Below, piece after piece: positions 1 through 64,000 of a stretch of 64,000 bases of DNA. Origin of the DNA: Agrococcus terreus. GTDB taxonomy: Bacteria > Actinomycetota > Actinomycetes > Actinomycetales > Microbacteriaceae. The DNA lies in contig NZ_BMLM01000001.1 of the NCBI RefSeq assembly GCF_014645235.1, positions 1,860,001 through 1,924,000 on the forward strand, written 5' to 3'. The notes below the pieces were generated by a model. The model saw only the letters and a program-made list of their open reading frames with translations. It had not been told where the DNA came from and searched no databases. The stretch's first letter is position 1. Each line of letters begins with the position of its first letter. Position numbers and translations under genes: made by a program.

Positions 1-639
1 CGCGAGCATCGCGAGGTCGGTCTCGGCGTGGCCGCCCTGCGCGTGCGGGTCGATGAGCACGGCGCCCGTGTCGACGTCGCTCCAGAGCACGTTGCCGGCC
101 CACAGGTCGCCGTGGAGCCGCGCGACGCCGTCGACGAGCGCGGGCTGGGGCGCATCGAGCTCGCCCGCGGCCATGCGGTCGACGGCGCGGTCGAGGACGC
201 GCGCGTCGGCCGCGTCGAAGGCGCCGGCGTCGACGCAGCGCACCAGGATCGGCCGCACGGCGGTCGCGGCCCAGGCTTCGCCCCAGCCGGACCACGAGGA
301 CGCGGCGCTCCCGACCGGCGACACCGCGAGCGGCGTGCGCGACGACCCCACCTCGAACGGCGGCGCGGCGCCCGGCGGCGGGCACGCGTGGTGCGGGGCG
401 CCGGAGGCGTGGAGCAGCGCGAGCGAGCGCCCGAGGGCGGCCGCGCGGGCCGGCGTCGCCGGCTCCTCGTCGACGCGCGCCACGCGCAGCGTGCGCCCGC
501 CGTCGTCGAGCCGGGCACGCGCGATCCGCGTGCCGCCGGCCACCTCCGCCTCGGCGAGCCACGCGAGGCCCGCCGCCTCCATCGCGAGCGCGTGCGGCGC
601 GCCCGCGTGCGCGCGCTTGACGACCTCCGCATCCGACAT
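1..639 (-). CDS. Fructosamine kinase family protein (3' end cut by window edge)
   Basis: The 213 visible residues start at an ATG and run off the left edge without a stop, so the C-terminus is missing. The kinase-like catalytic motif HGDLWAGN is at residues 176-183, followed by an IDP segment (196-198) and GHAETDLAML. That order is characteristic of the fructosamine/ketosamine-3-kinase branch of the aminoglycoside-phosphotransferase fold. Family members phosphorylate the sugar of glycated amines so that the adduct breaks down; the substrate here is unknown. A CAGGGT hexamer ends 6 nt before the ATG (646-651), suggesting a leaderless transcript like those of several other genes here. A general APH-type kinase is the main alternative. 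Confidence 0.85.
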   Translation of the reverse strand, partial: MSDAEVVKRAHAGAPHALAMEAAGLAWLAEAEVAGGTRIARARLDDGGRTLRVARVDEEPATPARAAALGRSLALLHASGAPHHACPPPGAAPPFEVGSSRTPLAVSPVGSAASSWSGWGEAWAATAVRPILVRCVDAGAFDAADARVLDRAVDRMAAGELDAPQPALVDGVARLHGDLWAGNVLWSDVDTGAVLIDPHAQGGHAETDLAMLA

Positions 640-689
640 GCCCCCACCCTGCCACCGCGGCCTCCACGGCCCGTCCGGGTGCGCGCGGA

Positions 690-695
690 TACCGT
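690..695 (+). promoter_or_regulatory. -10 box, leaderless promoter
   Basis: TACCGT is followed by exactly 6 nt and then the ATG at 702, so transcription should start at or next to the start codon. No Shine-Dalgarno is present. The -35 is not obvious. Confidence 0.5.
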
Positions 696-701
696 GGACG
701 C

Positions 702-884
702 ATGGCCGACCGCACCCGCAAGCCCGTCTCGATCGCCCTCTTCGTCGTCGCGGCGATCTGCTTCGGGATCGCGGCGCTGCTGCAGGCCGACCAGCTGAGC
801 CAGGTGCTCTTCGGGCTGGCCGCCGCCGCCATGGCCGTCGCCGCGCTCATCGAGTGGCGCCGCCAGGCGCGCCAGCGCGGCTGA
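702..884 (+). CDS. Small two-helix membrane protein
   Basis: A 60-residue protein with a short basic N-terminus (MADRTRKP), two hydrophobic segments (about residues 9-27 and 32-48) and a basic tail ending RRQARQRG. The charge pattern suggests a helical hairpin with both ends in the cytoplasm. No functional motif is recognisable. It lies between the divergent fructosamine-kinase gene and valS, and its start fits the TACCGT-N6-ATG leaderless pattern. The family is unknown; it is called real because of promoter placement, codon bias and a credible membrane topology. Confidence 0.6.
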   Translation: MADRTRKPVSIALFVVAAICFGIAALLQADQLSQVLFGLAAAAMAVAALIEWRRQARQRG

Positions 885-951
885 CGACCGCGAGCGCCGC
901 GCCCCACGACGCCCCGCCGCGAACAGGCCGGGCCTGTCGCGGCCGGGCGCC

Positions 952-957
952 TACACT
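952..957 (+). promoter_or_regulatory. Candidate -10 box for valS
   Basis: TACACT lies 75 nt upstream of the chosen valS start. No convincing -35 is visible. The leader between it and the start shows no T-box hallmark such as a specifier loop or TGGN bulge. Confidence 0.35.
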
Positions 958-1031
958 GGCCTGACGACAACCAGGCATCAGCCGGACAGCCCGGCTCTGA
1001 CGCGATGCCGCGCACAGGGAAGCGAGACGCC

Positions 1032-3590
1032 ATGAGCGCCATGCCCGAGAAGCCCGCCCTCGAAGGACTCGAGGAGAAGTGGGGCGCCCGCTGGGAGCAG
1101 GACGGCACGTACCGGTTCGACGCCGCGGGCCGCACCCGCGACGAGATCTACTCGATCGACACGCCCCCGCCCACCGCCTCCGGCTCGCTGCACATCGGCC
1201 ACGTCTTCTCCTACACGCACACCGACGTCGTCGCCCGCTTCCAGCGCATGCGCGGCAAGCACGTCTTCTACCCGATGGGCTGGGACGACAACGGCCTCCC
1301 CACCGAGCGCCGCGTGCAGAACTACTACGGCGTGCGCGTCGACCCGACGCTCCCCTACGACCCGCAGTTCACGCCCCCGCAGGAGGGCGGCGAGGGCAAG
1401 AGCGCGAAGGCCGCCGACCAGGTGCCCGTCTCGCGCCGCAACTTCATCGAGCTCTGCGAGCGCCTCACCGAGGAGGACGAGGAGAAGTTCGAGCACCTGT
1501 GGCGCTCGCTCGGCCTCTCGGTCGACTGGTCGCAGACGTACCGCACGATCTCGGACGACGCGCGCCGCACCTCGCAGCTCGCCTTCCTCCGCAACCTCGA
1601 GCGCGGCGAGGCGTACCAGGCGGATGCGCCCACGCTGTGGGACGTCACGTTCCGCACCGCCGTGGCCCAGGCCGAGCTCGAGGACCGCGAGCAGCCCGGC
1701 GCCTACAGCACGCTGCTCTTCACGAGCCAGGACGGCGACCTGCGCATCGACACGACGCGCCCCGAGCTGCTGCCGTCGTGCGTGGCCGTCGTCGCGCATC
1801 CCGACGACGAGCGCTACCGCCACCTGTTCGGCACCACCGTGACGACGCCGGTGTTCGGTGTCGAGGTGCCCTTCGTGGCGCACGAGCTCGCCCAGATCGA
1901 CAAGGGCACGGGCGTGGCGATGATCTGCACGTTCGGCGACGTCACCGACGTGACGTGGTGGCGCGAGCTCGACCTGCCGAACCGCTCGGTGATCGGCTTC
2001 GACGGCCGCTTCCAGGCGGAGGCGCCGGAGGCCCTCGCGAGCGAGGCCGCGCAGGCCGCCTACGCCGAGCTCGCGGGCAAGACCGTGTTCAGCGCCAAGA
2101 AGGCGATGCTGGAGCTGCTGCAGGAGGCCGGCCGCGTCATCGGCGAGCCCCGCACGATCACGCACCCGGTGAAGTTCTTCGAGAAGGGCGACAAGCCGCT
2201 CGAGATCGTCTCGACCCGCCAGTGGTACATCCGCAACGGCGGCCGCGACGGCGACCTCCGCGAGCGCCTCGTGGAGCTCGGCCGGCAGATCGAGTGGCAC
2301 CCCGAGCACATGCGCACCCGCTACGAGAACTGGGTGAACGGCCTCAACGGCGACTGGCTCATCTCGCGCCAGCGCTTCTTCGGCGTGCCGATCCCCGTCT
2401 GGTACGCGCTCGACGAGGAGGGCCAGCCCGACCACGCGCAGGTGCTGCTGCCGCGCATCGACCAGCTGCCGCTCGACCCCTCGAGCGACGTGCCCGACGG
2501 CTACGACGAGTCGCAGCGCGGCGCCCCCGGCGGCTTCGCCGGCGAGGTCGACGTCATGGACACGTGGGCCACCTCGTCGCTCACGCCGCAGCTCGCGGGC
2601 CGCTGGGCCGACGGGCAGGACCTGTGGTCGCTGCTCGCGCCGTTCGACCTGCGCCCCCAGGGCCAGGACATCATCCGCACCTGGCTCTTCTCGACGCTGC
2701 TCCGCTCGGCGTTCGAGGACGGCCGCGCGCCGTGGGCGCACGCGGGCATCTCCGGCTGGATCCTCGACCCCGACCGCAAGAAGATGTCGAAGTCGAAGGG
2801 CAACGTCGTCACCCCGCAGGGCATGCTCGACGAGCACGGCTCGGACGGCGTGCGCTACTGGGCCGCGTCGTCGCGCCTCGGCGCCGACGCGACGCTCGAC
2901 CCGCAGAACCCGAAGATGGTGAAGATCGGCCGCCGCCTCGCGATGAAGGTGCTGAACGCCGCCCGCTTCGTGCTGTCGATGGAGGGCGAGCCGGGCGCCG
3001 TGACGCAGCCGCTCGACGCCGAGATGCTCGCCGAGCTCGCCGACGTCGTGCGCGTCGCCACCCGCTCCTTCGAGGGCTACGACCACGCGAAGGCGCTCGA
3101 GGCGACCGAGGCGTTCTTCTGGACCTTCTGCGACGACTACCTCGAGCTCGTCAAGGAGCGCGCCTACTCGGGCGACGCCGAGGGCCGCGGCTCCGCGATC
3201 GCGGCGCTCCGCACCGCCATCGACGTGCAGCTGCGCCTGCTCGCGCCGTTCCTGCCCTTCGCCACCGAGGAGGTGTGGTCGTGGTCGCACGAGGGCTCGA
3301 TCCACGCCGCCGCGTGGCCGACGCCCGACGACCTCGGCGCCGAGCACGGCTCCACCGGCATGCTCGGCACCGTCGGCCAGGCGCTCATCGGCATCCGCCG
3401 CGCCAAGACGGACGCGAAGGCCAGCCAGAAGACGCCCGTCGCCTCCGCGGTCATCGGCGTGCCGGCCGCGCACCGCGAGCACATCGAGGGGGCCGCCGAG
3501 GACCTCCGCGCCGTGGGCCGCATCCGCGACCTCCGCATCGAGGACGCCGAGGAGCTCGTCGTGCGCGACATCGTGCTCGAGGAGGCCTGA
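1032..3590 (+). CDS. valS: Valine--tRNA ligase
   Basis: Class Ia aminoacyl-tRNA synthetase that charges tRNA-Val in the cytoplasm. From the ATG at 1032 the protein has 852 residues. The ATP-binding HIGH motif is at 54-57 inside a PPPTASGSLHIGH context, and KMSKS is at 584-588. The editing (CP1) domain lies between them and the anticodon-binding domain follows, including FATEEVWSW. Residues such as GWDDNGLPTERRVQNYYG match the short actinobacterial form of ValS, without an obvious long C-terminal coiled coil. An upstream in-frame ATG (1005) exists, but 1032 has AGGGAAG about 8-12 nt upstream. The stop overlaps the next ATG. Confidence 0.97.
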   Translation: MSAMPEKPALEGLEEKWGARWEQDGTYRFDAAGRTRDEIYSIDTPPPTASGSLHIGHVFSYTHTDVVARFQRMRGKHVFYPMGWDDNGLPTERRVQNYYGVRVDPTLPYDPQFTPPQEGGEGKSAKAADQVPVSRRNFIELCERLTEEDEEKFEHLWRSLGLSVDWSQTYRTISDDARRTSQLAFLRNLERGEAYQADAPTLWDVTFRTAVAQAELEDREQPGAYSTLLFTSQDGDLRIDTTRPELLPSCVAVVAHPDDERYRHLFGTTVTTPVFGVEVPFVAHELAQIDKGTGVAMICTFGDVTDVTWWRELDLPNRSVIGFDGRFQAEAPEALASEAAQAAYAELAGKTVFSAKKAMLELLQEAGRVIGEPRTITHPVKFFEKGDKPLEIVSTRQWYIRNGGRDGDLRERLVELGRQIEWHPEHMRTRYENWVNGLNGDWLISRQRFFGVPIPVWYALDEEGQPDHAQVLLPRIDQLPLDPSSDVPDGYDESQRGAPGGFAGEVDVMDTWATSSLTPQLAGRWADGQDLWSLLAPFDLRPQGQDIIRTWLFSTLLRSAFEDGRAPWAHAGISGWILDPDRKKMSKSKGNVVTPQGMLDEHGSDGVRYWAASSRLGADATLDPQNPKMVKIGRRLAMKVLNAARFVLSMEGEPGAVTQPLDAEMLAELADVVRVATRSFEGYDHAKALEATEAFFWTFCDDYLELVKERAYSGDAEGRGSAIAALRTAIDVQLRLLAPFLPFATEEVWSWSHEGSIHAAAWPTPDDLGAEHGSTGMLGTVGQALIGIRRAKTDAKASQKTPVASAVIGVPAAHREHIEGAAEDLRAVGRIRDLRIEDAEELVVRDIVLEEA

Positions 3591-3820
3591 TGCAGATCGG
3601 CACGCGCTGGCCCGTCGGCGGCGAGGCCCCGGCCTCGGTGCCGGTGGCGATGCGCGCCGCCATCGACGACGAGGAGCGCACGCTCGTCGAGCTCGGCGCC
3701 GACACCGCGTCGTGGCGCTGGACGCTCACGTGGCTCGAGGGCCTGCCGGTCGTCGAGCTCGACGACGGCACGACCATCCGGCTCGACGGCGACGACGTCG
3801 TCGTGACCCGCGAGGACTGA
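3590..3820 (+). CDS. Conserved small acidic protein coupled to valS
   Basis: A 76-residue acidic protein whose ATG overlaps the valS stop (TGATG), so it is co-transcribed and probably translationally coupled. It contains SWRWTLTWLEGLPVVELDDG and an acidic C-terminus (DGDDVVVTRED), with no signal peptide or membrane segment. I do not recognise a family. The overlap and the hairpin terminator directly downstream support it as a real last gene of the valS unit. Confidence 0.7.
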   Translation: MQIGTRWPVGGEAPASVPVAMRAAIDDEERTLVELGADTASWRWTLTWLEGLPVVELDDGTTIRLDGDDVVVTRED

Positions 3821-3847
3821 GCCCGGCTCCCTCCGCAGGACGACATG

Positions 3848-3876
3848 AGGCCCCCAGGCGCGATGCCTGGGGGCCT
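3848..3876. terminator. Bidirectional hairpin terminator
   Basis: Perfect 12-bp stem (arms 3848-3859 and 3865-3876) with a 5-nt loop, lying between convergent genes that stop at 3820 and 3884. There is no U-tract, as is common for hairpins in high-GC actinobacteria. Confidence 0.75.
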
Positions 3877-3883
3877 CCACGCG

Positions 3884-4678
3884 CTAGCTGCGGGCGAGGA
3901 TCCAGCCGTGCAGCATCGCCATCCAGCCGTCCTCGTCGTCGCGCCACGCGGCCCAAGCATCCGAGATCGCCTGCCGCTCGGCGGCGTCGGCCAGGCCGTG
4001 CCGCTCTGTGCCGTCGGCGAACGCCGAGTGCAGCGCCCGCTCCACCCACTGGCCGCCCCAGAACGCCCGCCCGCCCGGCGACTCGAAGCACCAGGTCTCC
4101 ACGTCGGTCTCGACGCTCGCGAAGCCCGCGGCGCGCGCCCACGACTTCAGCCGCGCACCGGCGTCGCCGTCGCCGCCGTTCGCCGCCTGGAGCGCGACCA
4201 TGATCTCCCGCCAGCGCGCGAGCGGCGGCGTGAGGGGATGGATGGTCGTGGCCGAGTAGACGACGTCGCGCGCCGCCACGAGGTCGCCCACCGCGCGCCA
4301 GGCGGCGAGCGCCGCCACCGGCTCGCCGAGGTGCTGCAGCACCTGGTGGGCGTGCACGACGTCCCAGCGCTCGCCGGGCGTGGGGGCGTACGCGTCGCCG
4401 ACGTGGAACTCGACGTTGGCGACCCGCGCCTCCGCGGCCGCGGCGCGCGCGGTCTCGACCACCTCCGCGCTCGCATCGATGCCCACCACGAGGCCGCGCT
4501 CCCCCACCCGCCGCGCGAGGTCGATCGTGATCGAGCCCGGGCCGCAGCCGACGTCGAGGATGCGCATGCCCGGCTCCACGAGCGGCGAGAGGTAGGCGGC
4601 CGAGTTCGCGACCGTGCGCGCCGCGTGCGCGCCGACGACGCTCGCGTGGTGGCCGTGCGAGTAGGTGGCGGCGGTCAT
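3884..4678 (-). CDS. Class I SAM-dependent methyltransferase
   Basis: A 264-residue soluble protein with the glycine-rich SAM motif ILDVGCGPGSITIDLA (about 39-54), an acidic second strand VVGIDASAEVVETAR, and WDVVHAHQVLQHL as the motif-II region. It matches the Methyltransf_11/31 type used on small molecules. The substrate cannot be read from the sequence. It is divergent from the M3 peptidase gene, with its own TAGGAT-N6-ATG promoter, and convergent with the valS unit. Confidence 0.88.
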   Translation of the reverse strand: MTAATYSHGHHASVVGAHAARTVANSAAYLSPLVEPGMRILDVGCGPGSITIDLARRVGERGLVVGIDASAEVVETARAAAAEARVANVEFHVGDAYAPTPGERWDVVHAHQVLQHLGEPVAALAAWRAVGDLVAARDVVYSATTIHPLTPPLARWREIMVALQAANGGDGDAGARLKSWARAAGFASVETDVETWCFESPGGRAFWGGQWVERALHSAFADGTERHGLADAAERQAISDAWAAWRDDEDGWMAMLHGWILARS

Positions 4679-4684
4679 GGCCGC

Positions 4685-4690
4685 ATCCTA
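4685..4690 (-). promoter_or_regulatory. -10 box, leaderless promoter of the methyltransferase
   Basis: On the minus strand TAGGAT is followed by 6 nt and the ATG at 4678. It sits about 50 bp from the divergent leaderless promoter at 4742. Confidence 0.6.
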
Positions 4691-4741
4691 CGACCGCCGC
4701 GGCGCGCGGCCGCCGCCCGGCCGGCGCCCCGCGGGCGCGCC

Positions 4742-4747
4742 TAGGGT
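4742..4747 (+). promoter_or_regulatory. -10 box, leaderless promoter of the M3 peptidase
   Basis: TAGGGT, then 6 nt, then the ATG at 4754. No Shine-Dalgarno is present. Confidence 0.6.
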
Positions 4748-4753
4748 GGTGCC

Positions 4754-6793
4754 ATGACGAACCCCTTCCTCGTGCCGAGCACGCTCCCGTACCAGCTGCC
4801 GCCCTTCGCCGACATCCGCGAGGAGCACTACGAGGAGGCCCTCGAGGCCGGCTTCGCCGAGCAGGCCGAGGAGCTGCGCGCGATCGTCGAGCAGGAGGCC
4901 GCGCCCACGTTCGAGAACACGATCGAGCCGCTCGAGCGCAGCGGCCAGGTGCTCTCGCGCGTCGCCCACGTCTTCTGGAGCATGACCTCGACCGACTCGA
5001 CCCCGTTCCTCGAGGAGCTCGAGGAGCGCTACGCGCCGCGCTTCGCCGCGCACTTCGACTCGATCGTGCTCGACCCTCGCCTCTACGCCCGCGTCGCCGC
5101 GCTCCACGAGGGCGCCGACGCCTCCTGGACCGACGAGCAGCGCTACCTCGTGGAGCGCCGCCACACCGAGATGACCGTCGCGGGCGCCGGCCTCGACGAC
5201 GCCTCGCGCGAGCGCCTCAAGGACCTCAACCAGCAGATCGCGACGCTCACCACGCGCTTCGACAAGCACTTGCAGGCCGACACGAACGACCTCGCGGTCG
5301 TCGTCGGCGACGTCGCCGAGCTCGACGGCCTCTCCGACGGCGAGATCTCGGCGGCGGCGCAGGCGGCTGCCGACCGCGGGCTTGAGGGCAAGCACCTCGT
5401 CACCCTGCCGCTCTTCTCGGGCCACCCGTGGCTCGCCTCGCTCACCGACCGCGGCCTCCGCCGCCGCATCCTCGAGGCCTCGCTCGCGCGCGGCACGCGC
5501 GGCAACGAGCACGACAACCGCGCGACGGTGCTCGAGCTCACCGCCCTGCGCGCCGAGCGCGCGGCGCTGCTCGGCTTCCGCACCCACGCGCACGCGATCA
5601 CCGCCGACGAGACCGCGGGCGACCCGGAGCGCGTGCTCGCGATGCTCGAGCGGCTCGCGAAGCCCGCGGCCGCCAACGCCGCCGCCGAGGCGCGGGCCCT
5701 GCAGGCGCAGATCGATGCCGCCGGCGAGGGCTACGAGCTCGCCGCCTGGGACTGGGACTACTGGACCGAGAAGGAGCGCACCGCGCGCTACGACGTCGAC
5801 ACCGCGGCCCTCCGGCCCTACTTCGAGGCCGAGCGCGTGCTCGTCGACGGCGTCTTCCACGCCGCCACGCAGGTCTACGGCGTCACCTTCGAGGAGCGCA
5901 CCGACCTGGTCGGCTACCACCCCGACGTGCGCGTGTTCGAGGTGCGCGACGAGGACGGCGGCGAGGTGGGCCTCTACCTGCTCGACCTCTACACGCGCGA
6001 CTCGAAGCGCGGCGGCGCGTGGATGAACTCGCTCGTGCAGCAGAACCGCCTGCTCGGCGACCCGACGGTCGTGATGAACAACCTCAACGTGCCGAAGCCT
6101 CCGGCCGGCACGCCCACGCTGCTCACGTTCGACGAGACGAACACGCTCTTCCACGAGTTCGGGCACGCGCTGCACGGCCTGTTCGCGCAGGTCACCTACC
6201 CCTCGCTCGGCGGCACGAACGTGTACCGCGACTTCGTCGAGTTCCCGAGCCAGGTGAACGAGATGTGGATGCTGTGGCCCGGCATCGTCGAGCACTACGC
6301 CCGCCACATCGAGACCGGCGAGCCGCTGCCCGCCGACGCCATCGAGCGCCTCCAGGCATCCGAGTCGTTCAACCAGGGCCACGACACGAGCGAGTACCTC
6401 GCCGCGGCGCTCCTGGACCAGGCGTGGCACGCTCGCACCGCGGGCGACGAGGTGGCCGACGTCGCCGCCTTCGAGCGCGAGGCGCTCGAGCGGGTCGGGC
6501 TCCTCATCGACACCGTGCCCACCCGCTACTCCACCGGCTACTTCCAGCACGTCTTCTCGGGCGGCTACTCGGCCGGCTACTACTCGTACATCTGGTCGGA
6601 GGTCATGGACGCCGACACGGTCGAGTGGTTCAAGCAGCAGCCGTCGATCCGCGAGGCCGGGCAGCGCTTCCGCGAGCGGCTGCTGGGCGTCGGCGGCTCG
6701 AAGGACCCGCTGGAGGCGTACCGCGACTTCCGCGGCCGCGACGCCGAGCTGCAGCCGCTGCTCGAGCGCCGGGGCCTCACGGGCGCCGAGTAG
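4754..6793 (+). CDS. M3 family metallopeptidase, Dcp-like
   Basis: A 679-residue cytosolic zinc peptidase. The zinc motif HEFGH is at 467-471 (FHEFGHALHGLF), followed by a distal conserved segment YPSLGGTNVYRDFVEFPSQVNE, as in peptidyl-dipeptidase Dcp and oligopeptidase A. The length is typical of Dcp (about 680). No signal peptide is present. The expected role is trimming short peptides released by proteases. Dcp versus OpdA specificity cannot be settled from sequence. It is leaderless and stands alone, ending at a long palindromic terminator. Confidence 0.93.
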   Translation: MTNPFLVPSTLPYQLPPFADIREEHYEEALEAGFAEQAEELRAIVEQEAAPTFENTIEPLERSGQVLSRVAHVFWSMTSTDSTPFLEELEERYAPRFAAHFDSIVLDPRLYARVAALHEGADASWTDEQRYLVERRHTEMTVAGAGLDDASRERLKDLNQQIATLTTRFDKHLQADTNDLAVVVGDVAELDGLSDGEISAAAQAAADRGLEGKHLVTLPLFSGHPWLASLTDRGLRRRILEASLARGTRGNEHDNRATVLELTALRAERAALLGFRTHAHAITADETAGDPERVLAMLERLAKPAAANAAAEARALQAQIDAAGEGYELAAWDWDYWTEKERTARYDVDTAALRPYFEAERVLVDGVFHAATQVYGVTFEERTDLVGYHPDVRVFEVRDEDGGEVGLYLLDLYTRDSKRGGAWMNSLVQQNRLLGDPTVVMNNLNVPKPPAGTPTLLTFDETNTLFHEFGHALHGLFAQVTYPSLGGTNVYRDFVEFPSQVNEMWMLWPGIVEHYARHIETGEPLPADAIERLQASESFNQGHDTSEYLAAALLDQAWHARTAGDEVADVAAFEREALERVGLLIDTVPTRYSTGYFQHVFSGGYSAGYYSYIWSEVMDADTVEWFKQQPSIREAGQRFRERLLGVGGSKDPLEAYRDFRGRDAELQPLLERRGLTGAE

Positions 6794-6798
6794 CGACG

Positions 6799-6840
6799 GA
6801 CGACGGAGGCCGGGAGCGATCGCTCCCGGCCTCCGTCGTC
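6799..6840. terminator. Perfect 42-bp palindromic terminator
   Basis: Two 21-bp arms (6799-6819 and 6820-6840) pair without mismatch and without a loop, centred on GCGATCGC. It lies between convergent genes stopping at 6793 and 6854 and can serve both strands. Confidence 0.75.
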
Positions 6841-6853
6841 TCCGAACGCCGCG

Positions 6854-8884
6854 TCAGCGGGCGCGACCCGCCTGCAGCACGAGCCAGATGAAGTACGGGA
6901 TGCCGACGAGCGCCGTCATCACGCCGGCCGGCAGCTGCGCCGGGGCGATGAGCGTGCGGCCCAGCGTGTCGGCGAGCAGGGTGAGCGAGCCGCCGAGCAG
7001 CGCCGCCAGCGGCAGCAGCGCCCGGTGCCGCGCCCCGACGATCGCGCGCGCCGCGTGCGGCGCGACGAGCCCCACGAACGCCACGACGCCGATCGCGGCG
7101 ACCGCGGTCGCGGTCAGCGCGATCGCCAGCGCGAGGGAGATCGCCTGCACCGGCTGCAGGCGCACGCCCAGCAGGCGCGGCGTCGACTCGTCGAGCTGGG
7201 CGAGGTCGAGGTCGCGGTGCATCCACACGAGCGCGAGCACGGCGACGACGATCGCGACGGCGACCGGCACGACGTCCTCGAAGCCGCGGCCGTAGGTGGA
7301 GCCCGCGAGCCAGACGATCGCCTTCGCGCGGTTCCACGGATCCGTCACGACGATGAGGAGGCTCGTGATCGCCGCCGTCGCGGCAGACAGCGCGAGGCCC
7401 GTGAGCACGAGCCGCAGCGTGCCGAGCCGCTTCGGGCCGACGAGCCACAGCACCGCGAGCCCGGCGACGGCGCCGCCCGCGAGGGCGCTGCCCGCCACGG
7501 CCCAGCCCGCGGCGGCCGGGGCGATCGTGATCATCGCGACGGCGCCCACGCCCGCGCCGCCCGAGACGCCCAGCAGGTAGGGCTCCGCGAGCGCGTTGCG
7601 CGCCACGGCCTGCACGAGCGCCCCGGCGATCGCGAGCGCGATGCCCGCGAGCACCGCGGCGACGACGCGCGGCGTGCGCGTGTCGAGCGTCGCCCGCACG
7701 GCGTCGCCGGCGCGGCCGGCGAGCCAGTTCGCGACGTCGCCGAGCAGCAGCATCCGGTCGCCGAGCAGCACGGCCGCGACCGCGAGCGCGAGCAGCAGCA
7801 CCGCGCCGACCGCGATCGGCGGCCAGGGGCGCCGCACGAGCGTCCGCACGCCCAGCACCGTCATCGTCTCCGTCTCGTTCGCGCCCGCGAGGGTGCGCGC
7901 GAGGATGACGATGCAGACCGCGCCGACGAGGCTCGTGACGACGCCCGTGGGCACGTCGAGCGCGCCGACGCCCCCGAGCGCGGCGCGCAGCAGCACGTCG
8001 GAGCCGACGACGAGCACCGCGCCGGCGAGCGCGGCGAGCGGGATCGCCGCCACGTGCCGGGTCGTGCCGCGCATGCGCGCGGTCGCGAGCCGGATCACAA
8101 TGGGGGCGGCGAGCCCGACGAAGCCGATGGGGCCGGCGATCGCGACCGCGGATGCCGCGAGCGCGACGGACGCCACCAGGGTCCCGAGGCGGAGCCTCGC
8201 GACGCCGACCCCGAGGGTCGTCGCGACATCCTCGCCCAGGGCGAGCACGTCGAGCCTGCGTCCCAGCAGCAGGAGCACGACGAAGCCGACGACGACGATC
8301 GGGAGCACCTGCACGACCGTGCCGATGCCGTTCTGCGAGAGGCGTCCCACGCCCCAGGCGAAGAGGCCCGCGGTCTCCTGCTCGTTGAGCAGGATCGTGA
8401 CCGTCACGACCGACTGCAGCGCGAGCGCGAGCGCGGTGCCGACGAGGACCATCTGCGTCGTCGAGCCGCGGCCGCGGCCGATCGCGACGACGAGCAGCGC
8501 GGCGGCGAGGCCGCCGATGAAGGCGAGGCCCGCGCCGCCGAGGCCCGGCACCGAGACGCCGAGCACGGCCGCGAGCGCGATCGCGACGCCGGCGCCGCCG
8601 TTCACCGCGAGGGTGTCGGGCGAGGCGAGCGGATTGCCCGTGAGCGTCTGCATCGCGTAGCCGGCCGCACCGAGCGCGAGGCCGACGACGACGGCGGCGG
8701 CGATGCGCGGCAGGCGCGACTCGACGATGATCGCCGAGTTCCCGCCGTGGCCGCCGAGCCACGCGAGCAGCTCCGGCAGGCCAAGCTGGGTCGTGCCCTG
8801 CGTGATGTGCCACGCGGACAGCACGACGAGCACGACGAGGAGGGCCGCGGCGAGCGCGGGCCCTCCCTGTCGCACGCGGGTCAC
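6854..8884 (-). CDS. Iron-siderophore ABC permease, two fused FecCD domains (FhuB-type)
   Basis: A 676-residue membrane protein made of two FecCD permease halves in one chain, about 10-330 and 345-676. Each half carries the family signature, with RLPRIAAAVVVGLALG...QTLTGNPLASPD in the first and RTPRVVAAVLAGIALA...QAVARNALAEP in the second. A single fused chain replaces the usual heterodimer, as in E. coli FhuB. It forms the inner-membrane channel for the binding protein and ATPase encoded upstream. The start is a GTG whose GTGA overlaps the stop of the binding-protein gene, which implies translational coupling. An in-frame open stretch continues upstream but lies inside that gene. Confidence 0.92.
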   Translation of the reverse strand: MTRVRQGGPALAAALLVVLVVLSAWHITQGTTQLGLPELLAWLGGHGGNSAIIVESRLPRIAAAVVVGLALGAAGYAMQTLTGNPLASPDTLAVNGGAGVAIALAAVLGVSVPGLGGAGLAFIGGLAAALLVVAIGRGRGSTTQMVLVGTALALALQSVVTVTILLNEQETAGLFAWGVGRLSQNGIGTVVQVLPIVVVGFVVLLLLGRRLDVLALGEDVATTLGVGVARLRLGTLVASVALAASAVAIAGPIGFVGLAAPIVIRLATARMRGTTRHVAAIPLAALAGAVLVVGSDVLLRAALGGVGALDVPTGVVTSLVGAVCIVILARTLAGANETETMTVLGVRTLVRRPWPPIAVGAVLLLALAVAAVLLGDRMLLLGDVANWLAGRAGDAVRATLDTRTPRVVAAVLAGIALAIAGALVQAVARNALAEPYLLGVSGGAGVGAVAMITIAPAAAGWAVAGSALAGGAVAGLAVLWLVGPKRLGTLRLVLTGLALSAATAAITSLLIVVTDPWNRAKAIVWLAGSTYGRGFEDVVPVAVAIVVAVLALVWMHRDLDLAQLDESTPRLLGVRLQPVQAISLALAIALTATAVAAIGVVAFVGLVAPHAARAIVGARHRALLPLAALLGGSLTLLADTLGRTLIAPAQLPAGVMTALVGIPYFIWLVLQAGRAR

Positions 8885-9867
8885 GGCGTGGGCGAGAGTG
8901 CTGCGACGAGCGCGTCGGCGTAGGCGCTCATCGAGTCGACGCCGCCGAACAGCCAGATGCCGTCGGGGAGGCGGTGCACGTTGCCGGCCTCGACCGTGGG
9001 CAGGCCCGTCCAGATCGCGTTCGTGGTGAGCTCCTCGGTGAACACGTCGCGCTCGCCGACCGTCATGTAGACGATGTGGGCATCGTCGGGCAGCTCGGTG
9101 AGACCCTCGACGTCGGTGATGCCGAGGCCGTACTGCGGGTCGCCCTCGCCCGGCCAGGCGTTCTCGAAGCCGATCTCCTCGAAGACCGCGGGCAGCAGCG
9201 CGCCCTCGGCGTACGGGCGGATCTCGACCTGGCCGCCGTTCTCGTAGCCGTCCATGTGGGCGAGCGGCGTGCCGGTGAGCCCGGCCTCCTCGACCGTGCC
9301 GGCGACCTCCTCGAGGTGCGCCTGGAAGTCGGCGATCGCGGTCTCGGCCGCGTCGAGGCGGCCGGTGGCCTCGCCGACGAGGCGGAGGTCGTCCTCCATG
9401 GTGCCGATCGGGTCGGCGGCGTCGGCGGCCTGGAGCACGACGACCGGCGCGATCGCCTCGAGGTCGGCCCACGCGGCGTCGTCGCGGCCGGCGACGGCGA
9501 CGATGAGGTCGGGCGCGAGGCCCGCGATCGCGTCGATCGACGGCTCGGTGCGGGTGCCGACGTCGGTCGGCTCGCCCTGCAGCGGTGCGCCGGTGCCGGC
9601 CCAGTCCTCGTAGCCGGCGACGTCGGCGACGCCGACGGGCTCGATGCCGACGGTCTGCAGGTGCTCGACGGCGACCCACTCGAGCGCGACGACGTCCTCG
9701 ATGCCGCCCGGCAGCTCGACCTCCTGGCCGCGGGCGTCGGTCACGGTGACGCCCTCGCTCGAGGGGGCAGCCGACTCCGACTCGGCGGGCGCCTCGGTGG
9801 TGCCGCAGGCCGCCAGCGCGAGCGCGGTCACGACCGCGGCGCCGGCGAGCAGGGTTCGCTTGGGCAT
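8881..9867 (-). CDS. Siderophore-binding lipoprotein of the ABC importer
   Basis: A 328-residue substrate-binding protein with a lipoprotein signal (LAAC, lipidated Cys21) and a periplasmic-binding-protein fold of the FepB/FhuD class: TVTDARGQEVELP near the N-terminus, VVALEWVAVEHLQTVG, and TRTEPSIDAIAGLAPDLIV. It should sit on the outer membrane face and hand ferric siderophore to the fused permease. The start at 9867 is chosen because GGAAGGA lies just upstream; the in-frame ATG at 9882 would put that ribosome site inside the gene. It is the middle gene of the operon. The ligand is unknown. Confidence 0.92.
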   Translation of the reverse strand: MPKRTLLAGAAVVTALALAACGTTEAPAESESAAPSSEGVTVTDARGQEVELPGGIEDVVALEWVAVEHLQTVGIEPVGVADVAGYEDWAGTGAPLQGEPTDVGTRTEPSIDAIAGLAPDLIVAVAGRDDAAWADLEAIAPVVVLQAADAADPIGTMEDDLRLVGEATGRLDAAETAIADFQAHLEEVAGTVEEAGLTGTPLAHMDGYENGGQVEIRPYAEGALLPAVFEEIGFENAWPGEGDPQYGLGITDVEGLTELPDDAHIVYMTVGERDVFTEELTTNAIWTGLPTVEAGNVHRLPDGIWLFGGVDSMSAYADALVAALSPTP

Positions 9868-9932
9868 GGGGATTCCTTCCATAGGCGTCCGGGCGCGACG
9901 GAGCGACCGGACCGTGGTGCGGGCTCGCCGCG

Positions 9933-10751
9933 TCAGGCGGCGCGCGAGATGACCGGCTCGCGGCGCACGCGCCGGGGCCGGATGCGGAGGCCGTCGGCGA
10001 CGGGCTCGACGTCGATGGGCACCTCGTAGGCGGCGCTGAGCCGCTGCGGGGTGAGCACGTCCTGCGGCGTGCCGGCGGCGACGATGCGGCCGGCGACGAG
10101 GAGGACGACGCGGTCGGCGACCTCGGCCGCCTGCTCGAGGTCGTGGAGCACGATGCCGACGGCGACGCCCTGCGCGGCCAGCTCGTGGACGATCTCGAGG
10201 ATCTCGAGCTGGTAGCGCAGGTCGAGGTAGGTGGTGGGCTCGTCGAGCAGCACGATGCCGGTCTCCTGCGCGAGGCAGGTGGCGAGCCAGACGCGCTGGC
10301 GCTGGCCGCCGGAGAGCTGCGAGACGGAGCGGTCGGCGAGCTCGTCGACGCCGGCGGCCGCCATGGCGCGGTCGATGGCGGCGTCGCCGCGCTCGTCGGC
10401 GCCGCGGAAGCGGCCGCGGTGGGCGAAGCGGCCGTAGCCGACGACCTCGCGCACGCTCACGCCGGAGGGGTCGGGGTGCGACTGCGCGAGCAGCGCGATG
10501 CGGCGGGCCAGCTCGCGCTCCCCGAGGCCCGTCGTGTCGGTGCCGTCTGCGAAGACCACCTGGCCGCCGGCGGGGCGGTGCAGGGCCGTGAGTCCGCGCA
10601 GCAGCGTCGACTTGCCGGAGCCGTTGGGCCCGACGAGCGCCGTGACGGTGCCGGGCTCGAGGGCGATCGACGCCTCGTGCACGATTCGGGTGCGCCCGTA
10701 GTCGAGGCTCACATCCTGCGCGCGCAGGGCGGGGGTGGATCCGGTGGTCAC
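9933..10751 (-). CDS. Siderophore ABC transporter ATP-binding protein (FepC/FhuC-type)
   Basis: A 272-residue ATPase with Walker [10 protein letters not shown] at 41-49, signature LSGGQ at 146-150, Walker B IVLLDEP at 166-172 and the H-loop histidine in IVLHDLEQA. It drives the fused permease. It is the first gene of the iron operon. Its GTG start lies immediately downstream of a DtxR-like palindrome and 7 nt after a TAGCCT -10 box, so the mRNA is probably leaderless and iron-repressed. Confidence 0.94.
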
Positions 10752-10753
10752 GC

Positions 10754-10773
10754 AGGTAAGGCTAGCCTTACCT
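10754..10773 (-). promoter_or_regulatory. DtxR/IdeR-type iron box (operator)
   Basis: A perfect 20-bp palindrome, AGGTAAGGCTAGCCTTACCT. It resembles the TTAGGTTAG-type iron boxes bound by DtxR, IdeR and DmdR in actinobacteria. It covers the -10 of the iron-uptake operon, so Fe2+-loaded repressor would block initiation. The regulator gene is not in the window. Confidence 0.85.
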
Positions 10774-10787
10774 CACGCCCGGCGCAA
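10759..10787 (-). promoter_or_regulatory. Promoter of the iron-uptake operon
   Basis: On the minus strand a TTGCGC -35 (10787-10782), 17 bp, then a TAGCCT -10 (10764-10759), then 7 nt to the GTG at 10751. Spacing is ideal and the transcript would be leaderless. Confidence 0.65.
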
Positions 10788-10814
10788 TTCGGGACGCCGC
10801 ATCCGCGGCGCGCG

Positions 10815-12092
<1,278 letters not shown>

Positions 12093-12137
12093 GTCGCCCC
12101 TCCTGACGTTGCCGGCCGCGCTCGCGCCCGTGCCAGA

Positions 12138-12143
12138 AGCCTA
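12138..12143 (-). promoter_or_regulatory. -10 box upstream of clpX
   Basis: TAGGCT on the minus strand, about 45 nt upstream of the clpX ATG, giving a short leader that contains the AGGAGGGG ribosome site. Confidence 0.4.
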
Positions 12144-12250
12144 GGCGGTCGCGCCCACACCGTCACCGGGCACGCCGATCCGGGCAGGATCGCCCGCAGC
12201 GGACGCGGCCGGGCGCCCGACGCGCAGGGGCTCGCCACAGCGTCGCTCGA

Positions 12251-12256
12251 TAGCGT
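12251..12256 (+). promoter_or_regulatory. -10 box, leaderless promoter of the CopC-like gene
   Basis: TAGCGT, then 6 nt, then the ATG at 12263. Confidence 0.55.
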
Positions 12257-12262
12257 TGGAGC

Positions 12263-12874
12263 ATGCAGCTCGCCCTCGCCGCCGCCCTCGTCGCGGTGCT
12301 CCTCCCCGCCCACGCCTCCGTCATCGGCTCCACCCCCGCCGACGGCGACGCCCTCGCGTCCCAGCCCGGCGAGGTGAGCGTGACGATGAACGAGGAGATC
12401 CTCTCGGTCGAGGGCGCCGACAGCGCGAACGCGATCGTCGTCACGGATGCCGCGGGCGCCTTCTACGGCGACGGCTGCGCGAGCGTCGACGGCGACACGA
12501 TCTCGATGCCCGTCGAGCTCGGGGAGCCCGGCGACTACACGCTCACCTACCAGGTCGTCTCGGCCGACGGCCACCCTGTCGACGGCACGGTCGCCTTCTC
12601 CTACGAGGGCGAGGCGGGCCCCGCCGGCCTCGCCGAGGCCCCGGTGTGCGGGCAGGAGGCGCCGGCAGCCTCGAGCGCCGCGGCCGAGCCCGCTCCCCCG
12701 GCCGCGACCTCCGACGACGGCGCCGCCACCGACGAGCCCGCCGACGCCCAGGGCGAGGGCCAGGACGAGGGCGGCTTCCCGTTCCTCGCGGTCGGGATCA
12801 TCGCGCTGCTCGCCGTGCTGGCGGTCGTCGCCTACGCCGTGAACCGCGGCTCGCGCACCCGTCGCCGCGACTGA
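12263..12874 (+). CDS. CopC-domain copper-binding protein with C-terminal anchor
   Basis: A 203-residue exported protein. The signal peptide ends in PAHA, so cleavage after Ala16 would expose His17 at the N-terminus, as in CopC where it ligates Cu(II). The second ligand region SADGHPVDG (His104) and the fold motif STPADGDAL...VSVTMNEEI are present. A low-complexity Ala/Pro/Asp linker leads to one membrane helix (about 174-193) and a basic tail. It probably binds copper at the outer membrane surface, in the CopC/YcnJ or PcoC class. No CopD domain follows. Confidence 0.85.
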   Translation: MQLALAAALVAVLLPAHASVIGSTPADGDALASQPGEVSVTMNEEILSVEGADSANAIVVTDAAGAFYGDGCASVDGDTISMPVELGEPGDYTLTYQVVSADGHPVDGTVAFSYEGEAGPAGLAEAPVCGQEAPAASSAAAEPAPPAATSDDGAATDEPADAQGEGQDEGGFPFLAVGIIALLAVLAVVAYAVNRGSRTRRRD

Positions 12875-12910
12875 CGGCGCGCAACATCCCCCGCCGCGCT
12901 GCGGCACGCG

Positions 12911-12942
12911 GAAGGCCCGGCACCCGAGGGTGCCGGGCCTTC
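12911..12942. terminator. Bidirectional hairpin terminator
   Basis: GAAGGCCCGGCACCC pairs with its exact complement 2 nt further on (arms 12911-12925 and 12928-12942), between convergent genes stopping at 12874 and 12954. Confidence 0.75.
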
Positions 12943-12953
12943 GCCGTGCCGGA

Positions 12954-13619
12954 TCAGCCGAGCAGCTGCGGGGCCGACTTGCGGCTCGTGAGCACCTGGT
13001 CGATGAGGCCGTACTCGAGGGCCTCCTGCGCCGAGAGGAAGGTGTCGCGCTCGATGTCCTTCGACACCTGCTCGACGTCCTTCTTCGAGTGGTCCGAGAG
13101 CGTCTGCTCGAGCCAGCCGCGCATCCGCAGCACCTCGCGCGCCTGGATCTCGATGTCCGAGGCCTGGCCGCGCGCGGCGTCCGAGGTCGCCGGCTGGTGG
13201 ATGAGGATGCGGGCGTTCGGCAGCGCGAGGCGCTTGCCGGGCTCGCCCGCGGCGAGCAGCACGGCCGCAGCCGACGCGGCCTGGCCGAGGCACACCGTCT
13301 GCACGGCGGGCCGGATGTACTGCATCGTGTCGTAGATCGCCGTCATGGCCGTGAACGAGCCGCCGGGCGAGTTGATGTACATGACGATGTCGCGGTCCGG
13401 GTCCTGGCTCTCGAGCACGAGGAGCTGGGCCATGATGTCGTCGGCCGAGGCGTCGTCGACCTGCACGCCGAGGAAGATGATGCGGTCCTCGAACAGCTTC
13501 GCGTACGGGTCCTGGCGCTTGAAGCCGTAGGCCGTGCGCTCCTCGAAGCTCGGGAGGATGTAGCGCGAGCCGGGCATCTGGAGGGCGCTGCCGCCCGCCT
13601 GGAACGTCGGGGTCTCCAT
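12954..13619 (-). CDS. clpP2: ATP-dependent Clp protease proteolytic subunit (ClpP2)
   Basis: A 221-residue serine peptidase with the triad Ser116 (GQAAS), His141 (ILIHQP) and Asp192 (IERDTF). The longer N-terminus (SRYILPSFEERTAYGFKRQDPYAKL) is typical of the actinobacterial ClpP2 paralogue. With ClpP1 it should form the mixed ClpP1P2 tetradecamer served by ClpX. Its ATG overlaps the clpP1 stop by one base, so the two subunits are translationally coupled. Paralogue numbering follows mycobacterial gene order. Confidence 0.95.
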   Translation of the reverse strand: METPTFQAGGSALQMPGSRYILPSFEERTAYGFKRQDPYAKLFEDRIIFLGVQVDDASADDIMAQLLVLESQDPDRDIVMYINSPGGSFTAMTAIYDTMQYIRPAVQTVCLGQAASAAAVLLAAGEPGKRLALPNARILIHQPATSDAARGQASDIEIQAREVLRMRGWLEQTLSDHSKKDVEQVSKDIERDTFLSAQEALEYGLIDQVLTSRKSAPQLLG

Positions 13620-14230
13620 CAGTTGCCACCCTTTCCTGCGGTGCCGTCCTGGTCGGTGCCGCCGCCGCCGGTGACGTCGGAGGCCGACTCGCGGACGTGG
13701 TCGACGAAGCCGTACTCGAGCGCCTCCTGCGCCGTGAACCAGCGGTCGCGGTCGCCGTCGGCGTTGACCTGCTCGACCGACTTGCCCGTGCGCGAGGCCG
13801 TGATCTCGGCGAGGCGCTTCTTCATGTCGAGGATGAGCTGCGCCTGCGTCTGGATGTCGCTCGACGTGCCGCCGAAGCCGCCGTGGGGCTGGTGCAGCAG
13901 CACGCGCGCGTTCGGCGTGATGTAGCGCTTGCCCTCGGTGCCTGCGGTGAGCAGCAGCTGGCCCATCGAGGCGGCCATGCCGATGCCGACCGTGACGATG
14001 TCGTTCGGCACGAACTGCATCGTGTCGTAGATCGCCATGCCGGCCGTGATCGAGCCGCCGGGCGAGTTGATGTAGAGGTAGATGTCCTTGTTGGGATCCT
14101 CCGCGGCGAGCAGCAGGATCTTGGCGCAGATCTCGTTCGCGTTGTCGTCGCGAACCTCCTCGCCGAGCCAGATGATGCGGTCCCGCAGGAGCCGGTCGAA
14201 GACCGACGGCGGGAAGACGGGTTCAGCCAC
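13619..14230 (-). CDS. clpP1: ATP-dependent Clp protease proteolytic subunit (ClpP1)
   Basis: A 203-residue ClpP with Ser88 (GMAAS), His113 (LLHQP) and Asp162 (GDRDRW). The [14 protein letters not shown] handle region is intact. It is the first gene of the clpP1-clpP2 operon. The start is a GTG preceded by AAGGAGG. It is paired with clpP2 downstream, and the trigger factor gene lies upstream in the same orientation but behind its own terminator. Confidence 0.95.
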
Positions 14231-14260
14231 TGGTGGCCTCCTTCTCTCGGATTCGTCACG

Positions 14261-14266
14261 AGCCTA
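14261..14266 (-). promoter_or_regulatory. Candidate -10 box for clpP1-clpP2
   Basis: TAGGCT on the minus strand about 30 nt upstream of the clpP1 GTG. The -35 is poor. Confidence 0.35.
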
Positions 14267-14345
14267 TGCGAGCGCCCGGGCCGTCCGGGGCGCTGTTCGC
14301 CGCAGGCGGAGGCCCGTGCCGCGGCACCGTCCCGGGCACAGCGAA

Positions 14346-14372
14346 GGGGGCCGGGCGCGATGCCCGACCCCC
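14346..14372 (-). terminator. Hairpin terminator after tig
   Basis: Arms 14346-14356 and 14362-14372 (GGGGGCCGGGC with GCCCGACCCCC, one C-A mismatch) and a 5-nt loop, 26 nt downstream of the tig stop. Confidence 0.7.
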
Positions 14373-14397
14373 TCCGCGCGTGGATGTGCGCGGTGGC

Positions 14398-15750
14398 TCA
14401 GTCCTGCTGCTGCTGCGCGGCGAGCTTCGCCTCGGCGTCGCGCACGGCGGCCTCGATGTCGTCCTCGTCGGCCTCCTCCTTGGGGAGGAAGTCCGAGAGG
14501 TCGACGGCCTCGCCCTTGTCGTCGACGACCGACACGCGACCGAGGAGCGTCGAGAGCGTCTTGCCGCGGAGGATGTCGGCGAGCAGCACGGGCAGCTGGC
14601 CGTTCGACTCGAGCGCGTTGACGAGCTCCTGCGGGGCCATGCCGTACTGCGCGGCCTGCTGCACGATGATCTGCGTGAGCTCCTGCTGGCTGACCTGCAG
14701 GCCCTCCTCCTCCGCGAAGCGGTCGAAGAGCATCTGCTGCTTGAGCAGCTTCTGCGTCTCCTCGCGCACCTCGGCGCCGTGCTCCTCGTCGCCTGCACGG
14801 TTCTCGGCCTCGAGGTGCCGGGTGACCTCGTCCTCGACGACGGCGCTCGGCACCTCGATCTCGACGGCCTCGATGAGCTCGTCCTGGAGGCGCTGGCGGG
14901 CCTGCTCGGCCTGGCCGAGGCGGCTCGAGCGGGCGACCGACTCGGCGAGGTCGGCCTTCAGCTCGTCGATGGTGTCGAACTGGCTGGCCATCTGCGCGAA
15001 GTCGTCGTCGGCCTCCGGGAGCTCGCGCTCCTTGACCGACTGCACCGACACGGTGACCTCGGCGTCCTTGCCGGCGTGGTCGCCGCCGACGAGCGTCGAG
15101 GTGAAGGTCGTCTCCTCGCCCGCGGTGAGCGACTCGACGGCCTCGTCGATGCCGTCGATGAGCTGGCCGGAGCCGACCTCGTACGAGATGCCGTTGGCGG
15201 TGTCGACGGGCTCGCCGTCGATCGTGGCCGTCAGGTCGAGCTGCACGAAGTCGCCCTTGCCGGCGGGGCGGTCGACCGTGACGAGCGTGCCGAAGCGGCC
15301 GCGGAGCTCGTCGAGCTCCTTGGCGACGGCCTCCTCGTCGACGTCGATCGCGTCGACGGTGATGGTGCGGCCCTCGAGCGAGGGGAGCTCGAAGTCGGGG
15401 CGGACGTCGACCTCGATCTCGAGCACGAGCTCGCCCGACCAGTCCTTGAGCTCGGGCCAGGTGGTCACGTCGGCCGTCGGGCGGCCGAGGGGACGGATGC
15501 CGGACTCGGCGACGCCCTGGCGGTAGAAGTCGTCGATCGACGACGAGACGGCCTGGTTGAGGATCTCCTCGCGGCCGATGCGCTGGTCGATGATCGCGGC
15601 CGGCACCTTGCCCTTGCGGAAGCCGGGCACGCTGATCTGCTCGGCGACGGCCTTGTACGCCTCGTCGAGCGCGGGCCGCAGCTCCTCGGGCTCGACCGCG
15701 ATGGTGAGCTTCGTGCGCGTGTTCTCGATCTTCTCGACCGTGGTCTTCAC
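14398..15750 (-). CDS. tig: Trigger factor, ribosome-associated chaperone
   Basis: A 450-residue ribosome-tethered chaperone and peptidyl-prolyl isomerase. The ribosome-binding loop GFRKGKVP is at residues 43-50, followed by the FKBP-like PPIase domain (from about 160, with GKGDFVQLDLTATIDGEP) and the helical C-terminal chaperone domain. The start is the GTG at 15750 because AGGAG lies 9 nt upstream. An in-frame extension to 15861 lacks a ribosome site and its residues are not part of the family. It is monocistronic. Confidence 0.96.
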   Translation of the reverse strand: MKTTVEKIENTRTKLTIAVEPEELRPALDEAYKAVAEQISVPGFRKGKVPAAIIDQRIGREEILNQAVSSSIDDFYRQGVAESGIRPLGRPTADVTTWPELKDWSGELVLEIEVDVRPDFELPSLEGRTITVDAIDVDEEAVAKELDELRGRFGTLVTVDRPAGKGDFVQLDLTATIDGEPVDTANGISYEVGSGQLIDGIDEAVESLTAGEETTFTSTLVGGDHAGKDAEVTVSVQSVKERELPEADDDFAQMASQFDTIDELKADLAESVARSSRLGQAEQARQRLQDELIEAVEIEVPSAVVEDEVTRHLEAENRAGDEEHGAEVREETQKLLKQQMLFDRFAEEEGLQVSQQELTQIIVQQAAQYGMAPQELVNALESNGQLPVLLADILRGKTLSTLLGRVSVVDDKGEAVDLSDFLPKEEADEDDIEAAVRDAEAKLAAQQQQD

Positions 15751-15867
15751 GGGATGGTCTCCTGGATTCGTCGATGTGCGGGCCTCGCGCCCCCGCGCGC
15801 CTCGGACGGCGCACGCCGCGGCGCGCAGGCGCGCCGCATCCGCCGCGAGAGGGCGGACCATCTCCCG

Positions 15868-15897
15868 ACTCTACCTGCCGCTCCCGCGCCGCCCCAA
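15868..15897 (-). promoter_or_regulatory. Promoter of tig
   Basis: On the minus strand TTGGGG (15897-15892), 18 bp, TAGAGT (15873-15868). The leader to the GTG start is about 110 nt. Confidence 0.5.
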
Positions 15898-15943
15898 TCG
15901 GGCCCGCGCGATGCTCAGGATGCTCTCAGCGGCATGTGCTGAC

Positions 15944-15970
15944 CAATCCGTTCGGCACCATGCGCCGAAC
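15944..15970 (+). promoter_or_regulatory. SigK-type promoter, autoregulatory
   Basis: CAATCC (15944-15949), 15 nt, CCGAAC (15965-15970). The same bipartite motif with the same spacing occurs upstream of dipZ and of the fasciclin gene. It resembles the mycobacterial SigK consensus as I remember it (CCATCC/CCGAAT). An in-frame ATG (15978) lies 7 nt after the -10. The -10 also lies in a 7-bp inverted repeat, GTTCGGC-N7-GCCGAAC (15950-15970). Confidence 0.6.
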
Positions 15971-16022
15971 CACCGGCATGACCTCCGCGATCCTGCTCCG
16001 CGGGCCTGCGATAGTGGGCTTC

Positions 16023-16571
16023 GTGGACATCGACATCGAGCAGTGCCTCGTGCGCGCTGCGGGTGGCGATCAGCGCGCCTTCGCGGAGCTGTACGACGCG
16101 ACCTCGTCGCGCGTGTTCGGCCTCGTGCTGCGCATCCTGGTCGATCGCGCGCAGGCGGAGGAAGTCGCCCAGGAGGTCTTCCTGGAGGCGTGGCGGCAGG
16201 CGAAGCGCTTCGACCCGACGCGCGGGGCGGCCGTCAGCTGGCTGCTGCAGATCGCGCACGCCCGCGCCGTCGACCGCGTGCGCGCCTCGCAGGCGCAGCG
16301 CGACCGCGACCGGCGCATCGGCGAGCGCGACCTCGGCGTCCCGGTGGACGACGTGTCCGAGCGGGCCGAGATCTCGCTCGACGCGGCGCGCGCCCGCCAG
16401 GCGCTCGAGGAGCTGCCGGACGCGCAGCGCGAGGCGATCGAGCTGGCGTACTTCGGCGGCTACACGCAGTCGGAGATCGCCGAGCGGCTGGGGACGCCGC
16501 TCGGCACGGTGAAGACGAGGCTGCGGGACGGCATGATCCGCCTGCGAGGGATCCTGGGGGTGACGGCATGA
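16023..16571 (+). CDS. sigK: ECF sigma factor SigK
   Basis: From the GTG at 16023 it is 182 residues. Region 2 spans about 18-85 (AFAELYDATSSRVFGLVLRIL, QAEEVAQEVFLEAWRQAKRFDP, SWLLQIAHARAVDRVRASQAQ). Region 4 spans about 125-175, with helix-turn-helix YTQSEIAERLGTPLGTVKTRL. The wording matches SigK-type ECFs. An in-frame ATG at 15978 would add 15 residues and sits 7 nt after a SigK-like -10; GATAGT ends 7 nt before the GTG. Either start could be leaderless. The stop overlaps the rskA start (ATGA). The only cysteine is Cys8, so the cysteine pair reported to form a disulfide in mycobacterial SigK is absent. Confidence 0.88.
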   Translation: MDIDIEQCLVRAAGGDQRAFAELYDATSSRVFGLVLRILVDRAQAEEVAQEVFLEAWRQAKRFDPTRGAAVSWLLQIAHARAVDRVRASQAQRDRDRRIGERDLGVPVDDVSERAEISLDAARARQALEELPDAQREAIELAYFGGYTQSEIAERLGTPLGTVKTRLRDGMIRLRGILGVTA

Positions 16572-17386
16572 GCATCGACGACCAGCGCGCGATCGACGAG
16601 CTCGCAGCTGCCTACGCGCTCGACGCGCTCGACGCCGACGAGCGGGCGCTCTTCGAGGCGAAGGCGTCGCCGGAGGCGCGCGCCGAGGCGACCGCGCTCG
16701 CCGAGACGGCCTCGCGCCTCTCGAGCGACGAGGCGACGCCCTCGCCGTTCCTCCGCGCGAGCGTGCTCGACGCGATCGCCCGCACGCCGCAGCTCCCGGC
16801 CGAGGACGCGACGGTGACGCCCCTGCGGCCCGCTCCGGCGCCTGCACCCGCCCTCGACGCGGACGATGACGAGCCGATCCGCGCGGCCGGCGGCGGTGCC
16901 GCCGCGCCCGCGCCCGGCCCCGCCGAGCGCCGCGCCAAGGCGCGCTGGCGCCCGCTCCGCACGCTCGTGGGCGTGGCGGCAGCGGCGGCGCTGCTCTCGG
17001 GCGGCATCGCGATCGGCACCCAGCTCGACGGCGGCGACGACCGGGCGGAGGCCGTCGGCGCGATCGTCGCGGCGACGGACGCGCAGCGCGCCGAGGTCGA
17101 GATGGCCGACGGCTCGGTGGCGACGGTCGTGTGGTCGGCCGAGGAGGGTCGCTCGGCGATCCTGTTCGACGGCCTGGGCTCGGCCCCGGCCGGACAGGTC
17201 TACCAGGCCTGGTACATCGACGCGGCGGGCCCGCACAGCGCCGGCACGTTCACGTCGGCGGGCGGCAGCACGGCCTACGTGCTCGACGGCGAGCTGACGC
17301 CCGGCACCGCGGTCGGCGTGACCGTGGAGCCCGACGGCGGCTCCGAGGCGCCGACGACCGACCCGATCCTCGTCGTCGAGACCTGA
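16568..17386 (+). CDS. rskA: Anti-sigma-K factor RskA
   Basis: A 272-residue membrane anti-sigma factor. The cytoplasmic N-terminus has the sigma-binding pattern ELAAAYALDALDADERALFE (11-30), then a Pro/Ala-rich linker, one membrane helix (about 131-150) and an extracytoplasmic RskA C-domain with VYQAWYID, AGTF and VGVTVEPDGGSEAPTTDPIL. In mycobacteria RskA is released from SigK by regulated intramembrane proteolysis; the same arrangement is inferred here from topology. The ATGA overlap with sigK supports equimolar coupled synthesis. Confidence 0.93.
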   Translation: MSIDDQRAIDELAAAYALDALDADERALFEAKASPEARAEATALAETASRLSSDEATPSPFLRASVLDAIARTPQLPAEDATVTPLRPAPAPAPALDADDDEPIRAAGGGAAAPAPGPAERRAKARWRPLRTLVGVAAAAALLSGGIAIGTQLDGGDDRAEAVGAIVAATDAQRAEVEMADGSVATVVWSAEEGRSAILFDGLGSAPAGQVYQAWYIDAAGPHSAGTFTSAGGSTAYVLDGELTPGTAVGVTVEPDGGSEAPTTDPILVVET

Positions 17387-17418
17387 TCCGGCCCGACGAT
17401 GCGCGGCCTGCATGCCGC

Positions 17419-17462
17419 GCATCCGTGCGGTACGCACGCCCGGCATCCGTGCGGCACGCACG
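17419..17462 (+). repeat. Two direct copies of a 20-nt hairpin repeat
   Basis: GCATCCGTGCGGYACGCACG occurs at 17419-17438 and 17443-17462 with one difference. Each copy folds as CGTGCG, a 3-nt loop, CGCACG. They lie after rskA and may end its transcript. Confidence 0.6.
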
Positions 17463-17495
17463 ACGGGCACCCACGCGGTGCCATGATCGGACTCG

Positions 17496-18434
17496 ATGTC
17501 AGACTCCCCCGCCCCCGGTGAGGCGCCCGGCGCCCGCTCGGGCCGCCTCGGCCCCACCGCGATCTCGCTCGCCTCGGTGGGCCTCGTCGTCACGTGGAGC
17601 TCGGGGTTCGTGGGCGCCGAGCTCGCCCACCGCGCCGACGGCGAGCCGATCACGGTGCTCGCGTGGCGGTTCGTCGTGCTCGCGGGCATCCTCGTCGCCG
17701 CCATGCTCGCGCTGCGCCGCCCGTGGCCGGGCCCGCGGAGCTGGCTGCGCCAGGGCACGATCGGCCTGCTGAGCCAGGCCTGCTACCTGCTCGCGGTCTT
17801 CGAGGGCGTGCGGTTCGGCGTCGACGGCGGCACGGCGGCGCTCATCGCGGCGCTGCAGCCGCTGCTCGTCGCGACCGTCGCCGGCCGCATCCTCGGCGAG
17901 CGTGCGACGCGCTGGACGTGGCTGGGCATGGCGCTCGGCCTCGTCGGCGTCGCGCTCGTCGTGTCGGGCCGGATCGGCACGACCGACGCGCCGTGGTGGG
18001 CGTACCTCGTGCCCTTCGCGGGCGTCCTCGCGCTCGGCACCGGCACGGTGCTGCAGCGCCGCTGGCACGCGGACGACGACCTGCTGCAGACGATCACGCT
18101 GCAGTCGCTCGTCGCGGGCGGCGCGCTCATGGCGGTCGCACTGCTGCGCGGCGTCGCCGCTCCGCCGACCTCCCCCGACGTGTGGGGCGCCATCCTCTGG
18201 CTCGTGGTGCTCGCGAGCCTCGGCGGCTACGGCCTGTACGTCACCGTGACGCGCTCGCACGGCGCGACCTTCGTCTCGACGCTGCTCTACCTGACGCCGC
18301 CGACGACGATGCTGTGGGTGCTGCTCGTGTTCGGCGTGCCCGTGCCGCCGATCGGGATCGTCGGGCTCGCGGTCGCCGCGGTCGGCGTCACGATCGTGCT
18401 CGTCGCGCAGCGGCGGGCGCGGCCGCGCGGCTGA
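17496..18434 (+). CDS. EamA/DMT-superfamily transporter
   Basis: A 312-residue polytopic membrane protein with about ten hydrophobic helices arranged as two EamA repeats. The first includes SLASVGLVVTWSSGFVGAELA and AALIAALQPLLVATVAGRILGE, the second SHGATFVSTLLYLTPPTTMLWVLLVFG. DMT proteins usually export small metabolites or amino acids. The substrate is not predictable. It stands alone, with a CATGAT hexamer 8 nt before the ATG. It is convergent with the aldo/keto reductase gene, 17 bp apart. Confidence 0.9.
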   Translation: MSDSPAPGEAPGARSGRLGPTAISLASVGLVVTWSSGFVGAELAHRADGEPITVLAWRFVVLAGILVAAMLALRRPWPGPRSWLRQGTIGLLSQACYLLAVFEGVRFGVDGGTAALIAALQPLLVATVAGRILGERATRWTWLGMALGLVGVALVVSGRIGTTDAPWWAYLVPFAGVLALGTGTVLQRRWHADDDLLQTITLQSLVAGGALMAVALLRGVAAPPTSPDVWGAILWLVVLASLGGYGLYVTVTRSHGATFVSTLLYLTPPTTMLWVLLVFGVPVPPIGIVGLAVAAVGVTIVLVAQRRARPRG

Positions 18435-18451
18435 GCGCCCTCGGCGGCGGC

Positions 18452-19459
18452 TCAGGTCCTCGCGAGCGCCGCGTCGATCGCGTCGAGCTCTGCCTGCTCG
18501 AGCGGCGGCGCCGCGAGCGCCGCGACGTTCGCCTCGAGCTGCTCGACGCTGCTCGCGCCGACGATCGCGGAGGTGACGCGCTCGTCGCGGAGCACCCAGG
18601 CGAGGGCGAGCTGCGCGAGGCTCTGGCCGCGCTCGCGCGCGATGCCGTCGAGCTCGCGGGCGACCGCGACCTTCGCCTCGGTGATGTCGCCCTCCGAGAG
18701 GTACCGCGAGTGCGTGGCCCGGGATCCCTCCGGCACGCCCCGCAGGTAGCGGTCGGTGAGGAGGCCCTGCGCGAGGGGCGAGAACACGACCATGCCGAGG
18801 CCCAGGCGGCCCACGGTGTCGAGCAGGCCGTGCTCGACGTGCCGGTCGAGCATCGAGTAGCGGGGCTGGTGGAGCAGCAGGCTGCCGCCGGCGTCGGCGA
18901 TCGCGGCGGCGGCCGCATCCGTCTGGATCGGCGAGTAGTTCGAGATCGCGGCGTAGCGGGCGCGGCCGGAGCGCACGATGTCTGCGAGGGCGCCCATCGT
19001 CTCCTCGATGGGCGTCTCGGGGTCGGGCCGGTGGTGGTAGAACACGTCGACGTGGTCGAGGCCCATGCGGCGCAGGCTCTGGTCGAGCGAGGCGAAGAGG
19101 TACTTGCGCGAGCCGCCGTCGCCGTAGGGGCCGGGCCACATGTCGTAGCCGGCCTTCGACGAGATGACGAGCTCGTCGCGGTAGCGGCCGAGGTCGCGCG
19201 CGAGGTGGCGGCCGAAGCCGTCCTCTGCGGAGCCGTAGGGCGGGCCGTAGTTGTTCGCGAGGTCGAAGTGCGTGATGCCGAGGTCGAAGGCGCGGCGCAG
19301 GATCGCGCGCTGGCGGTCCTCGGGGGTCGTGGCGCCGAAGTTCTGCCACAGGCCGAGCGACAGGGCGGGCAGCCGGATGCCGCTGCGGCCCGCACGGCGG
19401 TAGACAGCGCCCTCTGCCTCGTAGCGGCCCTCGGCGGCGACGTAGCGCTCCTCGATCAC
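18452..19459 (-). CDS. Aldo/keto reductase, YghZ/Gpr (AKR14) type
   Basis: A 335-residue TIM-barrel oxidoreductase. LSLGLWQNFG, FDLANNYGPPYGSAEDGFG and ISSKAGYDMWPGPYGDGGSRKYL match the L-glyceraldehyde-3-phosphate reductase / methylglyoxal reductase branch. The AKR tetrad is visible as Asp in FDLANNYG, the following Tyr, Lys in SSKAGYD and His in FYHHRPD. It should use NADPH to reduce toxic short aldehydes. The start is a GTG preceded by GAGGAG. Gene order with mmuM upstream may reflect one transcript (47-nt gap). Confidence 0.9.
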   Translation of the reverse strand: MIEERYVAAEGRYEAEGAVYRRAGRSGIRLPALSLGLWQNFGATTPEDRQRAILRRAFDLGITHFDLANNYGPPYGSAEDGFGRHLARDLGRYRDELVISSKAGYDMWPGPYGDGGSRKYLFASLDQSLRRMGLDHVDVFYHHRPDPETPIEETMGALADIVRSGRARYAAISNYSPIQTDAAAAAIADAGGSLLLHQPRYSMLDRHVEHGLLDTVGRLGLGMVVFSPLAQGLLTDRYLRGVPEGSRATHSRYLSEGDITEAKVAVARELDGIARERGQSLAQLALAWVLRDERVTSAIVGASSVEQLEANVAALAAPPLEQAELDAIDAALART

Positions 19460-19506
19460 GGTGCTCCTCGCTCCCCGCGGCGCGTCGGCGCGCCGCCAGG
19501 GCGAAC

Positions 19507-20412
19507 CTATCGGCTGGCGAGCAGGCGTGCGATCGCGGCGATGTCGTCGGGCCCCACCCGGCAGCATCCGCCGATGAATTGCGCCCCGGCATCCGCCCAC
19601 CCGACCGCGAGCGCCGCGTCGAGGCCCGGCTCGCCGCGCCACCGGCGCGCGTCGGCGTCCCACGTCTCGCCGGCGTTGGGGTAGACGACCGCAGGCGCGC
19701 CGCTCGCCGCGACCGCCGACCGCACCGCGGGCAGCGCGTCGCCCGGCGCGCAGCAGTTGACGCCCACGGCGACGACGGCGCTCCTGCCCGCCGCGAGCGC
19801 GAACGCCTCGACCGCCGGGCGCCCGTCGCGGAGCCGATCCCCCGCGACCGTGCACGAGAGCCAGGCGGGCATCGCGAGCTCCTCGGCGAGGTCGAGCAGC
19901 ACGGCAGCCTCGTCGAGGTCGGGGATCGTCTCGATCGCGAGGAGGTCGGGGCCGGCGCTCGCCAGCAGCTCCATGCGGGGCCCGTGGAAGTCGCGCAGCG
20001 CGCTCCGGCTGAGCCCGTAGCGGCCGCGGTACTCGGAGCCGTCGGCGAGGATCGCGCCGTACGGGCCGACGGAGGCCGCGACGAGCCGCGGCGCTCCGTC
20101 TCCCGCGGTCGCCTCGACTTCGTCGCGCACCTCGCGGGCGATCCTCACGCTCCTCCGGATGAGGCGCTCGGCCTCGACCCGGGCCATGCCGTCGCGCTCG
20201 AAGCCGACGACGCTCGCCTGGTAGCTCGCCGTCGTGGCGACGTGCGCGCCCGCGTCGAAGTACGCGCGGTGCACCGCGGCGATCTCCTCCGGCGCGTCGC
20301 GCAGGAGCCTGGCCGTCCAGAGCGCGTCGGACAGGTCGTGCCCACGATCGGCGAGCGCGTTCGAGAGCCCGCCGTCGAGCACGACGACGGGAGCGTCGGT
20401 CGGATCCGTCAC
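19507..20412 (-). CDS. mmuM: Homocysteine S-methyltransferase
   Basis: A 301-residue zinc enzyme of the Hcy-binding barrel family. Zinc cysteines are visible in VGVNCCAPG and IGGCCRVGP. VVLDGGLSNALADRGHDL at the N-terminus and LLAIETIPDLDEA complete the signature. It transfers a methyl group from S-methylmethionine or SAM to homocysteine to make methionine. The start is the GTG at 20412; the in-frame upstream stretch is out of family and antisense to a small ORF. No mmuP permease gene is adjacent. Confidence 0.88.
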   Translation of the reverse strand: MTDPTDAPVVVLDGGLSNALADRGHDLSDALWTARLLRDAPEEIAAVHRAYFDAGAHVATTASYQASVVGFERDGMARVEAERLIRRSVRIAREVRDEVEATAGDGAPRLVAASVGPYGAILADGSEYRGRYGLSRSALRDFHGPRMELLASAGPDLLAIETIPDLDEAAVLLDLAEELAMPAWLSCTVAGDRLRDGRPAVEAFALAAGRSAVVAVGVNCCAPGDALPAVRSAVAASGAPAVVYPNAGETWDADARRWRGEPGLDAALAVGWADAGAQFIGGCCRVGPDDIAAIARLLASR

Positions 20413-20476
20413 CCACTCATCCTCGCCGATCGCACAGGCGCGGACCACGCGTGCGCGACGTCCAACGGGTCGCTTG

Positions 20477-20482
20477 TACCCT
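20477..20482 (+). promoter_or_regulatory. Candidate -10 in the 253-bp mmuM/asparagine-synthetase-like gap
   Basis: TACCCT on the plus strand. Transcription from about 20489 would give a leader of about 65 nt before the small ORF at 20557. The -35 is weak. Apart from the small ORF the gap shows no other clear element. Confidence 0.35.
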
Positions 20483-20556
20483 GGTCGCGGTGTGCCGGGA
20501 AGTCTGGTCGGCGGCCGTCGTTCGAGCTCGGCGGTGATGACGACAGGAGACTTCGC

Positions 20557-20655
20557 ATGCACCAGCCGCCAGCCCACCGCCCCGCTGCCATACGTCGAGG
20601 CCAGCTCCCAGCCCCGGGCCGACTCGCGGCTCCTCGTCGGCGCTCGCGACGCTGA
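20557..20655 (+). CDS. Possible 32-residue leader peptide
   Basis: ATG with a textbook Shine-Dalgarno (AGGAG at 20545-20549, 7-nt spacing). It encodes 32 residues, Pro/Arg/Ala rich, starting MHQPPAHRPAA and ending PRRRSRR, and stops 10 nt before the ATG of the asparagine-synthetase-like gene, which has no Shine-Dalgarno of its own. This suggests a leader peptide that couples translation. The composition does not look like a lasso-peptide precursor, a toxin or a membrane peptide. It may alternatively be chance. Confidence 0.35.
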   Translation: MHQPPAHRPAAIRRGQLPAPGRLAAPRRRSRR

Positions 20656-20665
20656 GCCGCACCGC

Positions 20666-22423
20666 ATGTCGAACTATCTCGTCATCGTCCACGCCGCGCA
20701 GCACGATGCGGCGGTCGACCGCTGGCTGCGCCGCTGGAGCACGCCGTCGGAGACCCACGTCGAGCAGCTGGGCCGCTCCCGCCTCGTCATCGTCGCCAAG
20801 GACGTCGAACGCAGCATCGAGGACCGGCGCTTCTTCCGCGGCAGCGCGGTCGCGACCGAGCACGGCGCCATCGTGTTCGGGATCGACGGCTGGAAAGCCG
20901 CGCCAGCTGGGCTGCGAGGCGACCCCGGCAGCGCGAGCGGGGAGTTCGTCGCGCTCGACTGGTCGGACGGGAGCCTGCGGCTCGATCGCGACGTGTTCGG
21001 CAGCGTGCGGACCGCGCACACCCACCTCCGCGGCCTCATCGCCGCGTCCGATTCCCTGCTCGTGCTCGCATCCCTCCGCAGCGCGCTGGGCGCGCGGAAC
21101 CGCCTGCACGTGGAGGTGGCCGCGGCGCGCACCGCGCGAAGCGCCGTCGCCGCGCAGCAGCTCTCGCCCGACACGATCGTCGAGGGCATCGACTACGTCC
21201 CCGCGGGCCGCGGGCTGCGGCAGCGTCGTGCCTCGCTCCGCTGGGCCCTCACGGGCGAGCGTGTGGCAGAGCGCGTCGAGGCGGCCCGATCCGCCGGCAC
21301 CGTCGAGCTCCTGCGCCGCAGCGCCGACGACGCGGCGCGGGTGCTGGGTGCCCTGCCAGGAGTGCCCGGGTGGCACACGCGGCTCAGCCTCTCGGGTGGC
21401 CAGGACTCGCGCGCCGTGCTCGCCGCCGCGATGGCCATGGGCGTCGAGGGCGCCATCTCCGTCCACACGGCGCCCCGCACGGCGGCGACCGCTGCCGATC
21501 ATGACGTCGCGATGCACCTGGCGCAGGCGCGGTCGATCCGCACCGAGGCGCCGTCGCAGGTCGAGCGCCCTGTGGCACCCGACGAGGCGCAGACGCTCTG
21601 GGCCGCGTCGCTGCTCGGCCTCTACGACGATTTCGGCCCGCTGGCACCGCACCGCCAGCTGCGGTCCACGTTCGCCCTCACCGGCGTCGGCGCCGAGCTG
21701 CACAAGGGGAACTGGGACTGGCAGCCGCTCGACCGGCTCGCCGACGGCGCAGCCGAGGGCGTCGTGCGCGACGCGGTGCACGCTCAGCTGTGCACGGGCG
21801 CGAGGTCGGTCGGCGCCGATGCGCGCGCCGGCAGCGCGAGCGAGCTGGTCTACCTCGGCTACCGCAACGGCATCCACGGCTCTGCGGGCCACATCAGCCT
21901 GCACATGACGACGATCAGCCCGCTGATGCAGCTGTCGCTGGCTGCCGCTGGTCATCAGCCGCGCAGCCCCGGGACGGGCTTCGCGGGCTCCCGCGCAGGC
22001 ATCTCGGCCATGATCGCGATGCTCGACCCGGAGCTCGTGACCGAGCCGTACGCGGAGGCCGAGCACGCCATCGCGCCCGATGTCGCGGATCGACTGCTCG
22101 CCGCCGTCGGCGGCCCGCTCGAGCCCGGTCCGGCGCTCACCGTCCACGGGCGCCCCGACGACATCCCCCGCGGCCCGTCGGCGCTGTCGATGCGCATCGC
22201 CGATGACTGGGGCTTCCGAGGGCCCCTGGCCGTCGACGCGGTGATGGCCGGCGCCGACGACGCGGTCGCCGGCATCGGGGACAGAGACCTGCGGGGCCTC
22301 TACGTCGACCTCCTCGCGAACGCGCGGTGGCGGCTCGATCGCTCGGGCGGGAACCTGCGGGCAGAGGGGCGGCAGCCCGCGCGCATCCGCTCGCTCGCGC
22401 TCATCGCCGGCCTGGACGGCTGA
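20666..22423 (+). CDS. Orphan asparagine-synthetase-like (PP-loop) protein
   Basis: A 585-residue protein with the ATP-pyrophosphatase motif SGGQDS at 243-248 in LRLSLSGGQDSRAVLAAAM context, as in the synthetase domain of AsnB. The N-terminal ~235 residues look like a degenerate Ntn glutaminase fold, but residue 2 is Ser (MSNYL) and no catalytic Cys2 is available, so glutamine hydrolysis is unlikely. It should adenylate a carboxylate and pass it to some amine or thiol; the substrate is unknown. Codon usage looks less GC-biased than in neighbours, with more AAA, CCA and GCA. An alternative in-frame ATG is at 20537. No partner enzymes of lasso or glycan pathways are adjacent. Confidence 0.7.
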   Translation: MSNYLVIVHAAQHDAAVDRWLRRWSTPSETHVEQLGRSRLVIVAKDVERSIEDRRFFRGSAVATEHGAIVFGIDGWKAAPAGLRGDPGSASGEFVALDWSDGSLRLDRDVFGSVRTAHTHLRGLIAASDSLLVLASLRSALGARNRLHVEVAAARTARSAVAAQQLSPDTIVEGIDYVPAGRGLRQRRASLRWALTGERVAERVEAARSAGTVELLRRSADDAARVLGALPGVPGWHTRLSLSGGQDSRAVLAAAMAMGVEGAISVHTAPRTAATAADHDVAMHLAQARSIRTEAPSQVERPVAPDEAQTLWAASLLGLYDDFGPLAPHRQLRSTFALTGVGAELHKGNWDWQPLDRLADGAAEGVVRDAVHAQLCTGARSVGADARAGSASELVYLGYRNGIHGSAGHISLHMTTISPLMQLSLAAAGHQPRSPGTGFAGSRAGISAMIAMLDPELVTEPYAEAEHAIAPDVADRLLAAVGGPLEPGPALTVHGRPDDIPRGPSALSMRIADDWGFRGPLAVDAVMAGADDAVAGIGDRDLRGLYVDLLANARWRLDRSGGNLRAEGRQPARIRSLALIAGLDG

Positions 22424-22479
22424 GCGCACCGCGCCAGAGCGGCCGCGGGCCGGTCGGATGCGAGGAGTCGTCTCACCGG

Positions 22480-22554
22480 TCGGGGCGACAGGATTCGAAC
22501 CTGCGACCTCCCGCTCCCAAAGCGGGCGCTCTAGCCAAGCTGAGCTACGCCCCG
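22480..22554 (-). tRNA. tRNA-Pro (anticodon UGG)
   Basis: A 75-nt cloverleaf: acceptor CGGGGCG pairs with CGCCCCG, anticodon stem CCCGC/GCGGG encloses loop TTTGGGA (anticodon TGG), and T-loop GTTCGAATC is present. The discriminator is A and CCA is not encoded. Confidence 0.95.
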
Positions 22555-22605
22555 GAGGGCGACCCGCAGGAGGCGCTCCGAGGGCCAACTCTAGCGCCGC
22601 CATGA

Positions 22606-22635
22606 GCGGGGTCCGGTCGTGACCACGGACCCCGC
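22606..22635 (-). terminator. Hairpin terminator after dipZ
   Basis: 10-bp perfect stem GCGGGGTCCG/CGGACCCCGC (22606-22615, 22626-22635), 22 nt beyond the dipZ stop. Confidence 0.7.
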
Positions 22636-22656
22636 CCTCCCCGGTTCCCTCCGGGC

Positions 22657-24447
22657 CTATCCGAAGGTGAACGAGTAGGCCTCGACGCCCTCGGGCACCG
22701 TGACCTCGATCGTCCCCTCCTGGCTCTGATCCGCCCGGAGCAGCTGGTAGCTGCGGGGCGTGCCGCTCACGTCGAGCTCGACGCGCTCGCCGTCGATGTC
22801 GGCGACCACCGTGCCGGTGCCGGCGAGCACCATCCGCACCTCCTGGCCGCGGTACTGCAGCCGGATGCGGGCCTCGTCGCCGCGTGGCGTGGCGAACTGC
22901 GTCTCGAGCTGCCAGTCGCCGTCGAGCGCGAACGTGTCGGCCGCCTGCTGCGCCGGGTAGGCGAACGCCTCGGCCTGCGCCGAGTAGCGCTCCTCGCCGC
23001 CGAAGTTCTGCACCTTCGTCGTGCCGAGGTACGACTCCGGCGTGATGTCGGCGTTCAGCGGCGTCTCGTCGCTCGTCTCGGTGGCGGCGGGCAGCTGCAC
23101 GCCCGGATCCGCCTGCTGCAGCAGCTCGCGGATCATCTGCTCGCCCTCCTGGTACTGCCCCTCGCCGAAGTGCACGTTGCGCACGGTGCCGTCGGCGTCG
23201 ATGAGGTAGCGGGCGGGCCAGTACGCGTTGCGGTAGTTCGTCCAGGTCGAGAGCGAGTTGTCGATCGCGACCGGGTACTCGATGCCGAGCGCCTCGGCGC
23301 CGTCGATGACGTTCTGGCGCTCCTTCTCGAACGCGTACTCGGGGCTGTGCACGCCGATCACCTCGAGCCCCGCATCCCGGTACGCGTCGTACCAGGCGTT
23401 GATGTGGGGCGTGGAGCGCTGGCAGTTGATGCACGAGTAGGCCCAGAAGTCGACGAGCACGACCTTGCCGCGGAGGTCGGCGAGGTCGACCGGCTGGTCG
23501 CCGTCGGTGTTGAACCACGAGTCGATGCCGCGGATGCTGGGGGCCGTGCCGCACTCCTGCAGCTCGGTCGCACCCGGGTCGCAGAGGTCGAGGTCCTTGT
23601 TCTCGTCGTTCTCGAGGCCGCCGATGGCGATGGCCTCCTGCACGTCCTCGTTGCCGGCGATCGACTCCTGGATGGCCGAGGTGTAGTCGGGCACGAGCCG
23701 CTGCAGCCGCGCGGGCAGGTCGAAGACGAGGCCGATCGCGAGCAGGATCATGAGCGCGCCCGAGACGACGCGGATGACGCCCTGGCGGCGGCGGAACGCG
23801 GCGATGCGCTCGGCGAGGCCGCGGCCGGCGAGCGCGAAGAACAGCAGCGGCAGCGCCGCGCCGATCGCGAACGAGACGGTGAGCACCACGGTGTCGGCGC
23901 CGATCTGCCCGGTCGCGCCCGCGACGGTGATCGCGGCGAGCACCGGGCCTGCGCACGGCACGTAGACGGCGCCGAGCGCGAGGCCGAGCGGGAAGCCCTG
24001 CAGCCGGTCGGTGCGCATCTGCGGGAAGCGCTCGAACGGCTTCTCGAGCAGGTGCTGCACCGCCGGCACCATGAGACCGATGCCGATGAGGGTGAGGACG
24101 ACGATGCCCGCCCAGCGCAGCACGTCCTGCGGGAGACCGAGGAGGCTGAGGACGAGCGATCCGGCGAGCGTCATGATCGTGAAGCTGGTGACGATGCCCG
24201 CGATCACGAAGTAGGGGCGCCAGCGCGAGACGGTGCGCGTCTTCCGCACCGTCTCCCTGCGGGTCGCGGTCGCGACCGCGCCCGTGGACGCACCCGCCTC
24301 CTCACCGTCCTGAGCATCCCCCGCCGCCGCCCGCTGCTCGCGCGCGGACTGCATGCCGCCGGAAAACAGGATGACGGGCAGCACGGGGATGATGCATGGC
24401 GAGATGCCGGTGATGAAGCCGCCGAGCAGTCCGATGAGCGCGAGCAC
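22657..24447 (-). CDS. dipZ: DipZ-type thiol-redox protein: CcdA membrane domain fused to thioredoxin-like domain
   Basis: A 596-residue protein that moves reducing power across the membrane. The CcdA domain (about 1-245, six or more helices) has redox cysteines Cys18 (SPCIIP) and Cys165 (VPCAGP). The exported TlpA-like domain has CINC at 339-342 (FWAYSCINCQRSTPHINAWY). The C-terminal ~130 residues form the beta-rich module seen at the end of mycobacterial DipZ. The start is the GTG at 24447, with GGGAGG upstream. A SigK-like promoter precedes it, divergent from the fasciclin gene. In M. tuberculosis dipZ sits between mpt83 and mpt70. Confidence 0.93.
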   Translation of the reverse strand: MLALIGLLGGFITGISPCIIPVLPVILFSGGMQSAREQRAAAGDAQDGEEAGASTGAVATATRRETVRKTRTVSRWRPYFVIAGIVTSFTIMTLAGSLVLSLLGLPQDVLRWAGIVVLTLIGIGLMVPAVQHLLEKPFERFPQMRTDRLQGFPLGLALGAVYVPCAGPVLAAITVAGATGQIGADTVVLTVSFAIGAALPLLFFALAGRGLAERIAAFRRRQGVIRVVSGALMILLAIGLVFDLPARLQRLVPDYTSAIQESIAGNEDVQEAIAIGGLENDENKDLDLCDPGATELQECGTAPSIRGIDSWFNTDGDQPVDLADLRGKVVLVDFWAYSCINCQRSTPHINAWYDAYRDAGLEVIGVHSPEYAFEKERQNVIDGAEALGIEYPVAIDNSLSTWTNYRNAYWPARYLIDADGTVRNVHFGEGQYQEGEQMIRELLQQADPGVQLPAATETSDETPLNADITPESYLGTTKVQNFGGEERYSAQAEAFAYPAQQAADTFALDGDWQLETQFATPRGDEARIRLQYRGQEVRMVLAGTGTVVADIDGERVELDVSGTPRSYQLLRADQSQEGTIEVTVPEGVEAYSFTFG

Positions 24448-24470
24448 GCTGCCTCCCTTGGTCGTCGGAG

Positions 24471-24497
24471 GTTCGGGGCGAGGGACGGATCGGATGG
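24471..24497 (-). promoter_or_regulatory. SigK-type promoter of dipZ
   Basis: On the minus strand CCATCC (24497-24492), 15 nt, CCGAAC (24476-24471). The predicted start near 24464 leaves a leader of about 17 nt holding the GGGAGG ribosome site. Confidence 0.6.
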
Positions 24498-24533
24498 GCA
24501 ACCTGGGAATCCCATCCAAGGCTCAGGTCCGCG

Positions 24534-24560
24534 CAATCCGGCCCCTGGGAGGCTCCGAAG
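24534..24560 (+). promoter_or_regulatory. SigK-type promoter of the fasciclin gene
   Basis: CAATCC (24534-24539), 15 nt, CCGAAG (24555-24560). The leader to the ATG at 24621 is about 54 nt and includes AGGGAG. Confidence 0.55.
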
Positions 24561-24620
24561 CCCCGATGACACACCGGCTCGCACGGGCCGGGACCGAACA
24601 CCAGGGAAGGGAGAGCAGCG

Positions 24621-25304
24621 ATGCTCACCAAGAAGAACCCCAAGATGGCCGGGCTCGTGCTCGTCGGAGCGGCGACGCTCGTGCTGGCGGGCTGCTCGAT
24701 GGGTGGCACGACCGCCGAAGAGAGCACCGAGCCCACGACCGACACGATGGAGTCGTCGGAGCCGATGGAGACCGGCTCGGCGATGGACGACCCGGCCTAC
24801 GCGAACCTCGTGGGCTCCGCCTGCGAGGCCTACGACATGGAGGTGCCGGACGGCGCCGGATCCATCGTCGGCATGTCGCAGGACCCGGTGGCGGTCGCGG
24901 CCTCGAACAACCCGATGCTCACGCAGCTCACCGCCGCGGTGTCGGGCCAGCTGAACCCCGACGTCGACCTCGTCGACACGCTCAACGGCGACGAGTTCAC
25001 CGTCTTCGCGCCGGTGGACGAGGCCTTCGAGGCGCTCCCCGCCGACACGCTCGAGCTGCTGCAGACGCCTGAGGGCGCCGAGACGCTCGAGACGGTGCTC
25101 ACGTACCACGTGGTGCCCGGCCAGGTCGCGCCCGACGCGATCGCCGGCATGCACACGACGGTGCAGGGCGAGGACGTCGAGGTCACGGGCGAGGGCGACT
25201 CGCTCATGGTGAACGACGCCACCGTGCTCTGCGGCGGCGTGCAGACCGCGAACGCGACGGTCTACCTCATCGACTCGGTGCTGATGCCGCCGTCGATGGG
25301 CTGA
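24621..25304 (+). CDS. Fasciclin-domain lipoprotein (MPT70/MPT83-like)
   Basis: A 227-residue lipoprotein: signal peptide with lipobox LAGC (Cys25), a Ser/Thr/Glu/Met-rich linker (about 30-55), then one FAS1 domain (about 75-226) with the hallmarks [17 protein letters not shown] and [10 protein letters not shown], ending [11 protein letters not shown]. Two further cysteines (SACEAYDM and VLCGGV) could form a disulfide, as in MPT70. FAS1 proteins act in surface adhesion. It is divergent from dipZ, and a similar promoter motif serves both, which argues for SigK control. Confidence 0.92.
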
Positions 25305-25324
25305 TCCGCACATCGCGCTGGACC

Positions 25325-25360
25325 GCGGAGGGTCGACCTGTCAGGGGGTCGGCCCTCCGC
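25325..25360 (+). terminator. Hairpin terminator after the fasciclin gene
   Basis: Arms 25325-25338 and 25347-25360 (14 bp, one mismatch) with an 8-nt loop, followed by CTCTTCG. Confidence 0.7.
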
Positions 25361-25403
25361 CTCTTCGTGCGCGCTGTCGAGATGCGCGGCCGCCGCTCCC
25401 CGC

Positions 25404-25448
25404 TGGTCGAGGAGCGCGCCGCCGCAGGCGGCACGCGTCTCGAGACCA
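25404..25448. repeat. 45-bp palindromic intergenic repeat, copy 1
   Basis: Begins TGGTCGAGGAGCGCGCCGCC and ends CTCGAGACCA; an imperfect palindrome with a GC-rich centre. Two more copies of identical length follow the DUF222/HNH gene. Confidence 0.85.
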
Positions 25449-25498
25449 CCCCTCGCGCGGCCGCTCGCGATGTCAGTGGCCCCTGCCACACTCCGATC

Positions 25499-26848
25499 AT
25501 GTCGACGCAGACCCCGAGCGCAGCACCGGCCGAGCCGGCCTCGCCGCACGCGGTCGCGGCGCACGCGCTCGAGGCCGTCGTCGGCATCGATGAGGCGATC
25601 GCGTCCCTGCAGGCGATGCGCGCGCACCTCATGGCGGGCCTGGCCCGCATGGCCGTCGACGACGCCCTCGAGACCCGCACCGACCAGCGGCTCGCCCTCC
25701 GCGAGGTGGCCGCCGAGCTCGCCACCCGGCAGCGCCGCTCCGACCGCACCCTCGAGGCCGAGCTCGGGGGCGCCATGGTCGATGTCGCCCACTGGCCCGC
25801 GACCGTCCGAGCCTGGGGCGACGCCCGCATCCACCGCGGCCACCTCCACGTCATCGCCGAGGTCGGCCTGCCCCTGCAGGACCCCGCGGCGCGCGCCGCG
25901 TTCGAGGCGGCGCTCCTCCCCCACGCCGAACGGATGGCGCCCGGCCGGCTCCGCCGACTCGCCCGCCGCGAGCTCGAGCAGCACCTGGCGGAGCCGCTCG
26001 TCGAGCGGCACCGCACCGGCCGCGAGCAGCGTGGCATCTCCGTCACCGACATCGACGACGGCATGTCCGTCCTCCGTGCCACCATCCCGACCCTCCTCGC
26101 CCACGGCATCGCCGACCGGCTGACCCGCATCGCGCGCACCGCGCCCGCCGACGATCCGCGCACCGTCGACCAGCGCCGCGCGGACGCGCTCTGCGACCTC
26201 CTGCTGACCGGTGACGCCACCGGATCCGGTATCGAGGGCATCCGTGCGGAGGTGTCGGTCGTCATCCCCGCGACCGCGCTCCTCGCTGCCGGCTCGTCCG
26301 CCGACGCCGAGGCGGCCTCGCACGCCGACACCATCGCGCCGCGGCTCCTCGGCGGCTCGCTCGTCGACGCAGCGACGGTCCGCGATCTCGCAGCGACCAG
26401 CCCCGGCTGGAGCCGCCTCTTCACCGACCCGCTGCGCGGCCACGTGATCGCCACCGACAGCTACCAGCCCACCGCCGGCATGCGGCGCCTCCTCCGCCAC
26501 CGCGACCAGACCTGCCGCTTCCCCGGCTGCGGCGCCTCCGCCCACCGCACCGACGTCGACCACACCATCGGCTGGGCCGAGGGCGGATCGACGAGCCTCG
26601 GCAATCTCGCCCATCTCTGCCGCCGCCACCACACCCTCAAGGGCGCCACCCGCTGGCGACTCGAGCAGCCCGAACCCGGCACCCTCCACTGGACCTCGCC
26701 CACCGGTCGCACCTACACCGACGAACCCACACCGACCGGCCCCCGCTTCACCGAGCGCGAGCATCACCGGGCCCGAGCCCGAACCCGTGGTCCCGAACCC
26801 TGGCATGGCCCACCGCCACCGGCGGACGCACCACCCTTGCCGTTCTGA
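25499..26848 (+). CDS. DUF222 / HNH endonuclease domain protein (13E12-type)
   Basis: A 449-residue protein. The N-terminal DUF222 region (about 20-300) is helical and rich in Arg/Ala/Glu. The HNH nuclease module carries Cys339 and Cys344 (CRFPGC), Asp354-His355 (DVDH), Asn369 and a terminal CRRHH (374-378), so both zinc and catalytic residues are intact. It resembles the multi-copy REP13E12 family of mycobacteria. Biological role is not established. The ATG at 25499 follows a CACACT hexamer by 6 nt. The gene is framed by three 45-bp palindromic repeats, suggesting an accessory or mobile past. Confidence 0.88.
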   Translation: MSTQTPSAAPAEPASPHAVAAHALEAVVGIDEAIASLQAMRAHLMAGLARMAVDDALETRTDQRLALREVAAELATRQRRSDRTLEAELGGAMVDVAHWPATVRAWGDARIHRGHLHVIAEVGLPLQDPAARAAFEAALLPHAERMAPGRLRRLARRELEQHLAEPLVERHRTGREQRGISVTDIDDGMSVLRATIPTLLAHGIADRLTRIARTAPADDPRTVDQRRADALCDLLLTGDATGSGIEGIRAEVSVVIPATALLAAGSSADAEAASHADTIAPRLLGGSLVDAATVRDLAATSPGWSRLFTDPLRGHVIATDSYQPTAGMRRLLRHRDQTCRFPGCGASAHRTDVDHTIGWAEGGSTSLGNLAHLCRRHHTLKGATRWRLEQPEPGTLHWTSPTGRTYTDEPTPTGPRFTEREHHRARARTRGPEPWHGPPPPADAPPLPF

Positions 26849-26895
26849 CCGACGTGCGCCGCCCACCCTCTCGCTGGTCACTGACGACCCGCCGC

Positions 26896-26940
26896 TGGTC
26901 GAGGAGCGCGCCGCCCCAGGCGGCACGCATCTCGAGACCA
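26896..26940. repeat. 45-bp palindromic intergenic repeat, copy 2
   Basis: Same 45-nt unit as at 25404, ending ATCTCGAGACCA. Confidence 0.85.
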
Positions 26941-26947
26941 CCGCCGC

Positions 26948-26992
26948 CGGTCGAGGAGCGCGCCGCCACAGGCGGCACGCGACTCGAGACCA
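26948..26992. repeat. 45-bp palindromic intergenic repeat, copy 3
   Basis: Third copy, 7 nt after copy 2 in the same orientation, with a few substitutions (first base C, GACTCGAGACCA end). Confidence 0.85.
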
Positions 26993-27001
26993 CCACCCGG
27001 C

Positions 27002-27007
27002 TAGGGT
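27002..27007 (+). promoter_or_regulatory. -10 box, leaderless promoter of the SDR gene
   Basis: TAGGGT, then 6 nt, then the ATG at 27014. It begins 9 nt after repeat copy 3. Confidence 0.6.
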
Positions 27008-27013
27008 GCGACC

Positions 27014-27682
27014 ATGCCCCTCGCCCTGCTCACCGGTGCCGCACGCCCGAACAGCATCGCCGCCGGGATCGCCGAGCGGCTCCGCGCCGACGGCTGGGAC
27101 GTGGCGACCTCCGACCGCTCCGGCGCCGAGTTCGACGCCGACCTCGAGGACGCCGCCGCTCCGGCCGACCTGATCGACGCCGTCATCGCCGGCCGCGGCG
27201 GACCGATCGACGCGCTCGTGCTCAGCCACGCGCACGGCGTGGAGTCCGGCATCCTCGACACGACCGCCGAGTCGTTCGACCGCCACGTCGCCGTCAACGC
27301 CCGCGCGAGCCTGCTGCTCATCGCTGCCTTCGCCCGCCAGGCGCCCGAGGATGGCGGCGCGATCGTCGCCCTCACGAGCGACCACACCACCGGCAACCTC
27401 CCCTACGGCGCGTCGAAGGGCGCGCTCGACCGCATCGTCATCTCGGCGGCGCGCGAGCTCGGACCCCGCGGCATCTCCGCCAACGTCGTGAACCCAGGTC
27501 CCGTCGACACCGGCTGGATGGACGACGAGCTGCGTGCGTCGATGCCCGCCCACGTGCCGCTCGGCCGCCTCGGCACCGCGGACGACACGGCGGGCGTCGT
27601 GGCGTTCCTGCTCTCCCCCGAGGGGCGCTGGATCTCGGGCCAGCTGCTGCACGCCGACGGCGGCCTCTCGGGCCGCTACTGA
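27014..27682 (+). CDS. Short-chain dehydrogenase/reductase
   Basis: A 222-residue Rossmann oxidoreductase. The nucleotide motif is the variant TGAARPNSIAAGIAERL (8-24). The catalytic Tyr-Lys pair is in LPYGASKGAL with Ser upstream in LTSDHT, and the C-terminus carries NPGPVDTGWMDDEL and ISGQLLHADGGLSGRY. It fits the FabG-like classical SDR class but is short (222 against about 250). The substrate is unknown. It is convergent with the beta-glucosidase gene, 19 bp apart. Confidence 0.88.
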   Translation: MPLALLTGAARPNSIAAGIAERLRADGWDVATSDRSGAEFDADLEDAAAPADLIDAVIAGRGGPIDALVLSHAHGVESGILDTTAESFDRHVAVNARASLLLIAAFARQAPEDGGAIVALTSDHTTGNLPYGASKGALDRIVISAARELGPRGISANVVNPGPVDTGWMDDELRASMPAHVPLGRLGTADDTAGVVAFLLSPEGRWISGQLLHADGGLSGRY

Positions 27683-27701
27683 GGGCCGCGCACGTGGCCT
27701 C

Positions 27702-29099
27702 CTAGAGCGTCCGCTCCCGGATCATTCGCGCGAGCTCGAGGCCCGAGTCCTTCACCGTGCGCTCCTGCGTGTCGTAGTCGACCCGCACGATCCCGAAGCG
27801 CTTGTGGTAGCCCCACGCCCACTCGTAGTTGTCCATGAGCGACCAGTAGAAGTAGCCCCTCACCGGCACGCCCTGCTCGATCGCATCGACGACCGCGCCG
27901 ACGTGCGCGCGCAGGAACTCCGTGCGCTCCGCGTCGTGGACGCGGCCGTCCTCCGCGACGACGTCGTCGTACGCGGCGCCGTTCTCGGTCATCCACAGCT
28001 CCGTGCCCGCGGGGCCGGTGTACTCCTCGTGCACCATGCGCAGGAGGCGCGTGAGGCCCTCCGGCTGCACCTCCCAACCCATGACCGTCGTCGGCAGGTC
28101 GCGGGCGTGGATGTACACGCACTCGGCGGCCGGGAAGGGGCTCGCGATCGGTCGGTCGGTCGGCGCGTCCTGCAGCGGCGCCTGCGTCGGCGGCACGGCC
28201 GAGACCGCATCGCCGTGGTAGTAGTTCACGCCCAGCACGTCGAGCGGCGCGCTGATCGTGGCGAGGTCGCCGTCCTGCACGACGGCGTCGAGGCCGAGGT
28301 GGCCCACGTCGGCGAGCAGCGAGTCGCGGTAGTGCCCGCGGAAGATCGGGTCGAGGAAGAAGCGGTTGTACTGCTCGTCGATGCGCCGCGCGGCGTCGAC
28401 GTCGGCGACCGACGACGGGTCCACCGGATCCGCGACCGTCATGTTCAGCGTGATGCCGAGCCGCTCCGCCCCCGCGTCGCGCAGCGCGCGCACGGCCATG
28501 CCGTGGGCGAGCAGCAGGTGGTGGCCCGCCGCGAGGCCGTCGGCGACGCTCTGCCGGCCCGGCGCGTGGGCGCCCGCCGTGTACGAGAGGAACGACGAGC
28601 ACCACGGCTCGTTGAGCGTCGTCCAGTTCACGACCCGGTCGCCGAGCGCCTCGTGCATCGCCAGCGCGTAGTCGACGAAGCGGTGCGCGGTGTCGCGCGC
28701 CGGCCAGCCGCCGGCCTCCTCGAGCGACTGCGGCATGTCCCAGTGGTGCAGCGTCAGCCACGGCATGATGCCGGCCTCGAGCAGCTCGTCGACGAGCCGC
28801 GAGTAGAAGTCGACGCCCTCCGGGTTCACGGGGCCGCCGTCGGGGCACACGCGCGACCAGCTCGTCGAGAAGCGGTACGACTGCAGGCCCAGCTCGCGCA
28901 TGAGCGCGACGTCCTGCGGCATGCGGTGGTAGTGGTCGCACGCGACGTCGCCGGTGTGGCCGTCGATCACGGCGCCCGGCACGCGGGAGAAGGCGTCCCA
29001 GATGCTCGGCGTCCGGCCGCCCTCGGCGGCCGCGCCCTCGATCTGGTAGGCGGCGGTCGCGCCGCCCAGGATGAGGTCTGCGGGGATGCTGCGCTGCAC
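27702..29099 (-). CDS. GH1 beta-glucosidase
   Basis: A 465-residue glycoside hydrolase family 1 enzyme, apparently cytosolic (no signal peptide). The acid/base Glu164 is in TLNEP and the nucleophile Glu371 in MTENG. The N-terminal GGATAAYQIEGAAAEGGRTPSIWD and YRFSTSWSRVCP segments are typical. It should hydrolyse imported beta-glucosides such as cellobiose. The start is a leaderless-type GTG, 6 nt after TATCGT, with an AACCGGTT palindrome just upstream that suggests LacI-family control. No transporter or regulator gene is adjacent. Confidence 0.95.
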   Translation of the reverse strand: MQRSIPADLILGGATAAYQIEGAAAEGGRTPSIWDAFSRVPGAVIDGHTGDVACDHYHRMPQDVALMRELGLQSYRFSTSWSRVCPDGGPVNPEGVDFYSRLVDELLEAGIMPWLTLHHWDMPQSLEEAGGWPARDTAHRFVDYALAMHEALGDRVVNWTTLNEPWCSSFLSYTAGAHAPGRQSVADGLAAGHHLLLAHGMAVRALRDAGAERLGITLNMTVADPVDPSSVADVDAARRIDEQYNRFFLDPIFRGHYRDSLLADVGHLGLDAVVQDGDLATISAPLDVLGVNYYHGDAVSAVPPTQAPLQDAPTDRPIASPFPAAECVYIHARDLPTTVMGWEVQPEGLTRLLRMVHEEYTGPAGTELWMTENGAAYDDVVAEDGRVHDAERTEFLRAHVGAVVDAIEQGVPVRGYFYWSLMDNYEWAWGYHKRFGIVRVDYDTQERTVKDSGLELARMIRERTL

Positions 29100-29105
29100 G
29101 GCTCG

Positions 29106-29123
29106 ACGATAGCGGAACCGGTT
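29106..29123 (-). promoter_or_regulatory. Promoter -10 with LacI-type operator for the beta-glucosidase gene
   Basis: On the minus strand the -10 TATCGT (29111-29106) lies 6 nt before the GTG at 29099. Directly upstream, AACCGGTT (29116-29123) is a perfect palindrome like the half-sites of LacI-family sugar repressors. Confidence 0.5.
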
Positions 29124-29145
29124 GCGGAGCGTGCGCCCGCCTCGC

Positions 29146-29583
29146 TCAGGGCGCGGGCGTCTCGCCGGGCTCGGTCGCCGTGAACCACGCGAGCCAGCCC
29201 TCCGACGTCTCGTGCACCTCGTAGGAGCCGCACCGCAGCACCTCGTCGGGCAGCTCGCTCCCCTCGGCGAAGCCGCCGTAGCGCCCGTCGAAGGGCAGCG
29301 ACGCGCGCGCGTCGAGCGCGCAGCCGACCGGCTCGGCCCCGCGGAAGGCGATCACGGCGTGCGTCTCGTCGAGGGTCGCGGTGCTCCGGATGTCGACGGC
29401 ATCGGCCGGCAACCAGGCGGGCGCGGCCACTCCGACCCAGCCGCTCGCGGCGTCGGCGCGGGTCTCGAAGGACTCGCTGTGGACGCGCTCGAACGCGTCG
29501 GAGATGCCCGAGCAGGCGGTGAGGCCGGCGACGGCGAGGGCGGCGGCCGCGGCGGCGGCGAGGGAGGCACGGTGCTTCGTCAT
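29146..29583 (-). CDS. Putative lipoprotein of unknown function
   Basis: A 145-residue protein with an Ala-rich signal peptide and lipobox LTAC (Cys24). The mature part contains PAWLPADAVDIR, AVIAFRGAEPVGC and LRCGSYEVHETSEGWLAWF, with two further cysteines. No known domain is recognised. The start may be leaderless (TGGGAT, 6 nt, ATG). It lies between the beta-glucosidase gene and tRNA-Gly, all on the minus strand. Confidence 0.75.
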   Translation of the reverse strand: MTKHRASLAAAAAAALAVAGLTACSGISDAFERVHSESFETRADAASGWVGVAAPAWLPADAVDIRSTATLDETHAVIAFRGAEPVGCALDARASLPFDGRYGGFAEGSELPDEVLRCGSYEVHETSEGWLAWFTATEPGETPAP

Positions 29584-29675
29584 GCTTCGATCCCACCGCG
29601 CGAGGCCTGTTCTGCGCGTCGGACGAGCGGCGGATCGGCGTCAGCCCTGAGGATGATCCGCTCGGACTGCAGCGG

Positions 29676-29749
29676 TGGAGCGGGCGACGGGAATCGAACC
29701 CGCGTAATCAGTTTGGAAGACTGAGGCTCTACCATTGAGCTACGCCCGC
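29676..29749 (-). tRNA. tRNA-Gly (anticodon UCC), CCA encoded
   Basis: Acceptor GCGGGCG/CGCCCGC, anticodon loop CTTCCAA (TCC), T-loop GGTTCGATTCC, discriminator T. The 3' CCA is encoded at 29678-29676, unlike the tRNA-Pro at 22480. Confidence 0.95.
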
Positions 29750-29828
29750 GCGCCCCGAGGGACTGCTCGAATCTACCGCATCCCCGCGCCTGGCCCGACG
29801 CCGACAGCCGCCGGACAGCCGCGCGGGA

Positions 29829-29834
29829 TACCGT
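29829..29834 (+). promoter_or_regulatory. -10 box, leaderless promoter
   Basis: TACCGT, then 6 nt, then the GTG at 29841. Same hexamer and spacing as at 690. Confidence 0.5.
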
Positions 29835-29840
29835 GGCCGG

Positions 29841-30497
29841 GTGCACGGCCCGCTCCGCTCCCGCTCCCGCCGCCGCGGCTCCCGACCGCTCGGCGCCGCG
29901 CTGCTGGCGGCCGCCGCGCTGAGCCTTGCCGCGCTGAGCCTTGCCGCGTGCGTCGCGATGCCCGCGACCGTGCCCGCGGATCCCGAGATCCCGCAGACGC
30001 CCGGGCCGCTGCCGACCGACAGCATCGCGCCGGCGCCGACGACGAACGGCCCCACCGACCCGCCGGTGCCCACCACGGCGCCGGGCGACTTCTCGTACGG
30101 CGACACCGTCGTCATCCACACCGAGCGCGGCTCGACGTGGGAGATCACGCCGACCGCCTCAGTCGATCCGGCCGACGACATCGCGCTGCAGACCGGCGCG
30201 ACGCCGCGCAACGGCGAGCGCTTCGTGATCATGGAGCTCGAGATCACGAACGTCGGCGTCATCACCACGCATCCGATGCACGACATGACGTTCGGCTACC
30301 AGCCGGACGGCGGTCCGATCGCCGACCAGAACTCCGCAGCGACCGCCGCGGCGCCCGACGACCTCGGCTACATCTGGGACCTCGCGCCCGGCCAGACCGA
30401 GACGGCGCAGGTCATCGTCGCCGTGCGCGCCGACGACCCGACGGGCGCTTGGGTGCTCAGCGGCGACGGCTTCGACACGACGTACCGGTTCCGCTGA
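29841..30497 (+). CDS. DUF4352-like lipoprotein
   Basis: A 218-residue secreted lipoprotein starting with GTG. A basic N-terminus ([11 protein letters not shown]) precedes a hydrophobic stretch containing a duplicated ALSLA unit and lipobox LAAC. A Pro/Thr-rich linker (about 38-80) leads to a beta-sandwich region with FVIMELEITNVGV and APGQTETAQVIVAV, typical of DUF4352/TRF2-type surface proteins. Function unknown. It is convergent with nei2. Confidence 0.75.
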   Translation: MHGPLRSRSRRRGSRPLGAALLAAAALSLAALSLAACVAMPATVPADPEIPQTPGPLPTDSIAPAPTTNGPTDPPVPTTAPGDFSYGDTVVIHTERGSTWEITPTASVDPADDIALQTGATPRNGERFVIMELEITNVGVITTHPMHDMTFGYQPDGGPIADQNSAATAAAPDDLGYIWDLAPGQTETAQVIVAVRADDPTGAWVLSGDGFDTTYRFR

Positions 30498-30515
30498 GCC
30501 GCGGCCCGCGACTGC

Positions 30516-31490
30516 CTACAGCTGGCAGCCGGGGCACCAGTACAGCTTGCGCGCCTGCATGACCTCGAGCGCGATCGGCGTGCCGCAGCGGCGGCACGGC
30601 ATCCCCTCGCGCTTGTACACCCAGTGGCGGTCGGCTCGGTTCGCGAGCGCCGCCGCCCGCTTCGCGCCCCGCAGGCCGTCGATCGTGAGCATCTGCCCGG
30701 TCTCGACGCCGATCCGCAGCAGCTTCGTCCAGTCGCGCCACAGCGCCCGCAGCTCGTCCTCGGGCACGGCCGAGCCTGGGCGGTGCGGATCCATGCGCGC
30801 GCGGAACAGCAGCTCGGCCCGGTACACGTTGCCGATGCCGGCGACCACCGACTGGTCCATGAGCAGCTGCCCGATCGCCTGCCCCGAGCGGGCCGCGCGC
30901 GCCACGAAGCGGTCCTCGGCCGATCGCTTCGACTCGGTGAGCGCCTGCGGGTCGGGCCCCAGCCGCTCGGCGAGCGCGCGCACCTCGGCGTCGTCGAGCA
31001 CCTCGCACACCGTCGGCCCGCGCAGGTCGGCCACGGCGGAGGCGGTGAGGATGCGCACGCGCACCTGGCCGACGGGCGGAGGCGGGAACTCGACCAGCGC
31101 ATCGGCGTGCTCCGTCTCGCCCGCGCGGAGCCGCGCGAGCCGCGGCGCGCCGATCGACGCGATCGAGTCCTCGTGCTCGCCGTCGGTGCCGGCGCCGCGC
31201 ATGCCCGTCTGCCCCATGCGGCCGTCGGATGCGGCGATCGTCGGGTCGACCGAGATCGCGCCCGCGAAGTCCCACGCGCCGTAGATGCCGAGGTGCACGT
31301 GGAGGGTCGGCCCGTCGAAGCCGACGAGCAGGTGCTTGCCGATCGCCTGCGACGAGGTGATCTCGCGCCCGTCGAGCTCGGCCGCGCCCACCTGGAAGCG
31401 TCCCTGGGGGCTCGTCACCGAGGCCCGGTGCCCGGCGAAGTTCGCTGCGAACTGGCGGGCGATGCGATGGACGGAGTGCCCCTCGGGCAT
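30516..31490 (-). CDS. nei2: Fpg/Nei family DNA glycosylase (Nei2-type)
   Basis: A 324-residue base-excision-repair enzyme. The N-terminus MPEGHSVHR supplies the catalytic Pro2 and Glu3. The helix-two-turn-helix region LLMDQSVVAGIGNVYRAELLFRARMDP and the C-terminal zinc finger CRRCGT...YWCPGC are intact. MPEGH rather than MPELP places it with Nei rather than MutM, so oxidised pyrimidines are the expected substrates. Its ATG overlaps the rpiB stop. The gene order nei2-rpiB-Rv2466c-like matches M. tuberculosis Rv2464c-Rv2466c. Confidence 0.93.
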   Translation of the reverse strand: MPEGHSVHRIARQFAANFAGHRASVTSPQGRFQVGAAELDGREITSSQAIGKHLLVGFDGPTLHVHLGIYGAWDFAGAISVDPTIAASDGRMGQTGMRGAGTDGEHEDSIASIGAPRLARLRAGETEHADALVEFPPPPVGQVRVRILTASAVADLRGPTVCEVLDDAEVRALAERLGPDPQALTESKRSAEDRFVARAARSGQAIGQLLMDQSVVAGIGNVYRAELLFRARMDPHRPGSAVPEDELRALWRDWTKLLRIGVETGQMLTIDGLRGAKRAAALANRADRHWVYKREGMPCRRCGTPIALEVMQARKLYWCPGCQL

Positions 31491-31975
31491 CAGTCGATCT
31501 CGTGGCCGGCGATCGCGCCCGTCGTCTCGTACTCCCCCAGCTGCGCGATGCGGCGCGCGTGGCGCTCGGCGCCCGAGAACGCGGTGGCGAGGAAGCGGCC
31601 GATGATCGCGAGCATCTCCTCCTCGGAGTGCTGGCGCGCGCCGACCGCGACGACGTTCGCGTCGTTGTGCTCGCGCGCGAGCTCGGCGGTCGCGAGGCTC
31701 CAGGCGAGCGCCGCGCGCACGCCCTTCACCTTGTTCGCCGCCATCTGCTCGCCGTTGCCGGAGCCGCCGAAGACGACCCCGAGCGCTTCGACGCCCGCCC
31801 GCTGGTCGGCGACGACCGCGCGCGCCGCCGCGATGCAGAACGAGGGGTAGTCGTCCTCGGCGTCGTACGCGGTGGGGCCGTGGTCGATCGGGTCGTGGCC
31901 GGCGTCGCGCAGGTGCTCGACGAGGCGCTTCGACATCTCGAAGCCGGCGTGGTCGGTGGCGACGTGGACGCGCAT
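31490..31975 (-). CDS. rpiB: Ribose-5-phosphate isomerase B
   Basis: A 161-residue RpiB/LacAB sugar-phosphate isomerase interconverting ribose-5-P and ribulose-5-P. VHVATDHAGFEMSKRL at the N-terminus, the catalytic cysteine region YPSFCIAAARAV and the phosphate loop VFGGSGNGEQMAANK are present. Length matches actinobacterial RpiB. It overlaps its neighbours on both sides (start and stop shared with ATGA junctions), so the three genes are one operon. Confidence 0.95.
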   Translation of the reverse strand: MRVHVATDHAGFEMSKRLVEHLRDAGHDPIDHGPTAYDAEDDYPSFCIAAARAVVADQRAGVEALGVVFGGSGNGEQMAANKVKGVRAALAWSLATAELAREHNDANVVAVGARQHSEEEMLAIIGRFLATAFSGAERHARRIAQLGEYETTGAIAGHEID

Positions 31976-32607
31976 CAGGCGGCCTCCCCCTCGGTCGCGA
32001 ACTGCGGCCCGCGGGTGCGGGTGCGCTTGAGCTCGAAGAAGCCGTCGACCGACGCGGCGGCGACGACGCCGTCGAAGAGGCGCAGCGCCTCCTCACCCGT
32101 CGGCGCGGGGCTGATGACCGGGCCGAAGAAGGCGACGTCGCCGACGGCGACGACCGGCGTGCCGACGTCGTCGCCCACGAGGTCGATCGCCTCCGCGTGG
32201 CTCGCGCGCAGCGCCTCGTCGTGCGCGTCGGTCTCGTCGGCGAGCGAGGCGGGCAGCCCGACCGCCGCGAGCGCCTCGGCGACGATCGCGTCGTCGTCCT
32301 TCCGGGCGGCGTGGTGGATGCGCTCCCCCAGCGCGTCGTAGAGCGGCTTCACGACGGCGTCGCCGCCCTCGGCGCGGGCGGCCGTGACGAGCCGCGTGAG
32401 CCGCATCGAGCGCGGCATCCGCGCCGCGTACGACTCGGGCAGGTCGCGGCCCTCGTTGAGCACGGCGAGGCTCATCACGCGCCAGTCGACGTCGAGGCCG
32501 CGCACCTCGGCGACCTCGCCGAGCCAGCGCGACGTCATCCACGCCCACGGGCAGGTCGGGTCGAACCACATGCGGACGGTGGGCGTCGGAGCCTCCTGCG
32601 CAGTCAT
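31975..32607 (-). CDS. DsbA-fold mycothiol-dependent oxidoreductase, Rv2466c type
   Basis: A 210-residue thioredoxin-fold protein with active-site CPWA (Cys19-Ala22) in WFDPTCPWAWMTSRW, as in the mycothiol-dependent nitroreductase Rv2466c. FFGPVISPAPTGEEALRLFDG and the GTPVVAVGD cis-Pro loop fit the DsbA family. Rv2466c uses mycothiol and is linked to oxidative stress resistance; use of mycothiol here is inferred. It is the first gene of the operon, with a leaderless-type promoter, divergent from pepN. Confidence 0.88.
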   Translation of the reverse strand: MTAQEAPTPTVRMWFDPTCPWAWMTSRWLGEVAEVRGLDVDWRVMSLAVLNEGRDLPESYAARMPRSMRLTRLVTAARAEGGDAVVKPLYDALGERIHHAARKDDDAIVAEALAAVGLPASLADETDAHDEALRASHAEAIDLVGDDVGTPVVAVGDVAFFGPVISPAPTGEEALRLFDGVVAAASVDGFFELKRTRTRGPQFATEGEAA

Positions 32608-32613
32608 GCCTCG

Positions 32614-32619
32614 ATGCTA
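32614..32619 (-). promoter_or_regulatory. -10 box, leaderless promoter of the Rv2466c-like operon
   Basis: On the minus strand TAGCAT, then 6 nt, then the ATG at 32607. A plus-strand TAGGGT at 32654-32659 may serve pepN. Confidence 0.55.
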
Positions 32620-32697
32620 TCCGCGCCCGGGCGGGCGCCGGGGCGCGCGCCACTAGGGTTGGGACCAGCCAGCACACCACTGCCGAAGGAGTCCAGC

Positions 32698-35235
32698 GTG
32701 CCCGGAGAGAACCTCACTCGCGCCGAAGCCCAGGAGCGCGCCTCGATCCTCGAGGTCGACGCGTACGACATCGAGCTCGACCTCACCAGGGGCGACGAGG
32801 TGTTCGGATCCACGACGACGGTCCGCTTCCGCGCGACCGAGGGCGCGTCGACGTTCATCGACCACATCTCCGCGGCCGTGCACCAGGTGACGCTCAACGG
32901 CGTCGACCTCGACGTCGCCGACGTCGACGACTCCGTGCGCATCCGCCTCGACGGCCTGCAGGCCGAGAACGAGCTGCGCGTCGTCTCCGACGCCCGCTAC
33001 GTCAACACCGGCGAGGGCCTCCACCGCTTCGTCGACCCGGTCGACGGCGAGGTCTACCTCTACTCGCAGTTCGAGGTGCCCGACTCCCGCCGCGTCTTCG
33101 CGGTGTTCGAGCAGCCCGACCTCAAGGCCACCTTCCGCTTCACGGTCACGGCGCCCGCGCGCTGGCAGGTCGTCTCGAACCAGCCCACCCCCGAGCCGGT
33201 CGTCGACGGCGACACCGGCACGTGGTCGTTCGAGCCGACGCCGCGCATCTCGAGCTACATCACTGCGCTCGTCGCGGGCCCGTACGACGTCGTGCGCTCC
33301 GAGCTCGCCTCGGCCGACGGTCGCACCATCCCGCTCGGCATCTTCTGCCGCGCCTCGCTCGCCGAGCACATGGACGCCGACTACATCTTCGAGAAGACCC
33401 GCCAGGGCTTCGCGTTCTTCGAGGCGCAGTTCGGCGTGCCCTACCCCTTCGACAAGTACGACCAGCTCTTCGTCCCCGAGTTCAACGCGGGCGCGATGGA
33501 GAACGCCGGATGCGTGACCTTCACCGAGGCGTACGTGTTCCGCGCCCAGGTGACCGACGCCATCCGCGAGCGCCGCGTCGTGACCGTGCTGCACGAGCTC
33601 GCGCACATGTGGTTCGGCGACCTCGTGACGATGCGCTGGTGGAACGACCTGTGGCTCAACGAGTCGTTCGCCGAGTGGGCGTCGACGCTCGCGACCGCCG
33701 AGGCCACCGAGTGGACCGAGGCGTGGACGACGTTCCAGGCGATGGAGAAGACCTGGGCCTACAAGCAGGACCAGCTGCCCTCGACGCACCCGATCGTCGC
33801 CGAGATCCGCGACCTCGAGGACGTCCAGGTCAACTTCGACGGCATCACGTACGCCAAGGGCGGCTCGGTGCTCAAGCAGCTCGTCGCCTGGGTGGGGCTC
33901 GAGGCCTTCATGCAGGGCGTCGGCGCGTACTTCCGCACGCACGCCTGGGGTAACACGGAGCTCAGCGACCTGCTCTCGGAGCTCGAGGCCGCGAGCGGCC
34001 GCGATCTCGGCGAGTGGAGCCGCCTGTGGCTCGAGACGGCCGGCGTCAACACGCTGCGCCCGGCGATCGAGACGACCGCCGACGGCATCATCACCTCCTT
34101 CGCCATCGAGCAGACCGCGCCCGAGACGCACCCGACGCTCCGCCCGCACCGCCTCGCGATCGGCTTCTACGACGTGCAGGACAAGGCGCTGCGCCGCATC
34201 CACCGCGTCGAGCTCGACGTCGACGGCGCGCGCACCGAGGTGCCGTCGCTCGTCGGCCACATGCGCCCCGCGCTCATCCTGGTGAACGACGAGGACCTCG
34301 CCTACGCGAAGATCCGCCTCGACGAGGCGTCCACGCGCACCGCCCTCGGGCAGCTGCGCGACATCGAGGACCCGCTCGCGCGCGCCCTCGTGTGGGGCGC
34401 CGCGTGGGACGCGACGCGCGACGCCGAGACGCCGGCGAGCGACTACGTCGACCTCGTCCTCGAGAACATCGGCGCCGAGACGGAGTCGACCACGATCCGC
34501 TTGGCCCTCACGCAGCTCGCGCTCGTGGCCCGCACCTACGTGCACCCCTCGAAGCGCACCGCCACGATCGAGCGCGCCGGCGACCGCCTCTGGCAGCTCG
34601 CCTCGGAGGCGGAGGCAGGCTCCGACGCGCAGTTCCAGTTCGCGGGCGCCTTCGCGGGCCTCGCCTCCACCGACGAGCACGTCGCGATCCTGCGCGGCCT
34701 GCTCGACGGCGACCAGCGGCTCGAGGGCCTCGAGATCGACGCCGACCTGCGCTGGCAGCTGCTCGACGGCCTCGTGCTCGCGGGCGCCGCCGGCGAGGAG
34801 GAGATCGCGGCGCTGCTCGCGACCGACGACACCGCCACGGGCCGCCAGTTCGCCGCCCGCGCCCGCGCGACCGTGCCGACGCCCGAGGCGAAGGAGGCCG
34901 CCTTCGCGTCGGTCGTGGACGCCGAGGGCGCGTCGAACATGATCGTGCGCTACACCGGCCAGGGCCTCGCCCACGTCAACGACCCCGCGTCGCTGCAGGG
35001 CCTCGTCGCCCGGTACCACGACGCGATCCAGTCGATCTGGGACTCGCGCACGTACCAGGTGGCCGAGGGCCTCCTCGTGGGCGTCTACCCCGGGGGCCTC
35101 GCGAGCCGGGAGCTCGCGGACGCCACGCGCGCGTGGCTCGCCGCGAACGAGCCGGCGCCCGCGCTGCGCCGCATCATCATCGAGCACCTGGCCGGCGTCG
35201 AGCGCGCGCTCGCGGCGCAGGAGCGCGACGCCTGA
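32698..35235 (+). CDS. pepN: Aminopeptidase N
   Basis: An 845-residue M1 zinc aminopeptidase in the cytosol. The exopeptidase motif GAMENAG is at 265-271 and zinc ligands are in HELAH (299-303) with Glu322 in NESFAEW. An N-terminal beta domain and a C-terminal ERAP1-like helical domain (from about 530) are present. It removes N-terminal residues from peptides produced by Clp and other proteases. The start is the GTG at 32698 with GAAGGAG 6 nt upstream; the longer open frame upstream is antisense to the divergent gene. Equivalent to Rv2467. Confidence 0.96.
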   Translation: MPGENLTRAEAQERASILEVDAYDIELDLTRGDEVFGSTTTVRFRATEGASTFIDHISAAVHQVTLNGVDLDVADVDDSVRIRLDGLQAENELRVVSDARYVNTGEGLHRFVDPVDGEVYLYSQFEVPDSRRVFAVFEQPDLKATFRFTVTAPARWQVVSNQPTPEPVVDGDTGTWSFEPTPRISSYITALVAGPYDVVRSELASADGRTIPLGIFCRASLAEHMDADYIFEKTRQGFAFFEAQFGVPYPFDKYDQLFVPEFNAGAMENAGCVTFTEAYVFRAQVTDAIRERRVVTVLHELAHMWFGDLVTMRWWNDLWLNESFAEWASTLATAEATEWTEAWTTFQAMEKTWAYKQDQLPSTHPIVAEIRDLEDVQVNFDGITYAKGGSVLKQLVAWVGLEAFMQGVGAYFRTHAWGNTELSDLLSELEAASGRDLGEWSRLWLETAGVNTLRPAIETTADGIITSFAIEQTAPETHPTLRPHRLAIGFYDVQDKALRRIHRVELDVDGARTEVPSLVGHMRPALILVNDEDLAYAKIRLDEASTRTALGQLRDIEDPLARALVWGAAWDATRDAETPASDYVDLVLENIGAETESTTIRLALTQLALVARTYVHPSKRTATIERAGDRLWQLASEAEAGSDAQFQFAGAFAGLASTDEHVAILRGLLDGDQRLEGLEIDADLRWQLLDGLVLAGAAGEEEIAALLATDDTATGRQFAARARATVPTPEAKEAAFASVVDAEGASNMIVRYTGQGLAHVNDPASLQGLVARYHDAIQSIWDSRTYQVAEGLLVGVYPGGLASRELADATRAWLAANEPAPALRRIIIEHLAGVERALAAQERDA

Positions 35236-35246
35236 TCGGAGGACGG

Positions 35247-36188
35247 ATGCGAGGGCTCTCGCTGCAGGCCGCGCCCGGGATCGACTGGGCGGACGTCGCC
35301 GACTGGTGGGCGGCGTGGGGGACGCCGATCTCGATCGTGCTGATCGTGATCGGGGCCTTCCTCGCCTACTGGATCGTCAAGGTCGTCATCGGCCGGGTCG
35401 TCCACGAGGTCGTCACGGGCGTGAAGCGCCGCGCCGACGTCGCCGACACCGAGGCGCTCTCGCACTCCCCCCTCGCCCAGGTGCGCATCGTGCAGCGCAC
35501 GCGCGCCATGGGCAGCGTGCTCAACACGATCCTCGCCTGGGTGATCGCGGTCTTCGCCGCGATCCTCGTGCTCGGGGCGCTCGGCGTGAACCCCGGCTCG
35601 CTCGTCGCGCTCGCCGGCTTCCTCGGCGCCGCGGCGGGCGTCGGCGCGCAGGGCGTGATCCGCGACTTCCTCAACGGCCTGTTCATGGTGTTCGAGGACC
35701 AGCTCGGCATCGGCGACGTCGTCGACCTGGGCGAGGCGTCCGGCGTCGTGGAGTCGGTCGGCATCCGCGTCACGCAGGTGCGCGACGTCAACGGCACGCT
35801 CTGGTACGTCCGCAACGGCGAGATCGTGCGGGTCGGCAACAAGTCGCAGGGCTGGGCACGCGTGCTGCTCGACCAGGCGGTGCCGTACGACGCCGACGTC
35901 GACGCGGTCGAGCAGCGCCTCCTCGACGTGGCGACGCGGATGAGCGAGGAGGCCGAGTGGACGAGCCGCATCATCGACAAGCCCGAGACGTGGGGCATCG
36001 AGTCGGTCTCGGCCGAGGCCGTCGTGCTGCGCCTCGTGGTGAAGACGCGCGCGAGCGCGAAGGACGACGTGGCCCGCGAGCTGCGCCGCCGCGTGAAGGC
36101 CGGGCTCGACGACCTCGGCGTCACGCTGCCCTCGCTGCAGAAGGTGGTCGTGCAAGGCCTCGACGACACGGCGAAGGGCAGGGCATGA
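35247..36188 (+). CDS. MscS-family mechanosensitive ion channel
   Basis: A 313-residue membrane protein with hydrophobic segments at about 25-48, 95-118 and 120-145. The pore-lining helix is seen in ALAGFLGAAAGVGAQGVIRDFLNGLFMVFEDQLGIGD (A/G-rich TM3), followed by the MscS beta domain (VVDLGEASGVVESVGIRVTQVRDVNGTLWYVRNGEI) and a C-terminal alpha/beta domain. It releases solutes on osmotic downshift. GGAGGAC precedes the ATG, 11 nt after pepN, so it is probably in the pepN operon. Its stop overlaps glbO. Confidence 0.92.
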   Translation: MRGLSLQAAPGIDWADVADWWAAWGTPISIVLIVIGAFLAYWIVKVVIGRVVHEVVTGVKRRADVADTEALSHSPLAQVRIVQRTRAMGSVLNTILAWVIAVFAAILVLGALGVNPGSLVALAGFLGAAAGVGAQGVIRDFLNGLFMVFEDQLGIGDVVDLGEASGVVESVGIRVTQVRDVNGTLWYVRNGEIVRVGNKSQGWARVLLDQAVPYDADVDAVEQRLLDVATRMSEEAEWTSRIIDKPETWGIESVSAEAVVLRLVVKTRASAKDDVARELRRRVKAGLDDLGVTLPSLQKVVVQGLDDTAKGRA

Positions 36189-36601
36189 CGCTCCCCGGCA
36201 GCATCCCCGTCGGCCAGCCGCAGTCGCTCCACGCGGCGGTCGGCGGCACGCCGTTCTTCGCGGCGCTCGTGCGCGGCTTCTACGACCGCGTCTGGCAGGA
36301 CGAGGTGCTGCGGCCCATGTACCCGCAGGACGACCGCGAGGGCGCCGAGGAGCGGCTGCGGCTGTTCCTCGAGCAGTTCTTCGGCGGCCCCACCACGTAC
36401 AGCGAGACGCGCGGCCACCCGCGGCTGCGGATGCGCCACGCGCCCTTCCCGGTCGACCTCGACGCGCGCGACCGCTGGCTCGCCGCCATGGAGGCGTCGG
36501 TCGACGACCTCGCCCCGGCTCCGCTGCACCGCGCGGAGCTCATGGACTACTTCGAGCGCGCCGCCACGGCGATGCTCAACCGCAACCCCCTGTTCCGCTA
36601 G
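36185..36601 (+). CDS. glbO: Group II truncated haemoglobin (trHbO)
   Basis: A 138-residue haem protein of the 2-on-2 globin fold. The FFAALVRGFYDRVWQDEVLRPMYP segment carries the B-helix Tyr33, and the F-helix proximal histidine is His85 in LRMRHAPFPV. DYFERAATAMLNR ends the H helix. It is the GlbO class, which binds O2/NO. The ATGA overlap with mscS and co-direction with pepN mirror M. tuberculosis, where glbO (Rv2470) follows pepN (Rv2467) closely. Its last 12 nt are duplicated 19 nt downstream. Confidence 0.93.
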   Translation: MTLPGSIPVGQPQSLHAAVGGTPFFAALVRGFYDRVWQDEVLRPMYPQDDREGAEERLRLFLEQFFGGPTTYSETRGHPRLRMRHAPFPVDLDARDRWLAAMEASVDDLAPAPLHRAELMDYFERAATAMLNRNPLFR

Positions 36602-36636
36602 GACGACGCTGTTCCGCTAGATCGACGGAGGCCCCG

Positions 36637-38277
36637 ATGCCCGAGACCCGGACCGACGTGGTGGTGATCGGCGCGGGCCTCGCGGGGCTCGTCGCCGCGT
36701 GCGAGGCGCTCGACCGCGGCCGCACCGTGCGCATCGTCGAGCAGGAGGGCCGGCAGTCGATCGGCGGCCAGGCCTGGTGGTCGTTCGGCGGCCTGCTGCT
36801 CGTCGACTCCCCCGAGCAGCGCCGCCTCGGCATCCGCGACTCCGTCGGCCTCGCGCGCGACGACTGGATGCGGGCCGCCGGCTTCGACGCGGAGGGCGAC
36901 GAACACGGGCGGCGCTGGGCCGAGGCGTACCTCGACTTCGCGCACCGCGAGCTGCGGCCGTGGCTGCGCGAGCTCGGCGTGCGGCTCTTCCCCGTGGTCG
37001 GGCACGCCGAGCGCGGCGCGCGCACGCCCGGCGGCCACGGCAACACCGTGCCGCGCTTCCACATCGTCTGGGGCACCGGCCCCGGCCTCGTCGCACCCTT
37101 CACGCGCCGCCTGCGCGATGCCGTGGCCGACGGCCGCGCCACGCTCTCGTTCCGGCACCGCGTCGAGCGCCTGCTCGTCGAGGACAGCCGCGTCGTCGGC
37201 GTCGCGGGCGACCGCCTCGCCGACGACCTCACGGTGCGCGGCGAGCCCTCGAGCCGCGAGGTCGTCGGCGCCTTCGAGCTGCGCGCCGAGAGCGTGGTCG
37301 TCGCGACCGGCGGCATCGGCGGCGAGCTCGACCGCGTGCGCTCGCTCTGGCCCGAGCGCCTCGGCCCTCCACCGCGCGAGGCGCTCGCAGGCGTGCCCGC
37401 GCACGTCGACGGCTCCGGGCTGGGGCTCGCGGAGGCCGCGGGCGCGGCGCTCGTGCACGGCGACCGGATGTGGCACTACACCGAGGGCATCGCCAACTGG
37501 GACCCGGTGTGGCCCGGCCACGGCATCCGCATCCTGCCCGGCCCGTCGAGCCTGTGGCTCGACCACCGCGGGCATCGCCTCCCCTCGCCCAACTACCCCG
37601 GCTTCGACACGCTCACGACCCTCGCGCACCTGCGCTCGGTGGGCGCGGAGCACTCGTGGTTCGTGCTCACGCAGTCGATCGTCGAGAAGGAGTTCACGCT
37701 CTCGGGCTCGGAGCAGAACCCCGACCTCACCGGCCGGAGCCTGCGCCGCCTCGCGCAGCGCGTGCTGCCGGGCGCGCCCGCGCCCGTGCAGGCGTTCCTC
37801 GACCACGGCGAGGACTTCGTCGTGGCGAGCAGCGTCACCGAGCTGCTCGACGGCATGGAGCGGCTCGGCGAGGGCGACCTCGACCGCGCGGCCGTCGTCG
37901 CCGCCATCGAGGAGCGCGACGCCGCCGTCGCCGACCCCGCCTCGACGGACCCGCAGGCGATCGAGATCCGCCGCGCGCGGGAGTACCTCGGCGACCGGCT
38001 CGTGCGCACCGCCGCGCCCCACCGCATCCTCGACGAGCGGCACTGGCCGCTCATCGCCGTGCGGCTGCGCACGCTCACCCGCAAGACGCTCGGCGGCATC
38101 CTCACCGACCTCGACTCGCGCGCGCTCGACGCCGACGGCGCGCCCGTGCCCGGCCTCTTCGCGGTCGGCGAGGCGGCGGGCTTCGGCGGTGGCGGCGTGC
38201 ACGGCTCGCGCGCGCTCGAAGGCACGTTCCTCGGCGGCTGCCTCCACACGGGCCGTCGCGCCGGCCGCGTCGCCTGA
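36637..38277 (+). CDS. FAD-binding dehydrogenase (KstD-like fold)
   Basis: A 546-residue flavoprotein. The dinucleotide motif GAGLAGLVAACEAL is at 12-25, GGQAWWSFGGL follows the FAD domain, and the C-terminal FAD motif GLFAVGEAAGFGGGGVHGSRALEGTFLGG is complete. It belongs to the fumarate reductase / 3-ketosteroid-dehydrogenase-like branch annotated as FAD-binding dehydrogenase in actinobacteria. The substrate is unknown and there are no steroid genes around. It may be the last gene of the pepN-mscS-glbO run (35-nt gap). Confidence 0.88.
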   Translation: MPETRTDVVVIGAGLAGLVAACEALDRGRTVRIVEQEGRQSIGGQAWWSFGGLLLVDSPEQRRLGIRDSVGLARDDWMRAAGFDAEGDEHGRRWAEAYLDFAHRELRPWLRELGVRLFPVVGHAERGARTPGGHGNTVPRFHIVWGTGPGLVAPFTRRLRDAVADGRATLSFRHRVERLLVEDSRVVGVAGDRLADDLTVRGEPSSREVVGAFELRAESVVVATGGIGGELDRVRSLWPERLGPPPREALAGVPAHVDGSGLGLAEAAGAALVHGDRMWHYTEGIANWDPVWPGHGIRILPGPSSLWLDHRGHRLPSPNYPGFDTLTTLAHLRSVGAEHSWFVLTQSIVEKEFTLSGSEQNPDLTGRSLRRLAQRVLPGAPAPVQAFLDHGEDFVVASSVTELLDGMERLGEGDLDRAAVVAAIEERDAAVADPASTDPQAIEIRRAREYLGDRLVRTAAPHRILDERHWPLIAVRLRTLTRKTLGGILTDLDSRALDADGAPVPGLFAVGEAAGFGGGGVHGSRALEGTFLGGCLHTGRRAGRVA

Positions 38278-38308
38278 GCGCGTCGTCGGCCGCAGCACGG
38301 CCCGACGA

Positions 38309-38340
38309 CGAAGGGCCCCGTCCGGAGACGGGGCCCTTCG
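38309..38340. terminator. Bidirectional hairpin terminator
   Basis: Perfect 14-bp stem CGAAGGGCCCCGTC/GACGGGGCCCTTCG with a 4-nt loop, between convergent genes stopping at 38277 and 38352. Confidence 0.8.
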
Positions 38341-38351
38341 TGCGCGGTGCG

Positions 38352-38771
38352 TCAGCGGCTGAAGTTGCCGCGGTAGTACTCGTAGACCCAGCCGACGAGC
38401 ATGATGAGCGTCAGCGCGGCCGCGATCGGGATGAGGAACGTCGGGCCCGCGAGCGAGACGAACATCATCGCCAGCGCCGCGCCGAGCGCGATCGGCCACC
38501 AGCTCCAGGGCGAGAAGTGGCCCATCTCCGGGTCGGCGTCGTCGATCTCGGCGTCGAGGCGGTCCTCGGGCAGCTCTCCCGCCTGGTTGCGGTAGAGCAG
38601 CCAGAGGTAGAACCCGATGAGCACCGACAGGATGCCCGTGAGGGCCATGCCGATCGTGCCCGTCCACTCGACCTCGCCGTCGTACGACACCATGTGCCAC
38701 AGCGTGTACACGGCCGAGGAGGCGAAGAAGAACGTCGCGATGATCGCGAGCAGGAGGATGTTGGCCCGCAT
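38352..38771 (-). CDS. ctaF: Cytochrome c oxidase subunit IV (CtaF)
   Basis: A 139-residue membrane protein with four predicted helices (about 3-22, 38-58, 90-107, 109-127) typical of the actinobacterial aa3 oxidase subunit IV: YTLWHMVSYDGEVEWTGTIGMALTGILSVLIGFYLWLLYR and a WVYEYYRGNFSR end. It starts 1 nt after the ctaD stop and ends the ctaC-ctaD-ctaF operon. It stabilises the aa3 complex rather than binding cofactors. Confidence 0.93.
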   Translation of the reverse strand: MRANILLLAIIATFFFASSAVYTLWHMVSYDGEVEWTGTIGMALTGILSVLIGFYLWLLYRNQAGELPEDRLDAEIDDADPEMGHFSPWSWWPIALGAALAMMFVSLAGPTFLIPIAAALTLIMLVGWVYEYYRGNFSR

Positions 38772-38772
38772 G

Positions 38773-40506
38773 TCAGCGCCCCTCGGTCTTCGTCACGTCG
38801 ATCACGTCGTCGCGATCCGGCTTGTCCTGCAGCGGCCCGGCACCGACGCCGAACTGCGGCCCCGCGTTCGGGTGGTGCAGGTCGAAGGCGGGCGACTCCG
38901 AGCGGATGCGCGGGATCGAGGCGAAGTTGTGCCGCGGCGGCGGGCAGCTGGTCGCCCACTCGAGCGAGCGGCCGGTGCCCCACGGGTCGTCGACGGTGAC
39001 CTTCGGCGCCGTGCGGGCCGTGATCCAGACGTTCCAGAGGAACGGCACCATCGACAGCGCGAGGATCATCGCGCCCACGGTGGAGATCTGGTTCATCCAG
39101 GTGAAGCCGTCCTGCTCCAGGTACGTGTAGTACCGGCGCGGCATGCCGATGACGCCCAGCCAGTGCTGGATGAGGAACGTCATGTGGAAGCCGATGAACA
39201 GCAGCCAGAAGTGGATGTGGCCCAGGCGGTCGTTGAGCATCTTGCCCGTCCACTTCGGCCACCAGAAGTAGAAGCCGGAGAACATGGCGAACACGACCGT
39301 GCCGAACACGACGTAGTGGAAGTGCGCCACCACGAAGTAGCCGTCGGAGAGGTGGAAGTCGAGCGGCGGCGAGGCGAGGATGACGCCCGTGAGGCCGCCG
39401 AACGTGAAGGTCACGAGGAAGCCCAGCGCCCACACCATGGGCGACTCCCAGGTGATGGAGCCCCGCCACATCGTGCCGATCCAGTTGAAGATCTTCACGC
39501 CGGTCGGCACCGCGATCAGCATCGTCATGAGCGCGAACCACGGCAGCAGCACGGTGCCCGTGACGTACATGTGGTGCGCCCACACCGTCACCGACAGGGC
39601 GGCGATCGCGATCGTCGCGCCGACAAGGGTGTTGTAGCCGAAGATCGGCTTCCTCGAGAACACCGGGATGACCTCGGAGATGATGCCGAAGAACGGCAGC
39701 GCGATGATGTACACCTCGGGGTGGCCGAAGAACCAGAACAGGTGCTGCCACAGCACGACGCCGCCGTTCGCGGGGTCGTAGATGTGGGCGCCGAAGATGC
39801 GGTCGGCGGCGAGGCCGAAGAAGGCGGCGGCCAGCACCGGGAACGCGATGATCACGAGGATCGACGTGATGAGGATGTTCCAGGTGAAGATCGACATGCG
39901 GAACATCGTCATGCCGGGCGCGCGCATCGTGAGGATCGTCGTGATGAAGTTGACGCCACCCATGATCGTGCCGAAGCCCGAGAGCGCGAGGCCGAGCACC
40001 CAGAGGTGACCGCCGATGCCGGGCGAGAACGCGGTGTCGCTCAGCGGCGTGTACGCGGTCCAGCCGAACGACGCGGCGCCCTGCGGGGTGAGGAAGCCGG
40101 CGACGGCGATGAACGAGCCGAAGCTGTACAGCCAGTAGGCCAGCGCGTTGAGGCGCGGGAACGCGACGTCGGGCGCACCGATCTGGAGCGGCATGAGCAC
40201 GTTGGCGAAGCCGGCGAAGAGCGGCGTCGCGAACATGAGCAGCATGATCGTGCCGTGCATCGTGAAGAGCTGGTTGTACTGCTCCTCCGTCGGCACGACC
40301 TCGAGGCCCGGCGCGAACAGCTGCGCGCGGATGAGGAGCGCCATCACGCCGCCGATGGCGAAGTAGATGAACGACGTGATCAGGTACATGTACCCGATGG
40401 TCTTGTGGTCGGTGGAGGTGATCCACTTGACCAGCACGTTGCCCTTGCGCTCAGCGCTGGTGCTGATGGGGCTCTGCGTGCTCGTGGGCGATGCCGTGGC
40501 GGTCAT
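38773..40506 (-). CDS. ctaD: Cytochrome c oxidase subunit I
   Basis: A 577-residue haem-copper oxidase core subunit with about 12 helices. Low-spin haem and CuB ligands are recognisable in [31 protein letters not shown] and [13 protein letters not shown]. The D-channel and K-channel regions look intact, so it is a proton-pumping aa3-type subunit. I use the ATG at 40506. A GTG at 40515 overlaps the ctaC stop (GTGA) and is equally possible, since GGAAGG lies 3 nt before the GTG and 12 nt before the ATG. Confidence 0.96.
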
Positions 40507-40511
40507 CCCTG

Positions 40512-41405
40512 TCACTCGCCTTCCGTGGTGTCGACGTTCTCGTCGCGCTCGGGGTCGATGTTCCCATCGCCCGTGAAGGGGTTGATCGACTCGTCGATCG
40601 GGCCGACGTTGCCCTCGGCCTCGAGGCTCTCGAGGTAGGCGTCGTACTCGGCCGGGCTCACGAGCTCGACGTTGAAGAGCATGGCCGAGTGGTACTCGCC
40701 GCAGAGCTCCGCGCACTTGCCGCGGAAGACGCCCTCCTGCGAGCCGGTCTCGAAGTACATGTGGTTCGTGACGCCCGGGAGCATGTCCTTCTTGTAGAGG
40801 AACTCCACGATCCAGAACGAGTGCGCCACGTCGCGCGCCTCGAGGGTGATCTCGATCGACGAGTCGGTCGGGAGCACGAGGGTCGGGAGCGACTCCTGCT
40901 GCAGCTGGCCCGTAGCAGGGTCCTCCTGCGCCTGGATGCCCTGGAAGTGCACCGGGTCCTGGCCCTCGCGGTCGTAGACGAAGTCCCACGACCAGCGCTT
41001 GCCGTAGACGGTGATCGAGTAGTCGGGGTCGGCGTTCGGCTCCTCGATGATCGCCTGGTCGCGCGCCGTGAAGGCGAAGAAGCCGGCGACGAGGATCACG
41101 GGCACGATGGTGAAGAAGATCTCCATCGGCATGTGGTAGCGGAGCTGCACGGGCAGGCCGACCTGGCCCTTGCGGCGACGGTACGCGATCGCCGCGAAGA
41201 TCATGAGGCCCCAGGTGATGATGCCGACGGCGAGGAGCACGATCCACGAGGTCGTCCAGAGGCCCATGATGCGGTCGACGTGGTTCGTCAGGCCCGGGTC
41301 TGCGGGCATGAAGCCCTGCAGCTGCGCCTGGGTGCAGCCCGCGAGCGCGAGGGCGACCACCACGGCGACCGGGGCTGCGATCCAACGAGATCGACGATTG
41401 CGCAC
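40512..41405 (-). CDS. ctaC: Cytochrome c oxidase subunit II
   Basis: A 297-residue subunit carrying the CuA centre. It has a signal sequence with lipobox LAGC (Cys24), two membrane helices (about 50-72 and 94-115) and a cupredoxin domain with His in DVAHSFWI and the CuA motif [16 protein letters not shown]. The acidic tail is not needed for the fold. It takes electrons from the cytochrome bc1 complex, whose genes are not here. GGAGGAAG precedes the GTG start. It is the first gene of the oxidase operon. Confidence 0.96.
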
Positions 41406-41438
41406 TGTCTTCCTCCGAGTCGGTGAACGTCGGTATCG

Positions 41439-41444
41439 ATCCTA
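41439..41444 (-). promoter_or_regulatory. -10 box of the ctaC-ctaD-ctaF operon
   Basis: On the minus strand an extended-looking TACTAGGAT, about 34 nt upstream of the ctaC GTG. The rest of the 236-bp gap up to 41641 holds a hairpin and a duplicated gene end. Confidence 0.5.
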
Positions 41445-41520
41445 GTACCCACAGCGCACGCTCAGGCCCCCGCGACGCCCCTCAGAGCGCCGGATGCGAG
41501 CCCGCCCGGGGACGCGCGAA

Positions 41521-41546
41521 CGCCGCCGGCCGGGTGGCCGACGGCG
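41521..41546. terminator. Hairpin downstream of the Fe-S carrier gene
   Basis: CGCCGCCGGCC and GGCCGACGGCG (41521-41531, 41536-41546) form an 11-bp stem with one mismatch, placed to end the minus-strand transcript of the ErpA-type gene. Confidence 0.5.
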
Positions 41547-41573
41547 TGTCGCGGGATGGGGCGCTGCGGATGC

Positions 41574-41603
41574 CTAGTGGAACGAGTCTCCGCAGGCGCA
41601 GGA
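41574..41603 (-). repeat. Duplicated 3' end of the ErpA-type gene
   Basis: 30 nt identical to 41642-41671, the last codons of the gene. On the minus strand it again encodes SCACGDSFH and a stop, out of phase with the gene. Confidence 0.8.
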
Positions 41604-41641
41604 GCCCCGCGGCGCATCGCGCTGCGCTCGCGGGGTCGCTG

Positions 41642-41983
41642 CTAGTGGAACGAGTCTCCGCAGGCGCAGGAACCCTGCGCGTTCGGGTTGTCCATCGTGA
41701 AGCCCTGCTTCTGGATGGTGTCCTCGAAGTCGATGGTCGAGCCGTCGAGGTACGGGACGCTCATGCGGTCGACGATCACCTCGACCCCGTCGAAGTCGCG
41801 CACGACGTCGCCGTCGAGGCGGCGCTCGTCGAAGTAGAGCTGGTAGATCAGGCCCGAGCATCCGCCGGGCTGCACGGCGACGCGCAGCCGCAGGTCGTCG
41901 CGGCCCTCCTGGTCGAGCAGCCGACGCACCTTGTCGGCGGCGGTGTCGGTGAGCGTGACGCCGTGCGTCGCGAGATCCGTCAT
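41642..41983 (-). CDS. erpA: A-type iron-sulfur carrier (HesB/IscA/ErpA)
   Basis: A 113-residue Fe-S carrier with the three ligand cysteines Cys42 (QPGGCSGL), Cys106 and Cys108 (GSCACGDSF). It hands clusters to apo-enzymes. Actinobacterial genomes usually have one or two members; the symbol is provisional between erpA and iscA. It is transcribed toward the oxidase operon but separated from it. Its 3' 30 nt recur 68 bp downstream, which looks like a tandem duplication that has decayed. Confidence 0.93.
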   Translation of the reverse strand: MTDLATHGVTLTDTAADKVRRLLDQEGRDDLRLRVAVQPGGCSGLIYQLYFDERRLDGDVVRDFDGVEVIVDRMSVPYLDGSTIDFEDTIQKQGFTMDNPNAQGSCACGDSFH

Positions 41984-42048
41984 CTGCGTGCTCCTCTCAG
42001 CCTCGAGCGTTGCAGCGCCCGAGGGCTCCAGTGTATTCCCGCCGTCGC

Positions 42049-43482
42049 TCAGGCGGAGCGGTCGCCGGCGCGGGCGAGCAGCAGCGCCTCGGCGCCGATC
42101 GCGCGGCGCAGCACGTCGAGGTGCTGCGACTCGTTGGGGCTGTGCGCCATCGTCGCCGGGTCCTCGACGCCGGTGACCAGGATCTGCGACTCGGGGAACT
42201 GCGCGACGAGGTCGGCGATGAACGGGATCGAGCCGCCGATGCCCGCCTCCACGGGCTCCGCGCCCCACGCGTCGGCCATCGCGCGCTTCGCCTCCGTCGC
42301 GCCCCAGCCGCTCGCGTCGACGAGGAAGGGGTCGCCGAGGTCGATCGAGTCGTACTCGACGTGCGCGCCGAAGGGCGCGTGGGCGCGGATGTGGCGGTCG
42401 AGCGCCGCGAAGGCGTCCTCGGCCGACTGGCCGGGCGCGATGCGGGTCGAGATGCGGAAGCGCACGGTGGGCAGGATCGTGTTCGACGCGTCGGCGACGC
42501 TCGGCGCGTCGATGCCCGTGAGGGTCACCGACGGCTTCGCCCACACGCGGCTCAGCAGCGGGCCCGAGCCGATGAGCTCGACGCCGTCGAGCACCGCGGC
42601 CTCCTCGCGCACGTGCGCCTCGGTCTGCTCGGGCACGTCGAGCTCGGCCTCCGTGAGCCCCTCGACGGCGACCGAGCCGTCCTCGTGCCAGAACGACGCG
42701 GCGAGGCGCGCGAACGCGAGCATCGCGTCGGGCACGAGGCCGCCGACCATGCCGGAGTGGCTCGCGTGGCCGAGGGTGGAGACGCGCACGTTGAACGCGA
42801 CGTTGCCGCGCAGGGCGACGGTGAGCGAGGGCGTGTCGACCGACCAGTTGTCGGAGTCGGCGACGACGATGACGTCGGCGCGGAGCGTGTCGGCGTGCAG
42901 CTCGAGGAAGCGCTGGAACGAGCGGGAGCCGTGCTCCTCCTCCCCCTCGATGAACAGCGCGATGCCGAGCTCGGGGTCGACGACCTCGGCGAGGGCGCGG
43001 ACCGCGGCGATGTGGGCGATGACGCCCGCCTTGTCGTCGGAGGCGCCGCGGCCGAAGAGGCGGCCGTCGACCTCCGTGGGCTCGAACGGCGGGGTGCGCC
43101 ACAGCGCCTCGTCGCCCCAGGGCTGCACGTCGTGGTGCGCGTAGAGCAGGATCGACGGCTTCCCCGCCTTCGGGGCGCGCACGGCGAGCACCGCGGGCTG
43201 GCCGAGCGCGTCGGTGTCGCCGATGGGCGCGCGCTCGATCGTGACGCGCTCGAAGACGCCGGTGCCCTCGGCGAGCCGCTGGACCGCCTCCGCGCTCGCC
43301 TGCACGTGCGCGGGGTCGTAGGCGTCCCACGAGACGCTCGGGATGCGCACGAGCGCCTTCAGGTCCTCGACGGCGCGGTCGAAGCCGGCGTCGACGGCGG
43401 CGAGGACGGCGCGATCGCGCTCGGACAGGGCGGCGGCGCCGTCGGCGAGCGGGCGCGCGGTGGAGGTCTCGGGAGTCGTCAT
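42049..43482 (-). CDS. M20 family dipeptidase/metallopeptidase
   Basis: A 477-residue co-catalytic zinc peptidase. Metal ligands are in YAHHDVQPWGD and GRGASDDKAG, and the catalytic Glu-Glu in FIEGEEEHGSRSF. A dimerisation domain lies around 220-340 (LRGNVAFNVRVSTLGHASHSGMVGG). It matches the CNDP/PepV-like dipeptidase branch common in actinobacteria. Cytosolic, no signal. The mRNA is predicted to be leaderless (TAGGAT, 7 nt, ATG). Confidence 0.92.
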   Translation of the reverse strand: MTTPETSTARPLADGAAALSERDRAVLAAVDAGFDRAVEDLKALVRIPSVSWDAYDPAHVQASAEAVQRLAEGTGVFERVTIERAPIGDTDALGQPAVLAVRAPKAGKPSILLYAHHDVQPWGDEALWRTPPFEPTEVDGRLFGRGASDDKAGVIAHIAAVRALAEVVDPELGIALFIEGEEEHGSRSFQRFLELHADTLRADVIVVADSDNWSVDTPSLTVALRGNVAFNVRVSTLGHASHSGMVGGLVPDAMLAFARLAASFWHEDGSVAVEGLTEAELDVPEQTEAHVREEAAVLDGVELIGSGPLLSRVWAKPSVTLTGIDAPSVADASNTILPTVRFRISTRIAPGQSAEDAFAALDRHIRAHAPFGAHVEYDSIDLGDPFLVDASGWGATEAKRAMADAWGAEPVEAGIGGSIPFIADLVAQFPESQILVTGVEDPATMAHSPNESQHLDVLRRAIGAEALLLARAGDRSA

Positions 43483-43489
43483 GCGCACG

Positions 43490-43495
43490 ATCCTA
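43490..43495 (-). promoter_or_regulatory. -10 box, leaderless promoter of the M20 peptidase
   Basis: On the minus strand TAGGAT followed by 7 nt and the ATG at 43482. Confidence 0.5.
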
Positions 43496-43564
43496 GGCGC
43501 CGCCGTCGGCGCCCTGCCGCGGTACCATGGGACGATCCCCGCTCCAGCGACGCAAGGACCCGAC

Positions 43565-44125
43565 GTGCCCCTCTTCAGCCGCTCCGACGCCAAGAAGGCT
43601 CAGCCCGAGCCGCAGCCGGAGGGCCGCCGCACGCCGAAGCAGTCGGAGCAGATCGCCCGCAACCGCCGCCCCCTGGTCCCCGAGGACCGCAAGGAGGCGC
43701 GGCGCCAGATGCAGGACAAGATGCGCGCCGAGCGCGAGAAGGCCCGTCTGGGCTTCGAGCGCGGCGAGGAGCGCTACCTGCCGGTGCGCGACCGCGGCCC
43801 GATCCGCAAGTACGTGCGCGACTGGGTCGACGCCCGCCTCTCGCTCGGCACGCTCGCGATGCCGATGATGATCGTCGTCCTCGTGCTCACCTTCATCAAC
43901 GACCCCCAGTGGCGGGTCGTCGCGAACATCGTCCTGTGGGCGTTCGTGCTGCTCGTCGTGCTCGACTCGGTGTTCATGGCCTGGCAGCTGCGCCGGGTGC
44001 TCAAGTCGAAGTTCGGCGCGAAGGACGCGAAGGGCCACGGCTGGTACGCGACGATGCGCGCGGTGCAGCTGCCCTTCATGCGCATGCCGAAGCCGCAGAC
44101 GAAGCTCTTCCGCTACCCGGAATGA
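43565..44125 (+). CDS. DUF3043 membrane protein
   Basis: A 186-residue protein with a long charged N-terminus rich in Lys/Arg/Glu (RRTPKQSEQIARNRRPLVPEDRKEARRQMQDKMRAEREKARL is split here only for description), two membrane helices (about 96-113 and 117-140) and a basic C-terminus ending KLFRYPE. The order matches DUF3043, which is conserved in actinobacteria and has no assigned function. AAGGA precedes the GTG start. It is divergent from the M20 gene and convergent with pyrD. Confidence 0.85.
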   Translation: MPLFSRSDAKKAQPEPQPEGRRTPKQSEQIARNRRPLVPEDRKEARRQMQDKMRAEREKARLGFERGEERYLPVRDRGPIRKYVRDWVDARLSLGTLAMPMMIVVLVLTFINDPQWRVVANIVLWAFVLLVVLDSVFMAWQLRRVLKSKFGAKDAKGHGWYATMRAVQLPFMRMPKPQTKLFRYPE

Positions 44126-44144
44126 TCGCGGGCCGCGCCCCGGC

Positions 44145-45164
44145 CTAGCGGCCGGCGAGCCCGCGGTTGATCTCGCGCGCCCAGCCGGGCCCGCGGTAGA
44201 CGAACGCCGTGTAGCCCTGCACGAGGCTCGCGCCGGCGTCGAGCCGCGCGCGCACGTCGTCGGCGGTCTCGACGCCGCCGACCGAGACGACCGCGACCTC
44301 CGCCGGCAGCGCCGCGCGGAGGCGCCGCAGCACCTCGAGCGAGCGGGCTGCCACGGGAGGCCCGGAGAGGCCGCCGGCGCCCGCCGCGGCGACGACGGCA
44401 GGGTCGGTGCGGAGGCCCTCGCGCGAGATCGTCGTGTTCGTCGCGATGACGCCCGCGAGGCCCAGCCGGGCCGCGAGCGCGGCGATGCCGTCGACCTGCT
44501 CGTCATCGAGGTCCGGGGCGATCTTCACCAGCACGGGCACGTCGCCCGCCTGCGCTCGGATCGCCGCGAGCAGCGGCTCGAGCACGCGCTCCTCCTGCAG
44601 GCCGCGCAGGCCCGGCGTGTTCGGCGACGAGACGTTGACGGCGAGGTAGTCGGCCACGGGCGCGAGCGCCCGCGTCGAGGCGAGGTAGTCGGCCTCGACG
44701 GCGACCGCGTCGTCCGCGTCGACGACGCGGCTCTTGCCGATGTTCACGCCGATGACGGGGCGCGAGCGCGCCTCGCGCGCGGCGGCGATGCGGTCGGCCG
44801 CGGCCGCCGCTCCCCCGTTGTTGAAGCCCATCCGGTTGACGAGCGCCCGGTCGTCGACGAGGCGGAAGAGCCGCGGCCGCTCGTTGCCGGGCTGCGGCTG
44901 CGCGGTGAGCGTGCCGACCTCGACGTGGCCGAAGCCGAGCGCGCCGAGCCCCGCGATCATCGTCGCGTCCTTGTCGAAGCCGGCGGCCACGCCGAACGGC
45001 GTCGGGAACGCGCGGCCGAGCGCTCGGGTGGCGAGCGACGGGTCGGTGCGCACGCCGGGCCGCGCGGCGCCGGCAGCTCGGATGACCGCGGCGCCGAGGT
45101 GGTGGGCGCGCTCGGGGTCGACGTGCCGGAAGCCGTGGCGGAAGACGAGGTCGTAGGCGGTCAC
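44145..45164 (-). CDS. pyrD: Dihydroorotate dehydrogenase (quinone), class 2
   Basis: A 339-residue FMN enzyme oxidising dihydroorotate to orotate in pyrimidine synthesis. FMN-barrel motifs [28 protein letters not shown] and GGLSGPPV are present, and the Ser in NVSSPNT is the class-2 catalytic base. An N-terminal helix ([20 protein letters not shown]) suits membrane association and quinone use. Its GTG start overlaps the nrdR stop, so pyrD is the last gene of hisD-nrdR-pyrD. Confidence 0.96.
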
Positions 45165-45631
45165 TCGGTGCGCTCCTGCTGCTCGCGGCGGTCCTCGCGG
45201 AGCCCCGCGATGGCGGTCTCGAAGTCGTCGAGCGACTCGAAGGCCTGGTAGACGCTCGCGAAGCGCAGGTAGGCGACCTCGTCGAGGTCGCGCAGCGGCG
45301 GCAGCACCGCGAGGCCGATGTCGTTCGCGTCGATCTGGCTCGCGCCGGTCGCGCGGATCGTCTCCTCGACCGCCTGCGCGACCTGCGCGAGGTCGGCGTC
45401 GCTCACGGGCCGGCCTCGCGCGGCCTTCCGCACGCCCTCGACGACCTTGTCACGCGAGAACGGCACGAGCACGCCGTTGCGCTTCACGACCGAGAGGCTC
45501 GCGGTCTCGGTCGTGGTGAAGCGGCGCCCGCACTCGGTGCACTGGCGCCGGCGGCGGATCGAGAGGCCGTCGTCGCTCGTGCGCGAGTCGACGACGCGCG
45601 AGTCGGGGTTGCGGCAGAACGGGCAGTGCAT
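45161..45631 (-). CDS. nrdR: Transcriptional repressor NrdR
   Basis: A 156-residue repressor of ribonucleotide reductase genes. The zinc ribbon uses Cys3, Cys6, Cys31 and Cys34 (HCPFC...CTECG), followed by an ATP-cone ([28 protein letters not shown]) that senses ATP/dATP. The ATG overlaps the hisD stop and the stop overlaps the pyrD start. No nrd genes lie in the window. This overlapping hisD-nrdR-pyrD order ties a deoxynucleotide regulator to histidine and pyrimidine genes. Confidence 0.97.
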
Positions 45632-46980
45632 CAGCGGGCCTCCTCGACGCGGCCGGCTTCGAACTGGGCAGGTTCGAAGCGAGCGGTGATGGCCTCGCCG
45701 TGCGCGGGCAGGCCCTCGGCGCCGGCGAGCGCGACGACCGCGTCGCGCACCGCGGCGAGCGCGGCCCGGTCGGAGCGCACCACCTGCTGCGGGCGCAGGA
45801 ACGTCGCGGCGCCGAGGCCTGCGACCCGGCGCGCCTGTCCGCCGGTCGGCAGCACGTGGTTGGAGCCGGCCGCGTAGTCGCCGAGGCTCACGGGCGCGAA
45901 CGGGCCGAGGAAGATCGCGCCGGCGTGGCGGATGCGGGCGAGCACGGCGTCGTCGTCGGCCGTCTGGATCTCGAGGTGCTCGGGCGCGTAGGCGTCGCTC
46001 ACGCGCGCGGCGTCGTCGAGATCGCGCACGAGGACGATCGCCGACTGCTCGGCGCCGAGCGACGCGATGACGCGCTCGGCCGCGTGCGTCGCGACGGCGC
46101 GCCGCTCGACGGCGGCGGCGACGCGGTCGGCGAGGCCGGCGTCGTCGGTGACGAGCACCGCGCTCGCGAGCTCGTCGTGCTCGGCCTGGCTCACGAGGTC
46201 GGCGGCGACGAGCTCGGCGTCGGCCGTCGCGTCGGCGATGACGAGGATCTCGGTAGGGCCGGCCTCGGAGTCGACGCGGACGGTACCCGCGACGGCGCGC
46301 TTCGCGGCGGCGACGAAGACGTTGCCTGGGCCCGTGACGACGTCGACGGGCGCGAGGCCGATACCGGGGACGCCGTGCGCGAGCGCGCCGATGGCGCCCG
46401 CGCCGCCCATCGCGTAGACCTCGTCGACGCCGAGCAGCGCGCAGGCGGCGAGGATCGTCGGGTGCGGCAGGCCGCCGTGGTCGGCCTGCGCGGGGCTGGC
46501 GACGGCGATCGACGGCACCCCGGCCGCCTGCGCCGCGACCACGTTCATGACGACGCTCGACGGGTAGACGGCCTTGCCGCCGGGCACGTAGAGGCCGACG
46601 CGGTCGACCGGCTGCCAGCGCAGCTCGACGACGGCGCCGGGGGCGACCTCCGCGCGCGTCGGGGCGGGCACCTGCGCGGCCGAGCCGACGCGCACGCGCG
46701 CGATGGCCGTCTCGAGCGCCGCCCGGACGGCGGGCTCGAGCGCGTCGCGTGCGGCGGCGATCGCGGCGGCCGGCACGCGCAGCGCCTCGGGGCGCACGCG
46801 GTCGAACCGCTCGGCCTGCTCGAGGAGCGCCTCGGCGCCGCGCTCGCGCACGTCGTGGACGAGGCCGGCGGCGGCGGGCAGGGCCGCCTCCACGTCGATC
46901 GCGGGCCGGGGGAGCAGCGCGCGCAGCGCCTGCTCGTCGGGCAGGTCGGTGAGATCGAGGCGTCGGAGCACGGGTTCCAT
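45631..46980 (-). CDS. hisD: Histidinol dehydrogenase
   Basis: A 449-residue zinc enzyme for the last two steps of histidine synthesis (histidinol to histidine, two NAD+). Recognisable are [48 protein letters not shown] and [11 protein letters not shown]. Length is normal. The start is the ATG at 46980 ([10 protein letters not shown]); the open frame upstream runs into a repeat array and is not part of the family. It is the first gene of the operon, and the other his genes are elsewhere. Confidence 0.96.
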
Positions 46981-47048
46981 CGTAGGCGCGCCCGCGCACC
47001 GCGGCCGACCTGCGTCGGCTCGCGCAGGCTGTCCGAGCGAGCGCACTC

Positions 47049-47233
47049 GAGTGGCCACTTCCTGCATCGAGTGGCCACCTCCTGCATCGAACGGTCACGA
47101 TGTGCTGCAACGAGCGACCACTCCCAGCAGATCGTGACCACTCATCGAAGGAAGTGACCACGCATCGAAGGAAGTGACCACTCATGACCACTCACCGCGC
47201 GAGGTGACCGCTCAGTGCACGAAGCGACCACTC
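47049..47233. repeat. 20-nt periodic repeat array in the 306-bp hisD-dnaE gap
   Basis: About ten degenerate units sharing GTGRCCAC. The terminal bases of successive cores fall at 47058, 47078, 47098, 47121, 47141, 47161, 47181, 47191, 47211 and 47231: a 20-nt period with one 23-nt and one 10-nt step. Units 47049-47068 and 47069-47088 differ at one base. The rest of the gap (46981-47048, 47234-47286) shows no gene or clear signal. Confidence 0.8.
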
Positions 47234-47286
47234 AGAGAGCACGGCGCGAAGGAGCGAGCGCGCCCGGGCGCGGGTCGCGCCGCGGG

Positions 47287-50200
47287 CTACGCGATCGAGG
47301 CGGGGCCGAGCAGGCTCTTGATCTCGCCGAACAGGTCGCTCGAGACCTTCACCTGCAGCGGCAGCGCGAACACGCGCTCGACCTCCGGCCGCTCGAGCGC
47401 GAGGCGCACGTCGGTCGGGCCGGCGTGCCGCTCGAGCAGCGAGCGCAGGTCGCGCATCGCCTGCATCGAGGCGCGCCGCTCGGGGATGCGGAGCTCGAGC
47501 GGGCGCGTCTCGTCGACCGGCTGCACGTCGGGGGTGTCGATCATGTTCGCGTGGATCGTGAACCCGTCGTCGCGGGTGCGGACCCGGCCGCGCACGACGA
47601 CGACGGCGTCGTGGACGAGCGCCGCGCGGAACTCCGTGTACGACTTGCCGAGCACCATGATCTCGATCTCGCCGCCGAAGTCCTGGACCGCGATGATGCC
47701 GTACTGGTTGCCCGAGTTGCGGGCCACGCGGTGCTGCACCGTCGTGATGAGGCCCGCGATCGTCACCGTCTCGCCGTCCTCGACGGTCTCGGCGAGCTCC
47801 TGGATCTGGTGCGTCGAGTGCTTCGCGAGCTCGAGCTCGAGCCCCGAGAGCGGATGGTCGGAGACGTAGAGGCCGAGCATCTCGCGCTCGAACGCGAGCT
47901 TGTCGCGCTTGCCCCACTCCGGCCGGTCGGGCACGCGGTCGGCGACCGTGTCGAGGTCGTCGAAGATGTCGCCGAACAGGTCGACCTGCCCGTTCGCCTC
48001 GTTGCGCTTGATCTTCACCGCGGCATCGACGGCGTCCTCGTGGATCTCGAGCATCGCGCGCCGCGTGGCGCCTGTGGAGTCGAACGCGCCCGACTTGATG
48101 AGCGACTCGACGGTGCGCTTGTTCGAGACTCCGACCGGGACCTTCTTCAGGAAGTCGTGGAACGTCGTGTACGCGCCCTCGCGCTCGCGCGCCGCGATGA
48201 TGCCGTCGACGACGCCCTCGCCGACGTTGCGCACGGCGCCGAGCCCGAAGCGGATGTCGTCGCCGACGGCCGTGAAGTACAGCGACGACTCGTTGACGTC
48301 CGGCGGCAGGACGGTGATGCCCATCCTGCGGCACTCCGAGAGGTAGATCGCCATCTTGTCCTTGGAGTCGCCGACGCTCGTGAGGAGCGCGGCCATGTAC
48401 TCCGCCGGGTAGTGCGCCTTGAGGTAGGCGGTCCAGTACGAGATGACGCCGTACGCGGCCGAGTGGGCCTTGTTGAACGCGTAGTCCGAGAAGGGCAGCA
48501 GGATGTCCCAGAGGGCCTTCACCGCGGCCGGCGAGTAGCCGCGCTCGCGCATGCCGCCCTCGAAGGTCGCGTACTGCTTGTCGAGCTCGGCCTTCTTCTT
48601 CTTGCCCATCGCTCGCCGCAGGATGTCGGCCTCGCCGAGCGAGTAGCCGGCCACCTTCTGCGCGACGGCCATCACCTGCTCCTGGTAGATGATGAGGCCG
48701 TAGGACTCGCCGAGGATGTCGGCGAGCGGCTCCTCGAGCTCCGGGTGGATCGGCGTGATCGGCTGCTGGCCGTTCTTGCGCAGCGCGTAGTTCGTGTGCG
48801 AGTCGGCGCCCATGGGGCCGGGACGGTAGAGCGCGATGACGGCCGAGATGTCCTCGAACGAGTCGGGCTTCATGAGCCGCAGCAGCGAGCGCAGCGGCCC
48901 GCCGTCGAGCTGGAACACGCCGAGCGTGTCGCCGCGCTGCAGCAGCTCGTACGCGCCGCGGTCGTCGAGCTCGAGCGTCTCGAGGTCGAGCTCCACGCCC
49001 CGGTTGGCGCGGATGTTGTCGAGCGCGTCCGAGACGATCGTGAGGTTGCGGAGCCCCAGGAAGTCCATCTTGATGAGGCCGAGGGACTCGCACGCCGGGT
49101 AGTCGAACTGGGTGATGATGGCGCCGTCCTGCTCGCGCTTCATCACGGGGATGATGTCGATGAGCGGGTCGGACGACATGATGACGCCGGCCGCGTGCAC
49201 GCCCCACTGGCGCTTGAGGTTCTCGAGGCCGCGCGCCGTCTCGAAGACCGTCTTGGCCTCCGGGTCGGTCTCGATGAGCGCCCGGATGTCGCCCGCCTCC
49301 TTGTAGCGGGGGTGGTCCGGGTCGAAGATGCCCGAGAGCGGGATGTCCTTGCCCATCACCGCGGGCGGCATCGCCTTCGTGAGCTTCTCGCCCATCCCGA
49401 AGGGGAAGCCGAGCACGCGGGAGGAGTCCTTGAGCGCCTGCTTCGACTTGATCGTGCCGTAGGTGACGATCTGCGCCACGCGCTCGGTGCCGTACTTCTC
49501 GGTGACGTACTTGATGACCTCGCCGCGGCGACGGTCGTCGAAGTCGATGTCGAAGTCGGGCATCGAGACGCGGTCGGGGTTGAGGAAGCGCTCGAAGATG
49601 AGGCCGTGGTGGAGCGGGTCGAGGTCGGTGATGCGCATCGCGTACGCGGCCATGGATCCTGCGCCGGAGCCTCGACCGGGGCCAACGCGGATGCCGTGGT
49701 CCTTCGCCCAGTTGATGAAGTCGGCGACGACGAGGAAGTAGCCGGGGAACCCCATCTGCGAGATGACGCCCATCTCGTACTCCGCCTGCGCCCGCACGGC
49801 GTCGGGCACGCCGCCCGGGTAGCGGCGCTCGAGGCCCGTGGCGACCTCCGCGCGGAACCACGACTCCTCCGTGTGACCCTCGGGCACCGGGAAGCGGGGC
49901 ATGTAGTTGGCCGACTCGTCGAACTCGACCGAGCATCGCTCGGCGATGAGGAGCGTGTTGTCGCACGCCTCGGGCATGTCGCGGAAGAGGTGGCGCATCT
50001 CGGCCGCCGACTTCACGTAGTAGCCGCCGCCGTCGAGCTTGAAGCGGTTCGGGTCGTCCATCGTGGCGCCCGACTGCACGCACAGCAGCGCCTCGTGGCT
50101 CTTCGCGTCCTCGGCGTTCGTGTAGTGGAGGTCGTTCGTCGCGAGCAGCGGCAGGCCGAGGTCCTTGCCGAGCCGCAGCAGATCGTCGCGCACGCGCCGC

Positions 50201-50796
50201 TCGATCTCGAGCCCGTGCTCCATGAGCTCGAGGAAGTAGTTCTGGGCGCCGAAGATGTCGCGGTAGCGGGCGGCCGCCTCGACCGCCTTGTCGTACTGGC
50301 CCAGGCGCAGGCGCGTCTGCACCTCGCCCGAGGGGCAGCCGGTGGTGGCGATGAGGCCCGCGGCGTGGCGCGAGAGCAGCTCGTCGTCCATGCGCGGCTT
50401 GAAGTAGTAGCCCTCCATCGACGCGTACGACGAGAGGCGGAAGAGGTTCGACAGGCCCTCGTTCGTCTCGGCGAGCAGCGTCATGTGCGTGTACGCGCCG
50501 CCGCCCGAGACGTCGTCGCCGGGCGACGCGTCCTGCCCGCCCCACTTGACGCGCGTGCGCTCGGAGCGGTGGGTGCCGGGCGTGATGTACGCCTCGGTGC
50601 CGATGATGGGCTTCACGCCCTGCGCGCGCGCCGCCTTCCAGAACTCGTAGGCGCCGAACACGTTGCCGTGGTCGGTCATCGCGACCGCCGGCATCCCGTG
50701 CTGCTCGACCGCCTGCATGAGCTCCGAGATGCGCGCTGCGCCGTCGAGCATCGAGTACTCGGTGTGGACGTGGAGGTGCGCGAAGGAGTCTGCCAT
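47287..50796 (-). CDS. dnaE: DNA polymerase III subunit alpha
   Basis: A 1169-residue replicative polymerase. The PHP domain opens the protein (AHLHVHTEYSMLDGAARI), the catalytic aspartates are in MPDFDIDFDDRRR, and fingers with LGLIKMDFLGLRNLT, a helix-hairpin-helix region and an OB-fold near the C-terminus (GETVTIAGLITTVQHRVARNSG) follow. The length fits DnaE1, the essential actinobacterial enzyme, rather than the shorter mutagenic DnaE2. It reads toward hisD but is separated by the repeat array. Confidence 0.97.
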   Translation of the reverse strand: MADSFAHLHVHTEYSMLDGAARISELMQAVEQHGMPAVAMTDHGNVFGAYEFWKAARAQGVKPIIGTEAYITPGTHRSERTRVKWGGQDASPGDDVSGGGAYTHMTLLAETNEGLSNLFRLSSYASMEGYYFKPRMDDELLSRHAAGLIATTGCPSGEVQTRLRLGQYDKAVEAAARYRDIFGAQNYFLELMEHGLEIERRVRDDLLRLGKDLGLPLLATNDLHYTNAEDAKSHEALLCVQSGATMDDPNRFKLDGGGYYVKSAAEMRHLFRDMPEACDNTLLIAERCSVEFDESANYMPRFPVPEGHTEESWFRAEVATGLERRYPGGVPDAVRAQAEYEMGVISQMGFPGYFLVVADFINWAKDHGIRVGPGRGSGAGSMAAYAMRITDLDPLHHGLIFERFLNPDRVSMPDFDIDFDDRRRGEVIKYVTEKYGTERVAQIVTYGTIKSKQALKDSSRVLGFPFGMGEKLTKAMPPAVMGKDIPLSGIFDPDHPRYKEAGDIRALIETDPEAKTVFETARGLENLKRQWGVHAAGVIMSSDPLIDIIPVMKREQDGAIITQFDYPACESLGLIKMDFLGLRNLTIVSDALDNIRANRGVELDLETLELDDRGAYELLQRGDTLGVFQLDGGPLRSLLRLMKPDSFEDISAVIALYRPGPMGADSHTNYALRKNGQQPITPIHPELEEPLADILGESYGLIIYQEQVMAVAQKVAGYSLGEADILRRAMGKKKKAELDKQYATFEGGMRERGYSPAAVKALWDILLPFSDYAFNKAHSAAYGVISYWTAYLKAHYPAEYMAALLTSVGDSKDKMAIYLSECRRMGITVLPPDVNESSLYFTAVGDDIRFGLGAVRNVGEGVVDGIIAAREREGAYTTFHDFLKKVPVGVSNKRTVESLIKSGAFDSTGATRRAMLEIHEDAVDAAVKIKRNEANGQVDLFGDIFDDLDTVADRVPDRPEWGKRDKLAFEREMLGLYVSDHPLSGLELELAKHSTHQIQELAETVEDGETVTIAGLITTVQHRVARNSGNQYGIIAVQDFGGEIEIMVLGKSYTEFRAALVHDAVVVVRGRVRTRDDGFTIHANMIDTPDVQPVDETRPLELRIPERRASMQAMRDLRSLLERHAGPTDVRLALERPEVERVFALPLQVKVSSDLFGEIKSLLGPASIA

Positions 50797-50805
50797 GGCC
50801 CCTCG

Positions 50806-50811
50806 ATCCTA
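50806..50811 (-). promoter_or_regulatory. -10 box of dnaE
   Basis: On the minus strand TAGGAT, 9 nt before the dnaE ATG. The expected leader is only 2-3 nt, so nearly leaderless. Confidence 0.45.
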
Positions 50812-50875
50812 CGTCCGGGCGCCCACGCGGCTCGCCGCCGACGCGCCCCCTGGGCGCACCCCGGCGGCGCTCCCG

Positions 50876-51796
50876 CTAGTCGTCGCGGAGCAGCTCGAGC
50901 GCGTGCGCGAGGTCGGCGGGGTACTCGCTCGCGAAGACCACCTGCTCCCCCGTCGCCGGGTGCCGGAAGCCGAGCCGCTTCGCGTGCAGCCACTGCCGCT
51001 CGAGGCCGAGCCGGGCGCTGAGCGTCGGGTCGGCGCCGTACATGGTGTCGCCGAGGCACGGATGCCGGCGGGCGGCCATGTGCACGCGGATCTGGTGCGT
51101 CCGTCCGGTCTCGAGGTGCACCTCGAGCAGGCTGCCGGTGCGGTGCGCCTCGAGCGTCTCGTAGTGCGTCACCGCGTGCTTGCCGCTCGTGACGACCGCG
51201 AAGCGCCACTCGTGGCTCGGGTGGCGGCCGACGGGCGCGTCGATCGTGCCGGCGAGCGGATCCGGGTGCCCCTGCACGGCCGCGTGGTACACCTTCTCGA
51301 CCTCGCGGTCGTGGAAGGCGGCCTTCAGCCGCGTGTAGGCCAGCTCGCTCTTCGCGACCACCATGAGCCCGCTCGTGCCGGCGTCGAGCCGGTGGACGAC
51401 GCCCTGCCGCTCGGCGGCGCCCGAGGTGGCGACGTCGACGCCGGCCGCGGCGAGCGCCCCGACGACCGTCGGTCCGTGCCATCCCATGCTGGGGTGCGCG
51501 GCGACGCCGGCGGGCTTGTCGACGACGACGATGTCGGCGTCCTCGTGCACGATGCCGAGGTCGGGCACGGGGGTCGCGACGATGCGCGGCTCCTCGCGCG
51601 GCCTCCACGTGAGGTCGAGCCAGGCGTCGCCCTGCAGCCGGTCGGACTTGCCGAGCGCGCGCCCGTCCTGCACGGCCCCGCCGTCCTCGAGCATCGCGAC
51701 GACCGCGGTGCGCGAGAGGCCGAGGAGCTTCGAGATGCCGGCGTCGGCGCGCACGCCGTCGAGGCCCGGCGGCACCTGGAGGAACCGCGACTCCAT
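50876..51796 (-). CDS. rluD: RluA-family 23S rRNA pseudouridine synthase
   Basis: A 306-residue RNA-modifying enzyme. An N-terminal S4-like domain (about 15-65) is followed by the catalytic motif HRLDAGTSG with Asp138, and [19 protein letters not shown] near the C-terminus. It is probably the RluD-type enzyme of large-subunit rRNA; the exact uridines are not predictable. Its ATG overlaps the lspA stop, a pairing (lspA-rluD) found across actinobacteria and firmicutes. Confidence 0.93.
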
Positions 51797-52371
51797 CAGC
51801 GGAGCGGCTCCGTCGTGTCGCCCGCGGGCTCGGCCGAGGCGTCGGGCTCGTCGGTGCGGCGCACGCCGTCGAGGCCGATGTTCGCGAGCACGAGCAGCAC
51901 GATCGCGATCATCGAGGAGACGATGAAGATGTCGGCCACGTTGAAGATGGCCGGGAAGCCCCACACCTGGATGAAGTCGACGACGTGGCCGACGAACAGG
52001 CCGGGCTCGCGCACGAGCCGGTCGGTGAGGTTGCCGAGCGTGCCGCCGAGCACGCCGCCGAGCGCGAGCGCCCAGCGCGACGAGCCGATGCGGCGCAGCT
52101 GCAGCACGATGAACACGGCCACCGCCGCGGCGAGGATCGTGAAGATCCAGGTCGAGCCGGCCGCGAGCGAGAACGCCGCGCCGGGGTTGCGCACGAAGTG
52201 CCACTGCAGCAGCTCGCCGAGCACCGGCTGCCGCTCGCCCTCGCGCATGGTGGCGAGGATCCATTCCTTCGTCGCGAGGTCGAGGCCGTACGCGACGGCG
52301 GCGGTCCCGAGGACGAGCCCCAGCATGCGCCAGGAGATCGGCCTCGGGACCGCCGTCGTGGAGTCGGTCAC
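51796..52371 (-). CDS. lspA: Lipoprotein signal peptidase
   Basis: A 191-residue aspartyl peptidase with four membrane helices that cuts lipoprotein signals before the lipidated Cys. The two catalytic aspartates are Asp117 (GNLTDRL) and Asp147 (FNVADIFI), with [10 protein letters not shown] also conserved. It would process the lipoproteins encoded in this window. The start is a GTG, 11 nt after the divIVA stop. The C-terminal tail ([16 protein letters not shown]) is soluble and acidic. Confidence 0.95.
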
Positions 52372-52382
52372 CGAGCGGGTGC

Positions 52383-53183
52383 TCAGCTGCCGCTGCCCTG
52401 CCCGCCGAAGGCGAGCGAGGAGGAGCGGTCGAGGTCGCGCAGCTGGCTCTCGATGTAGCCGCGCAGCTTGAGGCGGTAGTCGCGCTCGAAGCTCTTCAGC
52501 TCGTCGATCTTCGACTCGAGGCCGGTCTTCTGCTGCTCGAGCTTGGCCTTCGCGTCGGCGTACTCCTGCTCGAGCTCGGCCTTGCGGGCCTGCGCCTGGT
52601 CCTCGATCTCCTGCGCGGAGGCCTCGGCGGCGGCGATGAGCTCGTCGCGCTTCTGCTCGCCGGCTGCGATGTGCTCGTCGTGGACGCGCTGCGCGAGGGC
52701 GATGAGGCCGTTCGCGTCGGCGCTCGGGCCGGCGGGGACCTCGGCGACCGGGGCGGGCTCGGCGGCCTCGGGCTGGGCCTCGACGACGGACTGCTCGGCC
52801 TCGGCGGCCTCGGCGGGCTGGGCGGCGGCCTCGGCCTGCGCTGCGGCGGCCTCGGCCTGCGCTGCGGCGGCCTCCGCCTGCTCGGCGAGCTGCTGCTTGA
52901 GCTGCTCGTTCTCTGCGCGGAGGGCGTCGAGCTCGGCCGTGTCGACCTCGGGCGCCTCGGCCTGCTCGGCGGGCGCGGGTGCGGCCTCGACCGGTGCGGC
53001 GACGGCGCCGCCGGCCTTCAGCTGCTCGTTCTCGGCGCGGAGCGCGTCGTTCTCGTCGACGAGGCGACGGAGCTCCGTGACGACCTCGTCGAGGAAGTCG
53101 TCGACCTCGTCCTGGTCGTAGCCGTCGCGGAAGCGGGTCGTCTCGAAGCGCTTGTGGACGACGTCGTCAGGAGTCAGTGCCAT
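52383..53183 (-). CDS. divIVA: DivIVA/Wag31-type polar growth coiled-coil protein
   Basis: A 266-residue cytoskeletal protein that marks cell poles. The membrane-binding N-terminal domain [34 protein letters not shown] is canonical (split in reality into a first helix and crossed loop). Two coiled coils (about 25-55 with RAENEQLK, and 165-245) flank an Ala/Glu/Gln/Pro linker. The linker contains two perfect 21-bp DNA repeats (52828-52869) giving QAEAAAA twice. It sits downstream of sepF and yggT, as in most actinobacterial dcw clusters. Confidence 0.95.
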
Positions 53184-53266
53184 GTCGTGCCTTTCTTGGT
53201 CGGCCGCCGGCCCTGAGAGATCGGCGGCGCTGAATCACTGTACCCGTCGCGGACGGCGTGCCCTCG

Positions 53267-53272
53267 ATCCTA
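53267..53272 (-). promoter_or_regulatory. Candidate -10 box of divIVA
   Basis: TAGGAT on the minus strand, about 83 nt upstream of the divIVA ATG. A second hexamer, TACAGT, is at 53242-53237. Either could give divIVA its own transcript. Confidence 0.4.
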
Positions 53273-53316
53273 GCCCGCGCGCCGACCCGCACCTACGGGC
53301 CGGCTGTGCGCGCGGC

Positions 53317-53625
53317 TCAGACGAGGGCGGTGCGGAACGGTCCGACGATGGACATGAGGATGAGGAGGGCGAGCAGCAGCACGAGCATCGCCAGGTCGAG
53401 CGCGACGCCGCCGATCCGGAGCGGCTTCACGAACCGCCGCACGAAGCGCAGCGGCGGGTCCGTGACCCGGAGCACCCAGATCGAGAGCACGAGCACGAAC
53501 CCCTTCGGGCGCCAGTCGCGCCGCAGCTGCGTCACGAGGTCGAGGATGATCCTCGCCCAGAGGAGGTAGGTCGCGAGCAGCGCGGCGGTGTGGACGATCC
53601 AGGCGAGGATCGAGACGACGGGCAC
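53317..53625 (-). CDS. YggT family membrane protein
   Basis: A 102-residue protein with two main hydrophobic segments (about 3-25 and 77-97) around the conserved RIILDLVTQL...VLRVTDPPLRFVRRFVKP, the YggT hallmark. The family is tied to division and cell shape by gene context, and the exact function is open. The start is a GTG, 7 nt after sepF. Confidence 0.9.
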   Translation of the reverse strand: MPVVSILAWIVHTAALLATYLLWARIILDLVTQLRRDWRPKGFVLVLSIWVLRVTDPPLRFVRRFVKPLRIGGVALDLAMLVLLLALLILMSIVGPFRTALV

Positions 53626-53632
53626 CGGGACG

Positions 53633-54103
53633 TCAGTGGGCGAAGACGGCCGAGTCGGCGTCCTCGTCGACCGAGCGGCTGCCGGAGACGGCGATGTGCT
53701 CGGGGCTCAGGAGGTAGACCTTGGTGGTCACGCGCTCGATGCGGCCCTGGAGGCCCTGGGTGAGACCGGCCGAGAAGTCGATGAGGCGACGCGCGTCGCC
53801 ATCGGTCATCTGCGACAGGTTGATGATGACGGGCGTGCCGTCGCGGAACGCCTCGGCGATGGCCTTGGCGTCCTTGTACTGGCGCGGGTGCACCGTGAGG
53901 ATCTCGCTCATGTCGCTCACCTTCTGCGCCGCGCGCAGCTTCGTGACGGGGGCGCGGCGCGGCTCCTCCGCGCGCTCGCGGGGCTGCGGCTGCGCAGCCC
54001 GCTCGTGCTCCTCCGTGCGGTCGACGGGGCGGACCTCCTGGGTCAGTTCGTCCTCCTCGGCGAAGCCGAAGTAGATCGCCGCCTTCTTCAGTGCGTTGCT
54101 CAT
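53633..54103 (-). CDS. sepF: Cell division protein SepF
   Basis: A 156-residue FtsZ membrane anchor. The N-terminal amphipathic helix MSNALKKAAIYFGFAEEDE binds the membrane, a charged linker follows, and the C-terminal domain (about 75-150) has ILTVHPRQYKDAKAIAEAFRDGTPVIINLSQM and RLIDFSAGLTQGL. In actinobacteria, which lack FtsA, SepF anchors FtsZ. The start at 54103 is chosen for AGGAGG upstream and the family N-terminus, rather than the longer in-frame ATG at 54130. Confidence 0.96.
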   Translation of the reverse strand: MSNALKKAAIYFGFAEEDELTQEVRPVDRTEEHERAAQPQPRERAEEPRRAPVTKLRAAQKVSDMSEILTVHPRQYKDAKAIAEAFRDGTPVIINLSQMTDGDARRLIDFSAGLTQGLQGRIERVTTKVYLLSPEHIAVSGSRSVDEDADSAVFAH

Positions 54104-54131
54104 GGGATCCTCCTCCTGGGGTGCGTCCACG

Positions 54132-54800
54132 CTATCCGCCGGCAGGGCGGTTGCCCGTGATTGCCGTGCCGATCCGCAGGTGTGTCGCGCCGTGCTCGAT
54201 GGCCTCGCGCCAGTCGGCGCTCATGCCCGCAGAGATCCAGTCGGCGGCGGGCTCGATCGCGCGGACGCGCTCCGCGAGCCGCGCGAGCCGCTCGAACGCG
54301 CGGCCGGGCTCCTCGTCGAGGGGCGCGACGGCCATCACGCCGCGGAGGCGCAGCGCCTCGGAGGCCGCCACGCGCTCGGCGAGCGCGTCGAGGCCGTCGG
54401 GCGCGACGCCGCCGCGGCCCGGGTCGTCGGTGAGGTTGACCTGCACGAGCGCGTCGCGCACGGGCCGCTCGCCGTCGCCGCCCTCGAGCGCGTCGACGAG
54501 CGCCGCGGAGTCGATGGAGTGGAGCACGTCGGCGTAGCGGGCGACCTGGCGCGCCTTGTTGCGCTGCAGCTGCCCCACGAAGTGCCACGTGAGGCCGAGG
54601 TCGGCGGTCTCGAGCGCCTTGTCGCGGGACTCCGGATGCCGGTTCTCGCCGAAGTCGCGGTGGCCGGCGGCCGCGAGCTCGCGGACGAGCGACGCGGGGT
54701 GCCGCTTCGTGATGACCACCAGCGTGACGGGACGCGCCCGGCGCGCGTCCTCGAGCTGCTCGAGGAACGCGGCCAGGCGCGTCGCGGGGGCGTCCGTCAT
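54132..54800 (-). CDS. YggS family PLP homeostasis protein
   Basis: A 222-residue pyridoxal-phosphate binding barrel without known catalysis. The PLP lysine is Lys32 (LVVITKRHP), and FGENRHPESRDKA and LTWHFVGQLQRNKARQV are family signatures, ending in SAGMSADWREAIEHGATHLRIGTAI. It buffers PLP. It lies between ftsZ (5 nt) and sepF (28 nt), the usual place in actinobacteria. Confidence 0.95.
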   Translation of the reverse strand: MTDAPATRLAAFLEQLEDARRARPVTLVVITKRHPASLVRELAAAGHRDFGENRHPESRDKALETADLGLTWHFVGQLQRNKARQVARYADVLHSIDSAALVDALEGGDGERPVRDALVQVNLTDDPGRGGVAPDGLDALAERVAASEALRLRGVMAVAPLDEEPGRAFERLARLAERVRAIEPAADWISAGMSADWREAIEHGATHLRIGTAITGNRPAGG

Positions 54801-54805
54801 GCGGG

Positions 54806-55975
54806 TCAGCGCAGGAAGTCGGGGAGGAACTCGTCCTCCTCCTCGTCCACCTGCGTGAGGGGCTGGACCGGTCCGGTCAGGTGGTCGGCGACCGGCGGCG
54901 CGGGCACCGCGCGGCGCTCCTCGCCCTCGGGGCCGGGCGCGCTGCGGCGCTCGTCGCCGCGGGGGCGGAGCCCCATGTCGCCGCGGGCGGCGGTGCGGAT
55001 GACCGAGTCATCCTCCTTCACCACCGGGCCCGCGCCGTCGAAGCCGGCGGCGATGACCGTGACGCGCACCTCGTCGCCGAGGGTGTCGTCGATGACCGTG
55101 CCGAAGATGATGTTCGCCTCGGGGTGCACGGCCTCCTGCACGAGCTTGGCCGCGTCGTACGTCTCGTGGATGCCGAGGTTGCTGCCGGCCTGGATCGAGA
55201 GGAGCACGCCGTGCGCGCCGTCGATCTTCGCCTCGAGCAGCGGGCTCGCCACCGCGAGCTCGGCCGCCTTGATCGCGCGGTCGGCGCCGCGCGAGGAGCC
55301 GATGCCCATGAGCGCGGAGCCCGCGCCCTGCATGACCGACTTCACGTCGGCGAAGTCGACATTGATGAGGCCGGGCGTCGTGATGAGGTCGGTGATGCCC
55401 TGGACGCCCGCGAGCAGCACCTGGTCGGCCGTCTCGAACGCCTCGACCATCGAGATGCCCATGTCGGAGATCTCGAGCAGGCGGTCGTTCGGGACGACGA
55501 TGAGGGTGTCGACCTCGTTCTTGAGCGCCTCGACGCCCGCCTCGGCCTGCGCCTGGCGGCGCTTGCCCTCGAACGAGAACGGCTTCGTCACGACGCCCAC
55601 GGTGAGCGCGCCGAGGCTCTTGGCGATGCGCGCGACGACGGGCGCGCCGCCCGTGCCCGTGCCGCCGCCCTCCCCCGCGGTGACGAAGACCATGTCGGCG
55701 CCCGCGAGGGCCTCCTCGATCTCCTCCGCGTGGTCCTCGGCGGCGCGTCGGCCGACCTCGGGGTCGGCACCGGCGCCGAGGCCCTTGGTCAGCTCGCGGC
55801 CCACGTCGAGCTTGACGTCGGCGTCGCTGAGCAGCAGCGCCTGCGCGTCGGTGTTGATGGCGATGAACTCGACCCCGCGCAGCCCGAGGTCGATCATGCG
55901 GTTCACGGCGTTGACGCCGCCGCCGCCCACGCCGACCACCTTGATGACGGCGAGGTAGTTGTTGTTGGTAGTCAC
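54806..55975 (-). CDS. ftsZ: Cell division GTPase FtsZ
   Basis: A 389-residue tubulin homologue that forms the Z ring. The GTP-binding signature GGGTGTG is at 103-109. [14 protein letters not shown] opens the Rossmann-like domain, and the T7 loop [11 protein letters not shown] completes the GTPase site. The C-terminal linker is charged and ends with the conserved DEFLPDFLR, which binds SepF. The start is a GTG. An intrinsic terminator and an AT-rich leader separate it from ftsQ, so it likely has its own promoter. Confidence 0.98.
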
Positions 55976-55999
55976 GCTCGGCCCCTCGATCGAACCCTC

Positions 56000-56016
56000 A
56001 ACCTCTACTTGAGGTT
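56000..56016. promoter_or_regulatory. Inverted repeat in the AT-rich ftsZ leader
   Basis: AACCTC, TACTT, GAGGTT, extended outward by CTC and GAG. The 25-nt element lies in the most AT-rich stretch of the region (55990-56045), 25-41 nt upstream of the ftsZ GTG. It could be an operator or a leader hairpin. Confidence 0.45.
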
Positions 56017-56113
56017 TAGAGAATTCCTCACTTCAATCCTGACGAGGACGACGCTACGGCGGGCCCGGCCGGGGCCGTGGGAGCGACTCGGCGTTTCGCG
56101 CGCGGCGCCGCCA

Positions 56114-56140
56114 AGAAAAAGAATCGTCAGGTTCCTGACG
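56114..56140 (-). terminator. Intrinsic terminator between ftsQ and ftsZ
   Basis: On the minus strand CGTCAGG-AA-CCTGACG (56140-56125) is followed by ATTCTTTTTCTT, a genuine U-tract that is rare in DNA this GC-rich. Confidence 0.7.
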
Positions 56141-56155
56141 GACCGGACGAGCCCC

Positions 56156-57274
56156 TCAGGAGCCGCGGACGACCGGGTGCTCGGGGGCGCGGACGTCGAG
56201 CACGACGGCCACCGCGGGGTCCTGCGTCGCGAGCAGCGCCTCGACGACGTCGGCCTTCAGCCGGCTGTCCTCCGCGCCGCCCCAGCGCACGCTCTGGCCG
56301 CTCGCCAGCGCCAGGCGGATGTCGGAGGGCGAGGGAGCCTCGATGCGCTCGGTCGCCTCGAGCACCGACGGCGGCACCGACACGAGCATCGACGCGACGG
56401 CCTCGAACTCCGGGCTCCCGAGGTCGATGCCGTCGAGCCGAGGCAGCGCCGAGGTCTCGGCGTCGACGCCGCCGAGCACGACGCCCGCGGCGTCGATGAC
56501 GACCTCGCCGCCCTCCCCGGGCGCGACCGCGACCGGGCGGCGCTCGACGAGGTGCACGACCACGCTCGAGGGCGGCACGACGTCGACCCGGAACGACTCG
56601 ATCTGCGGGATCGCGCGCAGGCGCTCGGCCACGGCCTCCTCGGTCACGGTCGCGATCGGCTGCCCCACGCTCCCGGCGAGCGCCTGCTGCACGACGGCGG
56701 GGTCGAGCCGCTCGGCGCCCTCGACCCGGACCTCGCGGACGGCCATGAGCGGCGACCAGACGAGGCCGACGAGCACGAGGAGCGCGAGTGCGAGCCCGCC
56801 CGCCGCGAGCAGCGCCGTGCGCGCCCGGCGGCGCGCGTCGGCGGTGAAGCGCCGCACCTCCGCGCGCTCCTGCCGACGCCGCTCGCGCGTCGCCGTGCGG
56901 GCGTCGCGGCGCGCCTCGCGCGCCTCCTCGCGGTCGGTGCGGCGCTGCGCGCGCTCGGCCTCGCGCCACGCGCGGTCGACGCGCTGGGCGTGCGAGCCGC
57001 GCCCCTCCCCCGCGTGCGCGGCCGGCTCGAGCGGGGCGACGGGCGCCGTGGGCTGCTCCTCGTCGAGCTCGGCGTACGCGGCGAGCGCCCAGCGGCGCGG
57101 CTCCTCGACCGCATCGCCCGCCGTGGGCCCGGGCGAGGATCGCGGCGAGGGCGCCGAGTCGAGGCGGAAGGGATCGAGGTCGCGGTCCCACGAGCGCCGG
57201 CGGCGCGCGGGCGCCTCGCCCCTGACGGCCTCCTCGGCCGCCTCGGGACGCTCGAAGCCCTCGGGCCGCCTCAC
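56156..57274 (-). CDS. ftsQ: Cell division protein FtsQ
   Basis: A 372-residue divisome protein. A long charged cytoplasmic N-terminus (about 150 residues, Arg/Glu rich) precedes one membrane helix (about 153-173), then a POTRA domain ([21 protein letters not shown], about 179-250) and the FtsQ beta domain. It links FtsZ-ring proteins to FtsW/FtsI. The GTG start overlaps the murC stop (GTGA). The POTRA and beta regions are clear although the N-terminus is variable. Confidence 0.93.
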
Positions 57275-58677
57275 GCCTCGTCGCCTCCCAGGGCGTCGAG
57301 CACCTGCGGGATGATGCGGTAGACGTCGCCGCACGAGAGCGTGACGATGATGTCGCCCTCCGTCGCCAGCGCCGCCGCGCGTTCGGCGGCGCGCTGCCAG
57401 TCGGGCAGGAAGTCGACGTGCGCGGGGTCGTCGAAGCGGTCGGCGACGAGCGCGCCGGTGACGCCCGGGATCGGGTCCTCGCGCGCGCCGTACACGTCGA
57501 GCACGACCGTGTGGTCCGCGACCCGCTCGTACACCTCGGCGAACTCCCCCGCCATGTCGCGGGTGCGCGTGAACAGGTGCGGCTGGTGGATGGCGATGAT
57601 GCGGCCCTCGCCGATCACCGTGCGCGCGGCGGTGAGGGCCGCGTCGACCTCGGCCGGGTGGTGCGCGTAGTCGTCGAAGACGCGCACGCCGCGGCGCTCC
57701 CCGTGCAGCTCGAAGCGGCGGCCGGTGCCCGAGAACGCGCCGATCGCGCGCGCCGCCTCGGCGGGCGCGTGGCCCATCGCGACGAGCGTCGCGAGCGCGC
57801 CGACCGCGTTCACCGCGTTGTGGCGGCCCGGCACGCCCACCCGCACCTCGACGGTCTCGCCGCCGACCTCGACGGTCGCCGCGGCCGCCTCGCCGAGCTC
57901 GATGCCCACGATGCGGACGTCGGCGTCGTCGGCCTCGCCGAAGGTGACGACGCGCTCGTGCGCCACGAGCTCGCGCACGCGGCGAGCGCCCTCGTCGTCG
58001 GCCGAGATGACGACGGCCTCCGAGGCCGCGTCGGCGAAGCGCGCGAAGGCGGCGTCGAAGGCCGCCGGCGTGCCGTAGTGGTCGAGGTGGTCGGTGTCGA
58101 CGTTCGTGATGAGCGCGACCGCGACGTCGTAGAGCAGGAACGAGCCGTCGGACTCGTCGGCCTCGAGCACGAACTCGTCGGCCGAGCCGTGGCCGCTCGA
58201 GCTGTCGAGGCCGGCGATGATGCCGCCGTTCACGAAGCCCGCGTCGACGCCGAGGCCGCGCAGGCCGAGCACGACCATGCCCGTGGAGGTCGTCTTGCCG
58301 TGCGCGCCCGCGATCGCCACGACGCGCTTGCCGCGCGCGAGCACGTGGAGCGCCTGGGAGCGGTGGAGCACCGGGATGCCGCGCTCGCGCGCGACGAGCA
58401 GCTCGGGGTTGTCGGGCCACAGCGCGCTGGTGACGACCACCGCGTCGACGTCGGCCTGCAGATCCATGTTCGCCGCCGCGTGGCCGATGGCGACCGTCGC
58501 GCCGCGCTCGACGAGCCGGTCGACGGTCGCGGAGCCCGAGCGGTCGGAGCCGCTCACGGCGATGCCCTCGTCGAGCAGCATGTGCGCGATGCCGGACATG
58601 CCGGATCCGCCGATGCCGATGAGGTGGACGCGCTCGATCCGCTCGGGGATCGGCTGGGTGAGATCGGGTTCGATCAT
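57271..58677 (-). CDS. murC: UDP-N-acetylmuramate--L-alanine ligase
   Basis: A 468-residue Mur ligase adding L-Ala to UDP-MurNAc. The N-terminal UDP-binding loop GIGGSGMSG is at 21-29, the ATP loop GAHGKTT at 124-130, and the C-terminal domain has [16 protein letters not shown]. The ATG overlaps the murG stop and the stop overlaps the ftsQ start. Confidence 0.97.
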
Positions 58678-59756
58678 CGCTGCCTCCTGCTCGCTGCCGC
58701 GCGCTCGACGAGGTCGCTCATGCGATCCGCGCCGTCGGCGACGCCCGCGCCCGCGCTCGCCGCGGCCATCCGGGCCACCCGGCCCTCGTCGCGCAGCAGC
58801 GGCACGAGCCGTGTGCGCACCCATTCTGCCGTGAACTCGGCATCGGGCACGAGCAGGGCGCCGCCGCTCGCCACCTGGTCGGCGGCGTTCAGGCCCTGCT
58901 CGCCGTTGCCGTACGGCAGCGGCACGTAGACGGCGGGCAGGCCGACCGCCATGAGCTCGGAGACGGTGAGGCTGCCCGCGCGGCACACCACGAGGTCGGC
59001 CGCGGCGAGCGCGAGGTGCATGCGGTCGAGGTACTCGATCGCGACGTAGTGGTCGACCTCGGCGGGCTCGAAGTCGGTCTGCCGGCCGCCGGAGAGGTGC
59101 AGCACCTGCCAGCCGGCGTCGACGATGTCCTGCGCGCCCGCGACGATGGCGCGGTTGAGCGAGCGGGCGCCCTGCGAGCCGCCGGTGACGAGCAGCGTCG
59201 GGCGCTCGGGGTCGAGGCCGAGCTCCGCCCGGGCGCCCGCGCGGAGCGCCGCGCGGTCGAGGCCCGTGATCTCGGCGCGCAGGGGCATGCCGACGAACGA
59301 GCCGCGCATCCGGGTCGTGCGGTACGAGAGGCCGACGTGCTCGGTCCAGCGCGCGCCGAGCACGTTCGCCAGACCGGGCTTCGCGTTGGCCTCGTGGACG
59401 GCGATCGGCACGCCCTCGAGGCGCGCGGCGCGGTAGGCGGGCGCCGCCGCGTAGCCGCCGAAGCCCACGACCACGTCGATGCGCCGCTCCCGGATGAGCG
59501 CGCGCACCTGCGCGACCGCCCGGCGCCAGCGGCCCGGGAACCGCAGCGCGGCCGCGTCGGGCCGGCGCGGGAAGGGCAGCTTCTCGATCGTGACGAGCTC
59601 GAGGCCCGCGCGCGGCACGAGCTCCCGCTCGAGGCCCTCGGCCGTGCCGAGGATGGTGAGCTCGGCGTCGGGGTGCCGCTCGAGGAGGCGCGCGGCCGTC
59701 GCGAGCATGGGGTTCACGTGGCCGGCGGTGCCGCCGCCGGCGAGGAGGATGCGCAC
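58674..59756 (-). CDS. murG: Undecaprenyldiphospho-muramoylpentapeptide N-acetylglucosaminyltransferase
   Basis: A 360-residue GT-B glycosyltransferase that converts lipid I to lipid II at the inner membrane face. The glycine loop [10 protein letters not shown] is at 7-16, a second Gly-rich motif [13 protein letters not shown] is mid-protein, and the donor site is [26 protein letters not shown]. The start is a GTG 3 nt after the ftsW stop. Confidence 0.97.
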
Positions 59757-59759
59757 GGG

Positions 59760-61010
59760 TCAGCCCTTCGCGGCCGCGGCCGGCGGCTCCTCGGCGTCCG
59801 CCGCCTCGAGCTCGCCGCGCGCGGCGGGGTTGTCGACGCGCTCCAGCGAGAGCACGACGCCGATGATGGCGAGGGTCGCGATCAGCTGCGAGCCTCCGGA
59901 CGAGATGAGCGGCAGCGGCACGCCGAGCACGGGCAGGAGGCCGAGGACGACCGCGATGTTCACGAGCGCCTGGCCGACGATCCAGACCATCGCCGCGCCC
60001 ACGACGACGCGCGTCATCTGCCGCTTCGCCTGCTGGACGATGCGCAGCATCGTCCAGGCGAGCAGCCCGAAGAGCGCGAGCACGACGACGGCGCCGACGA
60101 GGCCGAGCTCCTCGCCGATGATGGCGAAGATGTAGTCGTTGTCGGCCGCGGGCAGCCAGTTCCACTTCGCGCGGGAGTTGCCGAGGCCGACGCCGAAGAG
60201 GCCGCCCGCCGAGAGCGCCCACGTGCCGTGGAGCTGCTGCCAGCAGCCCGAGTAGTAGTCGGCGTCCGAGCAGCCGTCGATGAACGCCGTGATGCGGCGG
60301 ACGCGCGAGGCGCTCGAGAGGATGACGGGCACGGCGAGGACCCCGAGGATCGCCACCGGCAGCGCGAGGTGCCACCAGCGGACGCCCGCGAACCACAGGG
60401 CGCCGAAGACGACGAGCGCCATGATCGAGACGGTGCCGAAGTCGTGGCCGAGCAGCACGAGGCCGATCGCGAGGCCCGCGACCGGCACGATCGGGATCCA
60501 CGCCTGCCAGAAGCTCGTGATGACCTTCTGCTTCCGGGTGAGGATCATGCCCATCCAGACGATGAGCGCGAGCTTCAGCAGCTCGCTCGGCTGCAGGCTG
60601 AAGCCGGCGACGTTGATCCAGTTGCGGTTGCCGCCGATGGCGCGCCCGAGCGGCGTGAAGACGAGCAGCTGCAGCACGATGCCGGCGCCGACCGCGATCC
60701 ACGCGATGCGCGGCCAGAAGCTCGCGGGCAGCCGCGAGGCGATGAGCATGATCGCGAGGCCGACGGCGGCGAAGGCCGCCTGGCGCACGAACGACGAGAA
60801 GAACGAGGCGCTCGCGGTGTAGCTCTCGACCGACGAGGACGAGAGCACCATGACGAGGCCGAACGCGACGAGGAAGACCGTCGTGCCGAGCAGCAGCGAG
60901 GCGTGGAGCGACGGCGCGCCGAACATGGTGCGCACGCGCACCATGGCGCGCTTCGCGCCGCGCTCGAGCGCGCCGGCCTCAGCCTGCCGGGGAGCCGCCG
61001 TCGTCGCCAT
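59760..61010 (-). CDS. ftsW: SEDS-family peptidoglycan polymerase FtsW
   Basis: A 416-residue polytopic SEDS protein with about ten helices. [19 protein letters not shown], the periplasmic loop segment [29 protein letters not shown] and [11 protein letters not shown] are the family signatures. It polymerises lipid II at the septum with a class B PBP. The gene overlaps the end of murD by 32 nt. The RodA paralogue is the alternative, but dcw context favours FtsW. Confidence 0.96.
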
Positions 61011-62472
61011 GCGCTCCCCTCTCCCGCACCGCCGCCGCGAACCTGTCGCCGCGGTCTGCGTAGCTCTCGAACTGGTCCATCGATGCGGCCGCCGGGGCCA
61101 GCAGGACCGTCGTGCCGGGCTCGGCGTGCGCTGCGGCCGCCTCGACGGCCAGCCGCATCACCGCACCAGTGTCCGCCGTGTCGACCTCGACGAGCGGGAT
61201 GCCGGGGGCGTGTCGCGCGAACGCCGCCGCGATCGGGGCGCGGTCGACGCCGATCGCCACAGCGGCGACGATGCGTCCCGCGTGCCGCTCGACGAGCGGT
61301 GCGACGTCGGCGCCCTTGAAGAGCCCGCCGAGGATCCACACGACGCGCGGGAACGCGCTCAGCGAGCCCTCGGCCGCGTGCGGGTTCGTGGCCTTCGAGT
61401 CGTCGACGAAGCGCACGCCGTCGATCTCGGCGACGAGCTCGGTGCGGTGGCGGTCCAGCCGGAAGGAGCGGATCGCCTCGCGCACCTGCGCGGGCTCCGC
61501 GCCGAAGGCGCGCGCGAGCGCGGCCGCGGCGAGCACGTTGCGCGCCATGTGCGGCGAGCGCAGGCCCGCCGGCTCGAGGTCGGCGAGGTCGGCGAGCTCG
61601 AGCGCCGAGCGGTGCCGCTCGTCGAGGAAGGCGCGGTCGACGAGGATGCCGTCGACGACCCCGAGGTCGCTCGGGCCGGGCACGCCGAGCGAGAAGCCGA
61701 TCGCGCGGCAGCCCTCGACGACCTCGGCGTCCTCGACCATCCGCATGGTCGCCGGGTCCTCGACGTTGTAGACCGCCGCGACGCGGGCGGCGTTGTAGAC
61801 CTTCGCCTTCGCGTCGCGGTAGGCGTCTGCGGAGCCGTGCCAGTCGATGTGGTCGTCGTCGAGGTTGAGGCACACGGCCGAGTGCGGCGAGATCGCGCCG
61901 GCGCCGGTCGTGGGCAGGCCGTGCAGCTGGAAGCTCGAGAGCTCGACGACGAGCGCGTCGAAGCCCTCCGGGTCGCGCACGGCATCGAGCACCGGCGTGC
62001 CGATGTTGCCGACCGGCGCGACGCGCACGCCGGCCTCGCGCAGCATGTGCGCCGCGAGCTGCGTCGTCGTCGTCTTGCCGTTCGTGCCGGTGACGAGGAT
62101 CCAGTCGGCGGCGCGCACCTTGTCGCGCACGCGCCACGCGAGCTCGACGTCGCCCCAGACGGGGATGCCTCGCTCGGCGGCCGCGACGAGCCAGGGATGG
62201 TCGGGGCGCAGGCCGGGCGAGGCGATGACGAGCTCGGCGCCCGTGAGGGCCTCGGGCAGGTCGTCGCGACCGGCGTCGACGATCGGCACGTCGAGCACGC
62301 CGAGGATGGTGCGTCGCTCGTCGTCGACGCGCTCGGCGACCGCGGTCACCGTCGCGCCGAGCTCGACGAGCGTGTCGACGGCGGCGAAGCCGGAGACGCC
62401 GAGGCCGAGCACGGCGACGCGGAGGCCGCTCCAGTCGTGGTGCCAGGAGGCGAGGTCGTCGACGCGGGTCAT
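60979..62472 (-). CDS. murD: UDP-N-acetylmuramoylalanine--D-glutamate ligase
   Basis: A 497-residue Mur ligase adding D-Glu. VLGLGVSGFA forms the N-terminal nucleotide-like fold, the ATP loop GTNGKTT is at 129-135, the central domain has NLDDDHIDWHGS, and the C-terminal domain includes FVDDSKATNPHA. The C-terminus extends past the usual end with a hydrophilic tail that overlaps ftsW. It starts 10 nt after the mraY stop. Confidence 0.96.
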   Translation of the reverse strand: MTRVDDLASWHHDWSGLRVAVLGLGVSGFAAVDTLVELGATVTAVAERVDDERRTILGVLDVPIVDAGRDDLPEALTGAELVIASPGLRPDHPWLVAAAERGIPVWGDVELAWRVRDKVRAADWILVTGTNGKTTTTQLAAHMLREAGVRVAPVGNIGTPVLDAVRDPEGFDALVVELSSFQLHGLPTTGAGAISPHSAVCLNLDDDHIDWHGSADAYRDAKAKVYNAARVAAVYNVEDPATMRMVEDAEVVEGCRAIGFSLGVPGPSDLGVVDGILVDRAFLDERHRSALELADLADLEPAGLRSPHMARNVLAAAALARAFGAEPAQVREAIRSFRLDRHRTELVAEIDGVRFVDDSKATNPHAAEGSLSAFPRVVWILGGLFKGADVAPLVERHAGRIVAAVAIGVDRAPIAAAFARHAPGIPLVEVDTADTGAVMRLAVEAAAAHAEPGTTVLLAPAAASMDQFESYADRGDRFAAAVRERGAHGDDGGSPAG

Positions 62473-62482
62473 CGGTGCTCCA

Positions 62483-63571
62483 TCACAGCGCGCGCAGCGC
62501 CCACTCGAAGTAGAACAGGCCGATCGCGGCGGCGACGAAGAGGCCGCCGACGATCCAGAACCGGACGACGATCGTGACCTCGGCCCAGCCCTTCAGCTCG
62601 AAGTGGTGGTGCAGCGGCGTCATGAGGAACACGCGCTTGCCGCCCGTGGCCTTGAAGTAGGCGCGCTGGATGATCACCGAGCCGGTCACGATGATCGGGA
62701 GGCCAGCGACGAGCAGCAGCAGCAGGTGCGTGTCGGTCATGACCGCGAAGCCGGCGAGCGCGCCGCCGAGGGCGAGCGAGCCGACGTCGCCCATGAAGAT
62801 CTGCGCGGGGCTCGTGTTCCACCAGAGGAAGCCGATGAGCGCGCCCGCGAGGGTCGCGGCGAGGGTGGCGACGTCGAGCGGCGACTCCACGCTGTAGCAG
62901 CCGTCGCCGGCTCCCTGGGCGCGGCAGGACTGGTTGAACTGCCAGAAGGCGATGAAGGCGTAGCCCATCGTCGAGAGGATGACGGCGCCCGTCGCGAGGC
63001 CGTCGAGCCCGTCGGTGACGTTGACGGCGTTCGACGCCGAGACGTTCATGATGAGGATCCAGAGCACGAAGAGGATGCCGCCGATCGCGCCCCACGCGGT
63101 GAGGTCGAGCCACGCGATGTCGCGGACGCCCGAGATGACGGCGTCGACCGCCGGCTCTCCGTCGTGGCTCGGCAGCGTGATCGCGAGCACGCCGAAGAGC
63201 ACGGAGACGACGACCTGGCCCGCGACCTTCGCCCAGCCGCCGAGGCCGAGCGAGCGCTGGTTCGAGATCTTCAGGAAGTCGTCGACGAAGCCGACGGCGC
63301 CCATCCCGACGATGAGCAGCAGGATGAGGAGGGCCGGCAGCGTCGGCGCGTCCTGGCCGAGCAGCTTGCCGCCGAAGTAGCCGACGAGCGTGGCCGTGAT
63401 GAAGACGAGGCCGCCCATCGTGGGCGTGCCGCGCTTCACGTGGTGCGTCTGCGGGCCGTCGTCGCGGATGAACTGGCCCCAGCCGATCCGCGTGAACGCG
63501 CGCACGAACAGCGGCGTCGCGAGGAGCGACACGAGGAGGGCGATGCCTGCGGAGGCGAGCAGGACGAGCAT
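62483..63571 (-). CDS. mraY: Phospho-N-acetylmuramoyl-pentapeptide-transferase
   Basis: A 362-residue membrane enzyme that makes lipid I from UDP-MurNAc-pentapeptide and undecaprenyl phosphate. The catalytic and magnesium residues lie in KRGTPTMGG, GFVDDFLK, SNAVNVTDGLDGLA and the C-terminal MTPLHHHFELKGW. About ten helices. Its ATG overlaps the murF stop (ATGA). Confidence 0.97.
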   Translation of the reverse strand: MLVLLASAGIALLVSLLATPLFVRAFTRIGWGQFIRDDGPQTHHVKRGTPTMGGLVFITATLVGYFGGKLLGQDAPTLPALLILLLIVGMGAVGFVDDFLKISNQRSLGLGGWAKVAGQVVVSVLFGVLAITLPSHDGEPAVDAVISGVRDIAWLDLTAWGAIGGILFVLWILIMNVSASNAVNVTDGLDGLATGAVILSTMGYAFIAFWQFNQSCRAQGAGDGCYSVESPLDVATLAATLAGALIGFLWWNTSPAQIFMGDVGSLALGGALAGFAVMTDTHLLLLLVAGLPIIVTGSVIIQRAYFKATGGKRVFLMTPLHHHFELKGWAEVTIVVRFWIVGGLFVAAAIGLFYFEWALRAL

Positions 63572-64000
63572 CAGCGGGTTCCGATCCGCTCGGCGAGCGC
63601 GAGGAGGCCCGACACGTTCGACGACTTCAGCAGCACGACGTCGCCCTCGACGAGCTCGGCGCGCAGGAGCGCCTCGGCCTCGTCGGCGGTGGCGACCCAG
63701 GTCGTGTCCTGCCCGAAGGAGGACTCGAGCTCCGCGGCGTCGTGGATGGGCTTGGCGCCCGCGCCGACGACGACGAGGCGCTCGATGCGCAGGCGGGTGA
63801 CGAGGCGGCCGAGCCGGTCGTGCTCCTCGACCGCGTGCGGCCCGAGCTCCGCCATCTCGCCGAGCACGGCGACCGAGCGGCGGCCGGCCTGGCGGGTCAT
63901 GTGCGCGAGCGCGCGGAGCGCAGCGGCGGTGGAGTCGGGGCTCGCGTTGTAGGCGTCGTTGATGACGGTGATGCCGCCGCCGGGCTCGAGCACCTCCATG
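63571..64000 (-). CDS. murF: UDP-N-acetylmuramoyl-tripeptide--D-alanyl-D-alanine ligase (C-terminal part only)
   Basis: The visible 143 codons are the C-terminal ligase domain; the gene continues beyond the right edge, so its start is not seen. ITVINDAYNASPDST matches the conserved D-Y-N-A-N-P segment of MurF, and RRSVAVLGEMAELG follows. MurF adds D-Ala-D-Ala to complete the pentapeptide. Its stop overlaps the mraY start, and order murF-mraY-murD is the standard dcw order. Confidence 0.93.
   Translation of the reverse strand, partial: MEVLEPGGGITVINDAYNASPDSTAAALRALAHMTRQAGRRSVAVLGEMAELGPHAVEEHDRLGRLVTRLRIERLVVVGAGAKPIHDAAELESSFGQDTTWVATADEAEALLRAELVEGDVVLLKSSNVSGLLALAERIGTR

Follow-up and report, generated by a model that had tools for sequence, protein, structure and literature searches.

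A probable SigK-RskA regulon with back-to-back dipZ and fasciclin promoters in Agrococcus terreus

In Agrococcus terreus, the ECF sigma factor gene sigK and its anti-sigma factor gene rskA most probably form the core of a SigK-RskA regulon, in which sigK-rskA would be autoregulated and dipZ and a fasciclin lipoprotein gene (fas1) would be expressed from divergent promoters. We put the probability of this reading at about nine in ten. It builds on three promoter sites, on their conservation in relatives, and on the orthology of the SigK, FAS1 and DipZ proteins to M. tuberculosis SigK, MPT70 and DipZ, from which we infer that the sites are recognised by SigK. A SigK-FAS1-DipZ unit outside the mycobacteria had been proposed in a sequence-only reading of this DNA, and de novo word counting, a held-out scoring matrix, conservation and orthology all support it.

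Genes and promoter sites

The window, the whole stretch of 64,000 nucleotides that was analysed, contains three SigK-type promoter sites with a common N15 spacer, which can be read directly at the coordinates claimed before. The sigK-rskA promoter (15944..15970, forward strand) consists of a -35 element CAATCC at 15944-15949 and a -10 element CCGAAC at 15965-15970. The dipZ promoter (24471..24497, reverse strand) has CCATCC as -35 at 24497-24492 and CCGAAC as -10 at 24476-24471, and the fas1 promoter (24534..24560, forward strand) has CAATCC at 24534-24539 and CCGAAG at 24555-24560, so that the latter two lie back to back in a common intergenic region. For scoring, a matrix was built from 74 sites in other genomes of the family, leaving out the own genome. 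With this matrix the sites before sigK (31.5 bits), dipZ (23.3 bits) and fas1 (19.6 bits) rank first, second and third among the 127,940 positions of the window, and the next position reaches 13.1 bits. The top score in 20 first-order shuffles of the window was 17.0 bits, below all three sites, which are therefore far above chance expectation.

The sigK gene (15978..16571, forward strand) encodes a SigK-type ECF sigma factor, scoring 254 bits against the NCBIfam SigK model NF007228 (cutoff 226) and having M. tuberculosis SigK (4nqw) as closest PDB match. Its ATG at 15978, for which GTG 16023 is an alternative start, is located only 7 nt past the -10 element, and the N-terminal frame is open. 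Two congeneric genomes (G049 and G119) have CAATCC-N15-ACGAAC at the corresponding place and the identical gap of 7 nt between -10 and ATG. The sigK mRNA is thus probably leaderless, starting at ATG 15978. The adjacent, co-oriented rskA gene (16568..17386, forward strand) overlaps the end of sigK by ATGA and encodes a membrane anti-sigma-K factor with the RskA C-terminal domain (Pfam RskA_C PF10099, 86 bits, cutoff 29.4), which NCBIfam also assigns as an anti-sigma factor.

For dipZ (22657..24447, reverse strand) the start was chosen by coding score. The protein comprises a DsbD-type transmembrane domain, a thioredoxin/AhpC domain and a C-terminal Thioredoxin_10 domain (Pfam), and its closest PDB match is M. 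tuberculosis DipZ (5cyy, E 1e-113). As dipZ is a target in the mycobacterial form of the regulon, its second-ranking site makes it, on sequence grounds, a putative target here as well. The fas1 gene (24621..25304, forward strand) encodes a fasciclin-domain lipoprotein related to MPT83/MPT70 with a lipobox-like LAGC (Pfam Fasciclin, 94 bits; closest PDB match MPT70, 1nyo, E 2.4e-55). Its cysteines Cys68 and Cys204 are both present in all 161 distinct FAS1 sequences that match with at least 200 bits.

In the proposed mechanism, RskA would hold SigK at the membrane until a presumed envelope signal relieves this hold, possibly through proteolysis of RskA by analogy with M. tuberculosis. SigK would then guide RNA polymerase to CMATCC-N15/16-CCGAA promoters. 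It would fire its own operon, a positive autoregulation with the probably leaderless transcript, as well as dipZ and fas1 from their one intergenic region. The FAS1 lipoprotein would be exported with its two conserved cysteines, and DipZ, a thiol-disulphide carrier, could plausibly service the FAS1 disulphide or other envelope disulphides.

Conservation of the motif and alternative explanations

Comparing orthologous upstream regions in relatives, as had been suggested, does retrieve the motif. De novo word counting places it first upstream of the relatives' sigK and fas1 genes. Upstream of dipZ, the reverse complement, which is the divergent fas1 site, comes first and the forward form fourth. 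The strict form CMATCC-N15/16-CCGAA is present within 300 bp upstream of 28 of 44 fas1 genes in family genomes (16 lack it), 34 of 110 sigK genes and 13 of 29 dipZ genes, with shuffle means of at most 0.1 in these sets. Among the 80 best named loci, the strict fas1 site is found in 69 and absent from 11, a slightly relaxed site is found in 70, and the spacers visibly differ between loci. The fas1 genes of Nocardioides and Arthrobacter are among those with the site, and Demequina has a relaxed form. At named loci with divergent dipZ, a slightly relaxed site is found in 27 of 35. No site, the relaxed form included, precedes fas1 in Agrococcus jejuensis and in all three Rathayibacter loci, and none was found at the FAS1 genes of families f27 and f36, most of f34, and genus g129 of f11.

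SigK is present in all 44 family genomes with a strong FAS1 match and, in the class, in 144 of 149 genomes with FAS1 compared to 66 of 245 without. Two congeneric genomes encode sigK and gave no FAS1 or DipZ match at the thresholds applied. The strict motif precedes 34 of 96 sigK-like genes with adjacent rskA and none of the 14 without a detected one. Of the 62 rskA-adjacent sigK genes without a strict motif in the 300 bp window upstream, 14 are located downstream of and codirectional with dipZ, some of them having a site farther out; the remaining 48 are not explained in this way.

These motif-less sigK genes, in a family that also contains targets with the motif, are an argument for supposing that the sites are real ECF promoters read mainly by another or by several overlapping ECF sigma factors, with SigK as one contributor; further SigK-like paralogues in some genomes point in the same direction. 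However, the site of sigK itself has the top score of the window, SigK accompanies every strong FAS1 match in the family, and the site is missing from all sigK-like genes without detected rskA. In addition, the mpt70 promoter is recognised by SigK orthologues of different species according to PMC7509140. We regard this explanation as improbable.

It is still less probable, and in our view hardly credible, that the sites, lying in a genome rich in GC, match the SigK consensus by chance, although parts of the genome-wide scan would fit. Scanning the genome with spacings of 14 to 18, as proposed together with the motif, gave a divided answer. MATCC-N15-CCGAAS occurs 10 times in the own genome and the reversed control not once. 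The looser MATCC-N14..18-CCGAA is common, with 45 matches compared to 3 for the reversed control. Every one of the 7 AATCC-initial matches has an N15 or N16 spacer, whereas the 38 CATCC-initial matches are scattered over all spacings without an N15 excess. The latter look mostly like background and the looser form unspecific, so that CATCC..CCGAA was discarded as a genome-wide regulon finder. CAATCC-N15/16-CCGAA occurs 7 times in the own genome, and its control spacing N18/19 does not occur. In 30 family genomes the numbers are 107 and 44, and a good part of these genome-wide matches is background. CAATCC sites within the sigK match itself (G028, G103 and G106) were discarded as coding. Against chance stand the ranks with the held-out matrix, the shuffles, the de novo word counts, and the strict conservation at 69 of 80 named loci across differing spacers.

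Candidate further targets

The SigK of the Microbacteriaceae may control an enlarged envelope regulon without redox gating that includes DUF4383 membrane proteins, CHRD and lipoprotein genes, some cupredoxins and an ABC transporter; judged from sequence, we would give this even odds. Among 70 lower-scoring DUF4383 genes, 13 from 10 genera are preceded by the strict site and 3 more by a relaxed one, and 0 of 11 high-scoring genes have it; the own-genome DUF4383 gene has only a degenerate CCATCC-N15-TCGAAG of 8.4 bits. The Agrococcus CHRD protein gene has a site, as does a divergent lipoprotein gene in two of three genomes. As a general target CHRD is weakened, because among 16 homologues only 4 carry the site, and three of these 4 belong to the own genus. 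Some cupredoxin genes are also among the site-bearing candidates; the sole relative of the own-genome cupredoxin found in 150 genomes (in G119) is without a site. Candidate sites at an osmoprotectant-type ABC transporter occur in three genera. In Agrococcus (L200, L232, L233) this site falls within the final portion of a permease-like gene belonging to the operon, and its conservation can therefore be explained by coding constraint. The sites retained as candidates are the intergenic ones in G017, G028, G037 and G103. Among the papers listed for DUF4383 or SigK in our literature search none treats both, and the search found none joining at least three of SigK, CHRD, DUF4383, dipZ and Microbacterium. 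If the enlarged regulon is real, its output would predate its redox input or have been retained more widely. The candidates, DUF4383 above all, offer a lead on proteins of unknown function.

Comparison with known systems

SigK of M. tuberculosis senses redox through a cysteine pair. The Agrococcus SigK has Ala138 and Ile177 at the corresponding columns and thus lacks both cysteines. According to PMC7509140, cysteines 133 and 183 are present in 94% of ECF18 and 56% of ECF19 sigma factors. The pair is not a strict requirement, because members without it have been reported. A SigK without the pair sets the function of the regulon apart from the redox signal known in M. tuberculosis. Work on MPT70/MPT83 and DipZ has mostly dealt with them as antigens and envelope proteins of mycobacteria. 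A genus not listed as pathogenic that shares sigma factor, promoter and targets would make their physiology approachable outside the mycobacteria.

That the SigK unit is conserved beyond mycobacteria is already published. PMC7509140 describes a high conservation of SigK sites throughout Actinobacteria and states, citing Veyrier 2008, that even Yersinia has an mpt83-sigK-rskA cassette with such a site. The main text of that paper does not mention Microbacterium, Agrococcus, Micrococcales or Microbacteriaceae. Apparently new are the family-wide extent, the additional candidate targets DUF4383 and the CHRD/lipoprotein pair, the probable leaderless sigK start and the absence of both redox cysteines.

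For M. tuberculosis and M. bovis, PMC10540498 gives the sigK locus and the mpb83-dipZ-mpb70 region as the regulon, and the M. tuberculosis SigK, MPT70 and DipZ are the best PDB matches of the Agrococcus proteins. The promoters are alike as well. The spacing had been thought to be shorter than in mycobacteria, and this does not hold: the site was found at 4 of 7 mycobacterial-type loci examined, two of them with a degenerate form of CMATCC-N15-CCGAA, and there the spacer is always N15. The arrangements differ. Agrococcus has a single FAS1 instead of the MPT83/MPT70 pair, and its dipZ and fas1 are divergent with promoters back to back, unlike in the M. tuberculosis/M. bovis regulon. One locus of the mycobacterial-type genus (L398) has this divergent, back-to-back arrangement too. 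With the non-mycobacterial cassette of Veyrier 2008, as given in PMC7509140, Agrococcus shares a gene for a lipid-anchored FAS1 protein with a SigK site together with sigK-rskA, but the Agrococcus unit extends over 8.6 kb and has dipZ as a further member.

Promoter sites of sigK, dipZ and fas1

The sequence-only reading had described three intergenic sites sharing a bipartite motif with identical spacing, and all three were found, each with its hexamers 15 nt apart, before sigK-rskA (15944-15970, + strand), dipZ (24497-24471, - strand), and the fasciclin lipoprotein gene fas1 (24534-24560, + strand). The window SigK matches the NCBIfam SigK model and PDB 4nqw, RskA matches PF10099, FAS1 matches the PDB structure of MPT70 (1nyo, E 2.4e-55) with about 60% identity across the mature part, and DipZ matches PDB 5cyy (E 1e-113). 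Upstream regions were taken for the 110 sigK-like, 44 fas1, and 29 dipZ genes that passed the score limits in a sample of 150 genomes of the family, and all gapped 4-mer pairs were counted assuming no prior motif. Registers of the SigK-type motif rank top in the sigK set (CAAT-N18-CGAA in 44 sequences versus 0.17 expected) and in the fas1 set (ATCC-N16-CGAA observed 27 times versus 0.16 expected), while in the dipZ set the reverse complement ranks first and the forward form fourth. The divergent fas1 promoter is the source of this reverse-complement word, and other high words of the fas1 set read to us as part of the dipZ coding region, which is divergent from fas1.

The strict motif CMATCC-N15/16-CCGAA precedes 28 of the 44 fas1, 34 of the 110 sigK, and 13 of the 29 dipZ genes at a distance of at most 300 bp, and Markov shuffles of the same sets yield mean counts of 0.1 or less. 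The opposite strand gives 2 (sigK), 16 (fas1), and 16 (dipZ), but it is no clean control for the latter two because fas1 and dipZ are divergent. A weight matrix built from 74 strict family sites, with the own genome left out, ranks the window sites 1, 2, and 3 among 127,940 window positions, and no position in 20 shuffled windows matched the score of the third. The spacers are visibly different between genera, and therefore the hexamers are what is kept. The inverted repeat TTCGGC-N7-GCCGAA at 15951-15969 lies in the spacer and -10 element of sigK, overlapping the promoter; it could be an operator or a chance occurrence.

An in-frame ATG at 15978 follows the sigK -10 element, whose last base is 15970. 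In two further genomes of the genus, G049 and G119, CAATCC-N15-ACGAAC is followed by an ATG exactly 7 nt on, and the N-terminal frame is open. Since transcripts from an ECF promoter would begin at or beside the ATG at 15978, the predicted sigK mRNA is probably leaderless; an alternative start is GTG at 16023.

Conservation among relatives

The comparison with upstream regions of orthologues in relatives, which the earlier reading had proposed, bears out the fas1 site. Among the best 80 of at least 533 confirmed FAS1 loci with organism names (nine loci being shorter than 8 kb), the strict site is present upstream of fas1 in 69, with N15 in 66 of those, and in 70 if the -10 is slightly relaxed. 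SigK is encoded within the stored flanks in 65 of these 80 loci, and a divergent dipZ in 35; on the dipZ side, 27 of these 35 carry a site in slightly relaxed form. The closest FAS1 proteins among the matches listed belong to three Agrococcus (85%, 78%, and 69% identity), followed by Microbacterium, also at 69%, which points to Agrococcus as the genus of the window. The site extends to Nocardioides, Arthrobacter, and, in relaxed form, Demequina. Within the best 80, no fas1-side site was found in Agrococcus jejuensis, three Rathayibacter, Frigoribacterium, Cryobacterium, Haematomicrobium, one Agromyces, and two Microbacterium.

Across 394 genomes of the class, FAS1 (match at 1e-35) is encoded in 149, SigK (match at 1e-40) in 210, and both in 144 (Fisher p 5e-48, phylogeny not corrected for). 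SigK is present in all 44 family genomes with a strong FAS1 match; seven further family genomes with weak FAS1 matches only were left out. G049 and G119 (loci L010, L011, L201, and L230) have kept SigK, the ACGAAC sigK promoter, and the candidate CHRD target, and no FAS1 or DipZ match was found there at the thresholds used, a pattern in which some of the regulon was lost or gained inside one genus. In other actinobacterial families, a lower-scoring FAS1 gene lies directly 5' of sigK on the same strand, and in three such genomes (G282, G364, and G197; loci L463, L464, and L466) a SigK-type site is present with this arrangement.

Background and candidate further targets

In 30 family genomes, most of them picked because of a sigK site or FAS1, there are 107 matches to CAATCC-N15/16-CCGAA versus 44 to the same hexamers at N18/19, and therefore some 40% of the matches may be background. 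The own genome, 2.83 Mb in size with the window at G000:C1:1860001-1924000, has 7 versus 0. A survey of 76 loci, covering part of the 107 matches and relying on a crude coding-score gene finder, gave 81 motif rows (79 distinct sites), of which 47 (46 distinct sites) are in promoter position. Besides sigK, fas1, and dipZ, DUF4383 genes recur downstream of the motif (11 of the 30 genomes). The family list comprises 86 DUF4383 genes, and 81 were examined, 11 of them found via the motif itself and with a motif tolerance varying slightly between scans: a strict site precedes 13 of 70 lower-scoring genes (10 genera), three relaxed sites bring this to 16 in 11 genera, and none of the 11 high-scoring genes has a site. 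In the rest of these DUF4383 loci the rate of the strict motif is 0.002 per 320 bp, so that about 0.15 sites would be expected among the 70 genes. The own-genome DUF4383 gene has a degenerate CCATCC-N15-TCGAAG about 63 nt upstream (L422, 915-945, - strand; G000:C1 at about 1292.8 kb), and its relatives have strict sites in 13 genomes and relaxed ones in 3. Sites also precede 4 of 16 CHRD protein genes, two cupredoxin genes, and, in G017, G028, G037, and G103 (three genera), an ABC transporter ATPase gene with a permease-like gene behind, which we read as osmoprotectant type.

Own-genome candidates are a cupredoxin lipoprotein (22.0 bits), a fatty acid desaturase (12.8 bits), and a divergent lipoprotein/CHRD pair at C1:780.3 kb (20.3 bits on the lipoprotein side, N16 on the CHRD side). 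The latter, with sites at 1501-1527 (-) and 1565-1592 (+) of L003 (G000:C1:778806-781831), is a second divergent SigK-type promoter pair; one of its flanking genes encodes a small lipoprotein, the other a CHRD-like protein that carries a GVDTG sorting tail. G049 (L201) has retained the two sites.

Comparison with described SigK regulons

In PMC7509140, SigK sites are described as highly conserved across Actinobacteria, and an mpt83-sigK-rskA cassette that carries a SigK site as kept even in Gram-negatives; PMC10540498 describes the M. bovis SigK regulon, dipZ included. The Agrococcus unit is therefore a further, well-supported case of an already described regulon and not a new concept. No report on a Microbacteriaceae SigK regulon was found in the open-licence literature searched. 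For cysteines 133 and 183, PMC7509140 reports an effect on the SigK-RskA interaction and conservation in 94% of ECF18 and 56% of ECF19. M. tuberculosis SigK has both, and Ala and Ile occupy these columns in the window SigK. The main SigK-type group comprises 180 distinct sequences, mostly of the same family, and among the 176 with the 12 commonest residue pairs the first-column Cys occurs in 7, and no sequence has both. In a second group (n=19, mostly other families) six have the second-column Cys and none has both. All 161 distinct FAS1 sequences contain the two cysteines of that protein.

In genus g102, FAS1 adjoins genes read as dxr, rip1, and gcpE in L450, L451, and L452, and L403 shows dxr, the gene order known from M. 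tuberculosis. Given this order and 67-73% FAS1 identity to MPT70, g102 is regarded as Mycobacterium or a close genus. Seven g102 loci were examined for sites: L451 has CCATCC-N15-CCGAAT before both FAS1 copies, in L403 and L450 the spacer is again N15 and the -35 is degenerate, and no SigK-type site was seen in L406, L407, and L452. The sequence-only reading had taken the spacing as shorter than a mycobacterial 16-17 nt; counted like for like, the g102 loci with a site have N15 too, and that value is thus not supported. Finally, the g102 locus L398 (G526, 2210-2266) has CAATCC/CCATCC-N15-CCGAAT before divergent dipZ and fas1, and these back-to-back SigK sites represent the same architecture as in the window.
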